Source: Planctomycetota bacterium (GTDB taxonomy: Bacteria > Planctomycetota > Planctomycetia > Pirellulales > UBA1268). Taken from it: 41,381 nucleotides of DNA. A program made the translations under genes and the position numbers. The DNA is taken from NCBI GenBank assembly GCA_016872555.1, contig VGZO01000037.1, forward strand, positions 1 through 41,381, in the 5' to 3' direction. The notes under the pieces are model-generated. The model was not told where the DNA came from. It was given only the letters and a program-made list of their open reading frames with translations, and made no database searches. This document shows positions 1-41,381 of this stretch, piece after piece. Positions within the stretch are counted from its first letter, which is position 1, and each line of letters starts with the position of its first letter.

Positions 1-163
1 GGGCGAGGCAAAGCAATAACATAACAACCGCAAATGGAAATCCAAGGCTTGTTTCGTCGTCGGAAAGGAACAACGGAAACAGTACCAAGCCAACGATAAC
101 GTACAACGCGGCACTGATGTGAAGACAAATGGTTGCTAGTCCAATCTTATGTTGCTTAGCCAC
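1..163 (-). CDS. partial cassette gene, small membrane protein (3' end outside window)
   Basis: Begins with GTG at 163, four to five bases after a GGAGAG ribosome binding site that lies just inside the cassette (which starts at 181). The first 54 residues read as a short basic N-terminus (VAKQHKIGL) followed by a hydrophobic helix of about 25 residues, an acidic loop (SDDETS) and the start of a second helix. It has the look of a two- or more-helix inner-membrane protein. I recognise no family. The position directly behind an attC site makes it the sixth cassette of the array, and it must end beyond base 1. Confidence 0.6.
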   Translation of the reverse strand, partial: MAKQHKIGLATICLHISAALYVIVGLVLFPLFLSDDETSLGFPFAVVMLLLCLA

Positions 164-174
164 TGTCTCTCCTT

Positions 175-268
175 CGCCGAACGACCATGTTGACCGAGCC
201 CCCGCCATCACGGTCTCTAAAGTTCGAAACGGACCGACGGGGGCTTCGGTCCAACATTTTGTTCGTGC
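175..268 (-). other. attC site between cassettes 5 and 6
   Basis: On the minus strand R'' GCACGAAC (268-261) opens the site and R' GTTCGGCG (182-175) closes it. The arms ATGTTGGACCGAAGCCCCC and GGGGGCTCGGTCAACAT pair with two unpaired bases on one side only, the asymmetric extrahelical bases typical of attC. R'' complements the start of the preceding cassette (TTCGTGC at 1068), not the R' of the same site, as expected in an array. Confidence 0.85.
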
Positions 269-269
269 T

Positions 270-1022
270 TTATCTGGTTGCGAGTTGCCGCAAGCGAGTC
301 TCGCCCATCTTTTCGCATTGGTCTTTCGCGAACCGAATCACTCCATCAATTTCCGTCGCATGGCAAGTCTCAGGCAATTGAATGATATCGTATGGGTAGG
401 AACCTGTCTGCAGGATCAGAAAGACATTGCCATCCTTCCGCGAAAACTCGCGATCCTGTACGGCCAAAAGGTCGCTGGTTCGATTCCAGATCGATCCATA
501 GGAGAAGGTATTTGATCCCTTTGCATTTAGGCGAATGTTGGTAACCGAGACATCGCGCCCGTCGCCAATCGATTCGTCGAGTTTTTCGTATCCCCGCGAT
601 GGATCGTACATGATGTACGCCAACAACGTTTTGATTCCTTTGGGATCAGCGTCATTCTTCGAGTGCCCAATCAATAAGTCGATTCGTCCAGAAAGCCTGC
701 TCAATTCGCGTGTATCACGCCGTACCACAATATGGTCACCCCGCTGCAATCCGAACATGAAAAGGTACAAGGCAACACTAATGCATGGAATTGCTATCCC
801 TACGTTGGACCAGTACCACGCTTGGAACACTCGACGTGCGAATCCTGTTTCGGAGAATTCGAGCGTGTTACCAACTTGCTGCGAGGTTACGAGTAGCGAA
901 ACAAGCGATGCGGGACCTAGTAGAAGGTTTGCCATCACATACAACGGAAAGGCGGCTAAACTTGCATATGGCGTCAACGCAACGAACAAGAATGAAGCAA
1001 TTTGTACGACGGCAGTTTTCAT
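270..1022 (-). CDS. cassette-borne membrane protein, function unknown
   Basis: A 250-residue protein starting at ATG 1022, with a GAGGG element about 11 bases upstream. Hydrophobic segments lie at roughly residues 5-23, 25-45 and 70-92, then a soluble region of about 150 residues begins with a basic stretch (QRGDHIVVRRDTREL). This suggests an inner-membrane anchored protein with a cytoplasmic or periplasmic C-terminal domain. The stop is two bases before the R'' box of its attC, so gene and recombination site are packed tightly. I do not recognise a family, and the neighbours say nothing about role because cassettes are independently acquired. Codon use is visibly less GC-rich than in the chromosomal genes to the right. 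Confidence 0.7.
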   Translation of the reverse strand: MKTAVVQIASFLFVALTPYASLAAFPLYVMANLLLGPASLVSLLVTSQQVGNTLEFSETGFARRVFQAWYWSNVGIAIPCISVALYLFMFGLQRGDHIVVRRDTRELSRLSGRIDLLIGHSKNDADPKGIKTLLAYIMYDPSRGYEKLDESIGDGRDVSVTNIRLNAKGSNTFSYGSIWNRTSDLLAVQDREFSRKDGNVFLILQTGSYPYDIIQLPETCHATEIDGVIRFAKDQCEKMGETRLRQLATR

Positions 1023-1061
1023 CAGATTTCTACCCTCATCCTACGCTCACTTCCGCCCAAT

Positions 1062-1153
1062 GCACGAACGGCTGGATTCAGCGAGCGGCGCCAAGGAAAC
1101 TTTCCAATGATGGTGCACGTCATCGCCGCTTCGCTGCAATCCATTGTTACCCC
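1062..1153 (-). other. attC site between cassettes 4 and 5
   Basis: On the minus strand R'' GGGGTAAC (1153-1146) and R' GTTCGTGC (1069-1062). Arms GGATTGCAGCGAAGCGGCG and CGCCGCTCGCTGAATCC pair with two extrahelical bases on one arm. The TAA inside R'' is the stop codon of the upstream gene. R'' matches the start of its own cassette (TTACCCC at 1519). Confidence 0.85.
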
Positions 1154-1488
1154 ATGTCTTGGATCGTGTCCAGCTGTTGAATCGGATCAAAATGATGCAG
1201 TAGAAGGTAGTCGTCCCATCCGTTCCGGCCAGTCATGGTAACGATGGCCGCAGTTCGTATCTCATTTCCGACCATACTGTCGGCAAGCAATGAGGTTTTC
1301 ATTGCATCCCAGGCTCCGACGGCATCATCTGACTCCACAAACAAGTTGATGTAGCGACCATTGTCGTCGCCTGATTCCGATGTAACGTTCAGTATCTGAC
1401 TCGAAAGAGTTTGGATGAGGTCGTTGATGCATTCCTCTGTCAACGTTTCAAGCCTGTCCATTTGGATTTGACAGCAAATCGTGTGCAT
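1147..1488 (-). CDS. cassette-borne small soluble protein, function unknown
   Basis: A 113-residue acidic, apparently cytoplasmic protein without membrane segments. ATG at 1488 lies about 30 bases inside the cassette; no good ribosome binding site is seen there, and an in-frame ATG ten codons later (at MDRLETL) is an alternative. The C-terminal half contains an LHHFDP motif that I cannot assign to a family. The stop codon TAA at 1147-1149 lies inside the R'' box (GGGGTAAC) of its attC, so the gene uses the recombination site for termination of translation. No function is assigned. Confidence 0.65.
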   Translation of the reverse strand: MHTICCQIQMDRLETLTEECINDLIQTLSSQILNVTSESGDDNGRYINLFVESDDAVGAWDAMKTSLLADSMVGNEIRTAAIVTMTGRNGWDDYLLLHHFDPIQQLDTIQDMG

Positions 1489-1512
1489 CGTCTAAACTGG
1501 AATCATCCCTCA

Positions 1513-1606
1513 GGGGTAACGACAGGCGTCACCCGGCGGCGGCCAAGTGACTCTCCATTCTGATTCCGCCCCGATCCGCCGCTCGGGTGGACGCCCTGGT
1601 TACGCC
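1513..1606 (-). other. attC site between cassettes 3 and 4
   Basis: On the minus strand R'' GGCGTAAC (1606-1599) and R' GTTACCCC (1520-1513). Arms CAGGGCGTCCACCCGAGCGG and CCGCCGGGTGACGCCTG pair with extrahelical bases in one arm. R'' is complementary to the first bases of the cassette it terminates (TTACGCC at 2015). Confidence 0.85.
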
Positions 1607-1756
1607 ACATTCTCTGCGGCGATTGCGTTTGACCGGGAATATATCCGCCAGCGATGGTCCGCGTAGCCGTTTCCCGATTGATGCTGGATCGCCCGACCAC
1701 GTGGTCTTTGTCGGAGTCACAGCACTCCAGTTGGCCCATCGTCCGCGGACGCTTGA

Positions 1757-1963
1757 TCATTTCATGTCGCCGGACTTCTTGAGAATCAAAAAACCCGCAC
1801 CGATGAATGCCAACGCGATGCCAAAAACAACAATCACAGACCATCGGCCAACCCCAAACACCTCGACGAACTGTGCTGAGTCGTACATGCGTCGAACAAT
1901 CGCACCAGAGATCCCAAGGAACACACCAAATCCAGACAGAAAGCGGCCAACCCAGATGGTCAT
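1757..1963 (-). CDS. cassette-borne 68-residue two-helix membrane protein
   Basis: Starts at ATG 1963 with TGAGG eight bases upstream. It consists of two hydrophobic helices (about residues 6-26 and 40-60) joined by a short polar loop (RRMYDSAQF), ending in a basic tail (KKSGDMK). The size and layout fit a small inner-membrane protein; no family recognised. A 150-bp stretch (1607-1756) separates its stop from the attC. Overlapping open frames there are GC-driven and have no start signals. It is the third cassette from the integrase-proximal end. Confidence 0.55.
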   Translation of the reverse strand: MTIWVGRFLSGFGVFLGISGAIVRRMYDSAQFVEVFGVGRWSVIVVFGIALAFIGAGFLILKKSGDMK

Positions 1964-2008
1964 CAGAGTGCCTCACCAATGAGTGTCGAAAGAATCGATT
2001 GCGGTCGT

Positions 2009-2104
2009 GGCGTAACGACACCGTTCACCTGCGCGGCGGCTGGTGACACGTTGAACCCTGAAAACCCGAGATGCCGCCGCGTCAGGTGCAACGGCTGGTT
2101 AGCC
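2009..2104 (-). other. attC site between cassettes 2 and 3
   Basis: On the minus strand R'' GGCTAAC (2104-2098) and R' GTTACGCC (2016-2009). Arms CCGTTGCACCTGACGCGGCG and CGCCGCGCAGGTGAACGG pair nearly perfectly, with two extrahelical bases on one arm. The TAA within R'' is the stop codon of the DUF4303 gene. R'' complements the first bases of its own cassette (TTAGCC at 2701). Confidence 0.9.
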
Positions 2105-2683
2105 GTTTTCGCTCGTGTCATCCGGTGCGTCAGCGTTCCAGTTGATGAAACGATTGGCTACATCTGGCGGATTAAGCGCCGAAACCCAGCTATTGACCAA
2201 TTCCCCATCTAGGTCGCCGACCAATGCCAATGTGATTTTGGAGCGCTCAGGCCCTGAGCCGAAAAAGCCGTCTTTCTCCAGCCGCTGGAATCCGCTCAAG
2301 ACTGCGGCCCAAAGCGAGTCGATCCGGGCTTCGAACTCTTCTTCCGGCCCATCGATATATTCGATGAGGGCTTCGTTGATCTCCGCAAAATGCTCCTCGC
2401 CGAAATTCGCGAAGTGACCCCAGTCGCCGTACGACCACCGCATTCCCGCGCGAGTCGATGTTGACCCATACTTGGGATCTACGGTCTCCCGGTAGCGCTG
2501 GACAGTTGCGGTCAAGGCCTCCTCCGTGTTGGCGGCGGGGTGTATGAACTGAAGCGAATCGTCCGTGAACACGGCGAAAGCATAGAAGTGCTGACCCGGG
2601 TTTGCGCGGATCAGCTCCGAAAAAGCAGCCTTCAGCGCCGCATGAACGTGATCGGCAAGTTGGTCGAGTACGGTCAATGCCAT
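2099..2683 (-). CDS. DUF4303-like protein, cassette-borne
   Basis: A 194-residue soluble protein from ATG 2683, which has AAGGTGG a few bases upstream. The HFYAFAVFTDDS region, the PAANTEEAL region, the RWSYGDWGHF motif and the EEHFAEINEAL helix correspond in order to what I know of DUF4303 proteins. DUF4303 proteins are often found as small stand-alone genes near polymorphic toxins and may act as immunity proteins; that is general knowledge, not shown here. The stop TAA is embedded in the R'' box of its attC. An upstream in-frame extension (to 2728) would overlap the previous attC and is rejected. Confidence 0.7.
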   Translation of the reverse strand: MALTVLDQLADHVHAALKAAFSELIRANPGQHFYAFAVFTDDSLQFIHPAANTEEALTATVQRYRETVDPKYGSTSTRAGMRWSYGDWGHFANFGEEHFAEINEALIEYIDGPEEEFEARIDSLWAAVLSGFQRLEKDGFFGSGPERSKITLALVGDLDGELVNSWVSALNPPDVANRFINWNADAPDDTSENG

Positions 2684-2695
2684 CGGTCCACCTTC

Positions 2696-2788
2696 GGCTA
2701 ACGACCGCGGTAACGGGGCCGCCGCCAAAAAGCTATGATTTCAAAAGCCGCGTCACCGGCGGCTCCCGTTCACCGCCTTGTTCGCAGG
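2696..2788 (-). other. attC site between cassettes 1 and 2
   Basis: On the minus strand R'' CCTGCGAAC (2788-2780) and R' GTTAGCC (2702-2696). Arms AAGGCGGTGAACGGGAGCC and GCCCCGTTACCGC pair with extrahelical bases. R'' matches the start of the first cassette (TTCGCAGG at 3508), 720 bp away. Confidence 0.85.
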
Positions 2789-2807
2789 TTGATCTCGGCC
2801 GGAGTGC

Positions 2808-3476
2808 TCAATTCCGGAGCGCGGTGAGCCACCACCACCGTCTGGCAAATGCCCCGTTAAGTTTATACTCACCGTTGTCGTGAAACTCTAGTTGGACCTC
2901 CATCGGCTGACCAATGCCGAGAAAGACAGGCTCGTCCGCAGTTGGTTCGATCGTGTTAGAGCCATCTTGCGCCCGAAAGGTCGCTACTCCCTCGTTCGAA
3001 TAATGCAAAACCCATGTGCGAGTGTCGCCGGGCTGCAGAGCCTCAAATTCAACGGAATGATCTGGGGCAAGTGCCGGCTCGATCCAAACGCGAACCGGAC
3101 CTAAAACACGATCCGCCGAATTCGTGATCGTAACAATGTGCAAATCGAGTAAAGAGCCTGCCATCTTCCAGCACACTACAGCGAGTGGAAGGTTAGCAAG
3201 CAGTATTGAAATGCCCAAGACAACTGCCCGGCTCGAAGCACCTCGGCGTAAAGCAAGAACCACCAATCCCAAGCCAACTGGGAGCAGAAGCAGTCCCAGG
3301 CCAATTGCGAGAATGCCAAGCACATAAAATGGGCCTACATCCTCCGTACGCCCCCCGGCTGCATACCACCCCAAAACCCCGCTGACCCCGAGCGCACCGG
3401 GGAGAACTGCACACCATCGGGAGAACCGCAGCAGTCGCGTCAGACGTTCTTTGGACTCCACGGTAGAGGTCGTCAT
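2808..3476 (-). CDS. cassette-borne membrane protein with C-terminal extracytoplasmic domain
   Basis: First cassette of the array. ATG at 3476 gives 222 residues; a GTG at 3485 in the same frame would add three. Three hydrophobic helices (about residues 20-42, 50-75 and 84-108) are followed by a roughly 110-residue domain of beta-rich character (VTITNSADRVLGPVRVWIE, then a charged PGDTRTW turn) that resembles small exported beta-sandwich domains but matches no family I can name. An RRWWW cluster sits near the C-terminus. Being first, it would be closest to any cassette promoter. Confidence 0.6.
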   Translation of the reverse strand: MTTSTVESKERLTRLLRFSRWCAVLPGALGVSGVLGWYAAGGRTEDVGPFYVLGILAIGLGLLLLPVGLGLVVLALRRGASSRAVVLGISILLANLPLAVVCWKMAGSLLDLHIVTITNSADRVLGPVRVWIEPALAPDHSVEFEALQPGDTRTWVLHYSNEGVATFRAQDGSNTIEPTADEPVFLGIGQPMEVQLEFHDNGEYKLNGAFARRWWWLTALRN

Positions 3477-3500
3477 CCTATGCACCGCATAAAACCAGAG

Positions 3501-3560
3501 CCTGCGAACTCGTATTTCTACAGTCTGTATAAACGTCCCAGCGCGCCTGTTAACGCACCT
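3501..3560 (-). other. integrase-proximal boundary of the array (attI or degenerate attC)
   Basis: The minus strand has GTTCGCAGG at 3509-3501, which matches the R'' box at the end of cassette 1 and therefore marks its recombination point. Upstream, GCGTTAAC (about 3555-3548) could be an R''-like box, but the sequence between does not form the long arms seen at the other five sites. That makes an attI-type site or a decayed attC more likely than a normal attC. Which of the two cannot be decided without an integrase gene. Confidence 0.45.
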
Positions 3561-3906
3561 GGGCCACGAAGCGAAGAGCGTCCCGAAGCTTTACCTCCGT
3601 CGCGACTTGCAGTCCGCACCGAGCCAGGCCCCGCGGGTGAATCACAAGCGCAGACCGCAGTATATCGCACCCCCTGCGCAGGCGTCTACGCCCCCCGAAG
3701 ACTTGCCGTTCGACCCAGCTTCCACGAACTGAGCGTTCGGGCCGGTCGCCTCCCGCCGCGGCCGGCGTTGCCCCGGCGCTGGCCCGGGCATCAGTTTCAG
3801 CCTTTCGAGCCAAGAGCAGCTTCGCGATCACCGGCTCCGGGCTATGCCGTCTCGGTCGTCGTGTCGCCCTTGAAGTCTCCTCGGCCAAGGCCGCGGTGAC
3901 CTTCAT
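3550..3906 (-). pseudogene. possible degraded IS3-family OrfA-like fragment
   Basis: The N-terminal part of this open frame (RRPRRHSPEPVIAKL, then KAETDARASAGAT) resembles the helix-turn-helix start of IS3/IS911 OrfA proteins, where a charged RRHSPEQ-type stretch is followed by an AEA..ASG segment. The remainder loses resemblance, no OrfB follows, and no terminal inverted repeats were identified. It fills most of the 483-bp stretch (3507-3989) between the array and the methyltransferase gene. If real, it marks an insertion at the edge of the integron, which could explain why no integrase gene is adjacent. It could also be spurious GC-rich coding potential. Confidence 0.3.
3659..3688 (-). promoter_or_regulatory. 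candidate sigma70-type promoter directed into the cassette array
   Basis: On the minus strand TAGACG (3688-3683) and TATACT (3664-3659) are separated by 18 bp. They match the -35 and -10 consensus at four and five of six positions. It lies about 150 bp upstream of the first cassette boundary and points into the array, the place and direction expected for a cassette promoter (Pc). Similarity alone; in this GC-rich DNA an AT-rich -10 element stands out. Confidence 0.35.
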
Positions 3907-3989
3907 ACCGCCTGGATCAGGTTTCCAATGCAGGCCGGGCCCTCGCGCGGTACCGTGACCGCTCCACCGCGTTCGGCCGAGGCATCGTC

Positions 3990-4703
3990 ATGACATCCCA
4001 CACCGGCGACACGTTCGCCCCGCTGCCCGGCGCGCCGCTCGAGTGCCTCGTCGCCGCCAACGTCCACGGGCTGTATTGCGTGCCGGCTGCCAGCCGCCAC
4101 CGACCGGCTGCCCGGCGGATCCTCGCCGGCGATGTCTGGGAGCCCGACACGATCGCCTGGATCATCGCCCACCGCCGCTCGGGCGACGTGGTCCACGCCG
4201 GGACCTATTTCGGCGACTTCCTCCCGGCAGTGGCGCGGAGCCTCGCCGACGGCGCACGCGTGTGGGCGTTTGAGCCGAATCCCGAAAACCATGCCTGTGC
4301 GCGGCTCACGATCGCCCTCAACGGGTTGACCGGCGTCGTCCTCCACCATGCCGCGCTCGGCGCCGCCGCGGGGCGCGTCGCGCTGGTGACCCATGACGAG
4401 CAAGGGACTCCCCTCGGGGGCGCCAGCCACGTCGATGCGGCGCGCGATGCCGGGCCCGACGGCGTGGCGGTCGTGCGCCTCGACGACACGATCCCCGCCG
4501 ACCGGCCGGTGGACGTGGTCCAGCTCGACGTCGAGGGCTCCGAGGAGGAGGCGCTGGCCGGTGCCCTGGGCCTCATCGGACGCTGGCGACCGGCACTGCT
4601 CCTCGAGCGGCCCCCCGAGGCGTGGCTCGAGCGCGTGCTCGCCCCGCTCGGCTACGCGCCGGCCGGGAAGGTGCATGCCAACACCGCGTGGCTGCCCGGC
4701 TGA
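3990..4703 (+). CDS. FkbM-family SAM-dependent methyltransferase
   Basis: A 237-residue cytoplasmic protein. ATG 3990 is preceded by GAGG at seven bases. The Rossmann SAM-binding loop appears as VVHAGTYFGDFLP (about 67-79), followed by WAFEPNPENH (strand 2 acidic loop) and the family-typical RLDD...VDVVQLDVEGSEEEAL near residues 155-185. FkbM enzymes O-methylate small molecules or sugars such as polyketides and surface polysaccharides; the substrate here is unknown. There is a 127-bp gap to the following large gene, so co-transcription is possible but not shown. It is the first gene of normal chromosomal GC content after the cassette array. Confidence 0.8.
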   Translation: MTSHTGDTFAPLPGAPLECLVAANVHGLYCVPAASRHRPAARRILAGDVWEPDTIAWIIAHRRSGDVVHAGTYFGDFLPAVARSLADGARVWAFEPNPENHACARLTIALNGLTGVVLHHAALGAAAGRVALVTHDEQGTPLGGASHVDAARDAGPDGVAVVRLDDTIPADRPVDVVQLDVEGSEEEALAGALGLIGRWRPALLLERPPEAWLERVLAPLGYAPAGKVHANTAWLPG

Positions 4704-4830
4704 GCCGAGGCCGGCGCGCGATTGTCTGCGGAAACGCCGCGGGCTACGCTGCTTGCGGTGTCGCTGGCCACCGGGGGGACACGCGATCGCCCTCCCGCGG
4801 TGCAGCGGCGCCGTTCCCGTGGAGGTTCCA

Positions 4831-7800
4831 ATGGCCCTTCGCTCCCCGTTCGCTCCCGCCGCGGCGCTGCTCGTGACCGGCGTGCTCGCCGCGTCGGCCG
4901 CGGAATCGTCGCGCGAGTTGGTCACGTTCTCGACGCGGGCGCTCGACCGGTCGTTCGTCGCCGAAGGGGCGGCGATCGGCGACCTCGACGGCGACGGCCA
5001 TGCCGACCTCGTCGCCGGCCCGTGGTGGTATCGCGGTCCGGAGTTTTCCGAGCGCCATGAATTCATGCCCGCCAAGCCGTTCGACCCGGCGGGATATTCC
5101 GACAATTTTTTCGTCTGGGTCCGCGACGTCAGCGGCGACGGCCGCAACGACATCGTGCTCTACGGCTTCCCGGGTCAGGATGCGTCGTGGTTCGAAAACC
5201 CCGGGAAGGACCCCGGTGTGGGTCACTGGAAAAAGCATGTCGCCGTCGCCGAGCTCGACAACGAGTCGCCGGCGTTTACCGATGTGAGCGGCGACGGGAA
5301 GCCCGACATCGTCGGCTCGGTCGGGGGATTCTTCGGCTATGCCACGGCCGGTGCCGACCCGCGGCAGCCGTGGACGTTTCATCGCATCTCGCCGCAGGTG
5401 GCGGGAGGGAAATTCACCCACGGCCTCGGCGTCGGCGACGTCGATGGCGACGGCCGCCCCGACATCCTCGAGAAGAATGGCTGGTGGCGCCAGCCCGAAT
5501 CGCTCGCCGGCGATCCGCTCTGGCAGCGGAACGAAGTCGCCTTCTCGCGCCCCGGCGGCGCGCAGATGCTCGTCAGCGACGTCGATGGCGACGGCCTGGC
5601 CGACGTGATCACGAGCCTCGCCGCCCACGGCTACGGGCTCTCCTGGTACCGGCAGTCGCGCGCCGCCGATGGCACGCGCTCGTTCGAACAGCGCCCGATC
5701 ACCGGCGACGCGCCGTCGGACAATCCGTTTCGCGTGGCGTTTTCGCAGATCCACGCGCTGGCGCTGGCCGACATCGATGGCGACGGTGTCGACGATGTCG
5801 TCACCGGCAAGCGCTGGTGGGCCCACGGCGCGAAAGGCGACCCCGAGCCCGACGCGGCGGCGGTGGTGTATTGGTTTCGCACCACGCGCTCGGCCGACGG
5901 CGTCGAGCTGGTGCCGCACCTGATCCACGACGACTCCGGGGTGGGTGTCCAGGTGACCGTCGGCGACGCCACCGGCGACGGCCGGGCAGACGTGCTGGTG
6001 TCGAACAAGAAGGGGACGTTTCTCCATACCCAGGCGCGGAAGGCGGTGAGCCTCGCCGACTGGGAAGCCGCCCAGCCGCGCCGCCGGCGCGCGATGGCAA
6101 ATGGCCTCGCTCCCGCCGAAGCGGCCGCGGCGATGAGCCTGCCGCCGGGATTCCAGGTGACGCTGTTGGCCGGCGAGCCCGATGTCTGCCAGCCGATCGC
6201 GATGTGCTTCGACGACCGCGGCCGGCTGTGGGTGGCCGAGGCCTACTCCTATCCCAAGCGCGTGCCGAAGGAGGAGGCCCGTGACCGGATCCTGATCTTC
6301 GAAGACACCGACGGCGACTCGACGCTCGACTCGCGGAAGGTGTTTGCCGACGGGCTGAACCTCGTCAGCGGCCTCGCGGTCGGGTTCGGCGGGGTGTGGG
6401 TCGGGGCGGCGCCGGAGTTTCTCTTCATCCCCGACCGCGATGGCGACGACCGCCCCGACGGCCCGGCCGAGGTGCTCCTCGACGGCTGGGGCTACGAAGA
6501 CACCCACGAGACGCTCAACGCCTTCATCTGGGGGCCCGACGGCTGGCTGTATGGCTGCCACGGCGTGTTTACCCATTCCAACGTCGGCAAGCCGGGGGCC
6601 GGCGACGACGCGCGGAAGCGGATCAACGCCGGGATCTGGCGCTACCACCCCACGCGCCATCTGTTCGAGGTCTTTTCCGAGGGGACGAGCAACCCCTGGG
6701 GCGTCGATTTCAACGACCTCGGCCACGCCTTCCAGACCGCGTGCGTGATCCCGCACCTGTACCACGTGATTCCTTTGGCGCGCTACCAGCGCCAGGCCGG
6801 GCAGCACTTCAATCCCCACACCTACGACGACATCAAGACGATCGCCCGCCACCGCCACTGGACCGGCGGCCAGTGGAACAACGCCGACCGCGAGAAGTCC
6901 GACGCGATCGGCGGCGGTCATGCCCATTGCGGGGCGATGGTGTATCTCGGCGGCGCGTGGCCGGAGCGCTACCGCGGCAAGCTGTTCATGAACAACATCC
7001 ATGGCGCCCGGCTCAATCAAGACCGTTTGGAACCGGCCGGGAGCGGCTACGTCGGCGACGGCGACCCCGACTTCCTGTTTGCCAACGACACCTGGTCGCA
7101 GTTCATTTCGCTCCAGACCGGGCCCGACGGCCAGATGGTGCTGATCGACTGGTACGACGCCAACCAGTGCCACCACCACGACTTCGCCAAGCACGACCGG
7201 GGCAACGGCCGGATCTACAAGGTCAGCTACGGCCGTCCGCAGGGGGTGAAGGTCGATCTCGGCAAGGCGACCGATGCCGAGCTCGTCGCCCACCTGGCCA
7301 GCGACAACGACTGGTTCGTGCGCCATGCCCGGCGCCTGCTCCAGGAGCGCGCCGCCACCGGCCGGCTCGCGAGCGACACTCCGGCGCGGCTCCGGGGGGC
7401 GCTCGAGTCTGCTTCGACGGCGGCCAAGCGGCTGCGTGTCGTGTGGGCCCTGTCGGTCACCGGCCTGCTCGATGCCGCCGGCCTCGAGAAGCTGCTCGGC
7501 GATCCCGATCCGGCCGTGCGCGGCTGGGCGGTGCGCCTCGCCAGCCAGCGGGACGACATCCCCGTCGACGTGCTCGTCGCCAGCGGCACGCAGCTCGCCC
7601 TCGGCGATCCCTCGCCGGTGGTCCGCCTCGAGCTCTGCTCGGCGCTGTTGCGGCTGCCGCCCGCGGCGCGCTGGCCCGTGGCCGAGGCGCTCGTGACCCA
7701 CGCCGAGGACGCCGACGACCACAACCTGCCGCTGATGAATTGGTATGTCGTCGAGCCGCTGGTCGTCGTCGACCCGCCCCGGGCCCTGGCGCTGGCGGCC

Positions 7801-9447
7801 CGGTCGAAGATCCCGACGGTGTCGCGGTTCATCGTCCGCCGGGCGGCCGGCGAGGAGGCCTGCTACGAGGCGCTGGTGGCTGCACTCGCCAAGGCCTCGT
7901 CGGCCGACCGCCGGTGGATGCTCGACGAGATCGTGGCGGCACTGGCCGCCCGCGGGCGGATGCCGATGCCGAAGGCCTGGACGGCGGGATACGACGCCCT
8001 CCGCGGCGACGCCGATGCCGACGTGCGCCGGCTGGCCGACGTCGTCGCCGTGCGCTTCGGCGACGAGCGCGTGCTGCCGGGGCTGCGCGCGGTGCTCGCC
8101 GATCGGAAGGCGGCCCTGGAGCGCCGCGTCGAGGCCCTCGAAGCGCTCGTGGCGGCGCGTGATCCGGCGACGGCGCCGGTCCTCCAGCGGCTCCTCGACG
8201 ACGCCCCGGTGGCCACGCGGGCGGTGACGGCACTGGCCGCGATCCCCGACGACCGCACCCCCGCCGCGCTGCTGGCGGCCTACGCGACGCTCGCGCCCGA
8301 GGCCAAGGCCGCGGCGATCGCCACGCTCGTGTCGCGGGCGCCCTGGACGATCGCCCTGCTCGACGCGATCGACGCCGGCCGCGTGCCGCGCGGCGACCTG
8401 TCGGCGTTTACCGTCCAGCGCCTCGCCGGGTCGGCCGATCCGGCGGTCCTCGCCAAGCTCAACGCCGTGTGGGGCACGATCCGCTCCACCCCGGCCGACC
8501 GTCAGGCCGACTTCGCCACGTGGCGAAAGCTGCTCGGCCCCAAGGCGCTCGACGGCGCCGACCTGTCGCACGGCCGCGAGGTGTATGCCAAGACGTGCGG
8601 CACGTGCCACGCGCTCCACGGCACAGGTGCGAAGATCGGCCCGGAATTGACCGGCTCCAACCGCGCCGATCTGGAATACCTGCTCGCCAATCTCCTCGAT
8701 CCCAGCTCGGTCGTCGGCCGCGACTACCAGACGACCACGGTCGTCACGACCGACGGCCGGTCGATCGCCGGGATCGTGATCCGCGAGTCCCCCGAGGCGG
8801 TCACGCTCCAGACGCCGACCGAGCAGGTCACCGTGCCGGTGGCCGACATCGAGCAGCGCGTCCTCTCGCCGCTGTCGCTAATGCCGGAAAACCAACTCGC
8901 GCAGCTTCCCAAGGCGTCGGCGGTGGCATTGGTCGCCTACCTGCGGCATCCGACGCAGGTGCCGCTGCCGGGCGAGGGCCCGCCGCCGTTCACGAAAGAC
9001 GGGCGGATCCCCGGAGCGATCGAAGGAGAACAGCTCGACGTCGCCTCGAAGTCGGCCGGCGACGTCCGGCCGCAGGGGATGGAGTCGTTCAAGGCGGGGC
9101 GCTGGAGCGGCAATTCGCAGACATGGTGGACAGGCGCGCGGCCGGGAGGTCGCCTGGTGTTCACGGTGCCGGTCACGGTGACCGGGCGCCACGAAGTCCG
9201 CGCCGTCTGCACGAAGGCCCACGACTACGGGACCGTGAGCCTGAAGTGGAACGACGCCCCTGCCGCCCCGCCGCTCGACCTGTACCACAAGGAAGGCGTC
9301 GTCCACACCGCGGAGATCCCGATCGCCACGGTCGATCTCGAGCCGGGGATGGCGACGCTCTCCGTCGAGATCGTCGGCGAGAACCCGGCGGCGACGAAGG
9401 CCTGGATGTTCGGTCTGGATTACCTGCGCTTCGTGCCGGTGCCGTGA
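4831..9447 (+). CDS. exported PVC-type propeller/HEAT/cytochrome c protein with N-terminal FG-GAP domain
   Basis: A 1538-residue protein; ATG 4831 has GGAGG five bases upstream, and the first 20 residues form a signal peptide ending in ASA. Residues about 45-390 carry seven or so DxDGDG-type calcium loops of FG-GAP/VCBS repeats (e.g. DGDGHADLV, DVDGDGRPDIL). From about 438 (PPGFQVTLLAGEP) follows the planctomycete/verrucomicrobial PVC dehydrogenase-type propeller, then HEAT-like helices (about 825-1240). A class I cytochrome c domain has CGTCH at 1256-1260 and a likely distal Met in SLMPENQLAQL. A final beta-sandwich of about 145 residues (AIEGEQLDV onward) resembles a carbohydrate-binding or PA14-like module. 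These proteins are thought to be periplasmic redox enzymes of sugar oxidation; the substrate is unknown. The FG-GAP head makes it longer than the usual family member. Confidence 0.85.
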   Translation: MALRSPFAPAAALLVTGVLAASAAESSRELVTFSTRALDRSFVAEGAAIGDLDGDGHADLVAGPWWYRGPEFSERHEFMPAKPFDPAGYSDNFFVWVRDVSGDGRNDIVLYGFPGQDASWFENPGKDPGVGHWKKHVAVAELDNESPAFTDVSGDGKPDIVGSVGGFFGYATAGADPRQPWTFHRISPQVAGGKFTHGLGVGDVDGDGRPDILEKNGWWRQPESLAGDPLWQRNEVAFSRPGGAQMLVSDVDGDGLADVITSLAAHGYGLSWYRQSRAADGTRSFEQRPITGDAPSDNPFRVAFSQIHALALADIDGDGVDDVVTGKRWWAHGAKGDPEPDAAAVVYWFRTTRSADGVELVPHLIHDDSGVGVQVTVGDATGDGRADVLVSNKKGTFLHTQARKAVSLADWEAAQPRRRRAMANGLAPAEAAAAMSLPPGFQVTLLAGEPDVCQPIAMCFDDRGRLWVAEAYSYPKRVPKEEARDRILIFEDTDGDSTLDSRKVFADGLNLVSGLAVGFGGVWVGAAPEFLFIPDRDGDDRPDGPAEVLLDGWGYEDTHETLNAFIWGPDGWLYGCHGVFTHSNVGKPGAGDDARKRINAGIWRYHPTRHLFEVFSEGTSNPWGVDFNDLGHAFQTACVIPHLYHVIPLARYQRQAGQHFNPHTYDDIKTIARHRHWTGGQWNNADREKSDAIGGGHAHCGAMVYLGGAWPERYRGKLFMNNIHGARLNQDRLEPAGSGYVGDGDPDFLFANDTWSQFISLQTGPDGQMVLIDWYDANQCHHHDFAKHDRGNGRIYKVSYGRPQGVKVDLGKATDAELVAHLASDNDWFVRHARRLLQERAATGRLASDTPARLRGALESASTAAKRLRVVWALSVTGLLDAAGLEKLLGDPDPAVRGWAVRLASQRDDIPVDVLVASGTQLALGDPSPVVRLELCSALLRLPPAARWPVAEALVTHAEDADDHNLPLMNWYVVEPLVVVDPPRALALAARSKIPTVSRFIVRRAAGEEACYEALVAALAKASSADRRWMLDEIVAALAARGRMPMPKAWTAGYDALRGDADADVRRLADVVAVRFGDERVLPGLRAVLADRKAALERRVEALEALVAARDPATAPVLQRLLDDAPVATRAVTALAAIPDDRTPAALLAAYATLAPEAKAAAIATLVSRAPWTIALLDAIDAGRVPRGDLSAFTVQRLAGSADPAVLAKLNAVWGTIRSTPADRQADFATWRKLLGPKALDGADLSHGREVYAKTCGTCHALHGTGAKIGPELTGSNRADLEYLLANLLDPSSVVGRDYQTTTVVTTDGRSIAGIVIRESPEAVTLQTPTEQVTVPVADIEQRVLSPLSLMPENQLAQLPKASAVALVAYLRHPTQVPLPGEGPPPFTKDGRIPGAIEGEQLDVASKSAGDVRPQGMESFKAGRWSGNSQTWWTGARPGGRLVFTVPVTVTGRHEVRAVCTKAHDYGTVSLKWNDAPAAPPLDLYHKEGVVHTAEIPIATVDLEPGMATLSVEIVGENPAATKAWMFGLDYLRFVPVP

Positions 9448-9491
9448 CCGGCGCCGCCACGTGGTCGTCCCTCACCCCTGCGGAGTCTCCG

Positions 9492-11255
9492 ATGCGGCGT
9501 GCCCTGCCCTGCCTCGTGATCGCGCTGTGGCTCGCCGTCGGGCCGGTCGGCCATGCCCGGCAGCCTGCCGACGACGCCGCCGGCACCGCCGAGTGGTACG
9601 GCGAGCTCGAGGCGGGGAACAGGCAGTTCCGGTTCGTGATCGAATCGGTCGCCGGGGCCGACGGCACCGCGAAACACCGGCTGCGGAGCATCGACGAGGG
9701 GGACCGGCGTTTCGAGCTCGCCACGGTCGTCGACGACGGCGAGCGCCTCGCCTTCGACCTGCCCGCCTCGGCGGCGGCCTACTCCGGCGCAGTCTCCAAG
9801 GGGGTCGCCACGGGTATCTGGAAGCAACGCGGTGCCGAGCTGGCGCTCGTCTTCCGCCGAACCGACGGCACACCGCTCCCGCCCCCGGCCGACGAGGTCT
9901 GGACGGGCACGCTCAACGCCGTCGTCCAGAAACTCGCGCTGCGGTTCCGTGTGAAGCTCGATGACGACGGCAAACGCCGCGTGTGGATGGACAGCGTCAC
10001 CCAGGAAGTGGGAGGGTTCGGAGGCAGCCTCACGGTCGACGGCCGGAAGTGGACGATCAACGTGCCGGCGGTCCGCGGTGAGTTTTCCGGCGAGCTGTCG
10101 GAGGATGGCACCACGCTCGCGGGAACCTGGAAACAGGCCGGGGCGACGCTGCCGCTGGTGCTCGTCAAAGGGGCGGTGATCGACGCCGGCGCGGAGGCGA
10201 AGCGCCGCCCGCAGACGCCGATCGGCCCGTTTCCCTACGATGCCGAGGAGGTGACGTTCCGCAACGACACCGACGCCATCGATCTCGCCGGCACGCTCAC
10301 GCTGCCGCGCGGCCCGGGCCCCTTTCCGGCCGTCGTCCTCGTCACCGGGTCCGGGCCGCAGGATCGCGACGAGACGCTCTTCGACCACAAGCCGTTCGCC
10401 GTGATCGCAGACCGGCTGTCGCGCGCCGGGATCGCCGTGCTCCGCTACGACGACCGCGGCGTCGGCGGATCGGGGGGCAATCCCGAGACGGCGACCACCG
10501 CCGACCTGGCCCGCGACGCGCTGGCGGCGTCGCTCCATCTCGCCGCCGATGCGCGCGTCGACCCGGCACGGATCGGCGTCGTCGGCCACAGCGAGGGGGC
10601 GGCGATCGCGGCGCTGGTCGCCGCCGAGCGGCGCGAGACGGCCTGCATCGTGCTGCTGGCGGGCGCTGGCGTGGATGGCAAGCGCGTGCTGTTGTCGCAG
10701 GGAGCGCTCGTGCTTCGCGCGGAGGGGCTCGCCGACCCCGAGCGCCTCGAGCGCCAACGAACGATGCAGACGATCCTCATGGACGCGGTTACGTCGGCAC
10801 CGCCAGACGCCGACCCGGCCCCGATCATCGCGGCGGTCGCCAAGCGACTCGAAGCCGCTCTCGGCGGCGCCGTGCTCGACGGGCAAGATGTCAAGGAGCT
10901 CGCGGCCGGCGGCGTGCTGCGGCTGTCGTCGCGGTGGTTTCGCCACTTCCTCGTCCATGATCCGGCCGCCGACCTGGCGAAGGTCGGCTGCCCGGTGCTC
11001 GCCCTGTTCGGCGAGAAGGACGTGCAGGTCGATCCCCCCCTCAACCGTCCACCGGTCGAGGCCGCCATCCGCGCGGCGGCGAATCCCGACTCCGCCGTCG
11101 AGACGATCCCCGGCTGCAACCATCTGTTCCAGACCTGCACGACCGGCGCCATCAGCGAGTACGACGCGCTCGAGGAGACGATCGCGCCGGCGGTCCTCGA
11201 GCGGATGACGACGTGGCTCGCCGACCGACTCGATCCCACGGAGCCCACGAAATGA
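9492..11255 (+). CDS. exported alpha/beta hydrolase (dienelactone hydrolase/prolyl oligopeptidase-like)
   Basis: A 587-residue protein with a signal peptide (first 22 residues, ending in GHA). The N-terminal 230 residues are a beta-rich domain in two similar halves, each ending in a GxWKQ(R/A)GA motif. The C-terminal 330 residues are an alpha/beta hydrolase with GHSEG (Ser367), DVQVD (Asp510) and GCNHLF (His544) as the likely triad, plus an oxyanion segment VTGSGPQDRDE. This arrangement is common in secreted esterase/peptidase-like proteins of planctomycetes; the substrate is unknown. It follows the cytochrome protein by 44 bp, and its stop overlaps the sulfatase start as ATGA, so it is very likely co-transcribed and coupled with it. 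Confidence 0.8.
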   Translation: MRRALPCLVIALWLAVGPVGHARQPADDAAGTAEWYGELEAGNRQFRFVIESVAGADGTAKHRLRSIDEGDRRFELATVVDDGERLAFDLPASAAAYSGAVSKGVATGIWKQRGAELALVFRRTDGTPLPPPADEVWTGTLNAVVQKLALRFRVKLDDDGKRRVWMDSVTQEVGGFGGSLTVDGRKWTINVPAVRGEFSGELSEDGTTLAGTWKQAGATLPLVLVKGAVIDAGAEAKRRPQTPIGPFPYDAEEVTFRNDTDAIDLAGTLTLPRGPGPFPAVVLVTGSGPQDRDETLFDHKPFAVIADRLSRAGIAVLRYDDRGVGGSGGNPETATTADLARDALAASLHLAADARVDPARIGVVGHSEGAAIAALVAAERRETACIVLLAGAGVDGKRVLLSQGALVLRAEGLADPERLERQRTMQTILMDAVTSAPPDADPAPIIAAVAKRLEAALGGAVLDGQDVKELAAGGVLRLSSRWFRHFLVHDPAADLAKVGCPVLALFGEKDVQVDPPLNRPPVEAAIRAAANPDSAVETIPGCNHLFQTCTTGAISEYDALEETIAPAVLERMTTWLADRLDPTEPTK

Positions 11256-13759
11256 CCCTCCGGCGCCTCCTCGGTGCGGTGGCCCTCGTCGCGATGGCCT
11301 GCCTCGTCAGCCCGGCCGCGGCAGCCGATGCCCCGCGCTGGAACATCCTCTTCGTGTTCGCCGACGATTGGGGGCGCTACGCGCGCTGCTACGCCGGCCT
11401 CGACGGCCGCCCGACGCTCAACGACGTCGTCACGACGCCGGCGGTCGACCGCCTCGCGCGCGAGGGGGTGCTGTTCCGCAACGCGTTCGTCAGCGCCCCC
11501 TCCTGCACTCCCTGCCGCAGCGCCCTTCTCTCCGGTCGTCATTTCTTCCAGTGCGGCCGCGGGGCGATCCTCCAGGGGGCGGAGTGGGACGGCTCGATCC
11601 CGACCTGGCCAGGCCTCGTCGAGCAGGCTGGGTACCGGCTCGGGAAGAGCTACAAGGTATGGAGCCCAGGGAAGCCGGCCGACGCCCCGTTCGGCGGCCA
11701 GACCCACGCCTACGAGAAAGCCGGCCGCCGGCCGAACAACGTGTCGGAAGAGGCGACGAAGCTGGTCGCGGCCGGGGCCGACCCGGCCGCCGCCCGGGCC
11801 GAGGTACTCGGTGAGCTCAGGGCGAACTTCAAGACCTTCCTCGACGACGGCCCCGCCGCTGCCCCGTGGCACTTCTTCTGCGGCCCGACGACGACCCACC
11901 GCACCTGGGTGAAGGGGTCGGGCAGGGCGCTGTGGGGGATCGACCCGGCGGCGCTCGAAGGAAAACTGCCCCCGTTCCTCCCCGACGTGCCCGAGGTCCG
12001 CGAGGATGTCGCCGACTACCTTGGCGAGGTCCAGGCCGTCGACGCGATCATCGGCGCGCTCGTCGCCGAGCTCGAGGCCCGCGGCATCCTCGACGACACG
12101 CTGGTCGTCGTCAGTGGCGACCACGGGATGCCGGGCGTGCCGCAGGGGAAATGCAACGTCTACGACCACGGTGCGGCGGTGGCCCTGGTGGCGCGGGTGC
12201 CGGGGGGCGTCGGCGGCCGCGTGATCGACGACTTCGTCACGCTGCCCGATCTCTGCCCGACGTTCCTCGACGTCGCCGGCGTGGCCCATCCCGCCGGCCT
12301 GACGGCGCGGAGCCTGCTGCCGCAGCTCACCGCGCCGATGGGGGGCACGATCGATCCGGCGCGCGACGGCGTGATCATCGGCCGGGAGCGGCACGTCGCC
12401 GCGGCCCGCGACGGTCGCCTCCCCTACCCCGTCCGTGCCCTCCGCACGCGCGACTGGCTGCTGGTGCGGAACTTCGCCCCCGACCGTTTTCCGATGGGCT
12501 CGCCACCGGCAGGCGCCGTCGATCCCGATGACGTCGCCCGCGAGACGTACGCCGTGTATGCCGACATGGACGCAAGCCCCACGAAAGCCTGGCTCGTCGC
12601 CCGGGCCGACGAGCCAAAGTGGCGGGCGATCCACGATCGCGCCTTCGCCCGCCGGCCGGCCGTCGAGCTGTATGACCTGCGCACCGATCCCTGGCAGGTG
12701 ACCAACGTCGCCGGCCGACCGGAGCACGCCGCGGTCGAGGCGGCACTTGCCGCGCGCCTCCTCGACGCGCTGACAGCCGCGGGCGATCCGCGCGTCGCGC
12801 CCGATCCGATCTTCGACCGCCCGCCGTTTACCGATCCCAACCCGTCGGCCGAACCGCGCCAAGCCCGTCGGCGGGCGCGGCAGGTGGCACCGCCCCGCGA
12901 CAACGCCGACGACGGCATGCTGTTCGTCGCCGAGCCGGTCACCCCGGAGGGGGCGTTCACGCCGGGCATCGAGGGCCCGGCCTGCGACCGCGCTGGCATG
13001 CTGTTCGCGGTCAATCTCTCGCGCGAGGGGACGATCGGCCGCGTCTTTCCCCACGGCGCTGCCGACGTCTTCCTGGAGCTGCCCGGCACGAGCGTCGGCA
13101 ACGGCATCCGGTTCGGCGCCGACGGGACGATGTTCATCGCCGACTACGTCAACCACAACGTGTTCCGCGTGGCCCCCGGCAGCCGCGAGCCGCAGCTTTT
13201 CGCCCACGACGACCGGATGAACCAGCCCAACGATCTGGCGATCAGCGCCGACGGCACGCTCTACGCCAGCGACCCGAATTGGAAGGACGGCACCGGGCAA
13301 CTGTGGCGGATCGACCGCGACGGCACGACGACCCGGCTCGCCACGGCGATGGGCACCACGAATGGAATCGACCTCAGTCCCGACGGCACCACGCTGTACG
13401 TCAACGAGAGCGTCCAGCGCAACGTGTGGGCGTTTCCGCTCCTCCCCGACCGGTCGCTCGGCGAGAAACGCCTCGTGAAGCGTTTTCCCGACCATGGCTT
13501 CGACGGGATGCGCTGCGACGTCGAGGGAAACCTCCACGTGACGCGCTACGGCAAGGGCGTGGTCGCCGTGCTCACCCCGGACGGCGACGTGCTCCGCGAG
13601 ATCGACGTCCTCGGGAGCAAGCCGAGCAACATCTGCTTCGGCGGCCCCGACGGCTGCACCGTGTATGTCACCGAGGTCGAGCGCACGCGGGTCGTGCGCT
13701 ACCGCACCGACGTGCCCGGCCTGTCGAGCATCCGCTGGGCCGGCGACAACCAGCGCTGA
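11252..13759 (+). CDS. exported sulfatase fused to an SMP-30/gluconolactonase-like propeller
   Basis: An 835-residue protein; the start at 11252 is fixed by the ATGA overlap and by the signal peptide (ending in PAAAA). Residues 30-540 form a type I sulfatase: FADDWG (Asp38/Asp39 metal ligands), SCTPCRSALLSGR with Cys85 as the formylglycine precursor in the CxPxR signature, and VSGDHG for the second metal cluster. From about residue 550 a second domain with NGIRFGADGTMFIADY, NDLAISADGTLYASD and NGIDLSPDGTTLYVNE repeats matches the six-bladed SMP-30/gluconolactonase propeller. The reading frame is continuous across the junction. Sulfatases remove sulfate from polysaccharides; a lactonase-type partner could act on the released sugar acid (inference). 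Activation requires a formylglycine-generating enzyme encoded elsewhere. Confidence 0.85.
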   Translation: MTLRRLLGAVALVAMACLVSPAAAADAPRWNILFVFADDWGRYARCYAGLDGRPTLNDVVTTPAVDRLAREGVLFRNAFVSAPSCTPCRSALLSGRHFFQCGRGAILQGAEWDGSIPTWPGLVEQAGYRLGKSYKVWSPGKPADAPFGGQTHAYEKAGRRPNNVSEEATKLVAAGADPAAARAEVLGELRANFKTFLDDGPAAAPWHFFCGPTTTHRTWVKGSGRALWGIDPAALEGKLPPFLPDVPEVREDVADYLGEVQAVDAIIGALVAELEARGILDDTLVVVSGDHGMPGVPQGKCNVYDHGAAVALVARVPGGVGGRVIDDFVTLPDLCPTFLDVAGVAHPAGLTARSLLPQLTAPMGGTIDPARDGVIIGRERHVAAARDGRLPYPVRALRTRDWLLVRNFAPDRFPMGSPPAGAVDPDDVARETYAVYADMDASPTKAWLVARADEPKWRAIHDRAFARRPAVELYDLRTDPWQVTNVAGRPEHAAVEAALAARLLDALTAAGDPRVAPDPIFDRPPFTDPNPSAEPRQARRRARQVAPPRDNADDGMLFVAEPVTPEGAFTPGIEGPACDRAGMLFAVNLSREGTIGRVFPHGAADVFLELPGTSVGNGIRFGADGTMFIADYVNHNVFRVAPGSREPQLFAHDDRMNQPNDLAISADGTLYASDPNWKDGTGQLWRIDRDGTTTRLATAMGTTNGIDLSPDGTTLYVNESVQRNVWAFPLLPDRSLGEKRLVKRFPDHGFDGMRCDVEGNLHVTRYGKGVVAVLTPDGDVLREIDVLGSKPSNICFGGPDGCTVYVTEVERTRVVRYRTDVPGLSSIRWAGDNQR

Positions 13760-13831
13760 GCGCACCTTCGCCGCGAAGCTGATCCCTCTCCACGACGGCA
13801 CTGCCCTGCCCACTCTCTTCGGGAACCTGCG

Positions 13832-14968
13832 ATGGCCACGACGACACTGCCGCTCGCCGGCGACCCCCTCGCCGCCGACCTCGCCACTCTCCCGACGCCG
13901 GCGCTGGTGATCGACGGCGCCGTCGCCCGGCGCAACATCGACCGGCTCGCCGCCTACTGCCGCGGGCATGGCATCGCCCTCCGCCCCCACACCAAGACCC
14001 ACAAGAGCCGGTTCGTGGCGGGCCTCCAGCTCGCTGCCGGTGCGATCGGCCTCACGGTCGCGAAGGTCGGAGAGGCGGAGGTGATGGCGACGGCCGGCGC
14101 GCCCACCGACATCCTCATGGCCTATCCGGCGGTCGACCCGGCGCGGACGGCGCGCCTCGCGCGGCTCGCGGGCGACGGTGCCGTGTCCGTCGGCCTCGAC
14201 ACCGCCGCCGCCGCCGCGGCGTTGTCCACGGCGGCGCGGGCGGCCGGCACCACGATCGGCGTCCTCGTCGATCTCGACGTCGGATTCGGCCGGACCGGCG
14301 TCGCCTCGCCGGCGGCCGCGGTCGACCTGGCGGCCGTCGTGGACAGGCTGCCGGGCCTCCGCCTCGACGGGATCATGTGCTACCCCGGCCATGTGAAGAT
14401 GCCGCCGGACGACCAGGCACCGGTCCTGAACGGGATCGCCGAGCGCCTCGCCGACGCGATCGATCGCTTCGACCGCGCCGGGCTGTCGCGCCGGATCGTC
14501 TCGGGGGGCTCGACACCGACGGCCTTCATGTCGCACCTGATCCCACAGTGCACCGAGATCCGGCCGGGGACGAGCGTCTACAACGACATGAACATCGTCC
14601 GCGGCGGGTTCGGCACGCTCGCCGACTGCGCCGCGCGCGTGGTGTGCACGGTGGTCAGCGACGCCGTCGCCGGTCAGGTCGTCCTCGATGCCGGCAGCAA
14701 GACGCTGACCAGCGACCCCTGTGGCCCCGCCCCGCAGTCGGGGCATGGCCATGTCGTCGAATACCCCGACGCCGTGATCACGCGCCTCACCGAGGAGCAC
14801 GGCCAGGTCGACGTCTCGCGCTGCGCCCACCGTCCGCGCGTCGGCGAGCGGGTGACGGTGATCCCCAACCATGTCTGCCCGTGCGTCAATCTCCAGGACG
14901 TGGTCTGGTGGCACGAAGACGACGCGCTCGTGCCGCTGCCGGTCGACGCCCGCGGCCGGCTGTCGTGA
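13832..14968 (+). CDS. DSD1-family PLP enzyme (D-threonine aldolase / D-serine dehydratase-like)
   Basis: A 378-residue cytoplasmic protein with the alanine-racemase-like barrel. The Schiff-base lysine is Lys55 in RPHTKTHKS. A glycine-rich phosphate site SGGSTPT follows, and the C-terminal metal site HVCPC supplies His347 and Cys349, the pattern used by zinc- or manganese-dependent eukaryotic-type D-serine dehydratases and D-threonine aldolases. It would cleave or dehydrate a D-configured beta-hydroxy amino acid; which reaction cannot be told from sequence. It lies 72 bp after the sulfatase on the same strand and meets the DapA-like gene head-on with only 16 bp between stops. That pairing suggests a joint catabolic role, but this is inference. 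Confidence 0.82.
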   Translation: MATTTLPLAGDPLAADLATLPTPALVIDGAVARRNIDRLAAYCRGHGIALRPHTKTHKSRFVAGLQLAAGAIGLTVAKVGEAEVMATAGAPTDILMAYPAVDPARTARLARLAGDGAVSVGLDTAAAAAALSTAARAAGTTIGVLVDLDVGFGRTGVASPAAAVDLAAVVDRLPGLRLDGIMCYPGHVKMPPDDQAPVLNGIAERLADAIDRFDRAGLSRRIVSGGSTPTAFMSHLIPQCTEIRPGTSVYNDMNIVRGGFGTLADCAARVVCTVVSDAVAGQVVLDAGSKTLTSDPCGPAPQSGHGHVVEYPDAVITRLTEEHGQVDVSRCAHRPRVGERVTVIPNHVCPCVNLQDVVWWHEDDALVPLPVDARGRLS

Positions 14969-14984
14969 GCTGCTCCACGGCCGG

Positions 14985-15902
14985 CTACTTGATCCCCTCG
15001 ATGCCCTCTTCGATGAGGAGTCGGCGGACGCGGTCGGCGAGCCGCGCGCGGGCGGCGTGCTGCTCGGCCGTCGCCGGCTGGCGCGACGGGCCCATCTTGA
15101 AGCCGCGGACGCCGGTCGCCACGCGGAACCCCTCGGGAAACTCGGCGCCGCCGAACACGACGTCGAACACGCGCGTGATCCGGTGTTGCAGCGCGAACGC
15201 CGTGGCCAGGTCCCCGGCCTTGGCCGCGTCGAACGCGGCGCGCGTCAGCTCCGGCACGACGGCGCTGGTCGCGTGCGTCCCGCCGTCGCAGCCGGCGAGG
15301 ATCATCGGCACCAGTGCCCCTTCCCAGCCGGTGAGCACCGCAAACTCGGGGCGCACCGGCCGTACTGCGGCGAGCAAGCGGATCATCTGGCCGATGTCGC
15401 CGCTGGAGTCCTTGATCCCGATGATCCGGGGAAACTCCGCCGCCAGCCGCGCCACCGTCGGCACGTCGATCGGCGAGGCGAGCAAGGGGATGTTGTAGAG
15501 CGTGACGTCGATCGGGCTGTCGCGTGCGATCGCCGCGAAATACGCATACACGCTCTCGGCCGGCAGCCGGTAGTAGAACGGCGCCACGATCGCCACCGCC
15601 CGGGCGCCGCAGTCGAGGCAGTGCTCGCAGGCGGCGAGTGTCTCGGCAACGTTGGCCTCGGCGGCCCCGGCCACCACCGGCACGCGCCCAGCCGCCGCCT
15701 GGCAGGTGATTTCCACGATCCGCCGCCGTTCGCCGACCGTGAACCGGAGAAACTCCCCCGTCGAGCCGTTGGGGTAGAGGCCGTGGACTCGCTTGCCGAT
15801 CAGCCAGTCGACCAGCCGCGCGAGCTCGTCCTCGTCGATCCGCCCCTGGCCGTCGAGCGGCACCATGTGGGGCGTGAGGATGCCGGTGATCGGTGCGGTC
15901 AC
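14985..15902 (-). CDS. DapA-family class I aldolase/lyase
   Basis: A 305-residue TIM-barrel enzyme of the dihydrodipicolinate synthase / N-acetylneuraminate lyase superfamily, starting at GTG 15902. Signature elements are NGSTGEF (residues 45-51, binds the carboxylate of pyruvate), YNIP with Tyr136, and GIKDSSGD with the Schiff-base Lys164. Family members condense or cleave pyruvate adducts (dihydrodipicolinate, sialic acid, KDG, hydroxyproline-derived acids). Given the neighbouring catabolic genes, a degradative lyase seems likelier than the lysine pathway enzyme, but substrate is not determined. The length is normal for the family. Its start region shares a 147-bp divergent intergenic region with the photolyase gene. 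Confidence 0.8.
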   Translation of the reverse strand: MTAPITGILTPHMVPLDGQGRIDEDELARLVDWLIGKRVHGLYPNGSTGEFLRFTVGERRRIVEITCQAAAGRVPVVAGAAEANVAETLAACEHCLDCGARAVAIVAPFYYRLPAESVYAYFAAIARDSPIDVTLYNIPLLASPIDVPTVARLAAEFPRIIGIKDSSGDIGQMIRLLAAVRPVRPEFAVLTGWEGALVPMILAGCDGGTHATSAVVPELTRAAFDAAKAGDLATAFALQHRITRVFDVVFGGAEFPEGFRVATGVRGFKMGPSRQPATAEQHAARARLADRVRRLLIEEGIEGIK

Positions 15903-16049
15903 GAGAGGGCCTCCGGGACTTCGGCTCGCGGGATCGCGGTGGGATGCCGCTCGGCGGCAGTGTACCCGCACGTGGCCGATCCACGGCTCCCGAGCATGGC
16001 CGGCTCGCCTATCCTTCGGCGAGGGAACACCACGACACCCGCCGCGCCA

Positions 16050-17750
16050 ATGCCCGCTCCTGTTCCTGCCGTCGTCGTCTGGCTGAAGCGTGATCTCCGC
16101 GCCACCGATCACGCGGCGCTGGCGACCGCCGTCGCCCGTGCCCGCGGCGGTGCGGTCGTGGCGCTGTTCGTCTACGAGCCCGAGGTCCTCGGGCAGCCCG
16201 AATGGCACCCGAGCCACACGGAGTTCCAGCGCGAGTGCCTCGTCGACGTCGAGCGGTCCCTGCGCACGCTCGGCATCCGGCTGGTGACCCGCCGCGGCGA
16301 GGCGGTGGCAGCGCTCGAGCGGCTCCGCCGCGAGCTCGGCTTCGGCCTGCTGGTCGCCCACGAGGAGACCGGGACCGCCGTCACCTACGCGCGCGACCGG
16401 CGCGTGCGCCGCTGGGCCCGCGAGGTGGGGATCGAACTGGTGGAGCTCCCGCAGACCGGCGTCGTCCGGCGGCTCCCGTCGCGCGACGGCTGGAACCGCC
16501 TCTGGGAGCAGCGCATGACCGCGCCACAGGCGACGGTGCCACGCGCCCCCGGCAGCGGTGGCCGCGATCGGATCGGCCGCCTCGAATCGGCGGGGCTTCT
16601 CGGGTGCCGCGACCTCGGCCTGCCCCCTGACCTGCGGGAGCGCCAAGCAGGCGGCCAGCGCGCGGCCGAGGGAATCCTCGCCGACTTCCTCGCGCGCCGG
16701 GGGCGCGGGTATGCCGGCGGGATCAGCAGCCCGGTGCACGCGGCCACCAATTGCTCGCGGCTGAGCCCGTACCTCGCGTTCGGGGCGATCTCGCTGCGGC
16801 AGGTGTGGCAGGCGTGCGAGGCGCGGCGGCTGACCGCGCGGGAGGAGCTCGCGACGGCGACCGACGGCCGCCAGCGCGTTGCTGCCGAGGCCTGGCAGCG
16901 GAGCCTCCGCGCGGTCCAGTCGCGCCTCCACTGGCACTGCCACTTCATGCAGAAGCTCGAGGACGAGCCGGCGATCGAATCGGCGAACATGCTCCGTGCT
17001 GCCGACGGCCTCCGCGATCCCGGCGGTTACCCGGAGCGCCTCGCCGCCTGGCAGGCGGGGCGCACCGGCTACCCGCTCGTCGACGCCTGCATGCGGAGCC
17101 TCGTCGCCACCGGCTGGGCGACGTTCCGGATGCGGGCCCTGCTCGTGTCGTTCGCCAGCTACTCGCTGTGGCTCGACTGGCGCCCCACCGGCCTGTACCT
17201 CGCCCGCCAATTCCTCGACTTCGAGCCGGGGATCCACTGGGCGCAGATGCAGATGCAGTCGGGGACGACGGGGATCAACACCCTGCGGATCTACAACCCC
17301 ACCAAGCAGGCGCTCGAGCAGGATCCGCATGGGGTCTTCATCCGCCGCTGGGTGCCGGAATTGGCCGGCGTCCCGACGGCGTATCTCCACGAGCCGTGGA
17401 CGATGCCTCCGGCGGTGCAGCAGGGGGCGGGCTGCCTCGTCGGGCGTGACTACGCGGCGCCGATCGTCGACCACGCCGCGGAAGTCCGCGTGGCGAAGCG
17501 TCGGCTGGCGGCGGTGCGTGGCGAACCGGAAGCCCGGGCCGAGGCCCGCGCCGTGGCGCGGCGCCACGGCAGTCGCCGCGACCGGCGCGGGGCGATGCAG
17601 CAGGATCCGGTGCGCCGCGGGCTGTTCGGGAAGACCACGGCAGCGGACCGGAAGCGGAAGTCGTCGACCCACGCCGATCCGCAGCGACGGTTCTTGTTCG
17701 ACCTCGACGGCGACCAACCCGCCGGCCCCGCCGGCGATCGCGCCCCGTGA
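16050..17750 (+). CDS. cryptochrome/photolyase family protein (probable DNA photolyase)
   Basis: A 566-residue flavoprotein. The N-terminal antenna domain (about 8-140) begins VVWLKRDLRATDH, the family start. The FAD-binding helical domain (about 225-480) shows CSRLSPYLAFGAIS, then RLHWHCHF, YPLVDACMRSL, TGWATFRMRA, and GTTGINTLRIYNPTKQ, i.e. the usual FAD and lesion-binding motifs in the right order. The segment reads HWAQMQMQSGTTGINT rather than the NNGGWQWAASTGTD of classical CPD photolyases, so it belongs to a less well characterised branch; CPD repair is likely but not proven. A basic, low-complexity C-terminal tail of about 90 residues is extra. The position beside the rhodopsin operon makes this a light-related locus. 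The open frame extends upstream to 14871 but that part overlaps other genes; ATG 16050 fits the family N-terminus. Confidence 0.85.
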   Translation: MPAPVPAVVVWLKRDLRATDHAALATAVARARGGAVVALFVYEPEVLGQPEWHPSHTEFQRECLVDVERSLRTLGIRLVTRRGEAVAALERLRRELGFGLLVAHEETGTAVTYARDRRVRRWAREVGIELVELPQTGVVRRLPSRDGWNRLWEQRMTAPQATVPRAPGSGGRDRIGRLESAGLLGCRDLGLPPDLRERQAGGQRAAEGILADFLARRGRGYAGGISSPVHAATNCSRLSPYLAFGAISLRQVWQACEARRLTAREELATATDGRQRVAAEAWQRSLRAVQSRLHWHCHFMQKLEDEPAIESANMLRAADGLRDPGGYPERLAAWQAGRTGYPLVDACMRSLVATGWATFRMRALLVSFASYSLWLDWRPTGLYLARQFLDFEPGIHWAQMQMQSGTTGINTLRIYNPTKQALEQDPHGVFIRRWVPELAGVPTAYLHEPWTMPPAVQQGAGCLVGRDYAAPIVDHAAEVRVAKRRLAAVRGEPEARAEARAVARRHGSRRDRRGAMQQDPVRRGLFGKTTAADRKRKSSTHADPQRRFLFDLDGDQPAGPAGDRAP

Positions 17751-17769
17751 CCGGGGGGCGCCGCAGCCC

Positions 17770-17982
17770 TCACATCTCCGCCAGCCGGGCGCGGCGTGCA
17801 GCCCACGCCGAGGCCCGCTGGAAGGTGAACGCCGACACGGCCGAGCCGGCGGCATAGAACAGCGGCGTCGAACCGTAGGCGGCGTCCTTCGGATTGATCG
17901 CCACGAGAACGAACAGCACCGCAGCCGTCACGCTCGTCAACGACAGTCCGGTGAACACGACGCTCCAGGCACTCCACTTCAT
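17770..17982 (-). CDS. small two-helix membrane protein at the end of the rhodopsin operon
   Basis: A 70-residue protein (start ATG 17982 with GGGAG seven bases upstream; a GTG at 18009 with GAGGGGG upstream would add nine residues). Two hydrophobic helices (about 5-26 and 40-57) flank a polar loop containing NPKDAAYGSTP; the C-terminus is strongly basic (ARRARLAEM). It follows crtB in the same direction, 41 bp after the stop (14 bp if the GTG is used), so it is likely the last gene of the operon. No family recognised. It could be a membrane accessory for the pigment system or unrelated. Confidence 0.55.
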   Translation of the reverse strand: MKWSAWSVVFTGLSLTSVTAAVLFVLVAINPKDAAYGSTPLFYAAGSAVSAFTFQRASAWAARRARLAEM

Positions 17983-18023
17983 GTCGGCACTCCCGATCGG
18001 GGTTCGCACGCTCGATCACCCCC

Positions 18024-19019
18024 TCACGATACCTCACATTCCGCCAACAGTCGCTCGGCCACGGCGAGCGCCCCCTGGGCGCGGTCGTCGAGCGGCACCC
18101 GCCGGCGCGTGTGAGAGCCCGCGAACAACGCGCCGGCGAACAGCCCGAGTTTCCCGAGCGTCGAGACCCGGACGCGCCTGTCGAGCACCCGGTGATCGCG
18201 GCTCCTGATCCGGGTGCCGATGCCGCGGTAGATCCGCGCCGCGGCCCGGACGGCGAGGCGGGCATCGGCCGCGAGCCCGCCGATGCCGGACTCCCCGGCG
18301 GTGTAGTAGCCGTCGGCGACCCCGAGGATCGTCTCCACACCCTGGCGCACCCGCTCCGGGTCGGGCGGGCCGCTCCCGGGACGGAGGCCGGTGGTCCATC
18401 CGACCGGCAGGTAGCAGCGCGACCGCCCCCAGTCTTCCGCCACGTCGCGCGCGATGTTGGTCATCTGCATCCCCATCCCGAGCGCTGCGGCGTGGGGGAG
18501 CAGGCCGCGATCGGCCAGACCGAGGATCGGGCACAGCAATACCCCGACCGTTCCGGCGACGCGGAAGCAGTAGCGGAGCAAGTCGGCCTCGTCGAAGTCC
18601 GCCGCCGGCGTCAGGTCCGAGCGCATGCCGTCGAGGAGCGACAGCGCCGCCGCGAGCGGAAGGTCGTGACGGCCGACGAGCTCCTCGAGCCAGCGGCTCT
18701 CCTCGGCGATCGCGCTCCGGCCGGCGATGATCCGGCGGACATCCTCGGTGGCCCGGTCGACGAAGGCGTGGGCCTGCTGCGGCGTCGGGGCGGCGTCGAC
18801 GCCGTCGTCGCACCACCGGCACCAGGCATACAAGCGTTCCACGTCGGCGCGCTTCGCGGCCGGGAGGAGGCGGCTGGCGAACGAGAACGACCGGCTGTGC
18901 CGCCGGATCGACTCTCCGGCCGAGGACGCCCCGAGAGACCGGCTCGGTTTCCCTTCGTCACCAGAGCAGACGAAGGTCGTGCCGGCCGGTGGCGGATGGC
19001 CGTCAGTGCGGCGCGACAT
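18024..19019 (-). CDS. crtB: phytoene synthase
   Basis: A 331-residue squalene/phytoene synthase family protein that joins two geranylgeranyl diphosphates to phytoene. The two aspartate-rich motifs that bind the diphosphates through magnesium are DDGVD (71-75, after YAWCRWC) and DVAED (192-196, in NIARDVAEDWGRSRCYLP). The substrate-pocket start HSRSFSFASRLLP is also present. The chosen start at 19019 overlaps the end of crtI by 17 nt; the first 35 residues are poorly conserved, and a later start is possible. It works directly downstream of CrtE and upstream of CrtI. Confidence 0.92.
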   Translation of the reverse strand: MSRRTDGHPPPAGTTFVCSGDEGKPSRSLGASSAGESIRRHSRSFSFASRLLPAAKRADVERLYAWCRWCDDGVDAAPTPQQAHAFVDRATEDVRRIIAGRSAIAEESRWLEELVGRHDLPLAAALSLLDGMRSDLTPAADFDEADLLRYCFRVAGTVGVLLCPILGLADRGLLPHAAALGMGMQMTNIARDVAEDWGRSRCYLPVGWTTGLRPGSGPPDPERVRQGVETILGVADGYYTAGESGIGGLAADARLAVRAAARIYRGIGTRIRSRDHRVLDRRVRVSTLGKLGLFAGALFAGSHTRRRVPLDDRAQGALAVAERLLAECEVS

Positions 19020-20553
19020 GGAAATCGGCGGCGATCGTGGCACAGGTGGCCTTTGCCGAGTTGACGACGCCGGGGACGCCGGCCCCGGGATGGGTGCCTG
19101 CCCCGACGAGATACAGCCCGGGGATGTCCGGGTCGCGATTGTGGGGCCGAAAGTAAGCGCTTTGCGTGAGCGAAGGTGCGACCGAGAAGGCCGACCCATG
19201 GGCGGCGTGGAACCGGGATGAAAAATCGGCCGGTGTGACGTGCCGACGTGTCACGATCGCCGCGCGGACTCCCGGCAGGTGCGGCTCGAGGGCGCGGAGG
19301 ATGGCGTCGCCGTAGCCCTCGGCCACCGCGTCCCAGTCGATCGCCGCGTTGCCCAGGTGCGGCACGGGACTGAGGACGTAAAACGACTCACACCCGGCCG
19401 GGGCCATGGTCGGGTCGGTGATCGTGGGAGCGTGGAGATAGAGGCTGAAATCCTCGGGAAGACGATGGCCGTGAAAGATGTCGCGCAGCAGTCCGTGAAA
19501 CCGCGGCCCGAACAGGATCGTGTGGTGCGCCAGATTCGGATACCGCCGGTCGGTGCCGAAGTACAGCACGAACAGCGACATCGACCACGCCATTCGTTCC
19601 AGCCGGCGCTGCCGGCGCCGCGCGGCGGCGACGCCGCGGTAGAGCGTGGCGTAGGTGTGGTGGACATCGGCATTCGAGACGAGCAGGTCGAAGGCCTGCG
19701 GCGGCCCGCCGGCGGCATGGACGACATGCCGGGTCGCGGCGCCGACGGTCTCGAGCGCGACGCGGTCGACCGGCGCTTCGAGCCGGAGCGTGCCACCGAG
19801 CTCGTGAAACAGCCGCACCAGGCCGCGGACCAACGCGCCGGTGCCCCCCGCGGGGAAAAACACGCCCCACTTCCGTTCGATCCAGTGGATCAGCGTGTAG
19901 ATCGCGCTGGTCTCGAGCGGATTGCCACCGACCAGGAGCGGGTGAAAGCTGAATGCCTGGCGGAGGTGCTCGTCCGTGACGAATCGCGAGACGGTGGCGT
20001 ACACGCTCCGGTCGGCGCGCAGGCGGGCCAGTTGCGGAGCGGCGCGGATCATGTCGGCAAAATGGAGAAACGGGACGGCGCCGAGCTCCTCGTAGCCCTT
20101 GGCGAACACCTGCCGTGAGTAGTCGGCGAAGCGGCGGTACCCATCGACGTCGGCGGGGTTGACCCGCCGCACCTGCTCGATCAGACCGGCTTCGTCGGCG
20201 ACGTAGTCGAACTCCACGCCATCGCTCCACCGGAGACGGTACAGCGGCGTCACCGGCAACAGGCGCACGAAGTCCGACATCCGCCGCCCGGAGAGCGCGA
20301 ACAACTCCTCCAGGCAGTGGGGGGCCGTGATCACGGTCGGCCCGGCGTCGAAGATGTAGCCGCGATCCTCGTAGACGGCGGCGCGGCCGCCGGGTTGGTC
20401 GTGGGTCTCGTAGCACACCGTGTCGAACCCCATCGACTGCAGGCGAACGGCCGCCGCGAGCCCGCCGAACCCGCTGCCGATCACGGCCGCACGCCGTCGC
20501 TGACCGGTGGTCAACCGGGGCGCCACCGTCCCGGCGTCGGTCGCCACGCTCAT
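19003..20553 (-). CDS. crtI: phytoene desaturase (CrtI-type)
   Basis: A 516-residue FAD-dependent desaturase that converts phytoene to lycopene. The N-terminal dinucleotide-binding motif is VIGSGFGGLAAAVRL (24-38) with the following acidic residue in YETHDQPGGRA. The C-terminal CrtI signature is LYLVGAGTHPGAGVPGVV. The middle region (LVGGNPLETSAIYTLIHW and FPAGGTGALVRGL) is typical of bacterial CrtI. The start ATG overlaps the crtE stop as ATGA. Number of desaturation steps is not readable from sequence, but the neighbouring lycopene cyclase implies four. Confidence 0.93.
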   Translation of the reverse strand: MSVATDAGTVAPRLTTGQRRRAAVIGSGFGGLAAAVRLQSMGFDTVCYETHDQPGGRAAVYEDRGYIFDAGPTVITAPHCLEELFALSGRRMSDFVRLLPVTPLYRLRWSDGVEFDYVADEAGLIEQVRRVNPADVDGYRRFADYSRQVFAKGYEELGAVPFLHFADMIRAAPQLARLRADRSVYATVSRFVTDEHLRQAFSFHPLLVGGNPLETSAIYTLIHWIERKWGVFFPAGGTGALVRGLVRLFHELGGTLRLEAPVDRVALETVGAATRHVVHAAGGPPQAFDLLVSNADVHHTYATLYRGVAAARRRQRRLERMAWSMSLFVLYFGTDRRYPNLAHHTILFGPRFHGLLRDIFHGHRLPEDFSLYLHAPTITDPTMAPAGCESFYVLSPVPHLGNAAIDWDAVAEGYGDAILRALEPHLPGVRAAIVTRRHVTPADFSSRFHAAHGSAFSVAPSLTQSAYFRPHNRDPDIPGLYLVGAGTHPGAGVPGVVNSAKATCATIAADFHVAPH

Positions 20554-21545
20554 GAAGCGGCCTCCGCCGTCACCGGCTCGGCGCCGATCACAAGCGCGCT
20601 TGCCACCGCGGCCAAGGGGCCGGGATCGCGCCCCCCGTCGGCCGCGGCGGCGAGCCGCTCGACCGCACGTGCCAGCCGGGTATTGATCGCGGCCACGGCC
20701 CGCCCATGGGTCGCGTCGAGCAGATCGTGCGCCAGCGCACGACAGGCGCACGTCGTTCCGGTCGCCACTCGCAGACGGCGCTGCAGGGCGGCGAACCTCC
20801 CGGCCGACAGCTCCGCCGCGGCCCACGCCCACGGCCAGGTGACACGGCGATTGCGGAGGTCGTCGCATCGGTCGGCGCCATCGACGAGCCCGGCCAGTTC
20901 GTCGAGGTCGTTTTTCATCTGCAGGCAGATTCCCACCCGGCACCCGAAGGCGGCCACGGCACGGAGCGTGTCGGGGTCCCCGGCGGCGGCGTGCGCTCCG
21001 CACCAGGCAGCGAGTGACGTCAGGCGTCCGGTCTTCCAGCGCGAGATCGCCAGCGCGGTGACGAGCGCTTCGCGCGGCGTGACTTCGTCGACGGGGGTGG
21101 ACAGATCGATCGCCTGCCCCTCGTGGCACTGCCGGGCGACGGTGATGAATCGGCTCACGACCGCGGCCGATCGGCCGGGATCTCCCCCCGTCGCCACCAG
21201 TTCCAACGCCCGGAAATACATCCAGTTCCCGGCGTTCACCGCGCGGGCCGGTCCGATCACCCGGTGGAGCGCCGGCTGGCCGCGGCGGGTGTGCGAATCG
21301 TCTTCAAAGTCGTCGATCACCAGCGCGCCGGCGTGGAGCATCTCCACCGCATCGACGAATTCCCCCGGGGCCGCACCGCGGCCGCCGGCGAAGGCATGAG
21401 CCCCTTCGAGCAGTGCCGCCCGCAGCCGCTTGCCACCGACGCCCGGGTAGAGATCGGGCGCGAGGCGGAGGGCCTTGGACCAGCCGTGCCGCGTGCGCGC
21501 GCTGACATGGGCGGGGCCCGAGAAACCGAGAGGCTGGGCAGTCAT
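20550..21545 (-). CDS. crtE: geranylgeranyl diphosphate synthase
   Basis: A 331-residue trans-isoprenyl diphosphate synthase that extends farnesyl to geranylgeranyl diphosphate. The first aspartate-rich motif is DDFEDDS (78-84, within HAGALVIDDF), followed by RRGQPALH. The second motif is NDLDE (212-216, in LQMKNDLDEL), where an Asn replaces the first Asp of the usual DDxxD; this variant occurs in some carotenoid-cluster enzymes. GGKRLRAALL near residue 40 is the substrate-binding GKR. Start and stop both overlap the neighbouring genes as ATGA. Confidence 0.88.
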   Translation of the reverse strand: MTAQPLGFSGPAHVSARTRHGWSKALRLAPDLYPGVGGKRLRAALLEGAHAFAGGRGAAPGEFVDAVEMLHAGALVIDDFEDDSHTRRGQPALHRVIGPARAVNAGNWMYFRALELVATGGDPGRSAAVVSRFITVARQCHEGQAIDLSTPVDEVTPREALVTALAISRWKTGRLTSLAAWCGAHAAAGDPDTLRAVAAFGCRVGICLQMKNDLDELAGLVDGADRCDDLRNRRVTWPWAWAAAELSAGRFAALQRRLRVATGTTCACRALAHDLLDATHGRAVAAINTRLARAVERLAAAADGGRDPGPLAAVASALVIGAEPVTAEAAS

Positions 21546-22723
21546 GTCGGCACCGGACCGGGGGTTGAGACGAACGACCTCGCGAATCGCAGCGGCACCA
21601 GACCAAGCGGCGGCCTGCCGAGCACGATCCGCGCCGCATCGGAGCAGGTGAAGCGATGCGCGTAAAATCTGGCGATCCGGTCCTCCGGCAGCACGCCGTA
21701 GAAGCGGTGGAAGATTCGCCACCGATCCTCGGCCCTGACCAGGCAGAACAGGAGGCGATTGAGAAACCGGGCGAACCCCCGGCGGTACCGGTCGGTCGCG
21801 GCGGCCGTGGCGACCTCCGCGGCCACCCGGTCCGGATGGGCCCGGGCGACGATCTCGGCGAAGCGGACCGCAAGGGGCATCGAGTATCCGGTCGCCGCGT
21901 GATACCACCCGCCGGCGTAGCCGCCCGCAGGCCACGGTGCCCTGGACACGGTTGCCGGGTCATACGGCATCGGCAGGCATCCGCGCTCGGTGCGGACCGT
22001 CCGCGGTGCTCCCACGCCGGACTCGGCCAGCCGTGCCGCGATCAGGGCATTGGCCCGGCCGTCGTCGCAGCCCGGCTGTTCGTGGAACCGCGTGTACTCG
22101 AGAAGCACCCGATCGGGCCCGAGCGGCAGTTCGTAAAGAAACTCGAACCCCTCCGCCTGGTCCGCAGGCACGTCCATGACCGTCGGCTCGGACGCCGGCC
22201 ACCGCCCGCCGGTCTCGAATTCATGGCCGATGAACGACTGGTATCCGCACGCCCCTCCTTGCGAAGTCGCCCGGCCGCGGCAATCGAGGATCACCCGGCA
22301 CGTCACGTCGGCACCACTGCCGAGTCTCACGGTCGTCGCCGACACGATCTCCGACGGCTCACCGCAGCGAATCACGAGCCCGTTCGGCCGGGCCCCACTC
22401 CCGCTCGCCAACGCCACGGTGGACGCGCGAAGACGATCGGAGGTCAGCGAGGCGTAGGGAATCCCGACCCGCCGCGACAGCCCGGGAAAGCGCACGCGGT
22501 AGCCAGGCCAGCGGTGGACGACCAGCGGGTCGAACCAGCCGCGAGCCGACGCGGCGACGTCGGTCTCGTGAAACGACCAGGTGTGATTGCCACACGGCGC
22601 GGCTGCGCGCTCGACAAGCAGCACGGTCGCCTCCGGCCGGTGCCAGGCCAGCGCGTGGGCCACGAGGCAGCCCTGCAGGCCGCCACCGACGATCGCGTAG
22701 TCGAACTCCACGGACGTGGTCAT
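21542..22723 (-). CDS. crtY: lycopene beta-cyclase (CrtY-type)
   Basis: A 393-residue flavin-dependent cyclase that turns lycopene into beta-carotene. The N-terminal FAD motif is YAIVGGGLQGCLVAHAL. The family motifs FLYELPLGPDRVLLEYT, GYSMPLAVRFAEIVA and RFYAHRFTCSDAARI are all visible in order. The length is typical of proteobacterial/Bacteroidota CrtY rather than the heterodimeric or fused types. ATG 22723 overlaps the blh stop as ATGA. Confidence 0.9.
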   Translation of the reverse strand: MTTSVEFDYAIVGGGLQGCLVAHALAWHRPEATVLLVERAAAPCGNHTWSFHETDVAASARGWFDPLVVHRWPGYRVRFPGLSRRVGIPYASLTSDRLRASTVALASGSGARPNGLVIRCGEPSEIVSATTVRLGSGADVTCRVILDCRGRATSQGGACGYQSFIGHEFETGGRWPASEPTVMDVPADQAEGFEFLYELPLGPDRVLLEYTRFHEQPGCDDGRANALIAARLAESGVGAPRTVRTERGCLPMPYDPATVSRAPWPAGGYAGGWYHAATGYSMPLAVRFAEIVARAHPDRVAAEVATAAATDRYRRGFARFLNRLLFCLVRAEDRWRIFHRFYGVLPEDRIARFYAHRFTCSDAARIVLGRPPLGLVPLRFARSFVSTPGPVPT

Positions 22724-23676
22724 GCGGGGCTCCCCGCGCCGAGCACGCGGTTGGAGGAGCTCACGACCGACGACTCCGACAACGGTGCCACGCCGTGCAG
22801 CAGCAGATGCGGCATCGCGACGGCGCTCAACCCGACGAACGTCGCCCGGATGAGCGCGTGGCTCCAGCCCGCGGTGTCGAGCCCGACCCACGCCACGAGC
22901 CCGATCAGCGCGATCGCCGCGCCCGTCGGCAGCGCGAGGCTTTTGGCCAGCACCGGCCAACTTTCGCCGAGCTCGACGCGGAGCCGCCGCAGCCCGCGGA
23001 CCGAATGCCAGGCGCAAAAATAGACAATGAAGCCCACCAGCGGGCCGACGAGGGCGAACAGCGTTACCAGCGACGCGACCAGGGCATTATCGACCAGCAG
23101 CACTCGCCTGACCCGCCCGCCGCGGCGCACCGCGGCCAGACCCTGGATCATCCATCCGGCCGCCGCGACGGCGAGCAGCGCCCAGGAGCAAGCCGTCAGC
23201 AGGGCGACGGAGCGATCGATCGCGAACGCCGGTGCCGCGGGGGCGACGATCCCGAGGATTCCTCGGACGTCGGCGGTGTGGACCACCAGCGGCGTCCAGA
23301 TCACGAGCCCCCCGCGAGCGAATCGAAACAGCGGCCGCAGGCGGCACGGTCCGAGCGGGCGCGGTTCTTCCCGGCCGAAATGCCACGCCGATGCGAGGAA
23401 AAACACCACGATCGTGGCGGCCGGTGCGACAACCCAACCGGCCACGACGGAGGCCATGACCGCCGCGTAGCCGCCGAGAAACACCGGCAGCCACAGGGTT
23501 CCGAGAAGCGGTTCGAGGCGCGGACGGGCGTAGCGGTGGTCGGCCGCACCGTGAGGCAGGCCGACCACCGCCACGAGCAGGGCCAGGATCCCGGCCGTGA
23601 CCGCGGCCGGGAGGTGAAAGCAACACGCGGCCCCGATCAGCGCCCACGAGAGCAGGATCACCGAGGCCGCGTGCAT
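22720..23676 (-). CDS. blh: beta-carotene 15,15'-dioxygenase, Brp/Blh family
   Basis: A 318-residue polytopic membrane enzyme that cleaves beta-carotene into two retinals. The conserved iron-ligand histidines are visible in GLPHGAADH (near residue 40), SAWHFGRE (near 95), FCAWHSVRGL (near 225) and AMPHLLLH (near 295). Eight or so hydrophobic helices fit the family. It sits 35 bp after the rhodopsin gene and overlaps crtY, so chromophore supply and opsin are in one transcription unit. Confidence 0.92.
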   Translation of the reverse strand: MHAASVILLSWALIGAACCFHLPAAVTAGILALLVAVVGLPHGAADHRYARPRLEPLLGTLWLPVFLGGYAAVMASVVAGWVVAPAATIVVFFLASAWHFGREEPRPLGPCRLRPLFRFARGGLVIWTPLVVHTADVRGILGIVAPAAPAFAIDRSVALLTACSWALLAVAAAGWMIQGLAAVRRGGRVRRVLLVDNALVASLVTLFALVGPLVGFIVYFCAWHSVRGLRRLRVELGESWPVLAKSLALPTGAAIALIGLVAWVGLDTAGWSHALIRATFVGLSAVAMPHLLLHGVAPLSESSVVSSSNRVLGAGSPA

Positions 23677-23711
23677 GTCATGACCACCAGCGGTTGCGTG
23701 AAGTCACGGGT

Positions 23712-24566
23712 TCAGGCCGCCGCGTAGTCGCCGCCCGCGGCGGTCTTCGTACTCTTGGCCTTGGCGATCAGATAGATCAACACGCCGAATCCCGCCTTCG
23801 CGGTCATGTCGGCGATCGCGTAACCGATCTGCAGGCCGACCACGCCGTTGGCACCGACGATCCCACTGGCCGCGGTGGCGGTGCCGGCCTTTGCCGCCAG
23901 TGCGTCCGGGGTGCCACCGAGGGCGTAGGCGATCGGGTAGACGGCCCAGGTGACGAGGATCACCAGACGGGCGATCTCGAGAAGCCTCCGCGCCGCCGGC
24001 GGTTGGCTGTCGAGCGACTTGGTGAGCTCGGTCCAGAGCACGTACAAGATGTAGAAGAACGGGATCGAAGAGAGCCCGCCCCACATGACGCGCTCCATCC
24101 ACCGTGACTGGTCGGCGATCACCTCGCCCGGGTAGCCGAGCGCGATCATCAGGGCCGCCGCGATCACCAGACGCGTGAGCAGGTTCGTCGCCTTCTCGGC
24201 GTGGAGGCGGAGAACAGCCACCAGTTCGACCATCAGGAGCGGCACGGTCAGGATCCAGTCGGCGTAGCGGTAGAAATCGTTGAACGCGGCGCCCGTGGCC
24301 TTGTAGTTGCCGTCCACCAGCGTGTAAGCCCCGTGCCAACTGTGCCGGATCATGAAGTAGTGGTAGCAGGCGATCGACACCACCAGCCCGGATACCAGCA
24401 GCGCCGGCCGGTACTCCGGATCGACGTGGGCACGCGACATGTAGAGGAACAGCGCCGCGGCCCCCATCGTCGCGACGGTCATCGAGAAGATGTTGTCGAC
24501 GGCGTTGTACTGGAACAGCGTCAGATTCGGCATCGACGATGCCAACAAAGCCAACCCCTGGATCAT
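23712..24566 (-). CDS. xanthorhodopsin-like light-driven proton pump
   Basis: A 284-residue seven-helix microbial rhodopsin; ATG 24566 is preceded by AAGGGGTG at a normal distance. Helix C carries RYADWILTVPLLMVE: Asp103 (counter-ion/acceptor), Thr107 and Glu114 (donor), the D-T-E pattern of outward proton pumps. Leu111 at the tuning position predicts green rather than blue absorption. His69 in ACYHYFM corresponds to the proteorhodopsin His that partners the counter-ion. The retinal lysine is Lys257 in ADMTAKAGFG with Asp253 before it. Gly163 in MWGGLSSIPF lies where xanthorhodopsins have the glycine that opens a side window for a carotenoid antenna, while proteorhodopsins have a bulky residue there. 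Helix F reads TWAVYPIAY, also xanthorhodopsin-like. A 25-residue Ala/Gly-rich F-G segment is long. Motif positions are my alignment from memory. Confidence 0.93.
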   Translation of the reverse strand: MIQGLALLASSMPNLTLFQYNAVDNIFSMTVATMGAAALFLYMSRAHVDPEYRPALLVSGLVVSIACYHYFMIRHSWHGAYTLVDGNYKATGAAFNDFYRYADWILTVPLLMVELVAVLRLHAEKATNLLTRLVIAAALMIALGYPGEVIADQSRWMERVMWGGLSSIPFFYILYVLWTELTKSLDSQPPAARRLLEIARLVILVTWAVYPIAYALGGTPDALAAKAGTATAASGIVGANGVVGLQIGYAIADMTAKAGFGVLIYLIAKAKSTKTAAGGDYAAA

Positions 24567-24679
24567 GAGTTCACCCCTTTGGCTATGACGGAAACGCCGC
24601 GGCCGCCCGACACCGTCGCCGCGATAAGGAATAAGAGCCACCAGACGGTGAGTCGGCCAGTGGCAGAATCCTGAGCCAC
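24563..24679 (-). CDS. possible 38-residue coupled ORF upstream of the rhodopsin
   Basis: GTG at 24679 opens a frame reading VAQDSATGRLTVWWLLFLI, then an Ala/Gly stretch, and ending KGVNS with a stop that overlaps the rhodopsin start as ATGA, the same coupling seen between the following genes. It contains one hydrophobic stretch of about 14 residues (LTVWWLLFLIAATV). Upstream GGGGCGG is a weak ribosome binding site. It could be a small membrane peptide or a leader that couples translation to the opsin, or an accident of a GC-rich frame. Confidence 0.3.
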   Translation of the reverse strand: MAQDSATGRLTVWWLLFLIAATVSGGRGVSVIAKGVNS

Positions 24680-24901
24680 GGATCCGCCCCAACGGCGAAC
24701 CCCTCTCGGGACGGGATTCTCTGTCGCCGCAACGCACCACCTCGCCCGGCCAGATTCCGGCCCTGCCGCCCATAGCCTCACGCCGGTGGCTCGGCCGCTC
24801 ACCGCTCGGCTACGATCCCTGATCGCACGCCGACAATGGGTGGGGCCCGTCCCACCTGGGCAACGCCAGGCTGTGGTTTTCCCTGCGCCGAGAGACCTCT
24901 C
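24567..24901. promoter_or_regulatory. divergent intergenic region (rhodopsin operon / FAD oxidoreductase)
   Basis: This 335-bp stretch separates the rhodopsin operon (leftward) from the FAD oxidoreductase (rightward), so both promoters should lie here. Apart from the possible 38-codon ORF, I see no convincing -35/-10 pair; the AT-rich CTTATTCCTTATC on the minus strand near 24630 is the only stretch that could hold a -10 element. No operator-like palindrome stands out. Confidence 0.4.
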
Positions 24902-26995
24902 ATGCGTACGTTGTCCAGCCACTTCCAGCGGCTTTCGATCGCGCTGGCGGTCGCCGTCACGACGGGCGCCGCGTCGTTGTCGGCTCGCGCCGAGCCGCCC
25001 CGCGACATCGTCGTCTACGGGGCGACCAGCGGGGGGATCATCGCCGCGATCCAGGCGCGGCGGATGGGGAAGAGCGTCGTCGTCATCGAGCCGTCGGGCC
25101 ATGTCGGCGGCCTCACCACCGGGGGCCTGGGGGCAACCGACATCGGCAACAAGGCTGCGATCGGCGGGCTGGCACGCGAGTTCTACCGGCGCATCGGCAG
25201 GCACTATTCCCGGCCCGAGGCCTGGCGGCAGGAGCGGATGGAGGATTACCAGAGCCGCCGCAAGGTGCCGGGGGAAGAGGAAATGTGGACGTTCGAACCC
25301 CACGTCGCCGCGAACGTGTACCGCGACTGGATCGCCGAGGCCGGCGTCGAGGTGATCGTCGGCGAGCGCCTCGACCGCGTGGGCGGCGGAGCGCGGCTCG
25401 ACGGCCACCGGATCCGGGCGTTGCGGACGGTGTCGGGGCGGGAGTTTCCCGGGACGGTGTTCATCGACGCCACGTACGAGGGCGACCTGATGGCCGCGGC
25501 GGGGGTTTCGTATCACGTCGGCCGCGAGGCAAACGCGGTGTATGGCGAGACGTTGAACGGCATCCAGGTCGCGCGGGCCACGAAGCACCAGTTCACCCAC
25601 GACGTTGATCCCTACGTCGTGCCCGGCGATCCGACCAGCGGCCTGGTGGCGCTCGTCGATCCGGAACCGGCCGGCACCGACGGCGCCGGCGACGCCCGCG
25701 TGCAGGCCTACTGCTTCCGGATGTGCACGACCGACGCCCCCGACAACCGGCGGCCCTGGCCGAAACCGGCCGGCTACGACGAGAAGACCTTCGAAATGCT
25801 GTTTCGGAACTTCGAGGCCGGCGACCGGAGGATCCCCTGGAACCCGGTATTCATGCCCAACCGCAAGACCGACACCAACAACAACTTCGCGATCAGCACC
25901 GACTACCTCGGGGCCAACCACGCCTATCCGACTGCCGACGACGCCACCCGCGCGCGGATCGTCGCCGACCACCGGGCCTACCAGCAGGGGCTGATGTGGT
26001 CGCTCGCCAACCATCCGCGCGTGCCGGCGGAGGTCCGCGAGCAGTTCCAGCGCCTCGGCCTGGCCAGGGACGAGTTCACCGACAACGACAACTGGCCGCA
26101 CCAGATCTACGTCCGCGAGGCACGGCGGATGGTGTCGGAGATGGTGATGAACCAGAACCACTGCCAGCAACGATTGGTCGCCGACGATCCGGTCGGCCTC
26201 GGGGCCTACAACATGGATTCCCACAACGTCCGCCGCACCGTGACGGCCGACGGCACGGTGCGCAACGAAGGCGACATCCAGGTCGGCGTGTCCCCCTACC
26301 GGATCGCCTATCGGAGCATCCGCCCGCGCAAGGAGGAGTGCGAGAACCTCCTCGTGCCGGTCTGCCTCGCCGCCTCGCACATCGCCTACGGATCGATCCG
26401 GATGGAGCCGGTGTTCATGGTCCTGGGCCAGTCGGCCGCGACGGCGGCGGCGCTGGCGATCGACGCCGGCACGGCCGTCCAGGACGTGCCCTACCCAGCC
26501 CTCGCCGAACGCCTCCGTGCCGACGGCCAGGTGCTCGACTGGACCGGCCCGGCGCGGAAGCCGCAGCTCGAGGCAGCGCAGCTCGCCGGTGTCGTCGTCG
26601 ACACTCCCGCCGCCGAGCTCGAGGGAGACTGGTCGACGAGCCACTCGATCGGCGGCTTCGTCGGCGACGACTACCTCCACGACGGCGGCGAGGGGAAAGG
26701 GCGCAAGCGTGCCCGGTTCACTCCCGACCTGCCGGCCGCGGGACGCTACGAGATCCGCTACTTCTACACTGCGGCCTCCAACCGCAGCCGCGCCGTGCCG
26801 GTACGGATCGAGTCACCCGCCGGAACGACGACCGTGACGCTCGACCAGCGCGAAAAGCCGCCGGAGACGGGGTTTGTCCTCGGCCGTTTCGTCCTCCCCG
26901 CCGGCAAGGCGACGAGCGTGGTCGTCGACACGGCGGGCACGACCGACCACGTGATCATCGACGCGGTGCAGTTCATCCCCGTCGCGGCGGAGTGA
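24902..26995 (+). CDS. exported FAD-dependent oxidoreductase with golvesin/xanthan-lyase-like C-terminal domain
   Basis: A 697-residue protein. The first 30 residues are a signal peptide ending in ARA. Residues 35-65 give the FAD-binding motif DIVVYGATSGGIIAAIQA with a following acidic VVIEPSGHVGGLTTGG, matching the FAD_oxidored family common in planctomycetes. GTVFIDATYEGDLMAAAGV and a second FAD contact region near NLLVPVCLAASH are also typical. From about residue 560 a beta-sandwich domain (DWSTSHSIGGFVGDDYLHD, then RYEIRYFYTAASNR) resembles the golvesin/xanthan-lyase CBD-like module. It is probably periplasmic and acts on a carbohydrate or polyphenol; the substrate is unknown. The last 16 codons lie in a 96-bp sequence repeated 716 bp further on. 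Confidence 0.8.
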   Translation: MRTLSSHFQRLSIALAVAVTTGAASLSARAEPPRDIVVYGATSGGIIAAIQARRMGKSVVVIEPSGHVGGLTTGGLGATDIGNKAAIGGLAREFYRRIGRHYSRPEAWRQERMEDYQSRRKVPGEEEMWTFEPHVAANVYRDWIAEAGVEVIVGERLDRVGGGARLDGHRIRALRTVSGREFPGTVFIDATYEGDLMAAAGVSYHVGREANAVYGETLNGIQVARATKHQFTHDVDPYVVPGDPTSGLVALVDPEPAGTDGAGDARVQAYCFRMCTTDAPDNRRPWPKPAGYDEKTFEMLFRNFEAGDRRIPWNPVFMPNRKTDTNNNFAISTDYLGANHAYPTADDATRARIVADHRAYQQGLMWSLANHPRVPAEVREQFQRLGLARDEFTDNDNWPHQIYVREARRMVSEMVMNQNHCQQRLVADDPVGLGAYNMDSHNVRRTVTADGTVRNEGDIQVGVSPYRIAYRSIRPRKEECENLLVPVCLAASHIAYGSIRMEPVFMVLGQSAATAAALAIDAGTAVQDVPYPALAERLRADGQVLDWTGPARKPQLEAAQLAGVVVDTPAAELEGDWSTSHSIGGFVGDDYLHDGGEGKGRKRARFTPDLPAAGRYEIRYFYTAASNRSRAVPVRIESPAGTTTVTLDQREKPPETGFVLGRFVLPAGKATSVVVDTAGTTDHVIIDAVQFIPVAAE

Positions 26996-27044
26996 AGCAA
27001 CCTCTCAGCGCTCGCCGTTGTCGGCAGGCAGCTCGCCGTCGGCG
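26949..27044 (+). repeat. 96-bp direct repeat, copy 1
   Basis: Identical to 27665-27760 at 94 of 96 positions by eye. It covers the last 16 codons and stop of the FAD oxidoreductase and a decayed copy of the 3' end of the DUF1559 gene in the opposite orientation. Divergence at both outer edges is abrupt. Confidence 0.9.
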
Positions 27045-27117
27045 GATCGGCTGGTGATCAGCCGGGCGGGCGTGTCGCCGAGACGGCAGCCCCCGTCAAT
27101 GACCCGGTATCCAGCGC

Positions 27118-27369
27118 TCAGTACTGCCAGATGTCGAGCACGATCACCGTCGGCGGATCGGCAATCACATCGAAGAGCACGGCGAGCGGGCGAACGACTC
27201 CCAGTCGTACCGTGTCGAATCGCGACTCACCGAAATCGAGCGGGTCGCGCGCCAGCCAAAAGTCGACTTCCCGAACGACGCGAATGAGATCGGGCATCGC
27301 ATCCGCTGCCGCGAGGATTGCCTGGAGTTTTTCGTCTGCCTCGGGAACCCAGAAGACGAAATGCCTCAT
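27118..27369 (-). CDS. RelE/ParE-like toxin of a type II toxin-antitoxin pair
   Basis: An 83-residue protein starting with ATG 27369, overlapping the antitoxin stop as ATGA. The layout fits the small RelE/ParE fold: N-terminal strand FVFWVPEADEKL, a helical stretch with DLIRVVREVDFWLARDP, then GESRFDTVRLGVVRPLAVLF and the final strand TVIVLDIWQY. Family toxins cut ribosome-bound mRNA or poison gyrase; which applies is not visible. Antitoxin first, toxin second and overlapping starts are the normal arrangement. The pair lies inside a 620-bp insert between two direct repeats. Confidence 0.7.
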   Translation of the reverse strand: MRHFVFWVPEADEKLQAILAAADAMPDLIRVVREVDFWLARDPLDFGESRFDTVRLGVVRPLAVLFDVIADPPTVIVLDIWQY

Positions 27370-27605
27370 CTCGGCTCCACGCTCCGGAGAATCTCGTCGA
27401 GCGTGCGCCCCGTTCGGGCGCTGCGCCTGCGCTCGATCTCCTCGGCACTCAGCGACGATTGGAGACCGGGAGGGGGTAGGCCGCGTCCCCCTCGTTCCGG
27501 AAAGAAAACCCCGATCACCGTGCCGGCGTGGTCGCACAACTCGACGGGCTGGGTGGCTTTGCCGAGTTGGCGGCTGGTTTCCGAATCGAGTGTGTAGCGC
27601 ACCAC
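27366..27605 (-). CDS. antitoxin of a type II toxin-antitoxin pair
   Basis: A 79-residue protein. GTG 27605 is preceded by GAGGTG. The N-terminal half forms a short beta unit (VRYTLDSETSRQLGKATQPV, then ELCDHAGTVIGVFFPE) and the C-terminal half is a charged helix (LSAEEIERRRSARTGRTLDE) that would wrap the toxin. This pattern is common among antitoxins of planctomycetes and cyanobacteria. It is expected to bind and neutralise the toxin and to repress its own promoter. Confidence 0.7.
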   Translation of the reverse strand: MVRYTLDSETSRQLGKATQPVELCDHAGTVIGVFFPERGGRGLPPPGLQSSLSAEEIERRRSARTGRTLDEILRSVEPR

Positions 27606-27664
27606 GAAAACACCTCGTCACGATTCCGGAATTTCACTGTATGGACGCCTATTCGTGGATGTCA

Positions 27665-27760
27665 ACGTGATCATCGACGCGGTGCAGTTCATCCCCGTCG
27701 CGGCGGAGTGAAGCGACCTCTCAGCGCTCGCCGTTGTCGGCGGGCAGCTCGCCGTCGGCG
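27665..27760 (+). repeat. 96-bp direct repeat, copy 2
   Basis: The second copy contains the intact 3' end of the DUF1559 gene on the minus strand plus a detached copy of the last codons and stop of the FAD oxidoreductase (IIDAVQFIPVAAE). Two mismatches to copy 1. Together the copies bracket the toxin-antitoxin pair with a period of 716 bp. Confidence 0.9.
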
Positions 27761-28584
27761 CGGGCGCCGAGCTGGCGGAGGACGTCGGGGGAGACGGTTC
27801 GCGAGATGAAACGCGTCGCGCCGTCGGCGAGCGACACCTGGATCCCGCCGGGGTGGTAGCTGCCGAGTCCGCCGACGAATAGCGCGTCGGGTGCCGCCTC
27901 GTCCGCTCCTTCGAGCTTCGGCACGTCCTCGATCCGCGAGGTATTGCGGAGCGTGGAGCGCGTCCCCGACAGCCAGCCGAGGTCGTCGCCGCCGAGAAAA
28001 TGCTCGGCGACCAGGAGCGTGTTCGACGAACCGTCTTCGATGTCGCCGAACCGGATCCGGCTGTCGAGAAACAGCACGCCGTCGTTGCCGGTGTCGATCG
28101 GCGTCTCCGCGGAGGCATGGCAGCCGGCATAGGTCGAGTGCCCGATGTCGGGCTCCTGCCGGTCGAACACCCGGAGCGGATCCGACGGGCAGAGAAGCAC
28201 CTGGATCCGCAGCTTCCTCACCGGCGCGTTGGCCTCCGCATAGGCCCCCGCCGCCTCGTCGAAGTGCCGGGCCACCGCCTGCTGCTCGAGATACGGCAGG
28301 AGACGCACGATCCACCCGACGTGCCTCCCCTCGGCGACGCTGCGGATCGGCCCGGGATCGCCCGTGACCCCGGGGGGAAACGCCTCCTGGCTGAATTCGT
28401 GGTTGTGCAGCGCCAGCCCGAGCTGCGTGAGGTTGTTGGCGCAGCTGCAGCGCCGCGCCGCCTCGCGCGCCGCCTGGACAGCCGGAAGCAACAGCCCGAC
28501 GAGCACGCCGATGATCGCGATCACGACGAGGAGCTCGACGAGCGTGAAGGCGCGCCGCAACGCGGGGGTCGGGAAGTGGTTCAT
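27721..28584 (-). CDS. DUF1559 pilin-like protein (H-X9-DG ending)
   Basis: A 287-residue protein with a type IV prepilin start: short basic leader, then [23 protein letters not shown] with Glu at +5, as recognised by prepilin peptidase. The CANNLTQLGLALHNHE region and the C-terminal YHPGGIQVSLADG, with His nine residues before Asp-Gly, define the DUF1559 family, which is greatly expanded in planctomycetes. Probable role: pseudopilin-like exported subunit of the adjoining GspF-type system. Start overlaps the upstream gene as ATGA, so it is the last member of that operon. Confidence 0.88.
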   Translation of the reverse strand: MNHFPTPALRRAFTLVELLVVIAIIGVLVGLLLPAVQAAREAARRCSCANNLTQLGLALHNHEFSQEAFPPGVTGDPGPIRSVAEGRHVGWIVRLLPYLEQQAVARHFDEAAGAYAEANAPVRKLRIQVLLCPSDPLRVFDRQEPDIGHSTYAGCHASAETPIDTGNDGVLFLDSRIRFGDIEDGSSNTLLVAEHFLGGDDLGWLSGTRSTLRNTSRIEDVPKLEGADEAAPDALFVGGLGSYHPGGIQVSLADGATRFISRTVSPDVLRQLGARADGELPADNGER

Positions 28585-29000
28585 GGCGACTGTTCCTCAT
28601 GTGACGGGGATCGAGCGGAGACGGGACCGGTGACTTCTCGGGTGCGCCGGATCGTGACCGGCCCTTCAAGCGGGTATTCGACGACCACGCGCACGGCTCC
28701 GTCGCCTCCGGGGGCGACCGTGGTCGTGATCCGGGCGGAGCCGCTGCCGACGATCGCGTCGGTGGGCACGACCCGCATCCCGTCGGCCCCGTGGCCGGCG
28801 GCACCCCGCTCCCGGGCTTCGCGGGTCGCCAGGTCGAGCAACTGCTCCACCTGGAGGCTGTCGCGCTCGGCGCGCAGCTGGCGGCGGCCGGCAAGCGCCC
28901 CGGAGAGCATCGCGGCGGCGATCGCCGCCACCGTCGCCAGGGCGGCCAGCGCCACGAACATCACCGCGCCGCGCCGGGGCAGGACCGCAGGCCGGGTCAT
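28581..29000 (-). CDS. pseudopilin-operon membrane protein, function unknown
   Basis: A 139-residue protein with an N-terminal basic leader (MTRPAVLPRRGAV) and one hydrophobic helix (about 13-35, FVALAALATVAAIAAAML), then a soluble domain with ITTTVAPGGDGAVRVVVEY. It resembles minor pilin/PilX-like proteins in layout, but the canonical Glu+5 is absent. ATGA overlaps on both sides place it firmly in the operon. Confidence 0.6.
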   Translation of the reverse strand: MTRPAVLPRRGAVMFVALAALATVAAIAAAMLSGALAGRRQLRAERDSLQVEQLLDLATREARERGAAGHGADGMRVVPTDAIVGSGSARITTTVAPGGDGAVRVVVEYPLEGPVTIRRTREVTGPVSARSPSHEEQSP

Positions 29001-29470
29001 CGGTCACCTCCGAGGCCGGCGGCGTGGGCCACGATCTCGACCTCGCTCGGCGGCGCGCCAGTGGCCGTGCCCGTGGCGGTGAGGCGCACCAGGGCGCCCT
29101 CGGCCTCGACCCGCCACACGGTCCCGGCGCCGAGCCGGTAGTCTTCCCTGGTGGCACGGCTGCCATCGGCCGTCGCCATGCGGCGCAGCCCCGCCGGCGT
29201 GGCAAGGTAGTCGATCGCCTCGCCCCGCGCCGTGGTGATCCGCAGCAGCCGTTGGCCGGCGGCGGTGCCGTCGAGCGCGCGAGCGGCATGGACATCGGCG
29301 CGGAACCGGCGCCCGAGGGCCAGTGCCGTGCGGTCGTGCTCGAGATGGTGCCGCGACGCGGCCTGCAGGCCGAGCGCCCGGTGGATCAGGCCGGCACCGA
29401 TCGTGAGCACCACCGACGTGGCGGTGATCACGGCGAGCAACTCCACCAGCGACGCACCGCGGCGGTTCAT
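28997..29470 (-). CDS. prepilin-type N-terminal domain protein
   Basis: A 157-residue pseudopilin. MNRRGASLVELLAVITATSV is a class III prepilin signal, with cleavage after the Gly and Glu at +5. The remainder, with RTALALGRRFRADVHAAR, resembles GspJ-like minor pseudopilins. Overlaps both neighbours as ATGA. Confidence 0.75.
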   Translation of the reverse strand: MNRRGASLVELLAVITATSVVLTIGAGLIHRALGLQAASRHHLEHDRTALALGRRFRADVHAARALDGTAAGQRLLRITTARGEAIDYLATPAGLRRMATADGSRATREDYRLGAGTVWRVEAEGALVRLTATGTATGAPPSEVEIVAHAAGLGGDR

Positions 29471-29901
29471 CGGGCAGCCTCCCTTCCGGGGGCGACGTCG
29501 GCCGACGGCAACCATACCGCCAGTGCCACCGGCCGCAAGGCGCGTCCGGGTGCGTCCCACGACAGCGCGAGGACGACGCGGCCGAGCTGTTCCCGGCGGG
29601 CCGACAGCACCGCGCCGGGGAGCCGGCGGCGCGCGCGGTCGGAAAGGGGCGGCCGGGCGACGAACGCCGCCACGTCTTCCGGCGGCAGGCTCGCCAAGAC
29701 CTCGGCCCGATTCGCGAGCTCCTCCATGGCGATCCGCTCGTGGCGGGAATCGGCGAGGAGCCGCAGATGGCGCACGAACAGCGGCATCGTCGAGCCGAGG
29801 ATCACGGTCAGGATCGCCAGCGCCGCCACCGTCTCGAGGCTCGACAGCCCGCGGCGCTCGACTCGACCGCGCTGCGCGACCCGGCGGTTGCACGTCGTCA
29901 T
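29467..29901 (-). CDS. prepilin-type N-terminal domain protein
   Basis: A 144-residue pseudopilin whose leader is followed by RRGLSSLETVAALAILTVIL, with Glu at +5 and the hydrophobic stem. The rest is variable (RHLRLLADSRHERIAMEEL), as in GspI-like minor pseudopilins. Stop and start overlap the neighbours as ATGA. Confidence 0.72.
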   Translation of the reverse strand: MTTCNRRVAQRGRVERRGLSSLETVAALAILTVILGSTMPLFVRHLRLLADSRHERIAMEELANRAEVLASLPPEDVAAFVARPPLSDRARRRLPGAVLSARREQLGRVVLALSWDAPGRALRPVALAVWLPSADVAPGREAAR

Positions 29902-31070
29902 GCCAACCCCCTGATCAATCGCACCAGTGGCACGAACATCGCGAGTGCCTCGAGGAGCACCACCGCCCCCATCACCGCGGCGGCGACGGGCACCAGCGCG
30001 CTACTCCACGCGAGGGCCCGCCGCGAGCCGCGCTCACGAGCCTCGCGCGCGAGTGTGTGCAGCGCCCAGGGGCCGACGCCGCTCGCCGTGGAGGCTGCGA
30101 AGAACTCCGCTTCCGCGCCTGTCGCCAGGCCGGCGGCGGCGAGATCGGGAGTCGCCGTCGCGATCCGCCGGAGGCTCCCGGCCACGGGTCCGTCGCCCTG
30201 ACAATCGGCGAGGACCTTCGCCGCCTCCGGCAGCGGCAGCCCCGCCTCGAGTGCGACGGCCAGGTGATCCAGCGCGGCGGCACGGCGAAACGGGCGGCGG
30301 AATGGCGCGACGAGCCACCCGCCGATCAAGCGGCTCACGAGCCGCACGACGGTCCGGAAGGCGAGCCACGCGACGATGATCAACCCGGTGATCACCGGGA
30401 TCGCGGCCCACGGTCCGGCCATCTCGGCGACCCCCTGGATCATGCCGACGACGACGGCGAGAGGAACGAGCACGACCGCTGCCGGCAACCCGAGCACGGT
30501 GCTCACGCCCGCCGCCAGTCGGAGCGCCATCGGTTCGCCCATGTCGAATTCGCTGATGATCTGCTGAAACTGCGGGATCACACGCAGCCCCAGGAGCAAC
30601 GCCACGCACGAAAAGACGAACACGACGACGGCGAGGTAGCCGAGAGTGGCGCGAAACCGCCCCCAGCCCGTCCCGTCGCGAGCCGCGTCGGCGGAAAGCG
30701 TCGCTGCCACCGTCTGCGGCAGCAGCCCGAGCCGCTCGCCGCAGCACACGGCAGCGGCATGGTCGAGGGTCACGAGTCCCGGCACGCGTTTCACCACCTC
30801 CCCTGGCGTCGCTCCGGCGGCGAGCAACTCGGCGGCCTGCTTCACCCGCGTGGCCTGACCACCCCGTTCATCGCGGGCCCACGCCGCGAGCAGCCGCGCC
30901 GGGGGAATCCCTTCCCTGTCGCTCACCGCGAGGAGGCGGAGCACCGCCGCCGAGCGGCGCCCGGGACCGCGTGCCACGGCACGTGACAGGCAATCGCTGA
31001 GCCACTGCACGAGGGGCACCAGCGACGGGAACCATCCCTGCAGCGCGCGATCGCGGCGGGAGTCGCTCAT
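29898..31070 (-). CDS. GspF/PilC-like inner-membrane protein, copy 1 of 3
   Basis: A 390-residue protein with hydrophobic helices at about 140-165, 185-205, 225-245 and 365-388. The central LLGLRVIPQFQQIISEFDM and the AALDHLAVALEAGLPLPEAAK segment match T2SSF domain motifs (the PxF.....F and the L...L..G.P...A repeat). It is expected in the inner membrane as assembly platform for pseudopilins. It has one clear and one weak T2SSF repeat. Starts at ATG 31070, overlapping the next F-like gene. Confidence 0.78.
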   Translation of the reverse strand: MSDSRRDRALQGWFPSLVPLVQWLSDCLSRAVARGPGRRSAAVLRLLAVSDREGIPPARLLAAWARDERGGQATRVKQAAELLAAGATPGEVVKRVPGLVTLDHAAAVCCGERLGLLPQTVAATLSADAARDGTGWGRFRATLGYLAVVVFVFSCVALLLGLRVIPQFQQIISEFDMGEPMALRLAAGVSTVLGLPAAVVLVPLAVVVGMIQGVAEMAGPWAAIPVITGLIIVAWLAFRTVVRLVSRLIGGWLVAPFRRPFRRAAALDHLAVALEAGLPLPEAAKVLADCQGDGPVAGSLRRIATATPDLAAAGLATGAEAEFFAASTASGVGPWALHTLAREARERGSRRALAWSSALVPVAAAVMGAVVLLEALAMFVPLVRLIRGLA

Positions 31071-31978
31071 GACAGACTCACCACAAGCTTGATCAGCGGA
31101 GCGAACAGCGCCATGGTGACCAGGCCGACGAACGAGCCGACCAGGCCGACCGCCACCGGCCCGACGAACCAGGCCATCCCGTCGGCGGCCCGGCGCGTCC
31201 GGTCGGCGTGGCACTCGGCGACGGCGTCGAGCACGCGCCCGGCGCTATCCGGTGGCAACCCCAGGGCTTCGCGCGCGGCATTCGTCAGCGGCGTCGCGCC
31301 GCTCCCCTCCCCGGCCTGCCCAACACCCCGAGCGGCAAGGACGACAGCCTCGTCCGCCGGCACACCGGCGGCCACGAGGCCGGCGAGGGCCTGCGTGAAT
31401 CCCGCGGTCACGGTGGGCCCGCGCGGGCCGTAGCGCACCGCCAGCCACCAGGCGGCGAGGAGCGCGAGCCCCGCGACCGTAGCCGGCAGCCAGCCCGTGG
31501 CGAGGAGGTCGGTGGCGATGAGCACGGCCCGCGTGACCAACGGCAGCTGGAGACCGAAATCGTCGAACAGCTTTCGGAACGCCGGCATCACCGTCACCGA
31601 CAACGCGAACAGCACCAGCGTCGCGACACCGAGCACGATCAGCGGATAGACCAGTGCCGACCACTGCCGCGACGACGTGAGGAGTGGCCGGCGGGCCTCG
31701 CCGAGGAGCCGCGCGAGCCGCTTCTCGGCAGCCTCCGTGGCGGGAAACAGCGGCAGCCACGCGGCCGGGTCGGAGCGGGCGGCAGCCGCAGCCCGGGCGG
31801 GATCGGCGCTGGCAAGCGCCACCGACACCGCCCGCCAGCGGCGGCTCACCCCAGCCCCCGACTCCGCGTCGAGAGAATCGGCGACCGCGTCGACCAGCGG
31901 CAGGAGCGCGGCGCGGTTGGCGACCGCGGCCGCCACGTGGCGGCTCCAGACATCGTCGGCTCCGGCGGCGGTGCTCAT
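31067..31978 (-). CDS. GspF/PilC-like inner-membrane protein, copy 2 of 3
   Basis: A 303-residue protein. The classic T2SSF signature VTVMPAFRKLFDDFGLQLP is present after a hydrophobic helix (about 105-128). A second repeat follows with FTQALAGLVAAGVPADEAV and a C-terminal helix (FVGLVTMALFAPLIKLV). It is shorter than full-length GspF of about 400 residues. Coupled by ATGA to both neighbours. Confidence 0.8.
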   Translation of the reverse strand: MSTAAGADDVWSRHVAAAVANRAALLPLVDAVADSLDAESGAGVSRRWRAVSVALASADPARAAAAARSDPAAWLPLFPATEAAEKRLARLLGEARRPLLTSSRQWSALVYPLIVLGVATLVLFALSVTVMPAFRKLFDDFGLQLPLVTRAVLIATDLLATGWLPATVAGLALLAAWWLAVRYGPRGPTVTAGFTQALAGLVAAGVPADEAVVLAARGVGQAGEGSGATPLTNAAREALGLPPDSAGRVLDAVAECHADRTRRAADGMAWFVGPVAVGLVGSFVGLVTMALFAPLIKLVVSLS

Positions 31979-32892
31979 CGCCCTCGCTCCGGCTCGGCAC
32001 CGCGCCATTCGGCGACCGCGGGCTGTTCCGCGACACGAAGCAACAGCGTGACCAGGGGCTGAAACAACGCCAGCCCATAGACCAGCACGGCCGCTCCGGC
32101 GACGACGCTGCCGACGATCGCCGGCACCTTGCCCCACGCCCGCTGGCGCTGATCGCGCACGAGCCGCTCGTGCTCGGTGACGGCCTGCGTGGCCTGCCGC
32201 CGGGCGGCCGGTTCGGTGAACGACGCGATCACGTCGGCAAGGCGCGACGTTCCGGTCGCGGCCCGTTGCCCGCGCGACGTCATCGCAAGCGCTGCCACAG
32301 CGGCCGCCCCGAGGAGGCCGACACCGATCACGGGCCACCGGATCACGTTGACCACCGGCCGGGCGTCGAACACGGCTCCGGCCTGCGGACCGGTGAGCGT
32401 GTCGTCGACCGCGGCGACGAGCGGCCCATACCACCACGCCAGCGACGCCACACCCGCCGCCGCCAGCGCGCAGACGAGCAGCGGATAGACCAGGTCGACC
32501 CGAAACCGCCACCCGGCATGGGTCGCGCCAGCCGCCTGCTCATACAGCGCGGCGAGGGCTGCCTGGCCATCGCCCCCGGAGGCCGCCGTCATGAGCACCG
32601 CCCCGACTTCGGGCGGGAGCAGGGGCGTCACCCGGCCGACGATCGCGACTGCCGACGCTCCTGAACCATCCGACCGCTCGAGCTCGGCGGCAAGCGGATC
32701 CAAGACACCCAAGACACCGGCACGATCGGCGACGGCGGAACCCTGCCCTCCGCTTCCCGCGCTGCCAACGCCGCCATCACCCCTACCGGCAACGACAGGG
32801 ATTCGCGCACGAATCGCCGCAGCGACGAGCCGCGCCAGCCGCGCGGTGGCGTGCGCGATCGATGCGTCTGAGCGATTTTCCCGTGACTGCAT
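31975..32892 (-). CDS. GspF/PilC-like inner-membrane protein, copy 3 of 3
   Basis: A 305-residue protein and the first gene of the operon, starting at ATG 32892 (MQSRENRSDASIAHATA). The arrangement of WRFRVDLVYPLLVCALAAAG followed by WWYGPLVAAVDDTL and a last helix before LFQPLVTLLLRVAE is like a single T2SSF repeat with diverged motifs. An 80-residue Gly/Ser-rich N-terminal part is unusual. The 174-bp gap upstream (32893-33066) should contain the operon promoter; a TATCAT element lies near 33020 on the minus strand without a convincing -35. Confidence 0.65.
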   Translation of the reverse strand: MQSRENRSDASIAHATARLARLVAAAIRARIPVVAGRGDGGVGSAGSGGQGSAVADRAGVLGVLDPLAAELERSDGSGASAVAIVGRVTPLLPPEVGAVLMTAASGGDGQAALAALYEQAAGATHAGWRFRVDLVYPLLVCALAAAGVASLAWWYGPLVAAVDDTLTGPQAGAVFDARPVVNVIRWPVIGVGLLGAAAVAALAMTSRGQRAATGTSRLADVIASFTEPAARRQATQAVTEHERLVRDQRQRAWGKVPAIVGSVVAGAAVLVYGLALFQPLVTLLLRVAEQPAVAEWRGAEPERGR

Positions 32893-33066
32893 CGGCTGAA
32901 TCACCCCATGACGATCACGCGACGACCACGTGACAAGCATGCGACGCCCACGCAACCCGGTCACCACGCCGGCACGCACCCGAAATTCCCGCGCCGACGT
33001 CTCCGACCTGACGCTCCATATGATACCGAACCAGACCACCACCGCCGATCATCAACACACCGCCCA

Positions 33067-35346
33067 TCACTCCGCCGCGGCCTCGCGCTCGATTCGCCCG
33101 TAGGCCTGACGGGCGACGTCATACGCCGCGCGGGCCGCGTCGAGCTCCTCGGCGCGGTAGCTGCGCTGCTTCGTCTTCCAGCACTGCTCGACCGCGGCAA
33201 CGCACCACCGGGCGCTGTCGACGCTCGCGCGGATCGGCTTACCGCCGACGAGGACGAACAGCGGATTGGCATGGGCCCCGGGAAAACTGCGGACGGCGAC
33301 CCAACTGCTCCGGCCGACGCGGTGGCGGAACGACAGCGGCTGTTCGCTGCCGTCGGCGCGGATCTCCGCTCGGGCGACGAGAAACCCGTTTTCGATCAAT
33401 TCGACGGGCACGGTGCCGCCACCGGCGCGGCGCGCGGCCGCGACCACCGTAAACGTCAGCTCGGCCGGCTCCGCGAGCCGGATTTCGCTCCCCGCCACGC
33501 CACACTCGCGCATCCCCTGGCCCGGCACGTCGGCGGCGAAATCGCGGAGGTGTGTCGCCCCGTCGCTGACGTAGCTCCGCCCCGCTTGGATCGCATCGAC
33601 CCAAGCGTCGAACGACAGCGGCCCGTCGAGCTTGGCGTACACGCGCCCCAGCCCGACGCGCTCACCGGAGATGCAGGGGAAGTCGGTCTCGCCGCTGGCG
33701 CGGACGCGGTAGCCGCAGTTGAGGACGTGGTACCAGATGGTGAGCTCGGCGGTCGGGTCGGTGTCCATCGTCGAGATGAAATCGACCGCCGGCACCGGCC
33801 GGCCGTCGGGCCCCGGCACCTCGTGGGGCACGTCGACGATGAATTCGTTGGCCCCGATGCCGTCAAACGCCGGGATGTCGAAGTTCGGCAGCCGGTTCGG
33901 CCCGTCCTTGCCGTCGGTGCCGGGAAGCCGGCCGACAGAGTTGGTCAGGCCGTTGGCGGAGTGGGCCGGGCCGCAGACCGCCCCCTGGCGCTTCGCCCAG
34001 CGGAGCGTGGCGAGGCCGAGCGTGGGCCAGTGGTGCTTCGAGTCGCCTCCCGGCGGGATCTGCTCGGTGAGGCGCAGCAGGTTGAGGTGGCCGGAGACGT
34101 GCGACCCGAACCCGGAGACCTCGATGTCGTAGCGCAGCAGGTAGGGAGGCCGGCTGACGTCGTCGGGCTTCCCGGTGAAGAAGCGCTTCTGGTAGTCGAA
34201 GCATGGGCCCCAGGTGAGGCAGCACCCGACCTTGAGGTCTTCCCCCATGCACTGGCGGAGCATGTCGATCGGCTCGACACCTTCGGTCGGGGATTCGTAG
34301 TGGGCGCAGCCGGCGGCGTGGATGTGATGGTCACCCGACCACCAGCCATGCCGCGACGGATCGATCCACCGCCGCACCGTGTGGCGCACCTCGGCCGGGG
34401 CGCCCGCCACGACCAGCTCGACCGACTCGGGAATCGACTCCGGCCCGCGCGAGCACTCGACACGATACGCCCCGTCGGGCAGCCGCACCGTCTCACCGTC
34501 GAACCGATAGATCTGCTTCTGAAAGAACAGGTCGGGGGCGAGGCGCTTGGCCTGCGGCGGGTAGACGCGCCCGGCGCCGTCGGTGATCTCGATCTTCGCC
34601 GCCGCCGGCCGGTCGGGCTCGTCGGCGATGCGAAACGTGACCGGCTGCGAGGCAACGGCACGAAACGCCATGTCGGCGCCGGCGGCGGCCGCGGCGCCGT
34701 CGAGCCGGCACTCGATCCGGGCGAACGCCGGCCCCGCCTCGCGCGAAAACAGCTCGACGATCCGGTATTCCAGATCGAGCCCCGACAGGGCGGAAGCCAG
34801 CGGCTGCCTGTCGATCGTCGCCAAGGCCAGCCAGCGCCCGGCGATCTCCTCGGCCTTCGCCTTGGCAAGCGCGCCGGCCTGCGGGCTGTCGAGGGCGAGA
34901 GTGGCTGTCGTGCCCCGCGGATTGACGACCTTGACGAGAAACGTCCGCCAGCCCTGCTCGACGAGTGAGACCGGACCATCGGCCGCCACCACGCGTGGCC
35001 GCTCGCCGGTCAGATCGATCGCACACAGGCAGAGGGGATCGAGCGCCGCCTGCACCGCCCGTGCGGTCGCCGCGTCGTCGCCGGCGCTACCGAGGCCGGC
35101 CACGAGCCCGGCCGGCAGCGGCGCTCCGGCCTGCTCCAGGGCCGCGGCCAGGCGCGTGGTGGCGGCCAGGAGCGGCTGCCGCTCGACGGTGGCCACGACG
35201 GGTAACGGCTCGACACCGGCGCGCGGCGACGCGGCCCGGGCGTCCGTCGTCATCAACACGACCGCTGACGCGAGGGCGACCACGACGGCCCCGCTCTTCC
35301 GCGGGCTCACGGTCGCCGCTGCCATCGCCGCGCGTGCGCTCATCAT
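33067..35346 (-). CDS. exported CehA/McbA-type PHP metallohydrolase
   Basis: A 759-residue protein with a signal peptide (first 38 residues, ending in ARA). An N-terminal domain of about 330 residues precedes the metal-binding region WWSGDHHIHAAGCAHY (about 335-350), where the HxH pair opens a PHP-like site. Further His and Asp ligands probably lie in SGHLNLL, GPAHSANG and NEFIVDVPHE. The family includes carbaryl hydrolase CehA and McbA-type proteins; planctomycetes encode many large exported members of unknown substrate. Start overlaps the upstream gene as ATGA. Confidence 0.75.
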   Translation of the reverse strand: MMSARAAMAAATVSPRKSGAVVVALASAVVLMTTDARAASPRAGVEPLPVVATVERQPLLAATTRLAAALEQAGAPLPAGLVAGLGSAGDDAATARAVQAALDPLCLCAIDLTGERPRVVAADGPVSLVEQGWRTFLVKVVNPRGTTATLALDSPQAGALAKAKAEEIAGRWLALATIDRQPLASALSGLDLEYRIVELFSREAGPAFARIECRLDGAAAAAGADMAFRAVASQPVTFRIADEPDRPAAAKIEITDGAGRVYPPQAKRLAPDLFFQKQIYRFDGETVRLPDGAYRVECSRGPESIPESVELVVAGAPAEVRHTVRRWIDPSRHGWWSGDHHIHAAGCAHYESPTEGVEPIDMLRQCMGEDLKVGCCLTWGPCFDYQKRFFTGKPDDVSRPPYLLRYDIEVSGFGSHVSGHLNLLRLTEQIPPGGDSKHHWPTLGLATLRWAKRQGAVCGPAHSANGLTNSVGRLPGTDGKDGPNRLPNFDIPAFDGIGANEFIVDVPHEVPGPDGRPVPAVDFISTMDTDPTAELTIWYHVLNCGYRVRASGETDFPCISGERVGLGRVYAKLDGPLSFDAWVDAIQAGRSYVSDGATHLRDFAADVPGQGMRECGVAGSEIRLAEPAELTFTVVAAARRAGGGTVPVELIENGFLVARAEIRADGSEQPLSFRHRVGRSSWVAVRSFPGAHANPLFVLVGGKPIRASVDSARWCVAAVEQCWKTKQRSYRAEELDAARAAYDVARQAYGRIEREAAAE

Positions 35347-35984
35347 CGGTCGCTGCCTTTCTCGTGATCAGCCGCCACGCCCCGGAGGAGCAGGTCGGCC
35401 GTGGCCCGGAATCCGAGATCCTGCGTTCCCTGCCCAACGTCGGCCTCGAGGCGGACCTCCCGACGACCGGGGCTGTCGAGCGAAAGTGTCGCGAGCTTCC
35501 ATTCGACCGGCTGGCCCGTGAGGCGCGGCGACGAGCGCTCGTCGTCGGCAAGCGTCACAGTGCAGAACGTGGCCGGGCGCGGCGTACCCCCTGCCAGATC
35601 CAGCGCCTCGAGCACCAGCGCCGCCGTCACCCCGGCCTCGTTGACGACCTCGACGAGCACCGTCCGCGGTCGGCCGACGACGAGGTCGCCGATCGGTGTG
35701 ACGGCATGGAGCTTGACGCGCGACTCGGGATTGATGTGCACCCGCAGGGAGACGACTCCCGCGACCGCGCCGCCGAGCGCTTCGACGCTCTTGGCCTTCG
35801 CGACCCGCGTGCGGGCGTCGCCGGCGGGCGGACCGAGCCCGTCGAGGAGCCCGAGGAGGCGGTCGCGGGCCCCCGCCGCGCCGTCATCGTCTACGGCCGG
35901 CCCGTCGCCCCGGGTGACACCCGCCAGCAGCCCGGCCGCCACCAGCGCGGCGACGAACGACGAGGTGCGGTTCCGCGCGGCCAT
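35343..35984 (-). CDS. exported protein of unknown function, coupled to the metallohydrolase
   Basis: A 213-residue protein with a signal peptide (ASSFVAALVAAGLLAGV-like hydrophobic stretch, cleavage near residue 26). The rest is beta-rich with VSLRVHINPESRVKLHAV and PRTVLVEVVNEAGVTAA, similar in wording to the N-terminal region of the downstream metallohydrolase (TFLVKVVNPRGTTATL), so the two may share a domain. ATGA overlap suggests they are made together. No family name assigned. Confidence 0.65.
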   Translation of the reverse strand: MAARNRTSSFVAALVAAGLLAGVTRGDGPAVDDDGAAGARDRLLGLLDGLGPPAGDARTRVAKAKSVEALGGAVAGVVSLRVHINPESRVKLHAVTPIGDLVVGRPRTVLVEVVNEAGVTAALVLEALDLAGGTPRPATFCTVTLADDERSSPRLTGQPVEWKLATLSLDSPGRREVRLEADVGQGTQDLGFRATADLLLRGVAADHEKGSDR

Positions 35985-36039
35985 CGGTGATCCCCCGGCG
36001 CGGCAGTCTCCCGCACCCAGGCCGGCCGGTCAACGACGC

Positions 36040-36069
36040 GGCCCACGGCCGGGGAACCGACCGTGGGCC
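36040..36069 (-). terminator. hairpin downstream of the second DUF1559 gene
   Basis: GGCCCACGG (36040-36048) and CCGTGGGCC (36061-36069) form a perfect nine-bp stem with a 12-base loop, 80 bp after the DUF1559 stop and 56 bp before the next gene start. There is no T-run, so termination is inferred from position and stem strength only. Confidence 0.45.
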
Positions 36070-36148
36070 ACGTGGAGAACGAGGGGTCACTGCCCACCGG
36101 GTCGTGCCGGCGCCCGTGAGCCTCGCACATCACCCGAGCGAACCAGGC

Positions 36149-37120
36149 TCAGTACTCGCCGTTGGCGATGTCGCCCCCCTTGGCAGTCAGCAGCGCGGCG
36201 AACACGTCGGCGCTGACCTGCTCGGAGACGAAGCGCCCCGAACCGTCAGCCATGCACACGACCATGCCGCCCGGATGAAACGAATAGGGCTCGCTGTCGT
36301 TATTGCAGGTCATGATGCACCGTCCCGTTCCACTCGACCCGTTGATCGCCCCGGTCGTGGCGTCGGTCCCGTCCATCGATCCCGAGGCACCGTCCGGGTC
36401 GGTCCACCCGAATCCCTCGGGCCGCGGAAGCGCGGAATTCTGATTGCGCTTCAGCAGATGGAAGTCGGGGCGCGCCGCATCCTCCATGATCATGATCGTC
36501 TGGCTGAGGCCGTCGCTGATCTCCGCGACGCGGGTCGCGCGACCGAGCACCAACGGACCTTCCTGATCGGCGGTCCCACCGGGATTCGTCAGACCGTTGG
36601 CCGTGTAGAAGCGGTGCCGGAGGCGATGCATGACGATGTAATCGAGCGGCCCCATCACCTTGCCATCGACCGCCGTCCCGGTGCCTGCCGCCGCACGCCG
36701 CGAAGATCCCGCCGTCGACGGGCAGACGAACAGCGGGATCACGGTGGTGCCAGCGGTGACGTTCACACCGGCATTCCAAGCGACGGTCTTGTCGTAGAGC
36801 CTCGACAGGCTCCCCTCCTCGAAGTAATCGAGCACGACGACCGGCCACGCCATTACCGACGCAGGGGTCGTCTTCGCCGGCGGACGCGAGCTGGGGAGCT
36901 TGCCGGTGGCCGAGAGGTAGTTGTGGAGCGACAGGCCGATCTGCCGCATGTTGTTGAGGCAACTCGAGCGCCGCGCCGCCTCGCGCGCCGCCTGAACCGC
37001 CGGGAGGAGCATCCCGACGAGCGTGCCGATGATGGCGATGACGACGAGCAGTTCAACGAGCGTGAATCCGGTCCGTGTCCGCCGTATGATTCGTGTGCGT
37101 TCAGGGGTCTGCCAGTCCAT
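36149..37120 (-). CDS. DUF1559 pilin-like protein (H-X9-DG ending), stand-alone
   Basis: A 323-residue protein; ATG 37120 with AGGAG upstream. Prepilin signal [20 protein letters not shown] after a basic leader (RIIRRTRT), then [15 protein letters not shown] and the C-terminal [13 protein letters not shown] motif of DUF1559. The upstream in-frame extension to 37297 is low-complexity and has no start signal. Unlike the copy at 27.7 kb it stands alone between hairpins. Likely an exported pseudopilin-like surface protein. Confidence 0.88.
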
Positions 37121-37288
37121 GCCACCCTCTCCTGTGAGCCGACGGCCGTCCGGGCTCGTCGCCCCGGGCATCCGTCGGCGGGTTCGCGCGCCGCGGGCCC
37201 CGTGCCCACGGCAACGCCCGGCGCGTGCCGGGCATGGGCAAAGGAGAGGCCAGCCACGTGAGCCGTTGGTGAGGACGACGGCCGCACG

Positions 37289-37307
37289 CGCGCGCAATCC
37301 GCGCGCG
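37289..37307 (-). terminator. GC hairpin after the Gfo/Idh gene
   Basis: CGCGCGC and GCGCGCG flanking a short loop (37289-37307) could form a very stable hairpin between the Gfo/Idh stop (37401) and the DUF1559 start (37120). No T-run follows on the minus strand. The 280-bp gap also holds the 22-bp repeats listed separately and should contain the DUF1559 promoter, which I could not place. Confidence 0.35.
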
Positions 37308-37320
37308 GCCTCATCGCCCG

Positions 37321-37376
37321 CTCACACGGCGCTCGCGCGATCCTCACACGCCCCTTGCGCGATGCTCACGATCGCG
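37321..37376. repeat. 22-bp imperfect tandem repeat, two and a half units
   Basis: CTCACACGGCGCTCGCGCGA at 37321 recurs as CTCACACGCCCCTTGCGCGA at 37343, and the start of a third unit (CTCACGATCGCG) follows at 37365. Unit length is 22 bp, i.e. two DNA turns, so same-face protein binding is conceivable. It lies within 80 bp of the Gfo/Idh stop. Confidence 0.5.
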
Positions 37377-37400
37377 TCGCCGCGGCTCGTGAATTACGGC

Positions 37401-38717
37401 TCAGACGCCGCGCGGCACGGCCCAGTGGCCGTCGCGGTAGGCGCGGCGGAGCAGCGCTCCGGCCTCGGCATCGCCGACGACCTGCTCGGCCGCAGGGTCG
37501 AACCGGAGCGTCCGGCGGAGGCTGCAGGCGATGTTGCCCAGATGGACGAGGACAGCCGAGCGGTGCCCCTCCTCGATGTCGGCATGGGCCCGATCGCCCG
37601 GGGCGCCGGCCGTGGCCCCGCGGCGGATGCAGTCGAGGAAGTCGTCGTGGTGGGGGCCGATGTCGACGTTGCCCTTCTCCTCCTCGACGAGTTTGTTGCG
37701 CTCGCCGTAGAGCTGCCAGCCGGTCCGCTTGCCGAGCACGAGCATCCCCTTGGTGCCGTAAAACGCGTTGCCGTTCTCGTGCCCCTCCTGGACATACGGC
37801 GACCAGTCGCGCTGCTCGAAGACCAACTGGCGGCGCCGGCCATCGGCCCCGGGCCACTCCCACACACAGTACTGCGTGTCGGGAAACTGCTGGTCGTCGT
37901 CGAAGAAGTATTTCCCGCCGAGACCGGCGACGGCATCCGGATGGGTATCGACGCCGAGGCCCCAGCGGGCGATGTCGATCTCGTGGACACCGTCGTTGCC
38001 GATGTCGCCGCAGCCGAAGCCGCGCCAGAAGCGCCACACGCCCGGAAGCAGGTTCTTCTGATAGGGCTGCCAGGCGGCCGGGCCGACCCAGTGGTCGTAG
38101 TGGAGCGTGGCCGGGGGATCGCTCGGCATGGCATGGCCGATCGACCCGCGCCGCTGGCTGTTCCACGCCTTGGCCACGAGCACCTCGCCGATCGCCCCGG
38201 CCCGGAGCCGCTCGATGGCGCTGCGGATCAGGGGGGCGCTGCGGCTCTGCGTGCCGACCTGCATCACGACGTTGTTGCGCCGCGCCGCGTCGATCATCAG
38301 CCGCCCCTCGCGCACGTTGTGAGCGCAGGGCTTCTCGACATACACGTGCTTCCCGGCGTCGGCGGCGAGGATCGCCGCCGGGCCATGCCAGTGGTCGGGG
38401 GTCGCGATCCAGACTGCCGCCAGCGCGCGGTCGGCGAGCGTCTCGCGGAGATCGGCCGTGGCGTGCGGATCAGGCGCACCCGAATCGGTGACGATCTTCC
38501 GCGCCGCTGCGAGCCGCTCGGCATCGACGTCGCAGAGGTGCGAAACGCGCACGTCGCCGCGCTTCACGAGCCGCTCGAGGTGGCCACGTCCCATCCCCCC
38601 ACAGCCGACCAGGGCGACGGCCAGCGGCGCGTCTGCCGCCGCCACGGCACCGGTCGCTAGCGCCGAGGCCGCCACCGCCGCGCCTCCCCGGATCATGTCA
38701 CGCCGCGTGCTCGCCAT
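37401..38717 (-). CDS. exported Gfo/Idh/MocA-family oxidoreductase
   Basis: A 438-residue protein with a Tat-type leader (STRRDMIRGGAAVAASALA). The Rossmann motif VALVGCGGMGRGHLERL follows the leader; VYVEKPCAHNVREG contains the catalytic Glu-Lys-Pro. HYDHWVGPAAWQPY and WRFWRGFGCGDIGNDGVHEID are typical of planctomycete exported members. These NAD(P)-dependent enzymes oxidise or reduce sugars and inositols; Tat export implies folding with cofactor before transport. SD GAGGAA lies about eight bases before the start. Confidence 0.87.
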   Translation of the reverse strand: MASTRRDMIRGGAAVAASALATGAVAAADAPLAVALVGCGGMGRGHLERLVKRGDVRVSHLCDVDAERLAAARKIVTDSGAPDPHATADLRETLADRALAAVWIATPDHWHGPAAILAADAGKHVYVEKPCAHNVREGRLMIDAARRNNVVMQVGTQSRSAPLIRSAIERLRAGAIGEVLVAKAWNSQRRGSIGHAMPSDPPATLHYDHWVGPAAWQPYQKNLLPGVWRFWRGFGCGDIGNDGVHEIDIARWGLGVDTHPDAVAGLGGKYFFDDDQQFPDTQYCVWEWPGADGRRRQLVFEQRDWSPYVQEGHENGNAFYGTKGMLVLGKRTGWQLYGERNKLVEEEKGNVDIGPHHDDFLDCIRRGATAGAPGDRAHADIEEGHRSAVLVHLGNIACSLRRTLRFDPAAEQVVGDAEAGALLRRAYRDGHWAVPRGV

Positions 38718-38748
38718 GGATCGGTTCCTCGACAGGGTTCGGAGCCGC

Positions 38749-38982
38749 TCACGCTGCCCCGGCAGTCCCGAGCGGCTCGAGGGCCGTGACATGCAGCGTC
38801 GAAACAAGGACGAGGCGCGAAGGCGTGCCGTCGTCGTCTGCCCGGGCGACGGCGATTTCCGTCTTCGTCACCACCGCCATCTCCGGATGCCGGACATCGT
38901 AGGTTTCACCACTGCTGGTCACGATGCGAAACGGCTGAAACGGCCGAACGGCAAGCCGACTGCGAATCGCTTCAAACGTCAT
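38749..38982 (-). CDS. small conserved planctomycete protein, function unknown
   Basis: A 77-residue protein with a strong AGGAGG five bases before ATG 38982. The sequence MTFEAIRSRLAVRPFQPFRI followed by TSSGETYDVRHPEMAVVTKT is a pattern I recall seeing in many planctomycete genomes as a short hypothetical protein, probably a small beta-barrel. It ends 31 bp before the Gfo/Idh start in the same direction and may be co-transcribed with it. No function is assigned. Confidence 0.65.
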   Translation of the reverse strand: MTFEAIRSRLAVRPFQPFRIVTSSGETYDVRHPEMAVVTKTEIAVARADDDGTPSRLVLVSTLHVTALEPLGTAGAA

Positions 38983-39033
38983 CAGGACCTCCTCTTTCCG
39001 CTGCCCCATCGGCGGAATCAATACTTTTGTTCA

Positions 39034-39933
39034 CTACTCGCGATCATAGCCCCCGCCCAATGAGCGGGCAACCGTTTTGCCCCCGCGCCCTGACCGCTCG
39101 TGGAGCCACATCGCCCCGAGGGCCGCTGCCGTGAGGAGATGCCACAGGGCGTGTCCTTGGACGATCGTATCGGGGCCGGTGAACCGGCGGGCGACGTCGA
39201 GCTGCCGGCAGGCCACCGCGGCGACGAGCATCACCAGTGCGGCGACGAACCAGCCGGCCTGATGGCGCCCCGGTGCGACCATGTGCTCGGCCAACGCCAC
39301 GAGGCCCACCGCGAGGATCAGCGTCGCCAGGACGGTCGTCGCCGACATCGACCACTTGTAGCGATACAACAGCCCCTCGGCCACGACCATCGCGCCGACG
39401 AGCACCGTCCACGTCGGCACCGCGCCGACACGCCGCGGCAGCCCGCGTGCGGCGCCCAGGCACACGATCGCCAGCAGCGGCGGATACTGGGCCGAGACGT
39501 CGAGGCGCTGACCGAGGCGCGTGAGCGACGCATGGAACAGGCCACTCATCAACCCGAGCCAGACCATCGCGACGGCGAATGACAGCGTCAGCGCGGTATC
39601 GGTTCGGTCCGGCCTCTCATCGATGTCGGACATCCCGGCCATCTCGCCGCGGCCACAACGCCGATCCGCGATTGCCAGCGCCCCCGCATACAGTCCCACG
39701 AGGACATAGGCGAGGTTCGAGTAGGTGTTGGCACGCGTGCGGATCGTGCGTTCCCGCTCGATCCGCTCGCCATAGCCCGGTCGGTCGAGCTCGTGACTCG
39801 GCTCCCAGCCGCCCCACGGCTGGCGCCCGTCGAACCGGCCCGCAACCACTGCCACCACCACGCCGAAAAGCAGCGTGCCGCCCCAGGCGAACAGATGGCC
39901 GCGCGGCGAAATGGCACGGTCTCCAGGTCGCAT
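39034..39933 (-). CDS. CREST/ceramidase-family membrane hydrolase (putative)
   Basis: A 299-residue protein with seven or eight hydrophobic helices. The CREST superfamily pattern is visible: Ser130 and His134 in LMSGLFHASL, Asp145 in GQRLDVSAQY, and His261/His265 in GHALWHLL, with RANTYSNLAYVLVGLY before them. Alkaline ceramidases and Per1-like proteins of this superfamily are zinc-dependent membrane amidases acting on sphingolipids or GPI lipids. Presence in a bacterium suggests remodelling of an amide-linked lipid, but the substrate is unknown. Confidence 0.68.
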   Translation of the reverse strand: MRPGDRAISPRGHLFAWGGTLLFGVVVAVVAGRFDGRQPWGGWEPSHELDRPGYGERIERERTIRTRANTYSNLAYVLVGLYAGALAIADRRCGRGEMAGMSDIDERPDRTDTALTLSFAVAMVWLGLMSGLFHASLTRLGQRLDVSAQYPPLLAIVCLGAARGLPRRVGAVPTWTVLVGAMVVAEGLLYRYKWSMSATTVLATLILAVGLVALAEHMVAPGRHQAGWFVAALVMLVAAVACRQLDVARRFTGPDTIVQGHALWHLLTAAALGAMWLHERSGRGGKTVARSLGGGYDRE

Positions 39934-39968
39934 CGCCGCACCATTCGCGGGGTCATCACACTGGGAAG

Positions 39969-41381
39969 TCAGCGACCGGACCGGCGGCGGCCGCCGCGGC
40001 GCACCGACCACAGGCAGATCACCGCCCCGACGGCGAGGCCGAGCGTCGTCGGCTCGGGCACCGGCGCGAATGTCGCCGCCAACGTCCTCCCGAGAAGCTC
40101 CTTGCCATAGGTGTTGGCATGGATCACGTCGCGGAAGTAAGCGTCGTAGACGGTGGAGTCGACGTGCCGCGATCCGAGCGTGCCCCCCTGGGCGAGGATC
40201 ATGTACTCGCCCCAGACCCCCATCGTGTCGAGAAATCCGACCCCTTTCTCGTTCGCGATCCGGAGGAGATTCGACCGGTAGTCACCCTCGAAGGGCGCGA
40301 GCGGATCGAGTTGGTCGGTCGGGCACCAGGCCTTGTTCCACGCCGCCGAACCGGGCACCAGGCCAGGGTCGCCGCGGACGTTGCCGATCACGGCGGGATT
40401 CCCCGCCAGCGTGCTGCTCCACGGCCCGTATCCAAATGCCCCGGTCGTGAGCAGGATGTCGGGCGTATGGCCGAGTTGGTCGTGGACGCTCGACGACCGG
40501 AGCTTGTCGATCACGTCGCGGATCGCCTGGTACCCGGCAGCCGTGGCCGGAGTGCTGATCCCGCCGATGACGACGACGTCGGGACGCTGATCGATCACCG
40601 CCTCGTTGAACTTGAGCGTGCCGCCGGCGGCAGTGCTGCTGACGAACGGATAGGTGGCGTTGAGCGGGTTCCACTTGTCGATCCCCGCCCCGCCACCGAC
40701 GGCGGTCACGACATCCACCCGCGCACCGGGTCGCGACCGCTCCACGAGCACGTCGAACGCCGAGTTCGCCATGTCGTTGACGATGCTGTCGCCGAGCATC
40801 ACCATCGTCACCGCTTGCCCGCCGGCCAGACGCCCGTCGGTCCGTGGCAGCGTCGCGAACCGGTCGGCGGCCGCGGTGAACGGCAGCGCCGGCGCGGCCG
40901 CCAGCGAGGCAGCGCGTGGTCGGGCGGCCCAGACGGCGTCGGACCAATCGGCCACCGCGCCACGATCGCTCACCCGCGCCACGCGGACATCGTCGATCGA
41001 CAGCGTGCCGCCGGTGTCGCCGTGGAAACGGACGCTCGCGGCGGTCGCATTCCGCTGCACGCGCGAATAGAGCGTCTGTTCCTGCCAGCCGGCAGCCGTC
41101 GCCAGGCTGGAGCGATAGTCGTCGGCGATCAGATCCTGGCCGGTCGGTCCGGGCGACTGCGGATTGAAGTTCCACGTTGCCGCCGGATTCATCGACACCG
41201 TCGAGACCATGCCGGCAAATCCGGTCGGCGCCGTGGCGAGCGTGGTGCGGTAGGAAACCTCGAGGTACTCCAAACTCGACACGGCGAACGACGGGCTCCG
41301 CCACGACTGCCCGGAGCTCATGTCGAGGTAGCCAGCGGCATTCCACCCCGGTCCCCCGGTGCCCGACAACGTCCATCCGGG
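39969..41381 (-). CDS. SGNH/GDSL-type hydrolase with PEP-CTERM anchor (5' end outside window)
   Basis: The frame is open to the right window edge, so the N-terminus, including any signal peptide, is missing. Residues after a roughly 170-residue beta-rich N-terminal domain (LEVSYRTT, VRFHGDTGGTLSIDDVRVAR) reach VTMVMLGDSIVNDMA, the GDS block with the nucleophile, and near the end DVIHANTYG supplies the Asp-x-x-His pair. The C-terminus APVPEPTTLGLAVGAVI plus a basic tail (RRGGRRRSGR) is a PEP-CTERM sorting signal. An exported esterase acting on polysaccharide side groups is plausible. Confidence 0.8.
   Translation of the reverse strand, partial: PGWTLSGTGGPGWNAAGYLDMSSGQSWRSPSFAVSSLEYLEVSYRTTLATAPTGFAGMVSTVSMNPAATWNFNPQSPGPTGQDLIADDYRSSLATAAGWQEQTLYSRVQRNATAASVRFHGDTGGTLSIDDVRVARVSDRGAVADWSDAVWAARPRAASLAAAPALPFTAAADRFATLPRTDGRLAGGQAVTMVMLGDSIVNDMANSAFDVLVERSRPGARVDVVTAVGGGAGIDKWNPLNATYPFVSSTAAGGTLKFNEAVIDQRPDVVVIGGISTPATAAGYQAIRDVIDKLRSSSVHDQLGHTPDILLTTGAFGYGPWSSTLAGNPAVIGNVRGDPGLVPGSAAWNKAWCPTDQLDPLAPFEGDYRSNLLRIANEKGVGFLDTMGVWGEYMILAQGGTLGSRHVDSTVYDAYFRDVIHANTYGKELLGRTLAATFAPVPEPTTLGLAVGAVICLWSVRRGGRRRSGR

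Follow-up and report, generated by a model that had tools for sequence, protein, structure and literature searches.

A gene cassette array headed by a promoter-attI module away from the only integron integrase gene found in a planctomycete genome

Integrons typically have a single attI site near the integrase gene, and attI sites other than those of class 1, which IntegronFinder 2.0 does not search for, have been little described (excerpts of PMC9024848). Because the program searches for attI of class 1 only, attI sites at the head of other arrays would be missed. Three origins have been proposed for integrase-less cassette clusters (CALINs), namely off-target insertion, loss of intI and rearrangement (excerpts of PMC8618304), and CALIN cassettes are reported to be excisable or capturable in trans (excerpts of PMC9668308). 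The accessible portions of these three papers do not describe attI-headed arrays that lack intI and coexist with a single remote intI. The open-access literature likewise yielded no description of several attI sites served by one intI; this is weak evidence, as subscription papers mostly lie outside it.

The DNA analyzed here (the window, 41,381 nucleotides) is the entire contig C37 of the planctomycete MAG G000, which comprises 4.47 Mb in 162 contigs and is 97.9% complete, with a contamination estimate of 3.18%. Positions 1-3508 are an integron cassette array on the minus strand that comprises six cassettes, of which the sixth is truncated at the contig edge, and five attC sites (Table 1). 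A preliminary description of this DNA had named it an integron cassette array. The five cassette/attC pairs on which that was based are real, but no integrase adjoins them, and the attI/promoter head at 3507-3680 had been overlooked.

The attC sites carry R''/R' and L''/L' boxes, have core lengths of 90-96 bp and fold on the bottom strand into hairpins with two unpaired bases, as is typical of attC; the folds have z values of -2.7 to -4.1 relative to dinucleotide shuffles. When the five window sites are aligned with an attC of contig C101 (n=6), all 120 cells of a 20-pair stem hold standard pairs, compared with only 30-56% when the partner is moved by one to three columns. Among the six sites, 12 of the 20 pairs differ on both sides, which none of 500 shuffles equals. 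A covariance model built from these six detects arrays in many relatives and matches an untrained attC (C65:14431-14523, 90.3 bits). The model was trained on the window sites that it scores, and what supports them independently is the covariation, the pairing with R'' and the matches not used in training. No Rfam match is found within the window at the gathering threshold. The six breakpoints first proposed (3509/3508, 2702/2701, 2016/2015, 1520/1519, 1069/1068 and 182/181) each fall on G/TT in the minus strand, the slash marking the crossover. Complementarity between the start of each cassette and its own R'' box, also claimed at the outset, extends over 8, 7 (read by hand, cassette 2), 9, 7 and 7 consecutive pairs, against at most four with the R'' of any other cassette. 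Such pairing, together with movement as a unit seen in relatives, marks these segments as gene cassettes.

Table 1. Positions of the cassettes, attC sites and promoter-attI module of the window
Feature	Position	Strand	Description
Cassette 1	2702-3508	-	807 bp; predicted membrane protein, ~222 aa
Cassette 2	2016-2701	-	686 bp; DUF4303 protein, ORF 2683-2099; Pfam PF14136, E 1.5e-26
Cassette 3	1520-2015	-	496 bp; small membrane-like protein, 68 aa, 1963-1757
Cassette 4	1069-1519	-	451 bp; uncharacterized 113-aa protein, 1488-1147
Cassette 5	182-1068	-	887 bp; membrane protein, 250 aa, 1022-270
Cassette 6	1-181	-	cut by contig end; membrane protein start
attC1	2696-2785	-	fold, stem alignment; 92% identity over 87 bp with attC at C65:14434-14520
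attC2	2009-2104	-	fold, stem alignment, covariance model
attC3	1513-1606	-	fold, stem alignment, covariance model
attC4	1062-1153	-	fold, stem alignment, covariance model
attC5	176-268	-	fold, stem alignment, covariance model
attI core TTATACAGACTGTAGAAATACGAG/TT	3507-3532	-	crossover between 3509 (G) and 3508 (T); 20/24 bases identical to C101:786-811
Promoter-leader-attI module ("satellite platform")	3507-3680	-	174-base alignment with 16 other modules
-10 box TATACT, predicted Pc-like promoter	3659-3664	-	within GCGATATACTGC
Possible -35 TAGACG	3688-3683	-	18 bp spacing to -10 box
Inverted repeat, 3' arm, GGTGCGTTAACAGGCGC	3543-3559	-	leader
Inverted repeat, 5' arm, GCGCTTGTGATTCACC	3636-3651	-	leader; degenerate in window copy

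The cargo had been called almost entirely unknown, which is nearly right: the protein of cassette 2 is the sole one with a Pfam match. It had also been considered that relatives might always keep these genes together. They do not, and other genomes have only attC sites in common with the window array, the exception being a relative of cassette 6. This is a gene of another genus (G008:C142) that stands alone there and has 84% identity; the likeness begins 7 bp inside the cassette, and the two diverge only a few bases from the predicted breakpoint. Plasmid records contain no similar DNA. On its right-hand side the array is bounded by an FkbM methyltransferase gene (PF05050; 3990-4703, plus strand), which is outside the integron. 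In G001, of the same genus, the methyltransferase gene is present with neither module nor attC before it. G001 was considered as a simple empty site and rejected, since the upstream gene differs and the ends of an insertion are therefore not defined.

The sequence at the head of the array matches the attI that adjoins the integrase gene on C101, and the first cassette is joined to it at G/TT. The likeness to C101 runs upstream from attI through the leader to the -10 box. Across 17 such modules from six genomes, aligned over 174 bases, mean column identity is 68%. The best-conserved stretch outside attI, GCGATATACTGC with its TATACT, is present in nearly all modules, both intI-linked and satellite, and is predicted to be a Pc-like promoter that reads into the array. 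The leader holds a conserved inverted repeat, of which 76% of cells pair across the 17 modules, compared with 27-44% in slid controls. In several modules the repeat is near-perfect (GCGCCTGTTAACGCACC / GGTGCGTTAACACGC). The 17 modules display no covariation in the repeat beyond that of shuffles, and the consensus RNA fold of the 174-bp module is essentially nil (-0.09 kcal/mol); a riboswitch in the leader was for these reasons considered and rejected.

No intI was found in the window, which covers 37.8 kb beyond the module. Lacking an adjoining integrase, the array does not constitute a complete integron locus. With at least two attC sites and no neighboring intI it has the composition of a CALIN.

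The only integron integrase found in G000 is encoded on C101 (1075-2175). The protein is a tyrosine recombinase that scores 443.7 bits with TIGR02249 (cutoff 265) and aligns nearly full length with PDB 2a3v (IntI4; E 6e-78), through the IntI-specific extra region; the other matches in the genome score much lower (55 bits). The gene is read in the direction of its cassettes. Promoter and attI lie downstream of its stop codon, and the first cassette begins ~290 bp after the stop codon, at ...TTATACGGACCGTATAAATACAAG/TT. Short tandem repeats of GAGCGGAGGCGGGACTCTC are found between genes upstream of this locus (L008, ~5400-5490).

The attI core occurs four times in G000 (C37, C65, C89 and C101), with ~0.02 matches expected by chance, and the reversed pattern does not occur. 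attC sites follow attI at C37, C101 and C65. No intI adjoins the modules of C37, C65 and C89, the last of which has 8.4 kb beyond the module. The attI head would thus make what looks like a plain cassette cluster one of four or more attI platforms, all in a genome with only one intI. At C65 a single contig spans the whole array, in the order attI, ECF sigma factor cassette, attC, glycosyltransferase cassette, attC, followed by ordinary genes. This small, complete satellite array (L014, 13622-15949) also has a membrane protein following the ECF sigma factor. More attC sites are located at the start of contig C31 (L075, 1-5600), probably the tail of a broken array.

The exact attI core is found on 17 contigs from 10 MAGs of the GTDB genome set, with the labels Planctomycetaceae, Planctomycetia, Planctomycetota and Kuenenia (two); isolate names suggest lakes and reservoirs. 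An intI adjoins attI at L078, L090, L091, L072/L085 and L069/L089. The remaining exact-core contigs have no adjoining intI in the available DNA, which for L077 is only ~480 bp upstream. One intI gene is found beside two to three attI sites that have no intact adjoining intI in each of G010 (three attI, one intI), G026 (four attI, one intI) and G002 (four modules including C233, one intI gene and a 51-aa remnant); these counts are from fragmented MAGs, as are all genomes compared, in which a second intI might be overlooked. One intI-linked and one satellite attI were found in each of RH-20APR16-plancto2 and Jr-28aug17-13. The neighborhood of the intI locus is conserved in G000, G010 and G026, and the locus is therefore probably inherited vertically. 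The satellites have flanks unlike those of the intI locus, and one of them, G010C25, is orthologous to G026C35 and at the same locus.

Several observations indicate that satellite attI sites are used. In L077, cassette 3 is preceded by an attC, reading ...GCGGACG/TTCGGC..., and the satellite attI of L088 reads ...AAATACGAG/TTCGGC..., followed by DNA that is 98% identical to this cassette over 378 bp. The identity starts at the crossover, G/TT. The same relation holds between a cassette behind an attC in G002C165 and one behind the attI of satellite G001C11. The satellites G010C56 and L077 have first cassettes that are 100% identical over 472 bp; the end of the common cassette coincides exactly with the attC crossover, past which the two sequences are different. 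G003C28 and L079 display the same first-cassette start behind different modules. In addition, the ends of four contigs with attI are no more than 6 bp from the crossover, compared with ~0.02 expected. This fits first cassettes that vary in the population, although repeats also break assemblies. Activity of the window attI itself would follow from its homology to these satellites.

Three further genera hold satellites that match their own, different attI core. The intI-linked and intI-less sites are, respectively, C10 and C9 in G006, C42 and C124 in G020, and C47 and C7 in G035. The G006 satellite core agrees with its own intI-linked core at 23 of 24 positions and with the G000 cores at no more than 15 of 24. 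Taken together, satellite cores of G000 and G006 match the intI-linked attI of their own genus at 18-23 of 24 positions, and those of other groups at 15 or fewer. Such joint change of entry site and integrase is what use in trans predicts. G020, G027, G012 and G035 have one common core type, for which the within-genus match is not specific. G027 has an attI without intI on C89, and its intI, on another contig, is interrupted by a stop; G012 has an attI without intI on C203, and no intI was found.

G020 has a recent copy of the attI end of a module: L110 and L112 are nearly identical over the ~110 bp from CCGTA to the crossover and have unrelated DNA upstream. Because the upstream regions are unrelated, copying of the module apparently need not include the promoter. 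Perhaps this pair shows how satellites are born. An attI head is not universal in arrays without intI, since none was recognized in the arrays of G006 on contigs other than C9 and C10 (e.g., G006:C1) or at L099 (G004:C18, ~69.6-93.5 kb), an array of at least 16 cassettes in a 20-contig genome in which no intI was found. The G004:C18 array adjoins a carbohydrate-kinase-like gene.

The most economical account of these data is one of action in trans. It is very likely that the window array was built at a satellite attI, part of a promoter/leader/attI module of ~170 bp, by the sole integrase of the genome acting from elsewhere. The C101 integrase, whose gene adjoins a module copy of its own, would act on the attI sites of C37, C65 and C89. 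It would recombine the folded bottom strand of a cassette attC with attI at several places in the genome, cutting each time at G/TT, and the promoter of each module would read into the newest cassettes. Both the service of the window attI by this integrase and the promoter function are predictions from sequence comparison. More broadly, a freshwater planctomycete lineage probably has a distributed integron, in which one integrase serves dispersed promoter-attI platforms that each build and express their own array; the module would then be a genetic unit that is itself copied, and many arrays currently classed as CALINs may be platforms in use. Counting against action in trans, four of the 24 core bases of the window attI are not those of C101, and the leader repeat of the window is degenerate. 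For these reasons the window attI could be less active than that of C101. The cassettes could also have reached the window when intI was still local.

This raises the question of whether the window is a decayed ordinary integron, from which a local intI was deleted, leaving a relic CALIN with an attI out of use. We consider this unlikely for the window, even though loss of intI is one proposed origin of CALINs (excerpts of PMC8618304) and the degraded leader repeat would agree with it. At one satellite the process is seemingly visible: L066 (G002:C165) has, at 3238-3378 and just upstream of attI, a 51-aa C-terminal integrase remnant. This locus appears to be an integron caught in losing its integrase, and some platforms thus arose from whole integrons minus intI. 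No intI remnant was found near the window module or near satellites other than G002C165. Decay also does not readily explain why satellite flanks differ from the intI locus, why satellite attI sites of relatives carry exchanged cassettes, and why satellite cores vary together with the intI-linked attI within each group. Loss of intI nevertheless contributes to intI-less platforms, because one satellite keeps a remnant and some intI-less arrays have no attI head.

An artefact of assembly or binning, in which attI contigs without intI are foreign or misjoined and there is in truth one attI beside one intI, is very improbable. The genomes are MAGs in many contigs, the contamination estimate given above applies to the host and arrays do break contigs, but the modules differ from one another in sequence and are embedded in contigs with long stretches of non-integron DNA at their sides (37.8 kb in the window), independent MAGs and genera whose attI cores are unrelated show the same layout, and one satellite is kept at one locus in two species. 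Insertion at a chance secondary site, with the attI-like sequence a coincidence or a general promoter element, can be dismissed as having next to no likelihood: it is a proposed CALIN origin (excerpts of PMC8618304) and would suit the arrays with no recognized attI (G004:C18, G006:C1), but it is disfavored by the shared 174-bp module, as the 26-base core and ~150 bp upstream are common to the window and the intI-linked attI and only ~0.02 core matches are expected by chance.

If action in trans by a single integrase is correct, newly captured genes would be first in line, and hence expressed, at several places in the genome simultaneously, and part of the many integrase-less cassette clusters would be explained. 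There is also a practical gap: since searches cover no attI other than that of class 1, such platforms are counted as orphan clusters.

All parts of the system belong to known families; what is new is the arrangement. The system has attC sites, attI, promoter, cassettes and an IntI of the types that are standard in sedentary chromosomal integrons, and the C101 locus is itself such an integron, with intI read in the direction of its cassettes. The window differs in having attI and promoter without intI, and the genome in having several attI sites per intI. With five attC sites and no intI nearby, the window resembles a CALIN and would be classed as such by standard attC-based software. It differs from a CALIN in that attI and promoter head the array, which suggests a possible entry point and not just a cassette store. 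Class 1 integrons can retain attI1 after intI1 damage, and the window likewise combines attI and promoter with the lack of a functional integrase nearby. Unlike those of damaged integrons, the separated attI sites described here are found again in other genera, and two species have one of them conserved at the same locus.
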